Part shown: one piece after another, positions 1 through 33,864 of the stretch
How positions within the stretch are numbered: position 1 is the stretch's first letter
How the letters are laid out: every line of letters begins with the position of its first letter
NCBI GenBank assembly: GCA_001820175.1
Contig: MHOT01000005.1
Span: 1 to 33,864, forward strand
Origin: Candidatus Staskawiczbacteria bacterium RIFCSPHIGHO2_02_FULL_42_22
GTDB lineage: Bacteria; Patescibacteriota; Minisyncoccia; Minisyncoccales; Staskawiczbacteraceae
Direction: 5' to 3'
Length of the DNA stretch: 33,864 bases
Notes under the pieces: model-generated
What the model saw: the letters and a program-made list of their open reading frames with translations, nothing else
What the model was told of the DNA's origin: nothing
Database searches by the model: none
Made by a program: the position numbers and the translations under genes

Positions 1-1079
1 CGGCACCGCCATCGTCGGCACCATCTCCGGTACTGATATCTCCTTTGGCGCCGAATCAGTGTTCAATAGCGCATCCTCCCCCTACACCTCCGTCTCCGCC
101 CTCGATTCCACCCACGTGGTGGCGGTGTATCAGGATGGGGGCAACAGCGACTACGGCACCGCCGTCGTCGGCACGGTCTCGGGTACCGATATCTCCTTCG
201 GTTCCGAAGCCGTTTTCAACAGCGCAGCTTCCTACTACACCTCCGTCTCCGCCCTCGACTCCACCCACGTGGTGGCGGTGTATCGGGACGCCGGCAACAG
301 CGACTACGGCACCGCCATCGTCGGCACCGTCTCCGGTACTGATATCTCCTTTGGCGCCGAATCCGTTTTCAACAGCGCATTATCCAGCTACACCTCCGTC
401 TCCGCCCTCGATTCCACCCACGTGGTGGCGGTGTACCAGGACTTCGGCAACAGCAGTTACGGCACCGCCATCGTCGGCACCATCTCCGGTACTGATATCT
501 CCTTTGGCGCCGAATCAGTGTTCAATAGCGCATCCTCCCCCTACACCTCCGTCTCCGCCCTCGATTCCACCCACGTGGTGGCGGTGTATCAGGATGGGGG
601 CAACAGCGACTACGGCACCGCCGTCGTCGGCACGGTCTCGGGTACCGATATCTCCTTCGGTTCCGAAGCCGTTTTCAACAGCGCAGCTTCCTACTACACC
701 TCCGTCTCCGCCCTCGACTCCACCCACGTGGTGGCGGTGTATCGGGACGCCGGCAACAGCGACTACGGCACCGCCATCGTCGGCACCGTCTCCGGTACTG
801 ATATCTCCTTTGGCGCCGAATCCGTTTTCAACAGCGCATTATCCAGCTACACCTCCGTCTCCGCCCTCGATTCCACCCACGTGGTGGCGGTGTACCAGGA
901 CTTCGGCAACAGCAGTTACGGCACCGCCATCGTCGGCACCATCTCCGGTACTGATATCTCCTTTGGCGCCGAATCCGTTTTCAATAGCGGAACTTCCAGC
1001 TACACCTCCGTCTCCGCCCTCGACTCCACCCACGTGGTGGCGGTGTACAGGGATGATAGCAACAGCAATTACGGCACCG
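1..1079 (+). repeat. Tandem 153-bp coding repeat with 459-bp higher-order period
   Basis: Units of 153 bp (51 codons) start near 59, 212, 365, 518, 671, 824 and 977. Three different units form a 459-bp block. Bases 1-516 read identically to 460-975, while the three units within a block differ from each other. The array continues off the left edge, and the last unit (977 on) has diverged. This pattern fits a recent in-frame duplication of a three-unit block, but could also reflect an assembly error in a repeat. Confidence 0.95.
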
Positions 1080-2761
1080 CCGTCGTTGGCACAGTCGCTT
1101 CCAACACCGCCCCGTCCATCTCCGCCGGTCCCTCCGACGGTGGTTCTTCCTCCGCTTCTCCTACCACCGTCGGAAGCAACGTCACCTTCACTGCCACCGC
1201 TACGGACGGCGAGTCAGATCAGTATTATTTAGCCATATGTAAAACCAATAGCGTCACCGCCGTCAATAGCGCCGCTCCCACCTGCGGCGGAGGCAGCTGG
1301 GCCATTTCATCGGCCACCGCTTCGGGCTCGCAGGCATCGGTAACGTATGCGACGGTGGCGGGCGACAGTGAAAGCAACGCCTGGTTTGCGTTTGTGTGTG
1401 ATAACAATGCCTCGTCTTTGTGTTCCAGTTCCAGCCAAGGATCCGGCACCACCGGTTCTCCTTTTGAAGTCAACCACGTTCCCACTTTCACTTCGGTGGC
1501 CAACACTTCTGGCTATCTGAACACGGGAGACACTCTCACTTTTACTTCAGTAGCCAGTGATTCAGATACCAGTGGCACGGCCGACACCGTCACTTTGTAT
1601 ATCTGCAAATCCAACGACTTCACGGGTACCGCTTGCGGTGCCGGCGGAAGCTGGGCAACCTCCTCCGCTTCCAGTTCCAACCCATCTGCCACCTACACCG
1701 TTCTCTCCGGCGACACCGACGGCACCATCACCTACTACGCCAACCTAATTGATGACTCAAGCGCCGAGGCCTCCGCCAACCCTCTGACCGGAACTTTCCA
1801 AATTGACAACACCGCTCCCACGGTTTCCCTCACCGGCTCCCTGACCTGGCCGGCGCCGTTGACCACTTCATTCACTCCCACCGCCTCCGCTTCCGACGCC
1901 ACCTCGGGCATTGCCACCTACGCCTGGTCTCAAACCGCAGGCAGCGGCACCCTCACGTTTAGTTCCGCTTCCACCCTTTCCACTAGCATTACCGTCGATG
2001 CCACCGGAACCTATACCGTCCAGCTTACCGTCACCGACACTGCCGGCAACCAGACCACTTCGAGTTTCGACCTGACCTGGTCAAACCCCAGTTTTGGCGG
2101 TGGTGGAAACGGCTCCGGCGGCGGTTTCTCCGGCGGTAGCGGAGGATCCTCCTGTCCCGCCCCATCGGGTACCTGGACTTTCCAAATCAACCAAGGCCAG
2201 CCAACTACTCAAACCCGCGCCGTCACGCTTTCGTTTACCTCAAATCCTCCCATTACTCCCTCAACTCTCATTTCCGACACTCCCATTACCGTCACTCTTG
2301 CCAATGACTCCGCTTTTACCAACGCCGTCTCAAAACCCTACCAACCAGAACTTCCCTATACTCTCACCAAAGATCAAGGGACCAAGACCGTCTATGCCAA
2401 ACTCCAAAACTCTTGCGGCTCATTCACCCCAACCCTCTCGGCTGCCATCGATTATATCCCGCCACCCTTTACCTTTAAGATGCCATTCCTTTTCACCCGC
2501 ACCCTCGCCCCCGGCGACCAGGGCAACGACGTCAAGGAACTCCAACTCTTCCTTACCTCCTTAAATTTATTTCCTACCACCATTATTGCCAACGGCTACT
2601 ACGGCCCTACTACTACCGGCTCCGTCAGAAAGTTCCAGCAATCAAACAATATTCTCCAAACCGGCACCTTCGGCCCTCTGACCCGACGCGCCGCCAACAT
2701 CATCCAGTTAACCCGCGCCATCCGACAGTTGGAAGAATATTTGGCAAAATTGGCGGAGTAG
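2..2761 (+). CDS. Large repetitive surface protein, C-terminal part (5' end outside window)
   Basis: The frame is open from the left edge, so the true start lies upstream; the GTG at 59 is only an internal valine codon. The visible part begins with about seven 51-residue repeats, each containing YTSVSALDSTHVVAVY and ending GTDISFG, which look like beta-propeller or adhesin-type repeats. Next come Ig/PKD-like modules (for example TAPTVSLTGSLTW and YTVQLTVTDTAGN), a Gly/Ser-rich linker near 2090-2150, and a C-terminal peptidoglycan-binding-like domain (LAPGDQGNDVKELQLFL through FGPLTRRA). A secreted, wall-associated adhesin or surface protein is inferred. The codons are much more GC-rich than in most neighbours. 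The signal peptide is not in the window. The domain picture is fairly sure; the biological role is not known. Confidence 0.8.
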   Translation, partial: GTAIVGTISGTDISFGAESVFNSASSPYTSVSALDSTHVVAVYQDGGNSDYGTAVVGTVSGTDISFGSEAVFNSAASYYTSVSALDSTHVVAVYRDAGNSDYGTAIVGTVSGTDISFGAESVFNSALSSYTSVSALDSTHVVAVYQDFGNSSYGTAIVGTISGTDISFGAESVFNSASSPYTSVSALDSTHVVAVYQDGGNSDYGTAVVGTVSGTDISFGSEAVFNSAASYYTSVSALDSTHVVAVYRDAGNSDYGTAIVGTVSGTDISFGAESVFNSALSSYTSVSALDSTHVVAVYQDFGNSSYGTAIVGTISGTDISFGAESVFNSGTSSYTSVSALDSTHVVAVYRDDSNSNYGTAVVGTVASNTAPSISAGPSDGGSSSASPTTVGSNVTFTATATDGESDQYYLAICKTNSVTAVNSAAPTCGGGSWAISSATASGSQASVTYATVAGDSESNAWFAFVCDNNASSLCSSSSQGSGTTGSPFEVNHVPTFTSVANTSGYLNTGDTLTFTSVASDSDTSGTADTVTLYICKSNDFTGTACGAGGSWATSSASSSNPSATYTVLSGDTDGTITYYANLIDDSSAEASANPLTGTFQIDNTAPTVSLTGSLTWPAPLTTSFTPTASASDATSGIATYAWSQTAGSGTLTFSSASTLSTSITVDATGTYTVQLTVTDTAGNQTTSSFDLTWSNPSFGGGGNGSGGGFSGGSGGSSCPAPSGTWTFQINQGQPTTQTRAVTLSFTSNPPITPSTLISDTPITVTLANDSAFTNAVSKPYQPELPYTLTKDQGTKTVYAKLQNSCGSFTPTLSAAIDYIPPPFTFKMPFLFTRTLAPGDQGNDVKELQLFLTSLNLFPTTIIANGYYGPTTTGSVRKFQQSNNILQTGTFGPLTRRAANIIQLTRAIRQLEEYLAKLAE

Positions 2762-2768
2762 AATTGTT

Positions 2769-2893
2769 CGTCATTGCGAACCGCAGTGAAGCAATCTCGT
2801 AACCCCGTCATTGCGAGCCACAGCGAAGCAATCCCCGTTCAATTATTAGATTGTTTCGTCGCCCCGCCTGCGGGCGGGGCTCCTCGCAATGAC
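2769..2893. repeat. Interspersed palindromic repeat (TCATTGCGAG class)
   Basis: Two direct copies of a word starting CGTCATTGCGA and ending GAAGCAATC (near 2769 and 2806) are followed by an inverted copy ending CTCCTCGCAATGAC, with a GC hairpin (GCCCCGCC TGC GGGCGGGGC) in between. Related copies lie inside 6894-7056 and at 23782-23829. This word type is a known dispersed intergenic repeat in many bacteria. Confidence 0.85.
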
Positions 2894-2925
2894 AAAAAAC
2901 AATAAATTGCTGAACAGAAAGTAAT

Positions 2926-3045
2926 CCCCCACACCCCCGATGTCATTCCCGACGCGCACGATCGGGAATCCAGGGTATCTTGTTTGAAAATCTTCTGGAT
3001 CCCGGGTCAAAAGCCCGGGATGACAACGAGAGGTGTGGGGGTTAC
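2926..3045. repeat. Nested palindromic repeat (TGTCATTCCCG class)
   Basis: Outer arms AATCCCCCACACC and GGTGTGGGGGTTA enclose a second inverted pair, TGTCATTCCCG and CGGGATGACA, with further small hairpins (GATCGGGAATCC, GGATCCCGGG). The same concentric design, with other inner arms, occurs at 6894-7056. Together with 2769-2893 it fills the 329-bp gap between the surface protein and the next gene. Confidence 0.8.
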
Positions 3046-3056
3046 GAAGAAAAAAA

Positions 3057-3084
3057 TTGACAGTCATGGTATTTGGAGTAATAT
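3057..3084 (+). promoter_or_regulatory. Sigma70-type promoter, probably giving a leaderless mRNA
   Basis: TTGACA (3057-3062), a 16-nt spacer and TAATAT (3079-3084) lie just before the ATG at 3091. With only six bases between the -10 box and the ATG, transcription should start at or next to the start codon. Confidence 0.7.
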
Positions 3085-3090
3085 TAAAGT

Positions 3091-3618
3091 ATGGAGAGTC
3101 AATTACATAGTGGAACTTTTTTTAGTCCCAGTAAGGGTGATTTAGAATTTAAAGAAGTCATACGGGAAATTTATGACTATATTTCGGCCGAACCGGAATT
3201 TTTTTATGACATTGTAGTGGGTTGCGACTCACCTTCAAGTGACAAGCCGTTTTTTCCCATTGCTATTGTGGTGCTAAGGACGGGAGCTGGCGGTCGGTTT
3301 TTTTTAAAGAAAATGCATTACCCGGATGCCTACCTAAAAAAATTTATGCACATTAATTGGAAACAGAGGATTTTACAAGAAGTATATTTGTCATGTGAGC
3401 TGGCACTAACATTGCGCGAAACCTTGGAAAAAGAATTTGGCGCAGCGCGCCCGCATTTTAATTATCAGTTTGCCTACATTCATGCCGATGTGGGTGAGCA
3501 GGGAAAAACCAAGGAAATGGTAAAAGAGGTGACGGGGCTTATTAGGGGTAATGGGTTTGAGCCAAGGATAAAACCGTTTTCTTTCGCCGCGTCGGTGGTA
3601 GCGGATAGATATACTTAA
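3091..3618 (+). CDS. YkuK-like (DUF458) RNase H-fold protein
   Basis: The 175-residue product fits the DUF458/YkuK family (predicted RNase H-like fold). An early VVGCDSPSS segment supplies an acidic residue, a VVLRTGAGGRFF strand follows, and the C-terminal half has HADVGEQGKTKEMV, then GNGFEPRIKPFSFAAS and VADRYT, all hallmarks of this family. Length is normal. No signal peptide or membrane segment is visible, so it should be cytoplasmic. The physiological role of YkuK proteins is not settled. The ATG at 3091 is chosen because the promoter ends six bases before it. A strong terminator follows, so the gene is probably transcribed alone. Confidence 0.75.
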   Translation: MESQLHSGTFFSPSKGDLEFKEVIREIYDYISAEPEFFYDIVVGCDSPSSDKPFFPIAIVVLRTGAGGRFFLKKMHYPDAYLKKFMHINWKQRILQEVYLSCELALTLRETLEKEFGAARPHFNYQFAYIHADVGEQGKTKEMVKEVTGLIRGNGFEPRIKPFSFAASVVADRYT

Positions 3619-3657
3619 GTGGATTAAAAATTTAAAAGTCAAAATGCAAAATTATAG

Positions 3658-3690
3658 AAGTGGCGCGCCTGCGGGCGCGCCACTTTTTCT
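3658..3690 (+). terminator. Rho-independent terminator after the YkuK-like gene
   Basis: A 12-bp stem (AAGTGGCGCGCC / GGCGCGCCACTT) with loop TGCG is followed by a T-rich tail. It separates the YkuK-like gene from the alaS promoter. Confidence 0.9.
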
Positions 3691-3701
3691 TTAAAAAAAA
3701 A

Positions 3702-3712
3702 TGTGTTAAAAT
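3702..3712 (+). promoter_or_regulatory. -10 region directly before alaS
   Basis: TGTGTTAAAAT holds a TAAAAT box at 3707-3712, only six bases before the ATG at 3719. No convincing -35 box is visible and no Shine-Dalgarno fits between, so a leaderless alaS mRNA is likely. Confidence 0.5.
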
Positions 3713-3718
3713 AATGCC

Positions 3719-5461
3719 ATGAATTCGGCTGAATTACGCCAAAAATTTCTGGAATTTTTTGAAAAAAAGGGCCACGCCATTATTCCCAGCGCCTCTTTAA
3801 TTCCCGATAAAACCGACGGTACGGCCTTATTTAGCACTGCGGGTATGCAACCACTGGTACCATATTTACTGGGAGAAAAACATCCTGAAGGCAAAAGAAT
3901 TGTGAGTATCCAAAAATGTATTAGGACAGGAGATATCGATGAAGTGGGCGACGATACTCATTTAACTTTTTTTGAAATGCTGGGAAATTGGTCGCTGGGC
4001 GACTACTGGAAACAAGAATCAATCCAATGGAGTTTTGAATTTTTAACCAAAGAATTGAATATTCCCATTGAAAAATTGGCATTTTCTTGTTTTGCGGGAG
4101 ATGAAAATGCGCCCAAGGATGAAGAATCAGCCAAGATTTGGGAGAGTATGGGAATCAAGAAAGAACGGATCGTCTTTTTGCCAAAAGAAGACAATTGGTG
4201 GGGGCCGGTTGGTGACACGGGTCCATGTGGTCCTGACACAGAAATTTTTTACTGGAAATCAAATGATATTCCTACTCCGAAAACATTTGATTCAACTGAT
4301 AAAAATTGGGTGGAAATTTGGAATAACGTTTTTATGCAATACATAAAAAATGCCAGTGGTGAATATGTGTTGGCAGAGCAAAAAAATGTTGATACGGGAA
4401 TGGGATTTGAAAGAACTTTAGCGATTTTAAATAGTTTTGAGAATGTTTATGAGACAGATTTATTTGAACCAGTGATGCAGTTATTTCCCGGTTTTACTAA
4501 CGAAAGAGCGAAACGAATTATTACTGATCATGCCCGGGCTTGTGTTTTTTTAATTTCAGATGGCGTGGTGCCTTCCAATAAAGACCAAGGATATATTTTG
4601 CGTAGATTGTTACGGAGAATGATGGTGCATATGCGAGGTATTGAGCACGATATATTTGAACCGATTAAAAAAACCATCGTAATATATAAAGATGTATATG
4701 ATTTGTCTGAAGAAAAAATTTTGCCAGTTATTAAAGACGAAGCCGATAAATTTGAAAAAACCCTAGCCGCTGGATTAAAGGCCATTGAAAAAATAGATGT
4801 CATTAATGGTAAAGAAGCATTTTTACTATACGAAACGTACGGGTTTCCATTGGAAGTTTTAGAAGAAATGCGTACTGTAGCAAACCGGGAACAGTTTTTT
4901 GAAGAACTTAAAAAGCACCAGGAACTTTCCCGGACTGCTTCCGCGGGAATGTTTAAGGGGGGATTAGCGGACCATGACCCTCAAACTATAAAATTACACA
5001 CGGCCCACCACTTATTATTGGCGGCGCTTCAGGAAATGTTTGGAAAACAGGTCAAACAGAAGGGAAGCAATATTAATTCTGAACGGTTACGTATTGATTT
5101 TTTGTTTGACAGGAAAATTACCGATGAAGAAAAAAAGCGGCTTGAGAGCATGGTAAACGAAAAAATTCAGAAGGGGTTGGATGTTGTAAAAAGAGAGATG
5201 CCGCTAGAGGAGGCCCAAAAAATTGGCGCCGAGATGGAATTTGGTGTAAAATACGGTAATACGGTGTCCGTGTATTTTATACAGGATAGTAAAGGTAATG
5301 TGATAAGTAAAGAATTTTGTGGAGGTCCTCACGTAAGCAATACGTTTGAATTAGCCGCCCCACAGGGCGAGCCTCGCCCCGATGGGCGGGGACCCTTTAA
5401 AATTATTAAAGAAGAGGCCTCCTCTCAGGGAGTTAGAAGGATTAAAGGCATACTAAAATAA
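3719..5461 (+). CDS. alaS: Alanyl-tRNA synthetase, short form without C-Ala domain
   Basis: Charges tRNA-Ala with alanine in the cytoplasm. The class II catalytic core is clear: STAGMQPLVPYLLG and IQKCIRTGDIDEVGDDTH near the N-terminus, and motif 3 DTGMGFERTLAIL near residue 225. The editing domain keeps its zinc-site residues: HTAHH near residue 427 and CGGPH near 534. The protein ends at residue 580 straight after the editing domain. Typical bacterial enzymes are about 875 residues, so the C-terminal C-Ala (tRNA-elbow/dimer) domain is absent. A GC-rich palindromic segment (about 5355-5393) adds roughly 13 residues, rich in Pro, Gly and Arg, just after CGGPHVSNTFEL, where the family normally runs straight into FKIIKEE. 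Identity is very sure. Confidence 0.96.
   Translation: MNSAELRQKFLEFFEKKGHAIIPSASLIPDKTDGTALFSTAGMQPLVPYLLGEKHPEGKRIVSIQKCIRTGDIDEVGDDTHLTFFEMLGNWSLGDYWKQESIQWSFEFLTKELNIPIEKLAFSCFAGDENAPKDEESAKIWESMGIKKERIVFLPKEDNWWGPVGDTGPCGPDTEIFYWKSNDIPTPKTFDSTDKNWVEIWNNVFMQYIKNASGEYVLAEQKNVDTGMGFERTLAILNSFENVYETDLFEPVMQLFPGFTNERAKRIITDHARACVFLISDGVVPSNKDQGYILRRLLRRMMVHMRGIEHDIFEPIKKTIVIYKDVYDLSEEKILPVIKDEADKFEKTLAAGLKAIEKIDVINGKEAFLLYETYGFPLEVLEEMRTVANREQFFEELKKHQELSRTASAGMFKGGLADHDPQTIKLHTAHHLLLAALQEMFGKQVKQKGSNINSERLRIDFLFDRKITDEEKKRLESMVNEKIQKGLDVVKREMPLEEAQKIGAEMEFGVKYGNTVSVYFIQDSKGNVISKEFCGGPHVSNTFELAAPQGEPRPDGRGPFKIIKEEASSQGVRRIKGILK
5355..5393 (+). repeat. In-frame GC-rich palindromic segment inside alaS
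   Basis: GGCGAGCCTCGCC and CGCCC CGAT GGGCG form two adjoining hairpins inside the reading frame, encoding Pro/Gly/Arg-rich residues absent from the usual family sequence. It resembles the intergenic hairpin GCCCCGCC TGC GGGCGGGGC at 2861-2880. Confidence 0.6.
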
Positions 5462-5462
5462 C

Positions 5463-5562
5463 AGCGATCCTAATTTACGAATATCATCCGAATGATCCTA
5501 ATAACGCAACGGCGTATTCGGAACATTCGGATGCATGATTCGGATTATTCGGATCGCATCGC
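5463..5562. repeat. Imperfect palindrome between alaS and the baseplate-J-like gene
   Basis: GCGATCC at the left end pairs with GGATCGC at the right end. Between them are repeated TTCGGAT and ATCCGAAT words in opposite orientations. It fills the whole spacer up to a few bases before the next ATG. Confidence 0.7.
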
Positions 5563-5565
5563 AAG

Positions 5566-6882
5566 ATGAGCAAAAAAATGCACGATATCATATCACCGAA
5601 GCACCGGGCGGCGAAGGCCGTCGTCTTGGAAAAGAAGGTGGGCCGACGGTCAACGGGTGTTAAAAAAAGGAAAACCACCTTGAAACCAGAAGTATTGGCA
5701 GAAGCGAAAAAAGAATTCCTGGAAAGAAAAGAGGGGCGTTTTCCTCTAAAAGAAATCGTCGCAGGGGCCGTGGTACTGGCGCTCTTACTGGGCGCGTATG
5801 GATTTTTAAAACTTCCAAAAGCAACCGTGCAGATGTGGCCGGTCATGGAAACGGTAACCTTGCAGGAAAAAGTGCTTGCCAGTACCTCAAAACAGGAGCC
5901 AGGTGCGCTTGAATCAACGATACCGGCCCATTACCTGGAGGTTTTAAAAGATGCCAGTCAGGAGTTTCCGGCCACCGGAATTACGACCCAAGACGGCAAG
6001 GCGACCGGCAACATTACCATATACAATAAGATAAATCCATCAACTCCTTTTACATTGATTAAGGGGACTCACTTTTTATCCGATTCGGGAAAATATTTTA
6101 TTACGTTGCAAAAGGTGACGATTCCCGCGGCTACCAATAAGACGCCAGGATCAATTACCGTGCAGGTGCAGGCCGAAACCGCAGGAGCCGAGGCGAATAT
6201 AGGACCCTCTAAGTTTTCCATACCAAAACTGAATGGCACTTCGTACTACCATAGTTTATATGCTTCATCAAATGCCGATATGAAGGGAGGATATACGGGA
6301 AAATTGAAAAAAGTAACCGATGACGATTTGGAAACCGCCAAGGATGTGTTGGTGGAAAAATTATTGCAGGAAGCAAAAGATGAGCTAAGAAATAATCTTG
6401 ACCCAAACGATGTGTTGCTGGATGATGCGGTTACCAGTAGCGTTGTGGCTTCCAGTGCTAATGCAAAATCAGGGGCGATTTACGATACTTTCCAGCAAAG
6501 CGCAAAAGTAAAAGTGACAGCACTCGTATTTAAAAAAATCGACGTGGAACAATTTGTTGTTGCCCTAGCCAAGGCACACCTGTCGGATGATAGTAGGTTG
6601 TTTGAAAAGAGTGTTACGATTAACTATCGCCCTTCGACTTTCGATGTCCAAAAAAAGATCATCACCCTTAATTTGGATTCGTCGTTTAAAAAGTATTACT
6701 ACATCGATACCCTTGAATTAATTAATCTATTTTCAACTAAGTCATCTGATCAAATAAAACAGATCGTCGACCAAAAGTATAACGGAAATATTTTTGAGCT
6801 CAAGGTCAACTTTTGGCCATTTTGGGTGCGCCGGGCGCCGAGTGATCAGGATAGGATTAAAGTTGATCTTATATTGGAATAA
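5566..6882 (+). CDS. Single-pass membrane protein with baseplate J/gp47-like region
   Basis: 438 residues. A basic cytoplasmic N-terminus of about 60 residues is followed by one membrane segment (IVAGAVVLALLLGAYGF, about 64-81) and a long outside region. Its middle resembles the baseplate J-like fold: ATGNITIYNK, then LIKGTHFLSDSGKYF, PGSITVQVQAETAGAEANIG and so on. Proteins with this arrangement are often annotated in CPR genomes; their role is unknown and the name does not imply a phage. ATG 5566 is used because the palindromic spacer ends there; MHD at 5578 is an in-frame alternative. The gene lies between alaS and the infA operon with wide gaps on both sides. Confidence 0.65.
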   Translation: MSKKMHDIISPKHRAAKAVVLEKKVGRRSTGVKKRKTTLKPEVLAEAKKEFLERKEGRFPLKEIVAGAVVLALLLGAYGFLKLPKATVQMWPVMETVTLQEKVLASTSKQEPGALESTIPAHYLEVLKDASQEFPATGITTQDGKATGNITIYNKINPSTPFTLIKGTHFLSDSGKYFITLQKVTIPAATNKTPGSITVQVQAETAGAEANIGPSKFSIPKLNGTSYYHSLYASSNADMKGGYTGKLKKVTDDDLETAKDVLVEKLLQEAKDELRNNLDPNDVLLDDAVTSSVVASSANAKSGAIYDTFQQSAKVKVTALVFKKIDVEQFVVALAKAHLSDDSRLFEKSVTINYRPSTFDVQKKIITLNLDSSFKKYYYIDTLELINLFSTKSSDQIKQIVDQKYNGNIFELKVNFWPFWVRRAPSDQDRIKVDLILE

Positions 6883-6893
6883 TAAGAGTAAAC

Positions 6894-7056
6894 GTAACCC
6901 CTTACACCTCTCACTCCCGTCCGTCGTCATTGCGAGGGCATCGCAATGCCCGAAGCAATCTCCATGCAAAATGACGAGATTGCCGCGTCGCCCACGATTG
7001 CGATCGGGGCTCCTCGCAATGACGGTGAATGGGTGTGTGGGAGTGTGAGGGGTTGC
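6894..7056. repeat. Concentric palindrome enclosing a TCATTGCGAG element
   Basis: Outer arms GTAACCCCTTACAC and GTGTGAGGGGTTGC enclose a second pair, CGTCATTGCGAG and CTCCTCGCAATGACG, with an inner GGCATCGCAATGCC hairpin. It occupies half of the 335-bp non-coding stretch upstream of infA. Confidence 0.8.
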
Positions 7057-7071
7057 GAGTAAACGGGTTGA

Positions 7072-7174
7072 CCCCGCACCACTTTCACTACGCCATCATT
7101 AACATATTTCATATTTTGTTACCCTAAAAAATTGTATTATCCTACCCCAAGTATCCCGTGAAAGTGGTGCGGGG
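7072..7174. repeat. Foldback with 17-bp perfect terminal inverted repeats upstream of infA
   Basis: CCCCGCACCACTTTCAC (7072-7088) and GTGAAAGTGGTGCGGGG (7158-7174) are exact inverted copies around 69 bp of AT-rich DNA. Both arms carry TTGACC in the same orientation (7068-7073 and 7175-7180), and the right copy serves as the infA -35 box. It may be a MITE-like remnant of an insertion sequence. Confidence 0.8.
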
Positions 7175-7203
7175 TTGACCTTTGCCCGTTAATTTGATAG
7201 TAT
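7175..7203 (+). promoter_or_regulatory. Promoter of infA and the ribosomal operon
   Basis: TTGACC (7175-7180), a 17-nt spacer and TAGTAT (7198-7203). Predicted transcription start is near 7210, leaving an untranslated leader of about eight bases before the ATG at 7218. Confidence 0.7.
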
Positions 7204-7217
7204 TAAAAATTGTAAAA

Positions 7218-7487
7218 ATGGATTCAGATCAAGTTATTAATAACCAAGAAAATTCTGCGGCCGAGGCCAAGGATTTAAACCAACTTATCAAGCGGGAGGG
7301 ACGAGTAATAGAGGCCTTACCAAACGCCTTTTTTAAGGTAGTATTGGACGACGGCAAGGAGATAACTGGTTTTCTGTCAGGAAAAATGCGACTGAATAGA
7401 ATCAAGATTTTGCCTGGAGACAAAGTGACGGTTCATATGAGTCCGTATGATGATAAGAAAGGAAGGATTGTATATCGACTAAAATAA
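7218..7487 (+). CDS. infA: Translation initiation factor IF-1
   Basis: 89 residues. The OB-fold is recognisable: [19 protein letters not shown], then [20 protein letters not shown] and [23 protein letters not shown]-1 binds the 30S A-site during initiation. It is normally about 72 residues; the extra ~20 at the N-terminus ([19 protein letters not shown]) are acidic and probably disordered. An upstream in-frame TTG at 7182 is rejected because it lies inside the promoter spacer. It heads the ribosomal protein operon, as in many bacteria. Confidence 0.93.
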
Positions 7488-7494
7488 CTCAATT

Positions 7495-7602
7495 TTATTG
7501 CTTACAATAAAATTCGCAGATTAACGCAGATAAAACGCAGATTAACGCAGATTACGTAACGTATCCGCGATAATCCGCGTAACAATCCGCGTTTATCTGC
7601 GA
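7495..7602. repeat. Palindromic CGCAGATTAACGCAG repeat, infA-rpmJ gap
   Basis: Several CGCAGATTAACGCAGAT words on the left face ATCCGCGTTTATCTGCG words on the right, so the gap forms a long imperfect hairpin. It opens with a small hairpin, ATTTTATTG / CAATAAAAT. A second copy lies at 11204-11317. Confidence 0.85.
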
Positions 7603-7619
7603 TTTTTACGGAGTAAAAA
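7603..7619 (+). promoter_or_regulatory. Start-codon-adjacent hairpin of rpmJ with GGAG at the loop
   Basis: TTTTTAC-GGA-GTAAAAA ends three bases before the ATG at 7623. The loop together with the next base reads GGAG, nine bases from the ATG, an acceptable Shine-Dalgarno distance. Confidence 0.6.
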
Positions 7620-7622
7620 GAG

Positions 7623-7739
7623 ATGAAAGTTAGGCCCTCGGTAAAAAAAATTTGTAATGATTGCAAGATCGTCAAACGCACGGGCCGTATTTATGTTATT
7701 TGCAAGAAAAATCCAAAACATAAGCAAAGACAAGGATAA
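7623..7739 (+). CDS. rpmJ: Ribosomal protein bL36
   Basis: A 38-residue protein, [20 protein letters not shown] and onward, ending KHKQRQG. It has the zinc-ribbon ligands C11, C14, C27 and H33, so it is the zinc-binding form of L36. It is a 50S protein at the base of the stalk region. Length and sequence match the family fully. It lies between infA and rpsM, the usual order. Confidence 0.95.
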
Positions 7740-7740
7740 G

Positions 7741-7822
7741 CGACAATTGACCTTTAACATTTGACCTGTGACACTTTTTTCACTAGTCAATGGTTAATTG
7801 TAAAATGTCAATTGTTAACTAC
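7741..7822. repeat. Palindromic TGACAATTGAC-class repeat, rpmJ-rpsM gap
   Basis: GCGACAATTGACC-TTTAACATTTGACC on the left faces GTCAATGGTTAATTG and AATGTCAATTGTTAAC on the right. The same class occurs at 27046-27126 before proS. No Shine-Dalgarno is seen before the rpsM ATG. Confidence 0.8.
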
Positions 7823-7824
7823 GT

Positions 7825-8214
7825 ATGCCACGAATCGCAGGGGTAAACATACCCGACAACAAAAGAATAGCAATTGCCATCACCTATATTTATGGGATAG
7901 GCAGGTCTTTGAGTGAAAAAATTATTAAGGAAACTAAAATTGACCCCAATAAAAAAGCAAAGGATTTGACTCCTGCAGAAATCAATGGTTTAAGGGAATT
8001 TATAGAAAAGTCATACAAGATTGAGGGTGACTTGCGAAGAGATGTGATGGTAAATATCAAACGATTAAAAGATATTGGAACTTGGCGGGGGAGTCGTCAT
8101 GCTAAAAAATTACCGGTGAGAGGTCAAAGGACAAAGACAAATACCAGAACAGTACGGGGAAATGTAAGAAAGACCATGGGTTCGGGAAGAAAACCGGCAG
8201 CGGCACCAACATAA
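7825..8214 (+). CDS. rpsM: Ribosomal protein uS13
   Basis: 129 residues, beginning MPRIAGVNIPDNKRIAIAIT, with YIYGIGRSLSEKI and the C-terminal RGQRTKTNTRTVRG that enters the 30S head and contacts tRNA. Family-typical length and position after rpmJ. Confidence 0.96.
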   Translation: MPRIAGVNIPDNKRIAIAITYIYGIGRSLSEKIIKETKIDPNKKAKDLTPAEINGLREFIEKSYKIEGDLRRDVMVNIKRLKDIGTWRGSRHAKKLPVRGQRTKTNTRTVRGNVRKTMGSGRKPAAAPT

Positions 8215-8215
8215 T

Positions 8216-8282
8216 CTAAATTCAAAACTCTAAATCCTAAACTCTAAACCGTTTAGAATTTAGAAATTAGAATTTAGAATTT
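8216..8282. repeat. Palindromic CTAAA/TTTAG repeat, rpsM-rpsK gap
   Basis: Runs of CTCTAAATCCTAAACTCTAAA face TTTAGAATTTAGAAATTAG, forming a long imperfect hairpin around ACCG. Copies lie at 8757-8824, 10750-10819, 30716-30757 (inverted) and, as a right half, 32341-32371. Confidence 0.9.
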
Positions 8283-8299
8283 CTTTTACGAAGTAAAAG
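8283..8299 (+). promoter_or_regulatory. Start-codon-adjacent hairpin of rpsK
   Basis: CTTTTAC-GAA-GTAAAAG ends two bases before ATG 8302. GAAG at 8290-8293 lies eight bases before the ATG. Confidence 0.6.
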
Positions 8300-8301
8300 C
8301 T

Positions 8302-8754
8302 ATGGGAAAAAAACATATTGCGACAACCAGCGGGGAAGATACCATAAAAGAGAAAGAAAGCGTTGATACGGCCTTAAAAAAAGAGGTGAAGGTCAAATCA
8401 ATTGATCGTGTTTCTGAAGCCAGAGTGTATGTATCTTCTTCGTATAACAATACCATTGTTACCCTTACCAATGCCAAGGGCGAGGTTTTGGTTTCAAAGT
8501 CGGCCGGCGCGGTAGGTTTTAAGGGTGCCAAAAAAGCAACTTCGTTTGCCGCTTCCCGGGTTGCCGAGGCCATTGTGAATGTTTGTAAAAAATTAGGGGT
8601 AGAAAGGGTAGAAGTGTTTATTAGGGGTGTTGGCGCGGGGCGCGAATCAGCAGTAAGAATATTGGTGAACCAGGGATTAAATGTAGTTTCAATAAAAGAT
8701 GTAACGCCTATTCCTCACAATGGAATCAGGCCCAAGAAGGTAAGGAGAGTGTAG
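8302..8754 (+). CDS. rpsK: Ribosomal protein uS11
   Basis: 150 residues. The core is typical: SSSYNNTIVTLTNAKGEVL, GFKGAKKATSFAA, and the C-terminal GLNVVSIKDVTPIPHNGIRP-KKVRRV. S11 sits in the 30S platform near the mRNA exit. There is an N-terminal extension of about 35 charged residues compared with E. coli. No classic Shine-Dalgarno precedes it, only the hairpin. Confidence 0.96.
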   Translation: MGKKHIATTSGEDTIKEKESVDTALKKEVKVKSIDRVSEARVYVSSSYNNTIVTLTNAKGEVLVSKSAGAVGFKGAKKATSFAASRVAEAIVNVCKKLGVERVEVFIRGVGAGRESAVRILVNQGLNVVSIKDVTPIPHNGIRPKKVRRV

Positions 8755-8756
8755 TG

Positions 8757-8824
8757 TGAAATCCTAAATCCTAAACTCTAAATCCTAAACCGTTTTAGAA
8801 TTTAGAAATTAGAATTTAGAGTTT
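8757..8824. repeat. Palindromic CTAAA/TTTAG repeat, rpsK-rpsD gap
   Basis: Near-copy of the 8216-8282 repeat: CCTAAATCCTAAACTCTAAA on the left faces TTAGAATTTAGAAATTAG on the right around the ACCG centre. Confidence 0.9.
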
Positions 8825-8841
8825 CTTTTGCAAAGCAAAAG
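8825..8841 (+). promoter_or_regulatory. Start-codon-adjacent hairpin of rpsD
   Basis: CTTTTGC-AAA-GCAAAAG ends two bases before ATG 8844. Compared with the rpsK hairpin the inner A-T pair is now G-C on both arms, a compensating change. Confidence 0.6.
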
Positions 8842-8843
8842 CT

Positions 8844-9407
8844 ATGGAGAATACTCAATTCAAAAACGTAAAACCGACCGGGCAGGGTGCCCCCGAAAAA
8901 AGAAAAAGGAAAAGCGCTGTTTCTGAATACAAAAAATCGCTGACCGAAAAGCAGACCCTTAAAAATTTGTACGGTTTATCTGAACGGCAATTTAAGCGTT
9001 ATGTGCTCCAAACCCTTGAAAAAATGGGTCGGGTCGAAAACGTGTCCAATGAACTTATTAGCCGTTTGGAAAAACGTTTGGACAATGCGGTATTTCGGTT
9101 GGGATTTTCAAAATCTCGCTCCCAATCGCGGCAAATGGTAAACCATGCCTATTTTTTGGTAAATGGAAAATCGGTTAATATTCCATCATTTCAAGTAAAA
9201 AAGGGAGATGTTATTGCCATGAAAGAGACCAAGAAAAAAAAGCCGATGTTCAAGGATTTATCAGAAACACTAAAAAAAATAGAGACACCAGTATGGTTGA
9301 ATTTAAATAAAGAAAAATTTGAATCAACGGTTACAGGTGAGCCAAGTTTGGCAGAAGTTAACCCGCCCGTTGAAATATCGTTGGTGTTTGAGTTCTACTC
9401 TAGATAA
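8844..9407 (+). CDS. rpsD: Ribosomal protein uS4
   Basis: 187 residues. LYGLSERQFKRYV and the S4 RNA-binding region RLDNAVFRLGFSKSRSQSRQ followed by MVNHAYFLVNGKSVNIPS are diagnostic. S4 nucleates 30S assembly. The four-cysteine N-terminal zinc knuckle of some S4 proteins is absent; the N-terminus is a shortened lysine-rich stretch. Placed before rpoA, the classical order. Confidence 0.96.
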   Translation: MENTQFKNVKPTGQGAPEKRKRKSAVSEYKKSLTEKQTLKNLYGLSERQFKRYVLQTLEKMGRVENVSNELISRLEKRLDNAVFRLGFSKSRSQSRQMVNHAYFLVNGKSVNIPSFQVKKGDVIAMKETKKKKPMFKDLSETLKKIETPVWLNLNKEKFESTVTGEPSLAEVNPPVEISLVFEFYSR

Positions 9408-9453
9408 TATTAATTGCATGGAACAGATAGCATGGAACAATTAACCGTAGGTT

Positions 9454-9482
9454 ATGTTTCATGTTTCATGTTTCATGTTTCA
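9454..9482 (+). repeat. Short tandem ATGTTTC repeat before rpoA
   Basis: Four tandem copies of the 7-mer ATGTTTC end six bases before the rpoA ATG. They create extra in-frame ATGs (for example 9461). No Shine-Dalgarno is seen. Confidence 0.85.
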
Positions 9483-9487
9483 TAAAA

Positions 9488-10291
9488 ATGATTCCACTTC
9501 CATTACCTGCTAAGGTGATAAAAAAGGATTCCCATCAAGCAACCTTTGAAATAGACGGCCTCTATCCGGGGTATGGGGTTACCATCGGGAATTCATTGCG
9601 ACGGGTTTTGTTATCATCTCTTCAAGGAGTTGCCGTTACTGAAGTTAAAATAAAGGGAGCGCCCCATGAATTTTCCACCATCCCCGGGGTGTTGGAGGAT
9701 GTTATTATGATTCTCTTGAATCTAAAAAATTTAAGATTCAAAATTCATGAAGGGACTATGCAAAAAGTACAGCTTCATGTAAAGGGAGAGAGAAAAGTAA
9801 CAGGAGGGGACTTTAAAATGTTTCCCCAAATTGAATTGGCAAACCCTGAGCTACCTATTGCCACCATTACTGATAAAAAAACGGAACTTGATATAGAACT
9901 TACCATAGAAAAAGGCATTGGATACGAGCCGAAAGATCATCGAAAAATAAAAAAAGCGGGGGCGGGCATTCAAGAAAAAGCGGAAATAGGGGCCATTGCT
10001 CTAGATGCTATTTTTACCCCCATTAAAAATGTGAATTTCCAAGTAGAAAATATGCGAGTAGGGGAAAGGACTGATTTTGATAAACTTCGCCTTGAAATAG
10101 AAACTGATGGTACGTTGACTCCGCAAGAAGCATTTTCCCAGGCATGTGACATATTGTTATCCCACTTTACCTTAGTTTCAGGAAAAGATTCATCTTTGAT
10201 TGACGGAGAAGGTGCCAATAATGCTGATCAAACACCTAAAGAAAAACCTAAAAAGAAAGAAGTAAAGCCAAAAAAGAAAAGCAAGAAGTAA
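9488..10291 (+). CDS. rpoA: RNA polymerase alpha subunit, N-terminal domain only
   Basis: 267 residues from ATG 9488; an upstream in-frame ATG at 9461 lies in a tandem repeat and would add MFHVSCFIK, so it is rejected. The dimerisation/assembly domain is clear: FEIDGLYPGYGVTIGNSLRR, then VLLSSLQGVAVTEVKI and GVLEDVIMILLNLKNL. Domain 2 and the return strand end at QACDILLSHFTLV near residue 226. After that there is only an acidic linker and a lysine-rich tail (KPKKKEVKPKKKSKK). The usual C-terminal helix-hairpin-helix domain (about 65 residues) that binds UP elements and activators is missing. Identity is certain. Confidence 0.95.
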   Translation: MIPLPLPAKVIKKDSHQATFEIDGLYPGYGVTIGNSLRRVLLSSLQGVAVTEVKIKGAPHEFSTIPGVLEDVIMILLNLKNLRFKIHEGTMQKVQLHVKGERKVTGGDFKMFPQIELANPELPIATITDKKTELDIELTIEKGIGYEPKDHRKIKKAGAGIQEKAEIGAIALDAIFTPIKNVNFQVENMRVGERTDFDKLRLEIETDGTLTPQEAFSQACDILLSHFTLVSGKDSSLIDGEGANNADQTPKEKPKKKEVKPKKKSKK

Positions 10292-10294
10292 GTA

Positions 10295-10387
10295 GATGCG
10301 ATGCCAATATGCGAATGCATACTAATAATACCAATACGGAAACGTTATTCGTATAATTAGTATGAATTAGTATATTAGAATCGCATT
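10295..10387. repeat. Interspersed palindrome (ATGCGAT...ATCGCAT), uninterrupted copy
   Basis: ATGCGATGCCAATATGCG on the left and TATATTAGAATCGCAT on the right flank ACTAATAATACC / TTAGTATGAATTAG words. An inverted second copy at 33091-33360 is split by a foldback element, making this the intact reference. Confidence 0.85.
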
Positions 10388-10397
10388 GAGCGAAGCG

Positions 10398-10748
10398 ATG
10401 CGAAAGTTAAACAAAGGGAGAATATTATCAAGGCCGAAAAACCAACGAGAAGCGTTGCTAAAAACCCTGGCGACCAGCTTGTTTTTGGGTGGAAAAATTA
10501 AAACTACGGAAGCCAAGGCAAAAGAATTAAGGGTGGTTGCGGAAAAATTCATTACCCGGGCCAAAGATAATACGGTTTCAAATAGGCGATTATTGGCAAA
10601 ATCATTATCTTCGTTTACCGTAAAAAAATTAGTGGATGAAATTGCGCCAACCTTTAAAGATCGCCAAGGTGGCTATACCCGGATAATGAAACTGGGGCCA
10701 CGAAAATCCGATGGGGCTAGGATGACAATTATAGAATTAGTGAAATAG
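10398..10748 (+). CDS. rplQ: Ribosomal protein bL17
   Basis: 116 residues from ATG 10398: MRKLNKGRILSRPKNQREAL, then LATSLFLGGKIKTTEAKAKE and YTRIMKLGPRKSDGARMTII. This is the complete bL17 core, found near the polypeptide exit tunnel. An in-frame TTG at 10386 would add MSEA, but all L17 proteins start near M-R-H/K, so the ATG is chosen. The start codon lies within the repeat's terminal hairpin (CGCAT ... ATGCG). Confidence 0.94.
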   Translation: MRKLNKGRILSRPKNQREALLKTLATSLFLGGKIKTTEAKAKELRVVAEKFITRAKDNTVSNRRLLAKSLSSFTVKKLVDEIAPTFKDRQGGYTRIMKLGPRKSDGARMTIIELVK

Positions 10749-10749
10749 G

Positions 10750-10819
10750 TGTGAAATCCTAAACTCTAAATCCTAAACTCTAAACCATTTTAGAATTTAG
10801 AAATTAGAATTTAGAATTT
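10750..10819. repeat. Palindromic CTAAA/TTTAG repeat, rplQ-rplM gap
   Basis: Third copy of this class in the operon, again ending in a short hairpin next to the start codon. Confidence 0.9.
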
Positions 10820-10836
10820 CTTTTGCGAAGCAAAAG
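10820..10836 (+). promoter_or_regulatory. Start-codon-adjacent hairpin of rplM
   Basis: CTTTTGC-GAA-GCAAAAG ends two bases before ATG 10839, with GAAG eight bases upstream of the ATG. Confidence 0.6.
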
Positions 10837-10838
10837 CT

Positions 10839-11201
10839 ATGGAAGTAATAAAACGAGACAATCATATTGTGGATGCAACTGATAGGCCCTTGGGCCGATT
10901 AGCTACCGAAGTGGCAGTTTTATTGCGCGGTAAAAATAAAGTGGGGTTTGCACCCTATAAAGATATTGGCGATTTTGTAACGGTAAAAAACGTTAACGGA
11001 TTAAAATATACGGGTAAGAAATTCCAAGATAAAATTTACTATCACCATACCTTGTATTTAGGAGGATTAAAACAGGCCACCATGAAAGAGGTGTATTTAA
11101 AAAAGGGGCCCGAAGAGATATTCAGAAAAGCGGTCATGGGAATGTTAACTAAAAATAAATTAAGGGCAAAACAAATTAAACGATTAAGATTCCAAAAATA
11201 A
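10839..11201 (+). CDS. rplM: Ribosomal protein uL13
   Basis: 120 residues: VDATDRPLGRLATEVAVLLR, YKDIGDFVTVKNV, LGGLKQATMKEVY and VMGMLTKNKLRAKQIKRLR. uL13 is an early 50S assembly protein. E. coli L13 is 142 residues; this one is trimmed at the C-terminus. Followed by rpsI, its usual partner. Confidence 0.95.
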   Translation: MEVIKRDNHIVDATDRPLGRLATEVAVLLRGKNKVGFAPYKDIGDFVTVKNVNGLKYTGKKFQDKIYYHHTLYLGGLKQATMKEVYLKKGPEEIFRKAVMGMLTKNKLRAKQIKRLRFQK

Positions 11202-11203
11202 TT

Positions 11204-11317
11204 CAATTTTATTGCAAAGCAATAAAATTTCGCAGATTCACGCTGATAAAACGCAGATTAACGCAGATCACGTAACGTATCCGCGTAAATCCGCGTAACA
11301 TCTGCGAATATCCGCGA
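11204..11317. repeat. Palindromic CGCAGATTAACGCAG repeat, rplM-rpsI gap
   Basis: Second copy of the 7495-7602 class, with CGCAGATTAACGCAGATCAC on the left facing ATCCGCG and ATCTGCG words on the right. It opens with ATTTTATTGC-AAA-GCAATAAAAT, a covariant of the infA-rpmJ opening hairpin. Confidence 0.85.
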
Positions 11318-11334
11318 TTTTTACAAAGTAAAAA
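11318..11334 (+). promoter_or_regulatory. Hairpin touching the rpsI start codon
   Basis: TTTTTAC-AAA-GTAAAAA, whose last A is the A of ATG 11334. The loop region reads AAAG. If translation began at the second ATG (11337) the spacing would match the other hairpins better. Confidence 0.5.
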
Positions 11335-11900
11335 TGATGGTTACAGAAAAAACTAAAATAAAAAAAGTTACTTCTCCCATAAAGGAAAAGCCACGGGTAA
11401 AAAAAGCAGAAGAAGTAATGACGGTTACGCCAAAAGTTGGCGTGGATATTCAATTAGATGATATTATGCCGGAAGATTTTCCAACCGAAAAGGAGCTCGC
11501 CTCAAAGCCGGACCGGTATTTTGAAGCCATTGGCCGGCGCAAAACCGCTGTGGCACGCGTGCGGCTTTTTACTCGAGGCGATAAGCAATTTTTAGTTAAT
11601 GGCAAAAGCTATCAGGAATATTTCTCTTTAAAGGGAGATCAAGAAACTTCGGTGGCTTCTATGAAAAAAATGAAGTGTTTGGATAAATTTAAGGTAACCG
11701 TAATGGTAAAGGGTGGAGGAAGAAATTCCCAAGCCGAAGCGGTGCGTCATGGAACTGCCCGCGTATTAGTTGATTTTAATAATAATTTTAGAAAACGATT
11801 AAGAAAAGCAGGTTACTTAACCCGCGACCCAAGAATGAGAGAACGTAAGAAATTCGGACTCAAACGCGCCCGCAAAGCACCCCAGTGGGCGAAGCGGTAA
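11334..11900 (+). CDS. rpsI: Ribosomal protein uS9 with N-terminal extension
   Basis: 188 residues. The S9 core starts near residue 62 with YFEAIGRRKTAVARVRLF and ends with the typical basic tail DPRMRERKKFGLKRARKA, then PQWAKR, which reaches the P-site tRNA. The ~60-residue N-terminal extension, first lysine-rich and then acidic, is not part of the common family length of about 130. ATG 11337 is an equally possible start. A strong terminator follows, closing the operon. Confidence 0.94.
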   Translation: MMVTEKTKIKKVTSPIKEKPRVKKAEEVMTVTPKVGVDIQLDDIMPEDFPTEKELASKPDRYFEAIGRRKTAVARVRLFTRGDKQFLVNGKSYQEYFSLKGDQETSVASMKKMKCLDKFKVTVMVKGGGRNSQAEAVRHGTARVLVDFNNNFRKRLRKAGYLTRDPRMRERKKFGLKRARKAPQWAKR

Positions 11901-11938
11901 TAGAACCCGTCAGAAAACGATTATCAAATTAAATTTTG

Positions 11939-11976
11939 ACACAAAACCACTCTTTTTAGAGTGGTTTTGTGTTTTA
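11939..11976 (+). terminator. Rho-independent terminator of the ribosomal operon
   Basis: A 15-bp perfect stem (ACACAAAACCACTCT / AGAGTGGTTTTGTGT) with loop TTTT and a short T tail. Confidence 0.9.
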
Positions 11977-11985
11977 CGAAGAATG

Positions 11986-12014
11986 TTGAAATTGAAACGT
12001 GAAAAAGGTAAAAT
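11986..12014 (+). promoter_or_regulatory. Promoter of the restriction-modification pair
   Basis: TTGAAA (11986-11991), a 17-nt spacer and TAAAAT (12009-12014). Transcription should start about 12020, which excludes the GTG at 11999 as start and points to ATG 12032. Confidence 0.65.
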
Positions 12015-12031
12015 TAGATAAATTATTATTT

Positions 12032-13885
12032 ATGAGATTTATAGGAAACAAAGAACTGATAATTGATGAAATAAAGAATCTTTTGAAAGAAAGAGGGCTT
12101 TTAAATAACAAGCGCAGGTTAAAATTATTTGATGCTTTTTGTGGTACAGGAGCTGTTTCTGATTCACTTAAAGATTCATTTGATTTAATAGTTAATGACA
12201 TGTTGAAATGGTGTGTCATTTATACTAAAGGAAGAATAGTGGTAAAAGATTGTACATTTGAAAAACTAGGATTTGACCCTTTTGAATTTTTAAATTCAAA
12301 CGCACAAATAAGAAAAGGTTTTTTCTATAAAAACTACTCACCTGGTGGTTCAAAAAGAATGTATTTCAGCCCCGAAAATGCAGGTAGAATTGATTATTTT
12401 AGATATACAATCGAAAGATGGAAATTAGATTATTTGATAAACGATAATGAATACTCATATTTATTGGCAAGCATTATTGAGTCTATATCTTTCGTATCTA
12501 ATACAGCCGGTGTTTACGGAGCATTTTTGAAGCACTGGGATCCTCGTTCAAAGAAATTAATTATTCTTCAAAGAGTCAAATCAAGTAATTCTGGATATTT
12601 TAATGTTCAATTTTACAACGATAAAATAGAAAAGATAATAGATAAAATTAATTGCGACATTCTATACCTTGATCCACCGTATACCCAAAATCAATATGGC
12701 ACACAATATCACTTACTTGAAACATTAGTACTAGATGACAATCCAAGCGTAAGTAAAATAACTGGGTCTAGGCCAGTTTCTCCAATGAGATCCGACTGGT
12801 CCGTAATGTATAGAGCACATATTTTATTCGATGAAATTATTTCCAAAACAAAGGCCAAATATATTATTTTAAGCTATAGTACAGATGGATTTATGTCTAA
12901 AAGCTTTATAGAAGCTAGTTTAAAAAGATATGGGAAGACAAAGTCTTATAAATGTAAAAAAATTTCTTACAATAAATATACAAATTTTAAATCAAAAGGC
13001 AAAAAAGAACACTTTGAGTACTTATTTTTTATTGAGAAAAAAGATTCTGCCGACATTCATTATGAATCTCCATTAAACTATATCGGAAGTAAGGCAAAAA
13101 TGATACTAGAAATTAAAAAGTATTTACCTAAAAACATAAGTACATTTTTTGATATTTTTGGTGGTGGTTTTAATGTTGGAATAAATTCTGAAGCAAATCA
13201 CATTATTTACAACGATGTTAACCATTTTGTTAAAGATTTAGTAGAGTCATTTAAAACAAGCGACACTTACCAGTACCTTCTTTATGTAAAAAGACTGATT
13301 AAAAAATATAATTTGAAAGAGGAAGATACAGAAAGTTATTTGAAAATAAGAAAATACTACAATTCACTACCAATCGAAAAGCGGAATCCAAAACTCCTCT
13401 ACGCGATTATCTTATATGGATTTAACCAGCAGATCAGATTTAATGGAAATCATGATTTTAACAATCCAGTTGGCATGCGATGGTTCAATGATAAGGTGCT
13501 CGAAAAAAAGATTAGCTTTTCAAAGGCGATCAAAGAAAAAAACATCACTTTTTCAAGTGTTGAGTTTCCAAATTTTTTGGACAAAATAGAAAAGAACTCA
13601 TTTGTTTATATGGATCCACCATATCGTTTAACGAGGGGATCATATAATGACGGGAAAAGAGGATTTAATGGATGGGGACATGATGATGAAAGGAAATTAC
13701 TCGAGTTCGCTGATTCATTAAATCATAAATCAATACGTTTTATGATATCATATGTTATAGAGTATAAGGGAAGGACCAATATGGAAATAAAAAATTGGAT
13801 TAGATTAAACAACTATCGCCTTATAAATATAGATCAAAATTCTAGTATTCCAAGGAACGAGGTTCTTATATTAAATTATAGCTAA
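12032..13885 (+). CDS. Fused double D12-class adenine-N6 DNA methyltransferase
   Basis: 617 residues containing two complete methylase domains in tandem. Domain 1: MRFIGNKELIIDEI, AdoMet motif DAFCGTGAV (from residue 34) and catalytic DPPY (214-217). Domain 2: PLNYIGSKAKMIL (about 347), FDIFGGGFNVG (about 373) and DPPY (528-531). Known enzymes with this design (M.FokI type) methylate the two strands of an asymmetric site with separate domains, so an asymmetric recognition site is inferred; its sequence cannot be read here. The gene is clearly more AT-rich than the ribosomal genes, which suggests transfer. An HNH protein starts two bases after the stop, so the two are co-transcribed. A GTG at 11999 is rejected because it overlaps the promoter. 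Confidence 0.88.
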   Translation: MRFIGNKELIIDEIKNLLKERGLLNNKRRLKLFDAFCGTGAVSDSLKDSFDLIVNDMLKWCVIYTKGRIVVKDCTFEKLGFDPFEFLNSNAQIRKGFFYKNYSPGGSKRMYFSPENAGRIDYFRYTIERWKLDYLINDNEYSYLLASIIESISFVSNTAGVYGAFLKHWDPRSKKLIILQRVKSSNSGYFNVQFYNDKIEKIIDKINCDILYLDPPYTQNQYGTQYHLLETLVLDDNPSVSKITGSRPVSPMRSDWSVMYRAHILFDEIISKTKAKYIILSYSTDGFMSKSFIEASLKRYGKTKSYKCKKISYNKYTNFKSKGKKEHFEYLFFIEKKDSADIHYESPLNYIGSKAKMILEIKKYLPKNISTFFDIFGGGFNVGINSEANHIIYNDVNHFVKDLVESFKTSDTYQYLLYVKRLIKKYNLKEEDTESYLKIRKYYNSLPIEKRNPKLLYAIILYGFNQQIRFNGNHDFNNPVGMRWFNDKVLEKKISFSKAIKEKNITFSSVEFPNFLDKIEKNSFVYMDPPYRLTRGSYNDGKRGFNGWGHDDERKLLEFADSLNHKSIRFMISYVIEYKGRTNMEIKNWIRLNNYRLINIDQNSSIPRNEVLILNYS

Positions 13886-13887
13886 AT

Positions 13888-15066
13888 ATGAATAAACCAC
13901 ATTTTACAATTAAAAATAATTTTCAAAAAGGGGGTATCTTGTATCAAGATTTATTAACTCCAGAAATACTATCTGATATTTGCTTGAAAGTTACGAATCG
14001 TCCTGATTATACATATGATTTTGATAATACCGGATATAATATAGGTAGACTTGTAGTGCTTGAATATCAAAATAAAAAACACTATGTTTCTATATCAGAA
14101 ACAGACATTAGAAGCAGAAATTCTAGCTTTCAGAGTCTTCCTAGCGCCCTATCGAGATATATTCTTGATAAAAATCCAAATAAGGAGATATCTTTTTACT
14201 TTTACCCTTCAATTACCGGTAACTACGAGACACCTTATTTTATTTTTATGTACCGTCTAATGAAAACTGCAAAGATTAGATTTCTAAATGAGACAAAATA
14301 TTTGAGCCATCCAGTGGTTCATTTTACAACAGCAGCAGATATTATTGCGAGTAAAGAGCAGCTTAGAACTAAAAATAGAGGAAATAGATCAACATATATC
14401 ACAAGAGGCCCTAATAACGAGTTACAAATTTACGGAAAAACGTATGGAGCTAATAAGTACGAAACAACCATCCTTTGTTTGGCTTTATCAGAAATCGCCG
14501 ACTCAAAAGTTCAATTATTTCAAATTGGAGACGGTGGTCTAACAGAGTTGCCGCAAACAGCAAAAGATGCTATTGAATCACTTGGGGTTGTTAAAATCTA
14601 TACCTCCAACAAAAAAATTGAAAAAATAGACTTTGAAGAAAATGATAGTTTGCGCTCCATCGAGTATGTATATAATCTTTTAGAAAAACTAGGTGGGAAA
14701 AAATGTGCTTTTTGTGGTTGTGAAATTCCTCAGATCATTCATGGTGCACACATTTGGCCTGTAACTGACATAAAAAAGGATAAAACTTTATCTAAAGATA
14801 AAAAATTGGCTTTCGCTCTCGATGGAGAAAATGGTCTTTGGCTTTGTCAAAATCACCATAAATTACTCGATGTAAACATTTTGAGAATATCAGAAAACGG
14901 AAAAGTTAAGTACAGTTCGGAAATCAATGGATTAAACGCAATATTTTTGAAATACATAACAAAACAAACTCAGCTTCAGGGCACAATTCTTTCAAGTAGA
15001 TTTATTTATTATTTAAGAAAAAGAAATAACATCTTAAAAGAATCATTATATTGCGAAATAACATAA
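13888..15066 (+). CDS. HNH nuclease, probable restriction endonuclease partner
   Basis: 392 residues. The C-terminal third carries an HNH module: CAFCGCEIP (from about residue 273), GAHIWPVTDI, and ENGLWLCQNHHKLLD, supplying the metal-binding and catalytic histidine/asparagine set plus a CxxC zinc pair. The N-terminal ~250 residues are not recognised and probably recognise DNA or the partner. Two-base spacing from the double methylase and shared AT-rich composition make a type II (type IIS-like) restriction role the best guess. A modification-dependent McrA-like nuclease is an alternative. No second methylase or specificity subunit is nearby. Confidence 0.7.
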   Translation: MNKPHFTIKNNFQKGGILYQDLLTPEILSDICLKVTNRPDYTYDFDNTGYNIGRLVVLEYQNKKHYVSISETDIRSRNSSFQSLPSALSRYILDKNPNKEISFYFYPSITGNYETPYFIFMYRLMKTAKIRFLNETKYLSHPVVHFTTAADIIASKEQLRTKNRGNRSTYITRGPNNELQIYGKTYGANKYETTILCLALSEIADSKVQLFQIGDGGLTELPQTAKDAIESLGVVKIYTSNKKIEKIDFEENDSLRSIEYVYNLLEKLGGKKCAFCGCEIPQIIHGAHIWPVTDIKKDKTLSKDKKLAFALDGENGLWLCQNHHKLLDVNILRISENGKVKYSSEINGLNAIFLKYITKQTQLQGTILSSRFIYYLRKRNNILKESLYCEIT

Positions 15067-15095
15067 AAAATATACCCTCACATACTGTGTTAAAC

Positions 15096-15123
15096 TTGAC
15101 TCCAGGAACCATTGTTATATAAT
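15096..15123 (+). promoter_or_regulatory. Strong promoter with no downstream ORF
   Basis: TTGACT (15096-15101), a 16-nt spacer and a perfect TATAAT (15118-15123). It lies 30 bp after the HNH gene and drives no credible coding region. Confidence 0.65.
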
Positions 15124-15129
15124 TAGCTA

Positions 15130-15266
15130 AATTAGTGATTGCCAGTTTATATCCCCGATATTGTTTCTCGCTTCAGTGAGGGTGGGTAACCACTCCTCAT
15201 CAGTGGGCCAAACGATAAAGAAATCCTCCAAGATTACACCAAGAAACCGCCAATGGCGGTTTTTTT
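15130..15266 (+). ncRNA. Candidate small RNA, about 137 nt
   Basis: It is bounded by a good promoter (TTGACT-16-TATAAT) and an intrinsic terminator (15244-15266). Inside are short stems, CTCGC-TTCA-GTGAG (15169-15182) and CCACT-CCTCATC-AGTGG. The only overlapping ORF runs through the terminator into a foldback element and is not convincing. I do not recognise an RNA family. It could serve the restriction system or be an independent housekeeping RNA. Confidence 0.45.
15244..15266 (+). terminator. Rho-independent terminator of the candidate small RNA
   Basis: ACCGCC-AAT-GGCGGT, extended by A-T pairs, is followed by seven T. It would also end read-through from the HNH gene. Confidence 0.85.
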
Positions 15267-15286
15267 GGTGTTCAAATTCAAATATA

Positions 15287-15460
15287 ACCGTGAATTACGA
15301 AATGCTTTCGAGGGATTTTTTCCAAATTTTGAGCGAAAATGTGATAGAATTCTGAGGCATAGCCAAGGGCTCTGTCGAAGAATTATTGCACATTTGCAGC
15401 CAAAATTTGGGGAAAAGACCCGAAAAGTCATTCTCAAGCGGGCATTTCGTAATTCACGGT
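15287..15460. mobile_element. Foldback element D (174 bp)
   Basis: 19-bp perfect terminal inverted repeats, ACCGTGAATTACGAAATGC and its complement, enclose inner arms CCAAATTTTG / CAAAATTTGG, AAATGTG / CACATTT, and an apex hairpin GAGGCATAGCC-AAG-GGCTCTGTCGA. No coding capacity. Part of the interior (CAAATTTTGAGC, TGATAGAATT) recurs in the element at the right edge of the window. Confidence 0.8.
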
Positions 15461-15464
15461 ATGA

Positions 15465-15499
15465 ATAAAAAAGTCGTTTCGGGGCCTCCGATACGACTT
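15465..15499 (-). terminator. Terminator of the Clp-N gene
   Basis: On the minus strand, AAGTCGT ... ACGACTT with an inner GC-rich part is followed by six T (the A run 15467-15472 on the plus strand). Confidence 0.8.
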
Positions 15500-15516
15500 G
15501 TTTGGTTCAAAAAAAT

Positions 15517-16080
15517 TTACACTTTCTTTATGACAATGGATTCTCCTTCTTTCATATCACGGAGAAACTGCATTATTTGTTCAAGGGTAGAATCATTGAA
15601 TTCCAGAATTGTTACCGTTTGCAGCTCTAATTTTGGCAACGGTTCATTTCCCAAAAGGAAATTAACTTCCTGTCTTACCTCTTCCAATTTTACTCCTAAA
15701 TTCATTAAAATCTTGCATGCGATGCTTTCTTGATCGCGCAAAATTGCAAGAAGCAGATGTTCAGTGCCAACGCGACGGTGGCCGAGTCCCCTGGCCTCCA
15801 AGTAGGAAAAGTCAAGAATTCTTTTGGTGGTTGGTGTGTTAGTTAACTTTCCTATGGATGGTCCGTCCGGACCAATTTGGACGATTTTTTCAACTTCAAG
15901 GCGAATTCTGTGAAGATCAACACCAATATTTTTAAGTGCATTAGCGCCAACCCCTGATCCTTCTTTGGCCAGGCCCAGCAAAACATGTTCGCTTCCAATA
16001 TATTGATGGTTAAAGCGTTTTGCTTCATGTTCGGCCCAGGCCATAACCCTGCATGCGCGGTCAGTGAAGTTTTCGTACAT
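15517..16080 (-). CDS. Clp N-terminal-domain protein without ATPase modules
   Basis: 187 residues with two Clp-N repeats: one around NHQYIGSEHVLLGLAKEG and one around GHRRVGTEHLLLAILRD. In ClpA/ClpC these domains bind substrates and adaptors, but here no Walker A/B or AAA+ module follows. Instead a 40-residue tail (LPKLELQTVTILEFND and so on) ends the protein. It may modulate a full-length ClpC or act as an adaptor. The start MYENFTDRACR at 16080 is chosen because AAGGAG lies eight bases upstream; the longer frame to 16152 would be read through that site. It follows the PEGA gene by 83 bp on the same strand and ends at its own terminator. Confidence 0.8.
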   Translation of the reverse strand: MYENFTDRACRVMAWAEHEAKRFNHQYIGSEHVLLGLAKEGSGVGANALKNIGVDLHRIRLEVEKIVQIGPDGPSIGKLTNTPTTKRILDFSYLEARGLGHRRVGTEHLLLAILRDQESIACKILMNLGVKLEEVRQEVNFLLGNEPLPKLELQTVTILEFNDSTLEQIMQFLRDMKEGESIVIKKV

Positions 16081-16163
16081 GAAACCACTCCTTAAAAAGA
16101 AAAGCAGGAATGTGAAAGGTACTACTATTAAGTGTATATTAGCGCTAAACAATTATCAATATT

Positions 16164-17513
16164 TTACGGCACCAATCTTTCCGAAACCAGTAAACCGCCT
16201 TCGCTTAACAGGTATAACTTTTTATCCTGCTGATTAAAAAAGATGTCAGGGCTTTTTATGTCAATTAAATTCTCATCTGTCAGCAATGCTTTTTGCGGCA
16301 ACGTTACGGTATTTACGTTTCCGCGGGTGTCGATTTCAGAAATAACAATAGCGTCTCTTAGGGTAAAAATAACGTAATCGTTTCCCAGCCACTGAGCTTC
16401 GTTAATAGTGTCGGAAAATCTATTTAAAAATACTGCCGCTGGGTTTTGCATATGTGTCTTTGACAGTAATATTTCATGGTCGTTTTGGTATAGAATTTTT
16501 TGGCCATCGGGCGAAGTTATTATTTCATGAACGGAGCTGTAAAAGTTTTTAAATGCTTCCGATTCACTATCCAGTAAAAATAGCGACTGGTTTTCCTGCA
16601 AAAAAGTCATATCGGCTCGCCTCAATATTTTATAAGCCGCCTCGGTTTTAATGGGGAAGGGTTTTTTGGTTAAGGTATTTATTACTATGCCCCTGGTGGT
16701 TGAGGTATATAAAAATCCATCCTGCGATAACCAGCTAATACTATTATTTGCCACGTGCCAGGCGGCAATATTTTTTATTAAAGGAAGCGTTTGTTGATTG
16801 GAATACAGATTTTTGTTTTTAACAAAAAATATTTCATTAGGATTTTCCGGATTAAAAGAAGCGTCCTCCGCCTTAGTTAGCAAGGCAAGCACAGTAATTT
16901 TTGGGTTTTGCGAAACCGATGTTACCAAAAAATAATTGCTCCCCAGTCGCACTAATGTGCGGCTTGAATCGCCCGACCACGCTACGCTGGAAATGTTGCC
17001 AGTGGCGCCAAAAAGCAGGTCTTCTGTTTGATTATTTTCAAGATGCACTAATTGATAATTGATTTTTTGTCCGATTACGATTTTAAGTAAGATGTTTTTT
17101 TCATCGGGCGAGGGATAAAATTCTTGAACGTTATTTTGCAATAAAGTAAAGCGCGGTTGCTGTTTCATTAATATTACGTTTTCTAGTTTGGTAACCGATT
17201 GGTCCAGGACTTCTAAGTTTTTTTGGTAGTCAAAATAACCGTCTTTTTTTATGGTTACGGTATGCGGTCCGGGAAGAAGATTTTGCCGAAAAACAGAAGG
17301 AGAAAACAGTCCTGTAGTTTGGCTGGCAAGCGAATCAATGGTAATGGTTGCTCCCTGGGGCAAGGCCCGTACATACATTCCGCCCGTGGCCGTTATGTTA
17401 AACCGTCGTATGTCAATGCGGTATCCCAGCGAATAGAGTATAATGTAGGGCGCAATAACCACAAATAATGCCAGACAAATCAAAAATACAATAAATCGGG
17501 TTTTTCTTGTCAT
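16164..17513 (-). CDS. Membrane-anchored PEGA-domain protein
   Basis: 449 residues. An N-terminal membrane anchor (FIVFLICLALFVVIAPYIIL) is followed by a PEGA module: GGMYVRALPQGATITIDS to LLPGPHTVTIKKDGYFDY. The rest (about 120-449) is rich in short beta motifs such as FYPSPDEKNILL, VAWSGDSSRTLV and ITSPDGQKILY, which look like a beta-propeller. An extracellular structural or sensing role is inferred; the function is unknown. The start codon abuts the end of foldback element A (17515), so its upstream region is now the element arm. No clear Shine-Dalgarno is present. Confidence 0.7.
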   Translation of the reverse strand: MTRKTRFIVFLICLALFVVIAPYIILYSLGYRIDIRRFNITATGGMYVRALPQGATITIDSLASQTTGLFSPSVFRQNLLPGPHTVTIKKDGYFDYQKNLEVLDQSVTKLENVILMKQQPRFTLLQNNVQEFYPSPDEKNILLKIVIGQKINYQLVHLENNQTEDLLFGATGNISSVAWSGDSSRTLVRLGSNYFLVTSVSQNPKITVLALLTKAEDASFNPENPNEIFFVKNKNLYSNQQTLPLIKNIAAWHVANNSISWLSQDGFLYTSTTRGIVINTLTKKPFPIKTEAAYKILRRADMTFLQENQSLFLLDSESEAFKNFYSSVHEIITSPDGQKILYQNDHEILLSKTHMQNPAAVFLNRFSDTINEAQWLGNDYVIFTLRDAIVISEIDTRGNVNTVTLPQKALLTDENLIDIKSPDIFFNQQDKKLYLLSEGGLLVSERLVP

Positions 17514-17514
17514 A

Positions 17515-17898
17515 ATAGATAGAATATTCCAGAATCGGACTTAAGGCCTCGTCCGTAAATAACATACAAGTTTTTCGCCAAGATGTCTGTCGCCTTGGCT
17601 CAAAAAAATGTGAGGCATAATAAAGTTATGCCGAGCATTTTTTGGAGCCAAGATGGCGGGCAGATTGGATGAAAAAGTGTATGTTATTTACGGACGAGGC
17701 CTAAGACCTAGAACATTTGGCAATATTGGTTGTCTTGGAGTCAAGACGCGAGGGTAATGTGTCGCAACAAATTCGCCCCGTCTCCAAAAAATTTACGAGG
17801 CGTAGCCGAAGCTACGGCGAGTAAATTTTTTGGGAAAGACAGTCAAGATTGGCAAATGGGCAGGTTCTTGGAGTCCGATTCTGGAATGTTTTATCTAT
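17515..17898. mobile_element. Foldback element A (384 bp), interrupted by element A1
   Basis: The ends ATAGATAGAATATTCCAGAA (left) and the complement of ATAGATAAAACATTCCAGAA (right) are inverted. Inside are secondary arms CATTTGGCAAT...TGTCTT / AAGACAG...ATTGGCAAATG and an apex hairpin CCAAAAAATTTAC ... GTAAATTTTTTGG with GCGTAGC / GCTACG. Removing the nested A1 (159 bp) leaves about 225 bp of simple foldback. No ORF. Confidence 0.8.
17544..17702. mobile_element. Foldback element A1 (159 bp) nested in element A
   Basis: 24-bp perfect terminal inverted repeats begin AGGCCTCGTCCGTAAATAAC (17544-17567 and 17679-17702). The interior is also folded: CTTGGCTCAAAAAAATG / CATTTTTTGGAGCCAAG and apex GGCATAA-TAAAG-TTATGCC. 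It separates CTTA from AGACC in the stem of element A. Its end matches the start of the partial element at 33774. Confidence 0.85.
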
Positions 17899-17941
17899 AA
17901 GCCGTATTCTATCAAAAATAGCCCTTTTTTCAATGATGACT

Positions 17942-18122
17942 ATAGATAAAACATTCCAGAATCGCCCTGATAACCTATAAAAATTGCGCCTCGGGGATGT
18001 TTTTCCCTTAAAAAATTCTCGATGCAGCTACGGCTGCATCTTTGGTTTTTTAAGCTCCAAAACACCCCGATGCATCAATTTTTCTGGCGATTCCAAGGGC
18101 GATTCTGGAATGTTTTATCTAT
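17942..18122. mobile_element. Foldback element B (181 bp)
   Basis: 27-bp perfect terminal inverted repeats begin ATAGATAAAACATTCCAGAA. Inner arms AAAAATTG...CGGGG / CCCCG...CAATTTTT and apex GATGCAGC-TACG-GCTGCATC lie between. The ends are shared with element A, 43 bp to the left, but the interior differs. Confidence 0.85.
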
Positions 18123-18125
18123 ATG

Positions 18126-18134
18126 TGTTATAGT
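18126..18134 (+). promoter_or_regulatory. Extended -10 promoter for the small paralogues
   Basis: TG-T-TATAGT lies four bases after the end of element B; no good -35 is visible. Predicted start is near 18141, with a leader of about 58 bases. Confidence 0.45.
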
Positions 18135-18198
18135 TAGGTCGGTTCTTTGAGGGGGTATTGGTGCCTGGCAAGAAAATGTCTAGCAAAAGGAGTCAGTC

Positions 18199-18429
18199 AT
18201 GTGGTTTTTCGTGCCGGTCAAGCGCCGAATTGATGGCTATACTGTCGGCAAACTGGTCGCTAATGTTTCGTGTGGCCAGGAAGCGGGTGCAGAGATTGAC
18301 AAAAGGTCGGCTCAATGTAGCGAAGAGTTTTACCTGGGCTATATAATTTACGGTCCCTTTAATACTTTCGAAGAATTAAACAAGTACTACGATTCTTTTT
18401 TTGCGCCCAAGGCCGAATTCGTTGCTTGA
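18199..18429 (+). CDS. Small protein of unknown function, paralogue 1
   Basis: 76 residues starting MWFFVPVKRRIDGYTVGKLV, with LGYIIYGPFNTFEELNKYY near the end. AAAGGAG lies six bases before the ATG, one of the few perfect Shine-Dalgarno sites here. The next gene encodes a relative: both have MW-(F/Y)-(F/Y)-x-x-VK-x-R-x-x-G at the start and LG-x-I-x-x-GPF near the end. No signal peptide or membrane segment. I do not recognise the family; the GPF motif followed by a charged helix suggests a small soluble domain. Confidence 0.65.
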   Translation: MWFFVPVKRRIDGYTVGKLVANVSCGQEAGAEIDKRSAQCSEEFYLGYIIYGPFNTFEELNKYYDSFFAPKAEFVA

Positions 18430-18476
18430 GTAGAGCTTAATAGGAATGCTCTGCGCAACACAAGAAAGGATTGTCT

Positions 18477-18677
18477 ATGTGGTACTACCGGACTGTAAAG
18501 GCGCGTGAGGAGGGGATTGGCATAACCTTCGGTCGGATTACCGGTGACGGCCAGACCGATAAAATTGCTGACGCAAAAATTCAGCAAACTGCCACAAATT
18601 TGCCCGATAATCTTTGTTTAGGGCTTATTCTTCATGGTCCTTTCAAAAACAAAGAAATAGCAGAAACCTCAGTATGA
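18477..18677 (+). CDS. Small protein of unknown function, paralogue 2
   Basis: 66 residues, MWYYRTVKAREEGIGITFGR and so on, ending LCLGLILHGPFKNKEIAETS-V. AAAGGA lies six bases before the ATG; an in-frame TTG at 18471 overlaps the Shine-Dalgarno spacing and is rejected. It resembles the preceding gene (47 bp upstream) and probably arose by tandem duplication with strong divergence. The pair ends at a shared terminator at 18688. Confidence 0.6.
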   Translation: MWYYRTVKAREEGIGITFGRITGDGQTDKIADAKIQQTATNLPDNLCLGLILHGPFKNKEIAETSV

Positions 18678-18687
18678 TATTATCGAA

Positions 18688-18724
18688 AACCCGACTCTTC
18701 AGTGAGCTCGGGTTATTTTTTTTC
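18688..18724 (+). terminator. Terminator of the small paralogue pair
   Basis: AACCCGA-CTC-TTCA-...-GAG-C-TCGGGTT followed by A and a long T run. The last stem bases also contain the stop codon of the opposing gene (18713-18715). Confidence 0.85.
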
Positions 18725-19399
18725 AAATCCTTCAGATAACAATCGGGTTAAATATCTTTTAAATTCCAGCTGTTCTTTAATAGAATTGGTCATTTCCAGG
18801 GCGATGATTTTTCCGAATACAAATTTGGGCAGGGTTTTTAGGTAATCAAAGTCGCTCAAGTTTTTTATGGTATGCATATCAACATTTTTTTTCGCTTCCC
18901 AGCCATTAAGGTGATTACACATAAATAATTTTTTATCCCTGTGTTCAAATACGTATTCAAAGTCCCGGCTCAATTTTTCCAAACCGCATTTAAAGTGAGC
19001 CAGGTCAATGCAAAACCCGCCGATTTTTTCCACATTTACTTTTTTAGAGACAAAATTGTCGAAATTCATTTCAAGGTAAATGTGGTTATAAAACCCACGC
19101 CACTTTTCTATATCGTGGTGGGCGAAATTTTCTTCGTGGCAGGTAAAATATTGGGTGCCAAAGTTTTTTTTCAAAAATTCCAATTCATCGCGTGCCATAT
19201 CGTGGCGGATATGTACTAAGGGAATACTAGTAATACCGGATGTCAATAACGCATCATATATTTTTTGCTTTTCTGCTTTGTTGTACATTTCCAAAAACAA
19301 AGCCACTTCTTTAATGCCCAGTTTTTCAATTTCTTGTAATTTTTCCTGCCAATCGTTTTCGGTGTCCCCCGTAATTGATACCAATATATTATTTTGCAT
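18713..19399 (-). CDS. TIM-barrel-like (xylose isomerase-like) protein
   Basis: 228 residues with alternating strand/helix pattern: ILVSITGDT, IKEVALFLEM, SIPLVHIRHDM, YIHL-type HIYLEMNFDNF, GGFCIDLAHFK, LFMCNHLNGWE and KIIALEMTNS. Histidine, aspartate and glutamate residues sit at strand ends as expected for a metal-using TIM barrel of the sugar isomerase/endonuclease IV superfamily. Assignment to that superfamily is tentative and the substrate is unknown. It is divergent from the SDR gene with a 59-bp shared promoter region, and convergent with the small paralogues. Confidence 0.5.
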   Translation of the reverse strand: MQNNILVSITGDTENDWQEKLQEIEKLGIKEVALFLEMYNKAEKQKIYDALLTSGITSIPLVHIRHDMARDELEFLKKNFGTQYFTCHEENFAHHDIEKWRGFYNHIYLEMNFDNFVSKKVNVEKIGGFCIDLAHFKCGLEKLSRDFEYVFEHRDKKLFMCNHLNGWEAKKNVDMHTIKNLSDFDYLKTLPKFVFGKIIALEMTNSIKEQLEFKRYLTRLLSEGFEKK

Positions 19400-19458
19400 A
19401 TTTATTAATTTAATATTAGTATATAAGAGGTTCTTTTCACTTGCAATAAGGAGACGTC

Positions 19459-20175
19459 ATGAAAAAGCGAGTATTGGTTACGGGCGGCAAAGGGAGAATC
19501 GGTACTATTATTTCCCAGGATCTTCGAGAAGAATTTGTTTTCAAGCTAGTGGATTGCCAATCCAGGAATGAAGAAACCGACGCTTTGCAAATCCACGTAG
19601 CCAATGATTATACAGAGCTGGAACAGGCCTGTCGGGGCATGGACGCAATCATTCATTTGGCCTGGAACAGTGGTGAAAATTGGAAGTCAAACATTGTGGT
19701 TTCGGAAAATAAAAAAATGGCGGAAAATGTCTACAGCGCTGCCGTAAAAGCCGGAGTGCCCCGGGTGATTATGGCAAGTTCCATTCACGCTGATAATTTC
19801 CAGGAATGCCTGGACTCAACGTTTAAGCTGACTTGCGACATGGAGCCAGATCCTCTAAGTTTTTATGGTTGCACTAAGGTGTACATAGAAACGTTGGGGA
19901 AAATGTATGCCAGCCGAGGCCTTGAAGTTATCTGTGTGCGTTTTGGCGGGGTCAGCCCCGATGACCAATTTCGAAAAGAAGACGGCTTTGAGAAAATCTG
20001 GCTTAGTCGGAGGGATTGCGCCAATCTGATCCGATGTTGCTTAGAAGCGCCACGGGTTCCATGGAATTTTTCGCTCTTTTATGGCGTTTCTAATAATACT
20101 GCCAGAATACATGATTGGTCAAATCCTCTGGGCTGGGTGCCGCAAGATGATAGTGCCACCAAAAAGAACATGTAA
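19459..20175 (+). CDS. NAD(P)-dependent epimerase/dehydratase (SDR), uronate dehydrogenase-like
   Basis: 238 residues. Rossmann motif VLVTGGKGRIG (residues 5-15), then MDAIIHLAWNSGENW, VIMASSIHA and the catalytic-type YGCTK (Tyr-x3-Lys). The pattern fits extended SDRs acting on sugar acids or nucleotide sugars, with uronate dehydrogenase-like as the closest impression. It is shorter than usual (about 265-320). AAGGAG lies five bases before the ATG. It ends directly in its own terminator. Context does not reveal the substrate. Confidence 0.75.
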   Translation: MKKRVLVTGGKGRIGTIISQDLREEFVFKLVDCQSRNEETDALQIHVANDYTELEQACRGMDAIIHLAWNSGENWKSNIVVSENKKMAENVYSAAVKAGVPRVIMASSIHADNFQECLDSTFKLTCDMEPDPLSFYGCTKVYIETLGKMYASRGLEVICVRFGGVSPDDQFRKEDGFEKIWLSRRDCANLIRCCLEAPRVPWNFSLFYGVSNNTARIHDWSNPLGWVPQDDSATKKNM

Positions 20176-20203
20176 GTCCGTTGCAGAAAGCGACGGATTT
20201 TTT
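20176..20203 (+). terminator. Terminator of the SDR gene
   Basis: TCCGTTGC-AGAAA-GCGACGGA followed by six T, starting just after the stop codon. Confidence 0.85.
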
Positions 20204-20243
20204 ATACAAGCGTTATATAAAAGATTCATTTATATAAAAAAAG

Positions 20244-20279
20244 AAGCCCATCCGCGTTTTGGAAAACGCGGATGGGCTT
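20244..20279 (-). terminator. Terminator of the DUF218 gene
   Basis: A 17-bp perfect stem, AAGCCCATCCGCGTTTT and its complement, with a two-base loop. On the minus strand it is followed by CTTTTTTTAT, so it mainly serves the DUF218 gene; on the plus strand the tail is weak. Confidence 0.85.
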
Positions 20280-20287
20280 ATAATATT

Positions 20288-21019
20288 TTAGTCCATCATT
20301 TCGGTCAAGCTCTTGCCCTCGGTGAGCAGGTCCCGCATGCGATCCACGTCGTACTGCTTGCCACCCTTCGGTGTTTTGTAGTATTCGCAGACCCTCTCGA
20401 TCTCCCTACTGCCACTATCGGCCAGGACGTTCTCGGCGAATAGGGGATCGACATTGAGACCAGCGCTGCGAAAGACCGCGAGTGCTCCGGGCTTTCTTTT
20501 GTCTCCCTCAGGAGCTTTGACGATGCTGTCTGACATGTGGTACAGGAGCGTTAGGATGGCGAGCTTCTCATTGCCCGTGAACATGGGTCGGCGCTTGAGC
20601 ATGATCTTCACGAATTCCGCATTCTCCTCCGTGGTGGCCGAGAGCGTTTCGGCGAACACCTTGGTGGACGGGACCCCTAACTCCTTGACGAGCATGTCCT
20701 TAATGACGGCGGCCTCCGATTTGCGGTGGTAGTCCGCGTCTGCGAATGCTTCGAAAGTGAAGGCAGCTTTATTCTGGGTCGGGTGCTCTGCGTTGAAGAT
20801 CTTTTTGTCGTCGTAGCGGACGCCGAAGTTGGAGCCACCGGAGATCATCAGGCGGGGAGCGATGCCCTTTCTAATGACGATAGCCGACGCATCTGTTCGC
20901 ATTCGCGTGTGAGGTGCCAGGAAGTAGGTGGTGATGCGCGTACCGTCCATGTCGATTAATTCCTCTTTGCACATCACCTGTGAGCCGAGCTGGATCACGA
21001 GATCATACTGCTTTTTCAT
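20288..21019 (-). CDS. DUF218 (YdcF/SanA-like) protein
   Basis: 243 residues. YDLVIQLGSQV, then AIVIRKGIAPRLMISGGSNF, the SEAAVIKDMLVKELGVPSTK helix-turn and ETLSATTEENAEFVKIML are the DUF218 order. E. coli relatives (YdcF, SanA, ElyC) are linked to envelope integrity or bind AdoMet; no membrane segment is visible here, so it is probably cytoplasmic. AGAGGAG lies eight bases before the ATG. The gene is strikingly GC-rich (GAC, CTG, GTC codons) compared with murA next door, suggesting acquisition from another lineage. Confidence 0.65.
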   Translation of the reverse strand: MKKQYDLVIQLGSQVMCKEELIDMDGTRITTYFLAPHTRMRTDASAIVIRKGIAPRLMISGGSNFGVRYDDKKIFNAEHPTQNKAAFTFEAFADADYHRKSEAAVIKDMLVKELGVPSTKVFAETLSATTEENAEFVKIMLKRRPMFTGNEKLAILTLLYHMSDSIVKAPEGDKRKPGALAVFRSAGLNVDPLFAENVLADSGSREIERVCEYYKTPKGGKQYDVDRMRDLLTEGKSLTEMMD

Positions 21020-21121
21020 GAGAATCTCCTCTGGGCGATTGAAAAGTACTGTTTTGGAACATTTCCAAAACCTAGCGAAACATTAACATTTTATTAGTTG
21101 AATGTCAAATTTAGCGGAGGA

Positions 21122-21159
21122 TTTAGCGGCGGATTTTTCGCAAAAAATCCGCCGCTAAA
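21122..21159. repeat. 17-bp perfect hairpin between the DUF218 and murA genes
   Basis: TTTAGCGGCGGATTTTT and its complement with a four-base loop, 17 bp upstream of the murA -35 box. A direct partial copy (ATTTAGCGGAGG) precedes it. It lies upstream of both divergent genes, so it is not an obvious terminator; an operator or insertion remnant is possible. Confidence 0.7.
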
Positions 21160-21175
21160 GCCGTGTTATAGAGGG

Positions 21176-21204
21176 TTGACATTAGTGATAAAAAGGACTA
21201 GAAT
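21176..21204 (+). promoter_or_regulatory. Consensus-like promoter of murA
   Basis: TTGACA (21176-21181), a 17-nt spacer and TAGAAT (21199-21204). Start near 21211 gives a leader of about 140 bases made of the interspersed repeat. Confidence 0.8.
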
Positions 21205-21218
21205 GAAACATGTTTTTC

Positions 21219-21340
21219 TAATTATCAAGTATCAATTATCAAGTATCAATTAAGTATTAAATTACTAAATTATCAAATTCGTATTTTCGTCATTGAAAAT
21301 TCACTCTATTGATAATTTATTGAAAATTGAAAATTGATAA
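21219..21340. repeat. ATCAAGTATCAATTATC-class palindromic repeat, murA leader
   Basis: AATTATCAAGTATCAATTAT words on the left face ATTGATAATT and TTGAAAATTG words on the right. Nearly identical for about 90 bp to the copy at 25791-25925; others lie at 22616-22722 and 28374-28458. Confidence 0.9.
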
Positions 21341-21352
21341 TTGAAAATTTCG

Positions 21353-22615
21353 GTGCCGGATACCTTCATCATCAATGGCAATAGGGAATTGGCTGGAGAA
21401 ATTGAAGTGCGCGGATCAAAAAATGCTGCAGGGCCTTGCCTTGCGGCCGTTTTGCTTACCCAGGAGCCATGCATTATTGATAATTTGCCATTAATTGAAG
21501 ATATTAAGGCCACCATTGCGGTACTGGAAAGTATGGGGGTTGCCACGGAATGGCTGGGCGACCGAAAATTAAAATTGCAGGCGGCTCAAGTAAACCCCGA
21601 AAATATGAATTTGGAAAAAGTGTCAAAGACCAGGATGTCGGTGGTGCTGTTTGGATCGCTTTTGGGCAGGGTAAAAGAATTTAAAATTTCTTCTCCGGGT
21701 GGCGATGTTATTGGTTTGCGGCCCATTACCATACAATTAAAGGCCCTGGAAAAAATCGGTGCGCACATTGAACGGGAAGGAAATGTCTACCATATATGGC
21801 GCGATGAATTATTGGGTAAAGAAATTATTTTAGGGGAATTCAGTCCCACGGCTACTGAGGCGTTGATGTTGGCGGCAGTGCTGGCAAAGGGAAAAACGGT
21901 GATAAAAGGGGCGGCTTCTGAACTTTCAGTCCAAGACCTTTCAAAAATGCTGGTGAATATGGGGGCTAATATTACCTGGAAAGGCAGCCATACTATTGAA
22001 ATTGAAGGAGTTGAGGCGTTGCATGGATGCGAACATTCGGTGGAGAGCGATCACCTGGAAGCCGGCACATTTATTGTTATTGGAGCGCTGACCCCGGGCC
22101 GGGTGGTGGTAAAAAATATCAATTTTGAATACCTGGATATGTTTTTGTATAAACTGGAAGAAATGGGGGTTAATTTTGACCGCGGCGAAAACCAGATTAC
22201 CGTTTTTTATTCTCCGTTTATAAAACCCTTGAAAGTGCAGGCCTTGCCGCATCCGGGTTTTCCTACTGATTTATTGCCTATTATTATTCCATTATTGGTA
22301 AAAGCCCAAGGCAAATCACTGATCCATGATCCGTTGTATGAAAACCGGCTTGGGTATGTGCAAGAATTGCGTAAAATGGGCGGAGACCTGGAAATTGTTG
22401 ACCCTCACCGCGCTTTTGTTTTTGGGCCAAAGGAATTGGAAGGCACTCACGTAAATTCTTTGGATGTGCGAGCGGGAGCGGTGCTAATTGTAGCCGCGCT
22501 GATGGCAAACGGAAAAACGGTGATCGACGACATCTTTCATATTGACCGCGGATATGAGAAGATAGAGGAAAGGTTACAGCGACTAGGTGCTGATATAAAA
22601 AGAGTATCAGCTTAA
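21353..22615 (+). CDS. murA: UDP-N-acetylglucosamine 1-carboxyvinyltransferase with Cys-to-Asp active site
   Basis: 420 residues from GTG 21353; the TTG at 21341 lies in the repeat. First committed step of peptidoglycan synthesis: transfers enolpyruvate from PEP to UDP-GlcNAc. Family signatures: GSKNAAGPCLAAVLL, then TRMSVVLFGSLLGR, SSPGGDVIGLRP, FSPTATEALMLAAVLA, ESDHLEAGTFIVIGAL and GFPTDLLP. The loop PGGDVIGLRP has Asp118 where most enzymes have the PEP-reactive Cys (PGGC). This replacement is known from naturally fosfomycin-insensitive MurA. Followed by mreB, a fitting cell-wall partner. Confidence 0.94.
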   Translation: MPDTFIINGNRELAGEIEVRGSKNAAGPCLAAVLLTQEPCIIDNLPLIEDIKATIAVLESMGVATEWLGDRKLKLQAAQVNPENMNLEKVSKTRMSVVLFGSLLGRVKEFKISSPGGDVIGLRPITIQLKALEKIGAHIEREGNVYHIWRDELLGKEIILGEFSPTATEALMLAAVLAKGKTVIKGAASELSVQDLSKMLVNMGANITWKGSHTIEIEGVEALHGCEHSVESDHLEAGTFIVIGALTPGRVVVKNINFEYLDMFLYKLEEMGVNFDRGENQITVFYSPFIKPLKVQALPHPGFPTDLLPIIIPLLVKAQGKSLIHDPLYENRLGYVQELRKMGGDLEIVDPHRAFVFGPKELEGTHVNSLDVRAGAVLIVAALMANGKTVIDDIFHIDRGYEKIEERLQRLGADIKRVSA

Positions 22616-22722
22616 AATTATCAATTATCAAGTATCAATTATCAATCAAGTATTAAATTACTGAATTATCAATGTGCAAGTCGTCGTCATTGAAAATTGA
22701 TAATTGAAAATTGAAAATTCGT
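22616..22722. repeat. ATCAAGTATCAATTATC-class repeat, murA-mreB gap
   Basis: Second copy of the class in this region. It begins directly after the murA stop and ends six bases before the mreB ATG. No Shine-Dalgarno. Confidence 0.85.
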
Positions 22723-22726
22723 TGAT

Positions 22727-23734
22727 ATGTTCAACAACCGCATAGCAATTGACTTGGGCACCTGTAATTCCCTGGTGTATGTGCACGGAAAAGGAGTGGT
22801 ATTAAATGAACCGTCAGTCGTGGCGGTGTCTTTGACTGACAATAAAATTTTGGCAGTGGGCGAGGGTGCTAAAGAAATGATTGGCCGTACTCCCGCTGAT
22901 ATTAAAGTGTATCGCCCATTAAAAGATGGCGTCATTGCTGATTACAAAGTAACTCAGGCCATGATGCGCTACTTTATAAAAAGGACGACGAGCCACTTTA
23001 AACTATTTAAACCGGAATTAGTTATTTCGGTTCCCGCCGGTATCACTTCAACCGAACGGCGAGCCGTTATTGAAGCGGCCTTGTCGGCCGGTGCCCGTCA
23101 GGCATTTGTGGCCAAGGAGCCCATTTTGGCAGCCATCGGCGCTGGTATTCCCATTAATTCAAGTTCGGGCCATATGATTATCGACATTGGCGGAGGCACT
23201 TCGGAGGTGGCGGTCATTTCCCTGGGCGGCATTGTAACGGCTCATTCAGTAAGGATAGCCGGAGATAAGATAGATATGGCCATTGCCGAATACATTAAGA
23301 AAAAATACAATTTGGCGGTGGGTACTCAGTCGGCCGAAGAAATTAAAATAAAAGTGGGGACGGCCTTGCCCCAAAAAGAGTTGCGGTTTATGGAAATCCA
23401 GGGCCGCGATATGATTTTGGGCCTGCCGCGCAATATTAAAATTTCCAATAACGAAATATGTGAGGCCATTTCTGATGTATTGGGTGAAATTATCCAGGCA
23501 GTCAAACACGTGTTGTCAGAAACGCCCCCAGAATTGTCGGCCGATATTATGAACAAAGGAATTATCATGGCCGGCGGGGGAGCGCTGCTGCCAAAAATAA
23601 ATGAATTGGTGGCTCAAAGCACCGGCGTACCTTGCTTTGTAGCCGACGAGCCGCTCTTTTGCGTGATCCGCGGAACGGGAACGGTTTTGGAACACTTGGA
23701 GGAGTATAAGAAAGTGGTGATGAGCAAGAAATAA
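22727..23734 (+). CDS. mreB: Rod-shape actin homologue MreB, paralogue 1
   Basis: 335 residues. Actin-fold nucleotide motifs: IAIDLGTCNSLVYVHGKGVV (phosphate 1), MIIDIGGGTSEVAVISLGG (phosphate 2) and GIIMAGGGALLPKINEL (adenosine). MreB filaments guide side-wall peptidoglycan synthesis under the membrane. The sequence matches typical MreB length (about 335-345). A second mreB lies 5.7 kb downstream. mreC and mreD are not adjacent. Confidence 0.93.
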   Translation: MFNNRIAIDLGTCNSLVYVHGKGVVLNEPSVVAVSLTDNKILAVGEGAKEMIGRTPADIKVYRPLKDGVIADYKVTQAMMRYFIKRTTSHFKLFKPELVISVPAGITSTERRAVIEAALSAGARQAFVAKEPILAAIGAGIPINSSSGHMIIDIGGGTSEVAVISLGGIVTAHSVRIAGDKIDMAIAEYIKKKYNLAVGTQSAEEIKIKVGTALPQKELRFMEIQGRDMILGLPRNIKISNNEICEAISDVLGEIIQAVKHVLSETPPELSADIMNKGIIMAGGGALLPKINELVAQSTGVPCFVADEPLFCVIRGTGTVLEHLEEYKKVVMSKK

Positions 23735-23762
23735 GGCGACACTAATCTACTAATCGCATTCG

Positions 23763-23829
23763 AATCTACGAATAACACTTTCGTCATTGTGAGGCGGCGG
23801 CCCCGTGGGGCCGCCGCGAAGCAATCTGA
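23763..23829. repeat. Interspersed repeats after mreB (AATCTACGAATAACA and TCATTG hairpin)
   Basis: AATCTACGAATAACA here is also found inside gatC (30499-30513). It is followed by CGTCATTGTGAGGCGGC and a strong GC hairpin (GGCGGCCCC / GGGGCCGCC), then GAAGCAATC, a TCATTGCGAG-class member. Confidence 0.75.
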
Positions 23830-23846
23830 ATTTTATGTAAAAAAAC

Positions 23847-23874
23847 AGCCCGTGAACGCGCGCGTTCACGGGCT
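23847..23874 (-). terminator. Terminator of the small membrane protein gene
   Basis: A 28-bp perfect palindrome with half AGCCCGTGAACGCG; on the minus strand it is followed by GTTTTTTTAC. Confidence 0.8.
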
Positions 23875-23899
23875 TTACATCGGCGAATTTTTCGGGCTT

Positions 23900-24133
23900 C
23901 TATTCAACCTCTTTTACTTTAGCTTCCTTGGTAAGTCCAATCCATCGCTCAAGATTAATTTGAATAATAAGGCAGATGGAAAAGAAAAAGACAGCCCCTG
24001 TCTCAAAAAAGATGATTCTTATTTCCTCTTTCCATTCTGGTTTTTCAAAGAGCAGGTGCACCCATATCAATCTTGTTAAAGCCGAGACAATAGTGAATGT
24101 AATTGCGGTGATCAAAATTTGAGTTGCCCGCAT
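23900..24133 (-). CDS. Small two-helix membrane protein
   Basis: 77 residues: an N-terminal hydrophobic helix (ILITAITFTIVSALTRLIWV), a charged middle (EKPEWKEEIR) and a second hydrophobic helix (IIFFETGAVFFFSICLIIQI) followed by a charged tail (TKEAKVKEVE). TAGGAG is eight bases before the ATG, and the gene has its own promoter and terminator, so it is real despite its size. Family not recognised. It is convergent with mreB and divergent from holB. Confidence 0.65.
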   Translation of the reverse strand: MRATQILITAITFTIVSALTRLIWVHLLFEKPEWKEEIRIIFFETGAVFFFSICLIIQINLERWIGLTKEAKVKEVE

Positions 24134-24184
24134 CTTTGGTCTCCTAAAACATGGCCATAGGAAATGAGCGACTTCGAATTAAGT

Positions 24185-24211
24185 ACTATATTTAAATGTG
24201 GCATTTGTCAA
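24185..24211 (-). promoter_or_regulatory. Promoter of the small membrane protein gene
   Basis: On the minus strand, TTGACA (24206-24211) and TATAGT (24185-24190) are separated by 15 bases; a 17-base spacing to TAGTAC is the alternative. Confidence 0.5.
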
Positions 24212-24235
24212 GGTCTTTTCTTGCCTCATTAATTC

Positions 24236-24244
24236 TGCTAGAAT
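24236..24244 (+). promoter_or_regulatory. Extended -10 promoter of holB
   Basis: TG-C-TAGAAT lies 13 bases before the ATG at 24258; the leader is only a few bases long and has no Shine-Dalgarno. Confidence 0.55.
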
Positions 24245-24257
24245 AACTTCATAAATC

Positions 24258-25130
24258 ATGACACAGCATCTAAAACAGCAGGAGTTTTTACGGGGTAAAT
24301 TTAAAGCAGGGCAGTTAAGTCACGCCTACTTGCTTTGCGGGCAGGCCGGAATCGGAAAAAAGAATTTCGCCAAAGAGTTTGTAAAGGCAATAAACTGCCT
24401 ATACTCAAATTTTAGCGATCGCGAAAATTTGAGTATACAAAAAAAATATTGTGGCAATTGCGTAACTTGTAAGCAAATAGAAAAAGAATTATTTCCCGAT
24501 TTGCAAATCATAAAATCCATTAACAGTGATTCGTCGGTAAAAAATGAAAAAGATATGATGGAAATTGATGTGGCGCAAATCCGCCAGGTCAATAATTTTT
24601 TAGGGCTTAAATCATATTATGGAAATTATAAAGCGGTTATCATTGATAACGCCGACCGTATGAACGTTGAGGCCCAAAACAGTTTTTTAAAAACTTTAGA
24701 AGAACCAAAGGGAAATACCATTATTTTTTTAATTTCATCTTCGCCTGCTACACTTTTGCCGACTATTTTTTCGCGCTGCCAAACCATTACCTTTTTCCCC
24801 TTCGAAAACTATACGGCATCAAGTATCGAAGAAAAAACATTGCGGGAATTACTGCCTATTATTCATGCTGAACTTGCGGTAAAATTCAATTGGACAAAAA
24901 AAGTGAATTTAGAGGGTGAACATTTTGGCACCATATTAAAAGTGTTGCAGCGATATTTTAGAAATATATTGCTGGCAAAATTAGGAGTGCAGCCATCGGC
25001 TATGCAAAATAATTATTCCATAGGGAAATTAAAAAATATCCTCCGATTAATAGAATCGTTGCATAGGCAAGTATCAACTACCAACGCTAGCCCAAAGTTG
25101 GCGCTGGAAGTACTATTGCTAGAATTCTAA
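24258..25130 (+). CDS. holB: DNA polymerase III delta' subunit (clamp loader)
   Basis: 290 residues. AAA+ clamp-loader features: HAYLLCGQAGIGKKNFAKEF (P-loop form), a zinc module C..YCGNCVTCKQI, DVAQIRQVNNFLGLKSYYG, AVIIDNADRMNVEAQNSFLK-TLEEP, and SSPATLLPTIFSRCQTITF (sensor region). It belongs to the loader that places the sliding clamp on DNA. An inserted palindrome (24400-24437) lies between the first and second cysteines of the zinc module and encodes about 12 extra residues. Delta' versus tau/gamma is decided by length and the missing C-terminal domain. Confidence 0.85.
   Translation: MTQHLKQQEFLRGKFKAGQLSHAYLLCGQAGIGKKNFAKEFVKAINCLYSNFSDRENLSIQKKYCGNCVTCKQIEKELFPDLQIIKSINSDSSVKNEKDMMEIDVAQIRQVNNFLGLKSYYGNYKAVIIDNADRMNVEAQNSFLKTLEEPKGNTIIFLISSSPATLLPTIFSRCQTITFFPFENYTASSIEEKTLRELLPIIHAELAVKFNWTKKVNLEGEHFGTILKVLQRYFRNILLAKLGVQPSAMQNNYSIGKLKNILRLIESLHRQVSTTNASPKLALEVLLLEF
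24400..24437 (+). repeat. 38-bp near-perfect palindrome inside holB
   Basis: Arms TATACTCAAATTTT / AAAATTTGAGTATA flank a central GCGATCGC. It is read in frame as roughly YSNFSDRENLSI between zinc-module cysteines. Confidence 0.85.
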
Positions 25131-25230
25131 TTTTATAATTTTTAATTTTTCAATTTTATAAATAATTTCTTAATTTTTAAAAATTTAAACATTATTTAAA
25201 AATTAAAAATTGGAAATTAAAAATTAATTT
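25131..25230. repeat. AT-rich palindromic spacer before frr
   Basis: Repeated TTTTTAATTTTT words on the left face AAAAATTAAAAATT words on the right. It fills the holB-frr gap up to the ATG region. No Shine-Dalgarno. Confidence 0.8.
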
Positions 25231-25232
25231 TC

Positions 25233-25787
25233 ATGTCATTTAAAGAACTTATCGACAAAGTAAAACCGGAATTTGAAAAGGCCTTTTCCTTTTTGCAAAA
25301 AGAAATGGATAAGGTGCGGACTTCCCGGGCCAATCCTTCCATGGTAGAGGATATTCAAGTGACCTGTTTTGGCAGTACGTTTTCGTTAAACCAATTGGCC
25401 TCTATTTCATCGCCCGAACCAAACCAAATTATTATCCAACCCTGGGATGGTTCATATATAGAACCCATACAAGCGGCTGTGGCCAATTCCGGCCTTGGCA
25501 TGTCGTCGGCTGTTGACAAGAATGCGATACGGTTGAGTTTACCATTACTTACCGAGGAGTACCGAAAAAGTTTGGTAAAAGTACTGCATGCCAAAGCCGA
25601 AGAAGGCCGTCAAACCCTGCGGCACTGGCGGGAGGATTGCTGGAATAAAATTCAAAAAGCAGAAAAGGAAGGGGTGCTTTCTGAAGATGATAAGTTTCGC
25701 GGAAAAGAGGAATTACAAAAATTAATTGACGAATACCAGAAAAAGATTAAAGAGTTGGTGGAGAGGAAAGAGAAGGAGTTAATGTGA
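25233..25787 (+). CDS. frr: Ribosome recycling factor
   Basis: 184 residues, family-typical. DKVRTSRANPSMVEDIQVTC, LNQLASISSPEPNQIIIQPW and RKSLVKVLHAKAEEGRQTLR are hallmarks of RRF, with a C-terminal helix (KKIKELVERKEKELM) completing the three-helix bundle. With EF-G it splits post-termination ribosomes. Confidence 0.96.
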   Translation: MSFKELIDKVKPEFEKAFSFLQKEMDKVRTSRANPSMVEDIQVTCFGSTFSLNQLASISSPEPNQIIIQPWDGSYIEPIQAAVANSGLGMSSAVDKNAIRLSLPLLTEEYRKSLVKVLHAKAEEGRQTLRHWREDCWNKIQKAEKEGVLSEDDKFRGKEELQKLIDEYQKKIKELVERKEKELM

Positions 25788-25790
25788 GTT

Positions 25791-25925
25791 ACCAAGTATC
25801 AAGTATCAATTATCAAGTATCAATTAAGTATTAAATTACTAAATTATCAAATTCGTATTTTCGTCATTGAAAATTCACTCCATTGATAATTTATTGAAAA
25901 TTGATAATTGAAAATTGAAAATTCG
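25791..25925. repeat. ATCAAGTATCAATTATC-class repeat, frr-rseP gap
   Basis: Near-identical to the murA leader repeat, for example both read TTCGTATTTTCGTCATTG followed by AAAATTCACTC with one difference (T/C) just after. It ends right before the rseP ATG. Confidence 0.9.
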
Positions 25926-25927
25926 TT

Positions 25928-27043
25928 ATGTTAATAACGTTGCTTATCGCATTTTTATCCCTAATAATACTAATGATCATCCATGAATTTGGCCATTTTA
26001 TCATTGCCAAAAAATTCGGGGTGCGCGTAGAAGAATTTGGCATTGGCTACCCGCCACGGATTTTTGGCAAGCGCTTTGGGGAAACCATATATTCGGTTAA
26101 TCTTATTCCGCTTGGAGCGTTTGTGAAGATTTATGGAGAGGAGTCGGATGTAGACGATTACCGGAGTTTTTCGGGCCTGGCCATTTGGAAGCGCATATTA
26201 ATTGTGCTTGGCGGGGTGATTGCGTTTTGGGTTGCTGCCATTATCATTTTTTCGGTGTTATTTGGTATTGGGGCTAAGGTTCCAGTAGGCGATAACGATG
26301 TTCCTGGCGCGGGTGATATACAGGTGCAGGTGATGGTGGTCCAGGTAGGTTCTCCTGCAGAGGTGGCGGGTATTCAAGCAGGGGATTTCATTACCAGCGT
26401 GAAAAGCGCTGCCGCGGGGGTTGCGGTAAAAAAAATAGCGGACTTCCAAAATTTTGTGCAAGAAAACAAGGGGTCATCGGTAAATATTACCGTGGACCGC
26501 CAAGGAACGGAATTTAATTTCAATGTGGTTCCGAGGGTCCTGCATGAGCAAGACCAAGGCGCGGTGGGAGTTTCCCTAGAACGATTAGCTACCATTATAA
26601 AACAGTATCCTTTCTATGAAGCGCCCGTGCGGGGAACTATGTTTACATGGGAGGTGACGGTGAAATCGCTGGAAGGCATTTTTGGATTTTTTGCCAATAT
26701 ATTTGCGGGAAAAGGAGTTCCCGCGGGGGCTGAGTTGGCGGGACCCATTGGCATTACCATTTTTCTTGCCAATGCCGCCAGTTACGGACTAGGTTTTTTT
26801 CTATATTTTATCGGTTCCATTTCGGTACTGGTGGCCATATTTAATTTGTTTCCCATTCCGGCGCTTGACGGTGGAAAATTGGTATTTTTAATCATCGAAA
26901 AAATAATGAAAAAACCGGTTCCGGTGCGCTGGGAACAAACCATTACGGCCGTATTTTTCTTTATACTAATCGCTATGTCGCTGTTTGTGACCGTACGGTT
27001 TGACATTCCGCGGCTGGTGGATTTTGTGAAAGCCAGCATATAA
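25928..27043 (+). CDS. rseP: Site-2 protease, RseP family
   Basis: 371 residues. Zinc-protease motif HEFGH at residues 19-23 inside the first membrane helix (LITLLIAFLSLIILMIIHEF), a following GVRVEEFGIGYPPR, a PDZ domain (about 125-215, with VGSPAEVAGIQAGDFITSV), and the second active-site motif NLFPIPALDGGKL near residue 310, then two more membrane helices. It cuts membrane-embedded regulators or signal-peptide remnants. One PDZ domain rather than the two of E. coli RseP. No anti-sigma factor is adjacent. Confidence 0.93.
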   Translation: MLITLLIAFLSLIILMIIHEFGHFIIAKKFGVRVEEFGIGYPPRIFGKRFGETIYSVNLIPLGAFVKIYGEESDVDDYRSFSGLAIWKRILIVLGGVIAFWVAAIIIFSVLFGIGAKVPVGDNDVPGAGDIQVQVMVVQVGSPAEVAGIQAGDFITSVKSAAAGVAVKKIADFQNFVQENKGSSVNITVDRQGTEFNFNVVPRVLHEQDQGAVGVSLERLATIIKQYPFYEAPVRGTMFTWEVTVKSLEGIFGFFANIFAGKGVPAGAELAGPIGITIFLANAASYGLGFFLYFIGSISVLVAIFNLFPIPALDGGKLVFLIIEKIMKKPVPVRWEQTITAVFFFILIAMSLFVTVRFDIPRLVDFVKASI

Positions 27044-27045
27044 TC

Positions 27046-27126
27046 TAACTATTAACATTTGACAATTAACAATTGACTAAAGGTGACGCGATGTCACAGG
27101 TCAAATGTCAATGGTCAATTGTCATT
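27046..27126. repeat. TGACAATTGAC-class palindrome, rseP-proS gap
   Basis: ACATTTGACAATTAACAATT on the left faces CAAATGTCAATGGTCAATTG on the right around GGTGACGCGATGTCAC. Same class as 7741-7822. Confidence 0.85.
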
Positions 27127-27128
27127 AA

Positions 27129-28373
27129 ATGTTACAATCAAAACTCTTCTACAAAACCAATAAAAATAAATCCGCTTTGGCGGATTCTGTTTCGCACGAC
27201 CTTTTGGTGCGGGCAGGATACATTGACCAATTAATGGCCGGGGTGTATTCTTTTATGCCCCTGGGATTTAGAGTTTTAAAAAATATTGAAGATATTATTC
27301 GAAAAAATATGGAAGCAATTGGCGGGCAAGAGTTATTATTACCGGTTTTGCAGCCCAAAGAAAATTGGCAAAAAACGGGCCGGTGGGAAACCTTGGATAT
27401 ATTATTTAAAGTAAAGGGATCGGGCGATAAAGAGTACGCCATGGGTCCGACCCACGAAGAGGTGGTGACCCCCTTGGCAAAAAAAATGGTATTTTCGTAT
27501 CGTGATTTGCCATTTTCAGTTTTTCAAATTCAAACAAAATTCAGGGACGAATTGCGTGCTAAGTCGGGGATTTTAAGGACGCGCGAATTTTTAATGAAAG
27601 ATTTGTATTCTTTCCATGCAACACAGGCGGATTTTGATGCTTATTACGAAAAATTAGCAAAAGTGTATACCAATATTTTTAAAGAAGTCGGCATTGGAAA
27701 AATTACCCATAGAACCTTGGCTAGCGGTGGCAGTTTTTCAAAATATTCTGACGAATTCCAGACGATTACAAATGCTGGCGAAGACATTATTTATATTTGC
27801 AAAAAATGCAGCACTTCAATTAATAAAGAAATAAAAGCAGAATATCCAATATGCCCAAAGTGCAAGGCAAATGAATTTGAAGAAAAAAAATCAATTGAAG
27901 TTGGCAATATTTTTCCTTTAGGGACGGGATTTTCAAAACCGTTTGATTTGAAATTTACCGATAAAGACGCCACCGACAAACCCGTGTTAATGGGATGCTA
28001 TGGAATTGGCTTGGGCCGGCTCATGGGAGCTATTGTTGAGGCAAGTCACGATGAAAAAGGAATTATCTGGCCAAAGTCAGTCGCCCCATTTTTGGTGCAT
28101 TTAATTCAACTTGGGACTGACAAAAAAATTACAACATCGGCGCAAAAATTATACAAGAGTTTACAAATGGAACATCTTGAAGTACTATATGACGACAGGG
28201 TAAAAACTCCTGGGGAAAAATTTGCCGAGAGCGATTTACTGGGAATTCCATATCGAGTGGTTATTTCAGAAAAGACGCTGGCAAAAAATTCAGTGGAGGT
28301 TAAGGAAAGAAGCAAAAATAGCGTGAAGTTGGTGAAGATAAGCCAACTTCATAAAATTTTCAATTATCAATGA
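27129..28373 (+). CDS. proS: Prolyl-tRNA synthetase, short form without editing insertion
   Basis: 414 residues. Class II core: YSFMPLGFRVLKNIEDIIRK, the motif 2 region FQIQTKFRDELRAKSGILRT and GCYGIGLGRLMGA (motif 3), then an anticodon-binding domain (HLIQLGTDKKIT onward). Bacterial ProRS is normally about 565 residues with an editing insertion of about 180; here the same place holds only a four-cysteine knuckle (CKKCS...CPKCK). The last codons and the stop are contributed by the following repeat (KIFNYQ). No stand-alone YbaK/ProX editing protein is seen in the window. Confidence 0.94.
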   Translation: MLQSKLFYKTNKNKSALADSVSHDLLVRAGYIDQLMAGVYSFMPLGFRVLKNIEDIIRKNMEAIGGQELLLPVLQPKENWQKTGRWETLDILFKVKGSGDKEYAMGPTHEEVVTPLAKKMVFSYRDLPFSVFQIQTKFRDELRAKSGILRTREFLMKDLYSFHATQADFDAYYEKLAKVYTNIFKEVGIGKITHRTLASGGSFSKYSDEFQTITNAGEDIIYICKKCSTSINKEIKAEYPICPKCKANEFEEKKSIEVGNIFPLGTGFSKPFDLKFTDKDATDKPVLMGCYGIGLGRLMGAIVEASHDEKGIIWPKSVAPFLVHLIQLGTDKKITTSAQKLYKSLQMEHLEVLYDDRVKTPGEKFAESDLLGIPYRVVISEKTLAKNSVEVKERSKNSVKLVKISQLHKIFNYQ

Positions 28374-28458
28374 TCAATTTTCAATAACGACGCCGTTTAA
28401 TTGATAATTTAGTAATTTAATACTTAATTGATAATTGATACTTGATAATTGATAATTT
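28374..28458. repeat. ATCAAGTATCAATTATC-class repeat (inverted), proS-mreB gap
   Basis: AATTGATAATTGATACTTGA on the right faces TCAATTATCAATGATCAATT on the left, which overlaps the proS stop. Fourth copy of the class. Confidence 0.8.
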
Positions 28459-28463
28459 GTTTT

Positions 28464-29537
28464 ATGACTAATCCTCTCAAAAAAATATTCTCATTCTTAT
28501 CCCTTGACATGGCCATTGATTTGGGAACTGCCAATTCTTTGGTATATGTCAAAGACCGGGGAATTATTATCAACGAACCATCGGTGGTGGCGGTTAATAA
28601 TAAAACGGGGCAGATTTTAGCTATTGGAGAAGAAGCCAAAAAAATGGTGGGCCGTACGCCTTCCTACATTACCGCGACTCGTCCGCTGGTTAGCGGTGTT
28701 ATTTCCGACTTCGAGGTAACAGAACAAATGTTGCGCTATTTTATTGAAAAAGCGGTAGCGGGAAGTAAACGAAAATTTGGTATTTTTGGATATTCGCCTC
28801 GTGTCATTATTGGTATTCCCTGTGGTGTCACAGAAGTGGAAAGAAAAGCCGTGCGCGATGCTGCTAAAAACGCCGGGGCCCGCACCGTCTTTTTAATTGA
28901 AGAGCCCTTGGCCAGCGCCATTGGCGCAAAATTACCCATTCAGGATGCAGGAGGTAACTTTATTGTTGATATTGGCGGAGGTACCACGGAGGTTGCAGTC
29001 ATTTCCATGGGTGGAATTGTTACGTTTCGCAGTTTGAGGATTGCTGGAGATAAATTAAATGACGATATTATCCAATTTGCCCAAAAAGAATATAAATTAT
29101 TAATTGGTGAACGAACCGCCGAATTTATCAAAATTAATATTGGCAGCGCCATGCCGCTGAAAGATAAAAAAGAAATTTCCATGCGTGGCCGGAATTTGGT
29201 GACCGGACTCCCGGAAGAAGTGGTGGTATTTAATGATGATATCCAGCGGGCACTGGAGCGATCCGTGCGACAAATTGTGGCAGCTATTAAAACGACTATT
29301 GAAGAGACGCCGCCGGAATTACTGGCAGATGTGATGACCAACGGCATTCATTTGGCCGGCGGCGGCTCATTGCTTAAGAGTTTAGATACGCTTATTGCTC
29401 GGGAAACAAAAATACCCTGCATGATTATTGATGATCCTTTGACATCGGTGGTCCGGGGTTGCGGTTTGGCTTTGGAAAATCTTGATACGCTGCAGAATTT
29501 GGTGGAGAAGGATGAAGAATGGGGCGCGCCGTTGTAG
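28464..29537 (+). CDS. mreB: Rod-shape actin homologue MreB, paralogue 2
   Basis: 357 residues from ATG 28464; a start at 28449 would lie in the repeat. Motifs: MAIDLGTANSLVYVKDRGII, NFIVDIGGGTTEVAVISMGG and GIHLAGGGSLLKSLDTL. It has the canonical LGTANSLVY where paralogue 1 has LGTCNSLVY, a longer N-terminal amphipathic-looking stretch (MTNPLKKIFSFLSLD) that could bind membrane, and an acidic C-terminus. The two proteins are clearly diverged, so this is an old duplication. A 281-bp non-coding stretch with foldbacks follows. Confidence 0.94.
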   Translation: MTNPLKKIFSFLSLDMAIDLGTANSLVYVKDRGIIINEPSVVAVNNKTGQILAIGEEAKKMVGRTPSYITATRPLVSGVISDFEVTEQMLRYFIEKAVAGSKRKFGIFGYSPRVIIGIPCGVTEVERKAVRDAAKNAGARTVFLIEEPLASAIGAKLPIQDAGGNFIVDIGGGTTEVAVISMGGIVTFRSLRIAGDKLNDDIIQFAQKEYKLLIGERTAEFIKINIGSAMPLKDKKEISMRGRNLVTGLPEEVVVFNDDIQRALERSVRQIVAAIKTTIEETPPELLADVMTNGIHLAGGGSLLKSLDTLIARETKIPCMIIDDPLTSVVRGCGLALENLDTLQNLVEKDEEWGAPL

Positions 29538-29543
29538 CTTCGC

Positions 29544-29664
29544 GCGTTTTACCAAAAGAGCGCAACCTCGTTTGAAATTGCAGTTATTTTTATGCAATTT
29601 CAAACGGGTCTAGATCTCGGTCGCCACAACGGGCGCCCTCCGATATGCTCTTTTGGCAAAACGC
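29544..29664. mobile_element. Foldback element F (121 bp)
   Basis: Terminal arms GCGTTTTACCAAAAGAGC (29544-29561) and the complement of GCGTTTTGCCAAAAGAGC (29647-29664), 17 of 18 matching, with inner arms GTTTGAAATTGC / GCAATTTCAAAC. No gene. Ends and core are unlike elements A-D. Confidence 0.75.
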
Positions 29665-29686
29665 TCTCGCTTGGCGCAAATAAAAG

Positions 29687-29736
29687 CCAGGCGCAGAATT
29701 TTTCTGCTGAAAAATTGCCTGCGGGCCTGCGCCTGG
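29687..29736. repeat. 50-bp hairpin after element F
   Basis: CCAGGCGCAG ... CTGCGCCTGG enclose AATTTTTC-TGCT-GAAAAATT. No T tail, so probably not a terminator. Confidence 0.7.
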
Positions 29737-29767
29737 AGAGGATTGCGGATTTATTTTTAAAAAAAAG

Positions 29768-29796
29768 AAGCCCAGGAGTGTAGCGCTCCTGGGCTT
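29768..29796 (-). terminator. Terminator of the 88-residue protein gene
   Basis: AAGCCCAGGAG-TGTAGCG-CTCCTGGGCTT; on the minus strand it is followed by CTTTTTTTT. It may also stop plus-strand transcripts (tail TTTTGG). Confidence 0.85.
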
Positions 29797-29818
29797 TTGG
29801 TTGAGGGGGGTAGTATCT

Positions 29819-30085
29819 TTATATACCCTTTTCGAGCCATTTCAAAACGAATTCATGGAATTGGCGAGGATAGTGGAATACTCCTTGGTTTTCCACTTCT
29901 TCGATTGTGAATACCACGTCCCTGGGAAGGGTCGGCGAGAAATAGTCATTCTGGCCATCAAATTCATTGACTCGAGAGAAAAGGCCGAGTCTTTTTGCGA
30001 CCGTTGCCTGCGATGGACACTCTACGACTCCGATGATGGTGCCTTCATCTCGGTCGGGCGAAAAGATCTTGATCTGGTAAAGCAT
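29819..30085 (-). CDS. Small soluble protein of unknown function
   Basis: 88 residues: MLYQIKIFSPDRDEGTIIGV, VECPSQATVAKRLGLFSRVN and FHEFVLKWLEKGI. Mixed strand/helix pattern, no membrane segment. AAAGGG lies five bases before the ATG, and a dedicated terminator follows, so it is a real gene. I do not recognise the family. Like the small paralogues at 18.2-18.7 kb, it is a short gene with its own Shine-Dalgarno and terminator. Confidence 0.55.
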   Translation of the reverse strand: MLYQIKIFSPDRDEGTIIGVVECPSQATVAKRLGLFSRVNEFDGQNDYFSPTLPRDVVFTIEEVENQGVFHYPRQFHEFVLKWLEKGI

Positions 30086-30129
30086 AGTATCCCTTTCGTA
30101 AAAGGAGTTGGGTCCTACATTCCCATCTG

Positions 30130-30254
30130 AAGCCGAACACTCCGAATTTTATTATTTTTTAGAGGAGAAATATCAACAATATGATTTTCTCTCTGAATTG
30201 CCCTTTTTTTCTTCTTACAAGCAATTAAATAATCAAGTTCAAAGTGTTCGGCTT
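30130..30254. mobile_element. Foldback element G (125 bp)
   Basis: 12-bp perfect ends AAGCCGAACACT / AGTGTTCGGCTT, with inner AGAGGAGAAA ... TTTTCTCTCT. AT-rich interior, no gene. Size is close to element F, but the sequence differs. Confidence 0.65.
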
Positions 30255-30341
30255 GAGGGGGGGGTCCGTAGGTGTCTCGCAACAATCCTATAATAAATCA
30301 ATTATTAATATTTGTCAATTCTTTTCTTGGTTTGCTAATTT

Positions 30342-30350
30342 TGCTACAAT
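30342..30350 (+). promoter_or_regulatory. Extended -10 promoter of gatC, leaderless
   Basis: TG-C-TACAAT ends seven bases before the ATG at 30358, so transcription should start at the start codon. Confidence 0.6.
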
Positions 30351-30357
30351 CTATTCA

Positions 30358-30651
30358 ATGCTTCCAAAAGAAGAGATAATACATATTGCCAAATTGGCGC
30401 GGCTGGAATTGACCGAACAAGAAATCGAAAAAATGCAAAAGGACTTGTCGGCGATTTTGGATTACTTTCATGTGCTTAAAAAAGCCAAAAGCGATCCCAA
30501 TCTACGAATAACATCCGAATCTACGAATGTGTCAAGCAACGCGACGAGAAAAGATTTGGTGGTAGAAAGGCCAGCCAGTTTAGCCAACAACTTAGTTCAA
30601 GCCGCGCCGGATAAAAAGGACGGATATGTTAAAGTCAAAGCGATACTTTAA
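30358..30651 (+). CDS. gatC: Glutamyl-tRNA(Gln)/aspartyl-tRNA(Asn) amidotransferase subunit C
   Basis: 97 residues. EIIHIAKLARLELTEQEIEK and the ILDYFHVL segment are the GatC signature, and the C-terminal DGYVKVKAIL matches the usual VPKVL ending region. It stabilises GatA on GatB for making Gln-tRNA (or Asn-tRNA). The middle (LRITSESTNVSSNATR) is encoded by a repeated word, AATCTACGAAT, also present in intergenic DNA. Followed by gatA; gatB is not within the window. Confidence 0.9.
   Translation: MLPKEEIIHIAKLARLELTEQEIEKMQKDLSAILDYFHVLKKAKSDPNLRITSESTNVSSNATRKDLVVERPASLANNLVQAAPDKKDGYVKVKAIL
30499..30528 (+). repeat. In-frame copy of an intergenic repeat inside gatC
   Basis: AATCTACGAAT occurs twice (30499-30509, 30518-30528), and AATCTACGAATAACA is shared with the intergenic repeat at 23763. 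Confidence 0.65.
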
Positions 30652-30655
30652 CTTT

Positions 30656-30806
30656 GAAATTATTCTAATTAATCTAATTGTTCTAATTATTCTAAATAAT
30701 ACCCAATGCCCAACCTCTAAACCGTTTTAGAATTTAGAGTTTAGGATTTAGGATTTCAAACTTGGGATTTGATTAGGTTAATTAGAATAATTAGGGTAAT
30801 TAGAAA
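30656..30806. repeat. Composite repeat in the gatC-gatA gap
   Basis: Outer words TTATTCTAATTAATCTAATT and AGGTTAATTAGAATAATTAG are inverted and enclose an inverted CTAAA/TTTAG-class copy (30716-30757). A repeat inside a repeat. Confidence 0.85.
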
Positions 30807-30809
30807 TTT

Positions 30810-32234
30810 ATGGAAGATTTATTAAATCTTACAATTGCGCAACTTCACCAGGGATTTAAAGATAAAAAATTTATTTCCACCGAAGCAACTAGGGCTTACT
30901 TGGATCAAATAAAAAAAACCGATGAAAAGATCGGGGCTTATTTGACGGTAACGGAGGAATTGGCACTGAAGCAAGCAAAAAAAGCAGATGAAATTATTTC
31001 TTCCGGTAAGGATTTCCCCATGCTCTGCGGTGTGCCCTGTAGTATTAAAGACCTGATTTTGGTTGAAGGAGAAAAATGCACCGCGGGCTCAAAAATATTA
31101 GAAAATTATGTAGCTCCTTATGATGCCACGGTTATTACAAAATTAAAAGCCCAAGGCGCAGTTATTTTAGGAAAAACTAACTTGGATGAATTTGCCATGG
31201 GTGCTTCTACTGAAAACTCCGCTTTTAAGGTGACTAAAAACCCCCACGATCTTACCAAAGTTGCAGGGGGAAGTTCTGGTGGTTCTGCTGCCGCCGTTGC
31301 GGCAAAACAGGCAGTATATTCATTGGGGTCGGATACCGGCGGGTCAATTCGCTTGCCCGCCTCTTTTTGCGGTGTCGTTGGATTAAACCCTACTTATGGC
31401 GCGGTTTCCCGGTACGGAGCCATTGCCTTTGCTTCTTCACTGGACCAAATTGGTCCGTTGGCAAAAAACATTGAAGACGCTAAGATTATTTTTGAAGCCA
31501 TTAAAGGCAGAGATCCATTAGATGCTACGAGCGTCGAGGCACCAATTTCAAATTTCAAATTTCAAATTTCAAATTTGCGGATTGGTATTCCAAAGGAATA
31601 TTTTAAAAAGGGAATTGACCCTGAAGTTGAAAAAATAATAAAAAATGCTATTGCTAAGGCAAAGGAGCAGGGCGCCAAGATTGTGGAAATAAGTTTACCT
31701 AATACCGAATACGCAGTTGCCTGTTATTACATTATTGCGCCATGCGAGGCCTCGGCAAATTTGGCCCGATTTGATGGTATTAAATATGGAAAAAGCGTGC
31801 AAGGGGGAAATAATTTATTGGACGTGTATCTAAAAAGCCGCGGACAAGGTTTTGGGGCCGAACCTAAAAGAAGAATCATGATAGGAACCTACGCGCTTTC
31901 CAGTGGGTACTATGATGCCTATTACAAAAAAGCTCAGGAAGTCAGAAAGTTATTACAACAGGATTTTAGAGAGGCCTTTAAAAAAGTGGACGTCATTTTC
32001 TCGCCGGTCTCGCCCTTTACCGCCTTTGGCGTAGGGGAAAAAGCAGATGATCCATTGGCCATGTATTTAGTTGACGTGTATACGGTGGCCGTAAAATTAG
32101 CAGGTATACCCGCACTTTCATTGCCTGTAGGCAAGGTGGGAAAGTTGCCAGTTGGTTTACAGATTATTGGTAACTATTTTGAGGAAAACAAAATCTTAGG
32201 AGTTGGTGAAGCCATGGAAAAGATGATACAATAA
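30810..32234 (+). CDS. gatA: Glutamyl-tRNA(Gln)/aspartyl-tRNA(Asn) amidotransferase subunit A
   Basis: 474 residues, amidase-signature family. Catalytic Lys80 (CSIKDL), cis-Ser155 in GGSSGGS and nucleophile Ser179 in SDTGGSIRLPAS are all present, so the glutaminase should be active and supply ammonia for converting Glu-tRNA(Gln) or Asp-tRNA(Asn). A 7-bp tandem repeat (AAATTTC) is read in frame near residues 245-256 (PISNFKFQISNLRIGIPKEY). Length is otherwise normal (about 485). Confidence 0.95.
   Translation: MEDLLNLTIAQLHQGFKDKKFISTEATRAYLDQIKKTDEKIGAYLTVTEELALKQAKKADEIISSGKDFPMLCGVPCSIKDLILVEGEKCTAGSKILENYVAPYDATVITKLKAQGAVILGKTNLDEFAMGASTENSAFKVTKNPHDLTKVAGGSSGGSAAAVAAKQAVYSLGSDTGGSIRLPASFCGVVGLNPTYGAVSRYGAIAFASSLDQIGPLAKNIEDAKIIFEAIKGRDPLDATSVEAPISNFKFQISNLRIGIPKEYFKKGIDPEVEKIIKNAIAKAKEQGAKIVEISLPNTEYAVACYYIIAPCEASANLARFDGIKYGKSVQGGNNLLDVYLKSRGQGFGAEPKRRIMIGTYALSSGYYDAYYKKAQEVRKLLQQDFREAFKKVDVIFSPVSPFTAFGVGEKADDPLAMYLVDVYTVAVKLAGIPALSLPVGKVGKLPVGLQIIGNYFEENKILGVGEAMEKMIQ
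31544..31576 (+). repeat. Tandem AAATTTC repeat inside gatA
   Basis: About 4.5 units of a 7-mer in the linker before the IGIPKEY motif. Its length (33 bp) keeps the frame. Confidence 0.8.
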
Positions 32235-32371
32235 GCAAAAGAAATCACAAATCACAAATTACAAATAAATTCAAATTACCAAAATCACAAATCCAAAACC
32301 CGTCACGTTTTGAATTTAACACTTTTGGATTTTGATATTGTTTAGGATTTCGGATTTAGAATTTAGAATTT
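32235..32371. repeat. Repeat-filled gap after gatA
   Basis: AAATCACAAATTACAAAT and CAAATCCAAAA words face TTTTGGATTTTGATATTG, followed by a right-half CTAAA/TTTAG copy (GGATTTAGAATTTAGAATTT). No terminator is seen. Confidence 0.75.
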
Positions 32372-32388
32372 CTTTTACGAAGTAAAAG
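32372..32388 (+). promoter_or_regulatory. Start-codon-adjacent hairpin of the 32391 gene
   Basis: CTTTTAC-GAA-GTAAAAG ends two bases before ATG 32391; the same sequence as the rpsK hairpin 24 kb away. Confidence 0.6.
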
Positions 32389-32390
32389 CT

Positions 32391-32987
32391 ATGGATATCA
32401 CCGTTTTTAACTACACGTTTCATGATGTCCAGTGGACCGGTTTTGGTTGGGAGAAAATCTATGATTTTTTGGGTATAAAAGATTTTATTTATTTTATTTC
32501 TTCCCCCAGCATTCAAGAAGCCGTTTTCCCCATAAAACTGGTTTTTATTTTTTTTACCGTTGTCTTTTTTTGTGCCGTTATTTGGTTTTACTACAATAGC
32601 ACTTATTTGCAGTATAAATTTTTGCAAGACGTGTCGGAATTTTTTTCCAAGGAAAAGTACGGTTTGCAAAAGGTCTCCCGGAATTGGAATAAGATCAAAA
32701 AACGGGCCGATTCGGGGTCTGAATCGGATTTGAAATTAGCCATTATAGAAGCGGACGACTACTTGTATGAGACCCTGCAAGACATGGGCTATCAGGGCGA
32801 TACCTTTGAGCAATTACTTGAAAATAGCGATAGCAAAAAAATACTTTCTAATATGGATGAAATTTTGCAGGCGCACACGGTGCGTAATTCCATCGTATAT
32901 GAAGCAGGGTACGCTCTGGATATATCAACGGCCAAAAGAATATTATCAATATACGAAAATGCGATAAAGAATTTGGCTGCTTATTAG
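32391..32987 (+). CDS. Conserved-looking single-pass membrane protein, function unknown
   Basis: 198 residues. A first part with aromatic residues (HDVQWTGFGWEKIYDFL), a membrane helix (LVFIFFTVVFFCAVIWFYY, about 50-68), then a soluble, charged, helical domain (KYGLQKVSRNWNKIKKRADS; LKLAIIEADDYLYETLQDMG; YALDISTAKRILSIYENAIK). The helical pattern suggests a cytoplasmic helical bundle. I do not recognise the family. The start is set by the adjacent hairpin. Its stop codon overlaps the end of an opposing 32-residue ORF. Confidence 0.75.
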   Translation: MDITVFNYTFHDVQWTGFGWEKIYDFLGIKDFIYFISSPSIQEAVFPIKLVFIFFTVVFFCAVIWFYYNSTYLQYKFLQDVSEFFSKEKYGLQKVSRNWNKIKKRADSGSESDLKLAIIEADDYLYETLQDMGYQGDTFEQLLENSDSKKILSNMDEILQAHTVRNSIVYEAGYALDISTAKRILSIYENAIKNLAAY

Positions 32988-33082
32988 TACAAACCCATCC
33001 CTACCGACCAGAAAATCATGCTTATTCCCACCAAAGAGATAAGTATGACCCAAACTATTTTTAGTATTTTTTTTGCCTTCAT
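32984..33082 (-). CDS. Possible 32-residue single-helix membrane microprotein
   Basis: On the minus strand, MKAKKILKIVWVILISLVGI and then SMIFWSVGMGLY with stop TAA: a basic start followed by one hydrophobic helix. TATACT lies just upstream of the ATG, but no Shine-Dalgarno is visible. Its stop overlaps the stop region of the convergent 32391 gene by four bases. Short hydrophobic ORFs of this design can be real but also arise by chance, so the call is moderate. Confidence 0.45.
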   Translation of the reverse strand: MKAKKILKIVWVILISLVGISMIFWSVGMGLY

Positions 33083-33090
33083 AAGTATAA

Positions 33091-33360
33091 TGCGATTCTA
33101 ATATACTAATTCATACTAATAATACTAATGCGAAAACGTTATTTGTATCATTATGGACATCACATCCAGAAACCGCACTTAAGTTGCCGACGGTTTGGCA
33201 ATCTTGGGCGGCTTGGAGCAAAAAATTTGTGAGGCCTAGCCGTAGCTACGCCGAACAAATTTTTTGTGAAAACTGCCCAAGATTGGCAAATCCGGCAAGA
33301 CTTGGAGTGCGGTTTCTGGATGTGATGTCCATAGTATGCATTCGCATATTGGCATCGCAC
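33091..33360. repeat. Second copy of the ATGCGAT palindrome, split by element C
   Basis: The left part (33091-33152) and right part (33333-33360) match the reverse complement of 10295-10387, for example GCGATTCTAATATACTAATT and AGTATGCATTCGCATATTGG. The foldback element C lies between them. Confidence 0.85.
33153..33332. mobile_element. Foldback element C (180 bp)
   Basis: 28-bp perfect ends begin ATGGACATCACATCCAGAAA. Inner arms GGTTTGGCAATCTTGGGC / GCCCAAGATTGGCAAATC and apex CAAAAAATTTGTGAGGC ... GCCGAACAAATTTTTTG with CTAGC / GCTACG. Interior and CATCCAGAA end resemble element A. Confidence 0.88.
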
Positions 33361-33364
33361 TTCA

Positions 33365-33769
33365 ATGGTAGCAAATTTTAAGAAAAAGGGGAAGAGAAAT
33401 AGCGCTAAAAAGTTTTTGTTGCACACGGTCGGAGTAGCTGCAATAATTCTTTTGGTGGTTTTAGTAGTAGTGGATGTAAGGGTATATAAAAGGCGCCAAG
33501 AATTGCATTTCCAAGTTTCAAATTTAGAGCAACAAATAAAAGATATTCAAACCAGTAACGATAATTTAACCCAAAAAATTCAAAACCAAGACAACCCTCA
33601 GTACATGGAAAAAATTGCCCGAGAAGAATTAGATTTACAAAGACCGGGAGAAAAAGCAGTTTCTTTTATAATGCCGGAAACCCTTCCGCAAAATACTGAA
33701 GCCAGCCAGAAAAATCCTTGGTCAAAATGGTTTGGGAATGTGTTAAATATGATAACCGGAAAAAAATAA
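33365..33769 (+). CDS. FtsB/DivIC-type septum formation protein
   Basis: 134 residues. A basic N-terminus (FKKKGKRNSAKKF), one membrane helix (VGVAAIILLVVLVVVDVRVY), a coiled coil (ELHFQVSNLEQQIKDIQTSN; DNLTQKIQ), then the family motif NPQYMEKIAREELDLQRPGE-KAV. This is the DivIC/FtsB order; such proteins link FtsL and FtsQ/DivIB at the division site. Too short for certain assignment between FtsB and DivIC. Its promoter region is occupied by the element-split repeat; no Shine-Dalgarno is seen. Confidence 0.8.
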   Translation: MVANFKKKGKRNSAKKFLLHTVGVAAIILLVVLVVVDVRVYKRRQELHFQVSNLEQQIKDIQTSNDNLTQKIQNQDNPQYMEKIAREELDLQRPGEKAVSFIMPETLPQNTEASQKNPWSKWFGNVLNMITGKK

Positions 33770-33773
33770 TATT

Positions 33774-33864
33774 AGACCTGTCCCTAAATAAGATTTGTTA
33801 CGAAAATTACAAATTTTGAGCTGGAAATTTGATAGAATTTTTCGGCTTGCCCATAGGCCCGCCG
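33774..33864. mobile_element. Partial foldback element E, cut by the window edge
   Basis: The left end AGACCTGTCCCTAAATAAGA resembles the A1 end AGGCCTCGTCCGTAAATAAC. The interior shares CAAATTTTGAGC and TGATAGAATT with element D. The right half lies outside the window. Confidence 0.6.

What the first reader, a model, noticed from the sequence alone, without database searches (positions are those of the whole stretch)
15344..15387. Conserved tandem G-A mismatches in the apex hairpins
In A1, A2, C and D the apex left arm reads GAGGC and the right arm GCCGA, GGCGA or GTCGA. The outer GA steps oppose each other as tandem G-A mismatches, while the flanking helices differ in sequence. Structure kept while sequence varies suggests selection on a folded nucleic acid (RNA or single-stranded DNA) recognised by a protein. 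Element B lacks it.
Basis: partly seen in the sequence, partly recalled or inferred. Interest (0 to 1): 0.7.

Follow-up and report, generated by a model that had tools for sequence, protein, structure and literature searches.

The report
G·A pairs in folded mobile repeats
The window holds several short palindromic jumping-DNA repeats (MITEs) of a Staskawiczbacteria genome whose central hairpins recurrently carry a paired GA/GA mismatch; the mismatch is real but not universal, and it belongs to a wider one-strand-only pattern of G·A pairs suggesting that one strand of these repeats must fold.

Summary
The GA/GA step is present in A1, A2, C and D and absent in B, as described. It sits at the tip of ~160-190 bp palindromic MITEs with target duplications (A: TA; C: 7 bp; D: 3 bp). 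Two families share their ends with transposase-bearing insertion sequences in sister genomes: IS982-like for C, IS5-like for a further family, F.

'Conserved' is only partly true. Of 152 apexes found with a model trained half on GA/GA copies, 41 have GA/GA. In a sample chosen only by its outer ends, 2 of 19 do; most copies pair Watson-Crick there. But when both step pairs are broken, 41 of 50 are GA/GA. It recurs in several element families, several Staskawiczbacteria genomes and other families of the order, including hits of a model blind to the step.

The stronger signal is polarity. In the ~44-bp core stem, mismatches are A·G, G·G and G·T on one strand (A·G 349 against C·T 36); the outer arms show no A·G bias. 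Orientation relative to neighbouring genes is random (48 against 44). This favours selection on one folded strand, more likely single-stranded DNA than read-through mRNA, and argues against a terminator. The recognising protein is unknown; many sites are not phylogenetically independent.

The parts
15287..15460 (+). Element C: palindromic MITE with IS982-like (C-type) ends; + strand is the folding strand
   Evidence: Palindrome and fold; copies in own genome; same ends bound an IS982-like transposase gene in sister genomes
15346..15386 (+). Apex hairpin of C; GA/GA step 15354-15355 with 15377-15378; also a G·A and an A·G mismatch in the adjoining GATAG/ATTATTGC stem
   Evidence: Sequence; apex model hit
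17542..17704 (+). Element D: palindromic MITE, 3-bp TSD (TAA), inserted inside A1; GA/GA 17612-17613 with 17633-17634
   Evidence: Sequence; three copies in own genome; TSD
17515..17900 (+). Element A1: A-like element with ends TATAGATARAAYATTCCAGAATC, split by D; GA/GA 17797-17798 with 17819-17820 (left boundary approximate)
   Evidence: Sequence; match to A2 over its inner part; apex model hit
17942..18122 (.). Element B: palindromic MITE without a GA/GA step
   Evidence: Sequence; second copy in contig C21, itself carrying a D-like insertion
33152..33333 (+). Element A2: palindromic MITE, TSD TA; GA/GA 33231-33232 with 33253-33254
   Evidence: Sequence; about 30 or more copies; TSD; its target is a copy of the repeat at 10296-10386
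33771..33864 (+). Left part of an F-type MITE (ends TAGACCTGTCCCTAAATAAG, IS5-like), cut off by the contig end; step left half is TC, as in paired F copies
   Evidence: Sequence; same ends as L175 and as the IS5-like transposon in L342

Best explanation
The elements are non-autonomous palindromic MITEs that use the terminal repeats of several DDE transposons (shown for IS982-like and IS5-like ends; inferred for the TA and 3-bp families). The transposase acts on the ends. Inside lies a core hairpin of roughly 40-45 bp per arm that is not derived from the transposon and is shared between MITEs with different ends. One defined strand of this core is kept foldable: changes in the arms are mostly re-paired Watson-Crick, and the mismatches that persist are mostly G·A, G·G and G·T on that strand. 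GA/GA at the apex, usually in a 5'-pyrimidine-GA-purine setting that is known to form a stable sheared tandem pair (general knowledge), is the most frequent non-Watson-Crick form of that step. Most likely the folding strand acts as single-stranded DNA or an extruded hairpin during replication or transposition, where a stable but strand-marked hairpin helps the element persist or be recognised. Shown: MITE nature, shared ends, recurrence of GA/GA, one-strand bias, random orientation to genes. Inferred: selection as the cause, DNA rather than RNA, and any protein partner.
For: TSDs and copy numbers. IS982-like and IS5-like genes bounded by the C and F ends; MITE and transposon share only the terminal 15-25 bp. 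One core with C ends and with F ends; A core with three end types. GA/GA in other genera and families of the order, also with the step-masked model. Core mismatches A·G 349 vs C·T 36 with no A·G bias in the outer arm; folding strand more stable in 81 of 85 (DNA) or 77 of 85 (RNA) clusters. Folding strand same as co-directional flanking genes 48, opposite 44. Few one-sided G·U changes (10 cells) against 68 two-sided ones.
Against: Many mismatches were inherited from a few founders, so the raw counts overstate independence. Flipping mismatches at random within single elements was significant only for C, D, L096 and L198 (RNA energies) and L096 (DNA energies). One GA/GA lineage (L255) leans the other way. 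Fully paired apexes are common, so GA/GA is not required. DDE transposition needs no single-stranded hairpin. The parents of A, B and D were not found.
Confidence: 0.5

Rival explanations
1. The core is a structured RNA transcribed from the element's own promoter, and the G·A pairs including GA/GA are RNA structural motifs, perhaps guarding against or guiding RNase III or binding a protein.
For: Folding strand more stable with RNA energies in 77 of 85 clusters; published bacterial MITEs carry promoters and RNase III-processed hairpins (PMC10969869).
Against: G·T versus A·C bias, the main RNA expectation, is the mildest of the strand biases (150 vs 99) while A·G vs C·T is extreme; few G·U intermediates; no Rfam family above its gathering score; orientation to genes random, which excludes read-through transcripts as the selected form.
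Confidence: 0.22
2. No selection on folding. The palindromes are kept by arm-to-arm copying, and GA/GA is a mosaic of a GA/TC parent arm and a TC/GA parent arm that spread with a few successful founders; the strand bias is a founder effect.
For: Both Watson-Crick parent types exist (GA/TC in L015 and L091; TC/GA in C and F copies). Other mosaics (AA/GA, GA/AA) occur. Hybrid ends exist (L071).
Against: GA/GA recurs in element types with unrelated outer sequence and in other families of the order. About 14 columns of the C/F core lean one way against one (my count), while the outer arms of the same elements do not show the A·G bias.
Confidence: 0.22
3. The apexes are bidirectional transcription terminators and the GA/GA step is incidental.
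For: A-run and T-run flanked GC-rich stems in the apexes of A1, A2 and D.
Against: No excess between convergent genes: 12 convergent, 11 divergent, 92 between co-directional genes; a terminator role predicts no one-strand mismatch bias.
Confidence: 0.05

Closest known systems
Bacterial MITEs (Correia/NEMIS, ERIC, RUP, QMITE type)
   Same: Short, non-coding, terminal repeats, TSDs, high copy number, intergenic, strong hairpin potential; mobilised by transposases encoded elsewhere
   Different: Whole-length palindromes with a core shared between MITEs of different transposon families, and a strand-polarised set of G·A pairs in the core; neither feature was found in the papers read
REPs/REPINs with TnpA-REP (RAYT)
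   Same: Strand-specific hairpin; E. coli REPs carry a conserved internal mismatch (AA-GC) that the transposase needs (PMC8266576); whole element can fold as a hairpin (PMC3116915)
   Different: Here there are TSDs and DDE-transposon ends, no GTAG foot 5' of the hairpin, and no Y1 transposase detected in this genome
IS982-like and IS5-like insertion sequences of Staskawiczbacteria (L338, L340, L342)
   Same: Same terminal repeats as the C and F MITEs, and for C a comparable 7-bp TSD (L338)
   Different: They encode the transposase and lack the palindromic core
Kink-turn RNA
   Same: Tandem G·A / A·G step between two helices
   Different: No three-nucleotide bulge next to the step

Membership tests
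MITE | Short (under about 500 bp), no transposase gene, many copies | tested here: met
   About 160-190 bp; about 30 or more copies of A and about 15 of C in 821 kb
MITE | Terminal inverted repeats and target site duplication | tested here: met
   A: TA at 29 of 31 sites; C: exact 7 bp at 13 of 33; D: 3 bp at 3 of 4; empty site for A2 in the window
MITE | Ends shared with an autonomous transposon | tested here: met
   Met for C (L338, L340) and F (L342) in sister genomes. Not found for A, B and D: no A-end copy with a gene in the genus, and the IS630-type element L337 has other ends
IS982 family (parent of C) | IS982-type DDE transposase | tested here: inconclusive
   Best NCBIfam model is IS982, E 1.4e-32 and 2.3e-32, but 113 bits against a cut-off of 130; Pfam DDE_Tnp_1_3 and DDE_Tnp_1 above cut-off
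IS5 family (parent of F) | IS5-type DDE transposase | tested here: inconclusive
   Only NCBIfam match is IS5, 53.5 bits against a cut-off of 140; Pfam DDE_Tnp_4 above cut-off
REP/REPIN | Cognate Y1 transposase (RAYT) in the genome | tested here: not met
   No PF01797 hit in G000 or in G012, both rich in elements; 34 of 58 relatives have one
REP/REPIN | GTAG (or CGTC) tag at the 5' foot of the hairpin | tested here: not met
   GTAG occurs only inside some apex stems, not at a foot, and is absent from others
REP/REPIN | Strand-specific recognition of the folded single strand | not testable with these tools
   Needs binding and cleavage assays
Intrinsic terminator | Placed at the 3' ends of transcription units, enriched between convergent genes | tested here: not met
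   12 convergent vs 11 divergent
Known RNA family (Rfam 15) | Score above a family's gathering threshold | tested here: not met
   Only sub-threshold microRNA models in 15000-18700
Kink-turn | Three-nucleotide bulge beside tandem G·A pairs | tested here: not met
   Step is a symmetric 2x2 loop in the alignments

The most novel reading that the evidence does not exclude
The core hairpin is an independent module, folded on one specific strand and recognised as single-stranded DNA or RNA through its G·A pairs, that spreads through Patescibacteria by riding on the ends of several unrelated DDE transposon families and exchanging those ends.
Probability: 0.25. Interest if true: 0.75.

Novelty: new variant of a known kind. 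Interest (0 to 1): 0.5.

Why it matters
MITEs are usually treated as dead ends defined by their tips. Here the inside carries a signal: one core shared by MITEs with unrelated transposon ends, with a directional bias in which mispairs survive. If selection causes this, it gives a simple sequence test for which strand of a palindromic repeat folds in the cell, and points to an unknown partner (a protein or a single-stranded intermediate) in uncultivated Patescibacteria. No description of such elements in Patescibacteria turned up in the few open-access paper searches made.

Tried and rejected
RAYT/REP origin: no Y1_Tnp in own genome. IS630 as parent of A: one IS630-type gene exists (L337, TSD TA), but its ends TAGCCTGTTAAAAACAAAATG do not match A ends. 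Autonomous copy with A ends: not found; the A-end pattern gave 39 hits in the own genome and 7 in G010, nearly all pairing as the two ends of MITE copies, one belonging to the hybrid L071. Known RNA families: only sub-threshold microRNA models. Terminators: no convergent bias. Kink-turn: no bulge. In the single-element flip test L186, L233 and L218 were not evaluated because the script did not locate the apex, and the DNA version was mostly not significant. A column-by-column table for ungapped C/F cores kept only 5 elements because of indels and was not used.

Full report
What is there. The window is a whole contig (C5, 33,864 bp) of an 821-kb genome in 30 contigs. Sister genomes that carry the same elements are named Candidatus Staskawiczbacteria (Patescibacteria) in public records. 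The GA/GA steps lie where described: C 15354-15355 / 15377-15378, A1 17797-17798 / 17819-17820, A2 33231-33232 / 33253-33254, D 17612-17613 / 17633-17634; B has none.

They are MITEs. A2 has about 30 or more copies in the own genome, C about 15, D 3 and B 2. Target duplications are TA for A-type ends (29 of 31 sites), an exact 7 bp for C-type ends in 13 of 33, and 3 bp for D in 3 of 4. A2 sits in a copy of the repeat at 10296-10386, so the empty site can be read in the same window. In sister genomes the C ends bound an IS982-like transposase gene (L338, L340) and the F ends (TAGACCTGTCCCTAAATAAC) bound an IS5-like one (L342). The family models match, but below NCBI's curated cut-offs, so 'like' is meant literally. 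MITE and transposon share only the terminal 15-25 bp; the interior is not transposon-derived.

Modules. The same core, GAAATTTGATAGAATTTT-apex-AAAATTATAGCAAATTT, occurs between C ends and between F ends. The A core occurs with three different end types. A hybrid with two different ends exists (L071).

Is GA/GA kept? A covariance model of the apex found hits in most genomes of the genus and a few in other families of the order. Among 152 unique apexes in the held loci, 41 have GA/GA, 5 AA/GA, 3 GA/AA and 1 GC/AA, with a few single mismatches; the rest pair, in many sequence forms. The model was built from a set that was half GA/GA, so this fraction is inflated. Two checks avoid that. A pattern using only the outer C ends gave 19 palindromic elements, of which 2 have GA/GA (L325, L330) and 17 are paired; the twentieth hit, L324, has no palindromic interior. 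A model with the step masked as N still returned, outside the genus, elements of one type in three or four genera of two families; of the seven whose sequence was read or whose near-identical sisters were read, five are GA/GA, one AA/GA and one GC/AA, none paired (one of the three G073 places was not read and is counted with its equal-scoring sister). So the step is optional in the C and F families but recurrent, and when both step pairs are broken the result is nearly always GA/GA or its one-base neighbour.

Covariation. On 24 apexes picked by hand, 85% of cells pair, 16 of 19 pairs carry double changes (shuffles 9.4) and the covariation score is 0.415 against 0.146. This shows that the palindrome is maintained; it does not by itself show an RNA. 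One-sided changes to G·U are few (10 cells) against 68 two-sided changes, which fits arm-to-arm correction of DNA better than slow RNA co-evolution.

Strand polarity. In a palindrome a mismatch that reads purine-purine on one strand reads pyrimidine-pyrimidine on the other. Across 85 cluster representatives the core (within 44 nt of the apex helix) has A·G 349 against C·T 36, G·G 76 against C·C 16, G·T 150 against A·C 99, A·A 63 against T·T 43. The outer arms have A·G 82 against C·T 100 and G·T 145 against A·C 117, with smaller biases in G·G (52 against 22) and T·T (89 against 49). The folding strand is more stable in 81 of 85 clusters with DNA energies and 77 of 85 with RNA energies. Orientation was set by the GA/GA step or by the GATAG motif, so the fair test is the remaining sites: about 14 columns of the C/F core lean one way and one leans the other (my count), and 11 of 12 GA/GA lineages printed lean the same way in their core counts (those counts start outside the step). 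Descent makes these tests weaker than the raw counts suggest. Random flipping of mismatches within single elements gave significance only for C, D, L096 and L198 with RNA energies and L096 with DNA energies; other palindromes of the window used as controls were not significant.

Orientation. The folding strand is the same as co-directional flanking genes in 48 cases and opposite in 44; GA/GA copies 16 and 15; convergent 12, divergent 11 (gene calls by a simple codon model). Selection on read-through transcripts or terminator function would not give one preferred strand under random orientation.

Mechanism. I conclude that a DDE transposase moves the ends, while the core is kept foldable on one strand. 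Because orientation to genes is random and G·U intermediates are few, I favour folded single-stranded DNA over RNA. The role of GA/GA would be a stable sheared tandem pair that keeps the hairpin foldable yet marks the strand. The known precedent is the conserved internal mismatch of E. coli REPs, which TnpA-REP needs and reads on one strand only (PMC8266576). These elements are not REPs: they have target duplications and transposon ends, lack a GTAG foot, and the genome has no detectable RAYT.

Limits. The parents of A, B and D were not found. No expression or binding data exist here. Founder effects are the main threat to the polarity argument. The paper searches covered open-access text only.

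Noticed in passing
window 1-1218: Seven tandem 153-bp repeats (69-100% alike) at the contig start, inside a long open reading frame (59-2761, 900 codons).
   Followed up: no
window 33771-33864: An F-type MITE (ends TAGACCTGTCCCTAAATAAG) is cut off by the contig end; MITEs may be breaking the assembly.
   Followed up: partly
C/F-type cores, e.g. window 15341-15352 with 15380-15392: Nearly all C/F cores keep a G·A and an A·G mismatch in TTTGATAGAATT / AATTATAGCAAA, more constant than the apex GA/GA step.
   Followed up: partly
L071 1170-1250 (G000 C12): A hybrid 81-bp element with two different end types, as expected if ends are exchanged by recombination.
   Followed up: partly
L342 1090-1173 and 2055-2137 (G010 C25): Two short F-like palindromic copies, one inside and one abutting the IS5-like transposon with F ends.
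   Followed up: no
L337 912-2027 (G000 C30): The only IS630-type transposon found in the genus, with 35-bp ends TATAGCCTGTTAAAAACAAAATGTCGC... and TA at both sides; ends unlike the A MITEs.
   Followed up: partly
L324 253-421 (Ca. Vogelbacteria): C-type ends facing each other around an interior that is not palindromic.
   Followed up: no
window 8212-8306, 8754-8848, 10749-10843, 21220-21349, 25791-25926, 28355-28458, 30663-30805: AT-rich palindromic repeats between genes, made of short units such as CTAAATCCTAAA or AATTATCAA; a different repeat class without clear strand bias in two used as controls (21220, 25791).
   Followed up: partly
L073 833-1136, L074 1126-1337 (G000): A-type elements carry further nested hairpins (GGAGTCAAGACGCGAGG..., CGAGGATAGCGAAGGGAG...) inserted inside the arms.
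   Followed up: no

Follow-up and report, generated by a model that had tools for sequence, protein, structure and literature searches.

Nested MITEs of two families, one within the stem of the other, in the genome of a Patescibacterium

Correia (NEMIS), ERIC and RUP elements are small palindromic MITEs with TA termini, and IS630-Spn1 has been proposed as the mover of RUP (PMC2229807). One family of elements from Candidatus Staskawiczbacteria bacterium RIFCSPHIGHO2_02_FULL_42_22, here represented by elements A, B and C, resembles these in size (about 100–200 bp), long inverted repeats, TA termini and a mostly intergenic location; it differs in having 28-bp ends that are perfect or nearly so, and the likeness claimed is one of layout. 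Another family, represented by element A1, shares its end sequence and a 3-bp TNA/TAA duplication with the ISAzo13 family, from which it differs in its length of 157 bp, its full-length palindromic structure and its lack of a transposase gene. The words nested, ISAzo13 and IS630 are absent from a 2024 review of prokaryotic MITEs (PMC10969869), and no literature report of MITEs in Patescibacteria or the candidate phyla radiation was found; coverage of the literature was partial, so this lends little weight to novelty. The nested MITEs described here are real, and are a fresh example, in a Patescibacterium, of a known element type.

The window, i.e. the whole 33,864-nucleotide stretch of DNA analysed, is contig C5 of a 30-contig, 821-kb (0.82-Mb) genome, and its features are collected in Table 1. 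Among the congeners compared is Ca. Staskawiczbacteria RIFCSPLOWO2_01_FULL_38_12b (MHPA01 records; hereafter G010).

Table 1. Positions of the elements, their parts and an empty site in the window.
Feature	Position	Strand	Evidence
Element A: TA-target foldback MITE, TATAGATA-type end, two inserts	17513..17899		Inverted repeats, folding, copy alignment
A, left terminal inverted repeat	17515..17541	+	Inverted-repeat search, 93% complementary
A, right terminal inverted repeat	17872..17899	-	Inverted-repeat search (arm found: 17872-17898)
TAA target-site duplication, left copy	17542..17544		Flank comparison
Element A1: ISAzo13-type MITE, 157 bp, ends GGCCTCGTCCGTAAATAACATAC	17545..17701		Folding, flanks, other copies
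TAA target-site duplication, right copy	17702..17704		Flank comparison
44-bp hairpin insert, inner stem of A	17741..17784		Further copies in C-type, A1-type and REP-like hosts
Element B: A-like end sequence, different core, uninserted 183-bp unit	17941..18123		Inverted repeats, folding
Element C: 182-bp TA-target foldback MITE, uninterrupted layout	33152..33333		Inverted repeats, folding, family copies
Empty paralogous copy of the C insertion sequence, single TA	10297..10384	-	Joined-flank match

Inverted-repeat arms were recovered for A, A1 and C, the foldback elements of an earlier note on this DNA, including those of A1 (17544-17620 and 17626-17702, with ends perfect over 24 bp, as stated there) and of C (33152-33179 and 33306-33333), and folding lay far beyond that of shuffled sequences (z = -22 for A with A1 inside, -17 for A1 alone, -14 for C and -13 for B). 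The limits required adjustment: the bounds given for A (17515-17898) described its arms but not its true extent, and those given for A1 (17544-17702) located the element but were each one base too wide. Similarly, A1 does lie in the left stem of A, but the junction is not CTTA/AGACC; since TAA is present on both sides of A1, the unfilled site was ACT-TAA-GACC. The length of A (387 bp) is the sum of a 183-bp foldback unit, a 44-bp hairpin and 160 bp of A1 plus TAA; A had been taken to carry A1 alone, and the hairpin had been overlooked.

With A1 and one TAA removed, A aligned over its full length to C-type and A-type copies. Its closest uninterrupted relative is a G010 copy (L068), which agrees with A in its end and in which CTTAAGACCT is unbroken; the uninterrupted form (ACTTAAGACC) persists in that congener. 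A-like elements without A1 (L068, L073, L081, L052, L053 and L054) occur in both G010 and this genome, and the empty site is exact. The proposal that A was a C-like element that later received A1 is supported, with the refinement that C belongs to a sister subfamily of A whose end sequence has diverged. At 17511-17514, element A adjoins the start codon of a minus-strand PEGA-domain gene (16164-17513), whose leader would consequently consist of the element; in G010, the conserved start of the ortholog is present without A. The G010 intergenic region orthologous to the A and B site measures 139 bp and holds neither element.

The family of A, B and C comprises about 40 elements with ends of the form TATRGA... 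and a TA target, and is constant in length at 182–183 bp save for inserts and truncations; C-type copies carrying only the small hairpin measure 227–228 bp (L045, L047, L053 and L054). When the flanks of C were joined with one TA, they matched an uninterrupted repeat that exists elsewhere in the window (Table 1). Joined flanks of L036 likewise matched an empty copy with a single TA, and those of L033 and L049 matched empty copies one base off within the dinucleotide. Alignment of empty and filled sites, proposed earlier as a check, thus yielded precise target duplications. The C site is element-free in nine congeners. One copy (L053) is chimeric, its two ends being different and its arms mismatched. 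At another locus (L035, 2284-2679), an element has been duplicated in tandem along with its 32-bp flank, which leaves two identical C copies with the duplicated flank between them.

Units of the A1 type are about 157 bp long, with ends GG(C/G)CTCGTNCGTAAATAAC. The earlier note had named two outcomes that would count against its account, i.e. that A1 has no separate copy elsewhere or that A and A1 always occur together; A1 is found without A at two further places in this genome (C10:24255, 95%; C13:36771, 84%) and at seven or more in G010, and each of A and A1 exists without the other. Identical TNA flanks (TAA, TTA or TCA) were seen in 17 of 18 A1-type elements, the lone exception being L044, whose flanks do not match. 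A1-type elements (L064, L071, L088, L065, L069, L070 and L082) are often found where an open frame ends; the TNA target can itself serve as stop codon, or a stop is provided by the element's own TAA, 14–15 bases in.

Nesting is not confined to A. A second, independent nest on contig C21 (365 bp in total) consists of a 183-bp B-type unit with a GGGCGC-type TNA element inside it (179 + 3 bp), and the A1 copy on contig C13 sits within a GGGCGC-type element. The small hairpin (AGACGCGAGGCGTAATTTGTCGCAACAAATTCGCCCCGTCT, 44–46 bp) occupies one inner position common to A- and C-type elements, and is hosted also by one A1-type element, L071 (202 bp instead of 157), and by REP-like palindromes; its copies are 17741-17784, L045, L047, L052-L054, L071 and L056-L062, and no target duplication was seen around any of them. 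Compared by layout and not by sequence, it is like repetitive extragenic palindromes in being a short hairpin with many copies, found within other palindromes, and unlike them in that no Y1 transposase was found in this genome.

Both families are short, have terminal inverted repeats and no coding capacity, and occur as many dispersed copies with target-site duplications and empty sites (TNA for the A1 type, TA for the A/B/C type). Based on the copies, duplications and empty sites, both were classed as MITEs, i.e. non-autonomous DNA transposons. A Pfam scan of 30 window open reading frames, all long ones included, detected no transposase, in agreement with what had been claimed for the window. 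For A1, a scan of 84,980 genomes with the end pattern gave matches in 12 stretches, one of which belongs to a Treponema element (L125) whose end, GGGCTCGTCCGTAAATAAC, equals the G010-type A1 end over 19 bp; the window copy is 1 base off. The gene of this element encodes an ISAzo13 transposase (NF033519, E = 2e-165; PF07592, E = 6e-132), and its flanks are TCA/TAA; ISAzo13 elements on Streptomyces and Mesorhizobium plasmids have TAA duplications and related GGGC-type ends. PF07592 was found in none of 148 genomes (this one, G010 and 146 other relatives), although the same search does detect the domain in the Treponema genome. For the transposase encoded elsewhere that the earlier note proposed to look for, matching ends were seen in distant genomes only, and no ISAzo13 transposase was found in this genome or its 147 relatives. 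Since PF07592 is absent from the genome and, like NF033519, from A1 itself, A1 is at most a non-autonomous ISAzo13 derivative.

Repeats are the usual places for contig breaks, and as this assembly is fragmented and 95% complete, absence of a transposase from the genome is unproven. The window end (33772-33864) bears TTAGACCTGTCCCTAAATAA, the terminus of another MITE/IS family with near-identical ends on an IS5-like transposon (L078) in G010, and the contig may break at a repeat of this type. The first 1,218 positions (1-1218) hold seven 153-bp tandem repeats inside a long open frame with PKD and peptidoglycan-binding domains. Roizmanbacteria, Gottesmanbacteria and Microgenomates (L122, L123, L126, L127, L129 and L130) have the A1-type end on short units of roughly 75–105 bp, which begin TAAGGGCTCGTNCGTWAATAAC and contain a second inverted repeat internally; these are a candidate wider MITE family of the candidate phyla. 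Searches of four genomes from this group found no PF07592.

For the A/B/C family, no autonomous element with the same end was found in 13 congeneric genomes. The IS630 family has a TA target, as A/B/C does, and the ends of the copy on contig C30, which holds the one intact IS630 transposase found here, begin TATAG; the rest of its end (TATAGCCTGTTAAAAACAAAATGTCGC) does not match that of A/B/C, so membership of IS630 is not shown. As sources, IS982-like L076 and IS630 L080 were rejected for ends too unlike those of A/B/C or A1, and IS5-like L078 for ends insufficiently close to either, its end (TAGACCTGTCCCTAAATAAC) resembling that of A1. Neither type of end was seen in the viral contigs searched, nor were C relatives among the plasmids searched. 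Apparent solo ends in G010 proved to be mostly paired after all, with a mutated partner.

Taken together, we consider it probable, at roughly 88%, that A/B/C and A1 are two MITE families, each mobilised in trans by a DDE transposase of its own, and that A is a C-like unit plus the 44-bp hairpin plus A1. Units of about 182 bp would insert into TA, and units of about 157 bp into TNA, duplicating the target as ISAzo13 elements do. A C-like unit would have gained the hairpin and, separately, A1 would have entered a TAA just inside its left end. The mover of A1 would be an ISAzo13-type transposase that has since been lost or is missing from the assembly, and that of A/B/C a TA-specific transposase. 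Observed directly were stand-alone copies, duplicated targets, sites with and without an element, and the agreement of A1 with ISAzo13 in ends and duplication; judging from the first three, both families would have been able to move, as the earlier note held. That A and A1 form a single composite element, a notion suggested by their adjacency and joint fold, is already refuted by the existence of each without the other and by the TAA duplicated at the junction. Dispersal by a Y1 transposase of the IS200/IS605 or REP type, acting on single-stranded DNA, would suit complete hairpins, and Y1 transposases are present in 9 of 13 congeners, but Y1 enzymes make no target duplications, whereas TA and TNA duplications were seen on A, B, C and A1, and this genome yielded no such enzyme; we regard this route as very improbable for the two families. 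It is a possible one for the 44-bp hairpin, which lacks a duplication.

Somewhat less improbable, though still unlikely, is that selection on the transcript preserves these hairpins as structured RNA or as regulatory signals (terminators, processing sites), with dispersal incidental. Copies are mostly intergenic (34/37 of the A/B/C type and 13/13 of the A1 type), and the stems are kept almost completely paired: 97.6% of stem cells pair in the A1 family, where 21 of 64 pairs change on both sides, and 97.7% in the C family, where 31 of 66 do so, values reached by 0 of 500 shuffles of the 3' letters. Because relatedness of copies inflates such counts, nearest-neighbour copies were compared (excluding L084, whose row in the C alignment is in reverse orientation), giving 18 compensated double changes for A1 and 33 for C, where independent change would predict about 3.1 and 2.4 double changes, compensated or not. 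Element ends must co-evolve with their transposase; inner helices, too, change in pairs in both families. Against the RNA explanation, precise TA or TNA insertion with duplications denotes transposition, whatever the later function, the chimeric L053 has mismatched arms, and no Rfam family scored above its gathering threshold; the sub-threshold matches were mostly to eukaryotic microRNA models, as for any long hairpin, and were rejected as an identity. Moreover, transversions, which can arise without a G-U step, are involved in 16 of the 33 paired changes that separate close C copies; this fits a hairpin in which one arm serves as template for the other, selection being the alternative. Within the two-family reading, the palindromes would be kept up by such copying or by selection for the fold.

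A homologous tip of 58 nt is common to the A1-type copy L065 and C (score 56, against 26 for the highest of 500 shuffles), although the two elements differ in ends and targets; the tip is not in every A1-type copy, L066 being without it. Together with the two-ended chimera L053, this indicates that cores and ends have recombined, perhaps through nesting of the kind seen in A, where the insert lies just inside an end. We tentatively suggest that these palindromes may be modular, one hairpin core having come to lie within two sets of ends, TA-type and ISAzo13-type, that belong to unrelated transposase families, perhaps by way of such nesting, with hairpin-templated arm copying keeping them nearly perfect; this has perhaps one chance in a few of being right, and if so, each copy would drift in sequence and yet stay an almost perfect palindrome.

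MITEs are numerous in this 0.82-Mb genome, nested in one another and persisting where their transposase was not found, and the fossil nests give a time order of insertions. Paired-arm drift makes hairpin-templated correction and RNA selection testable against each other as the keeper of MITE palindromes.
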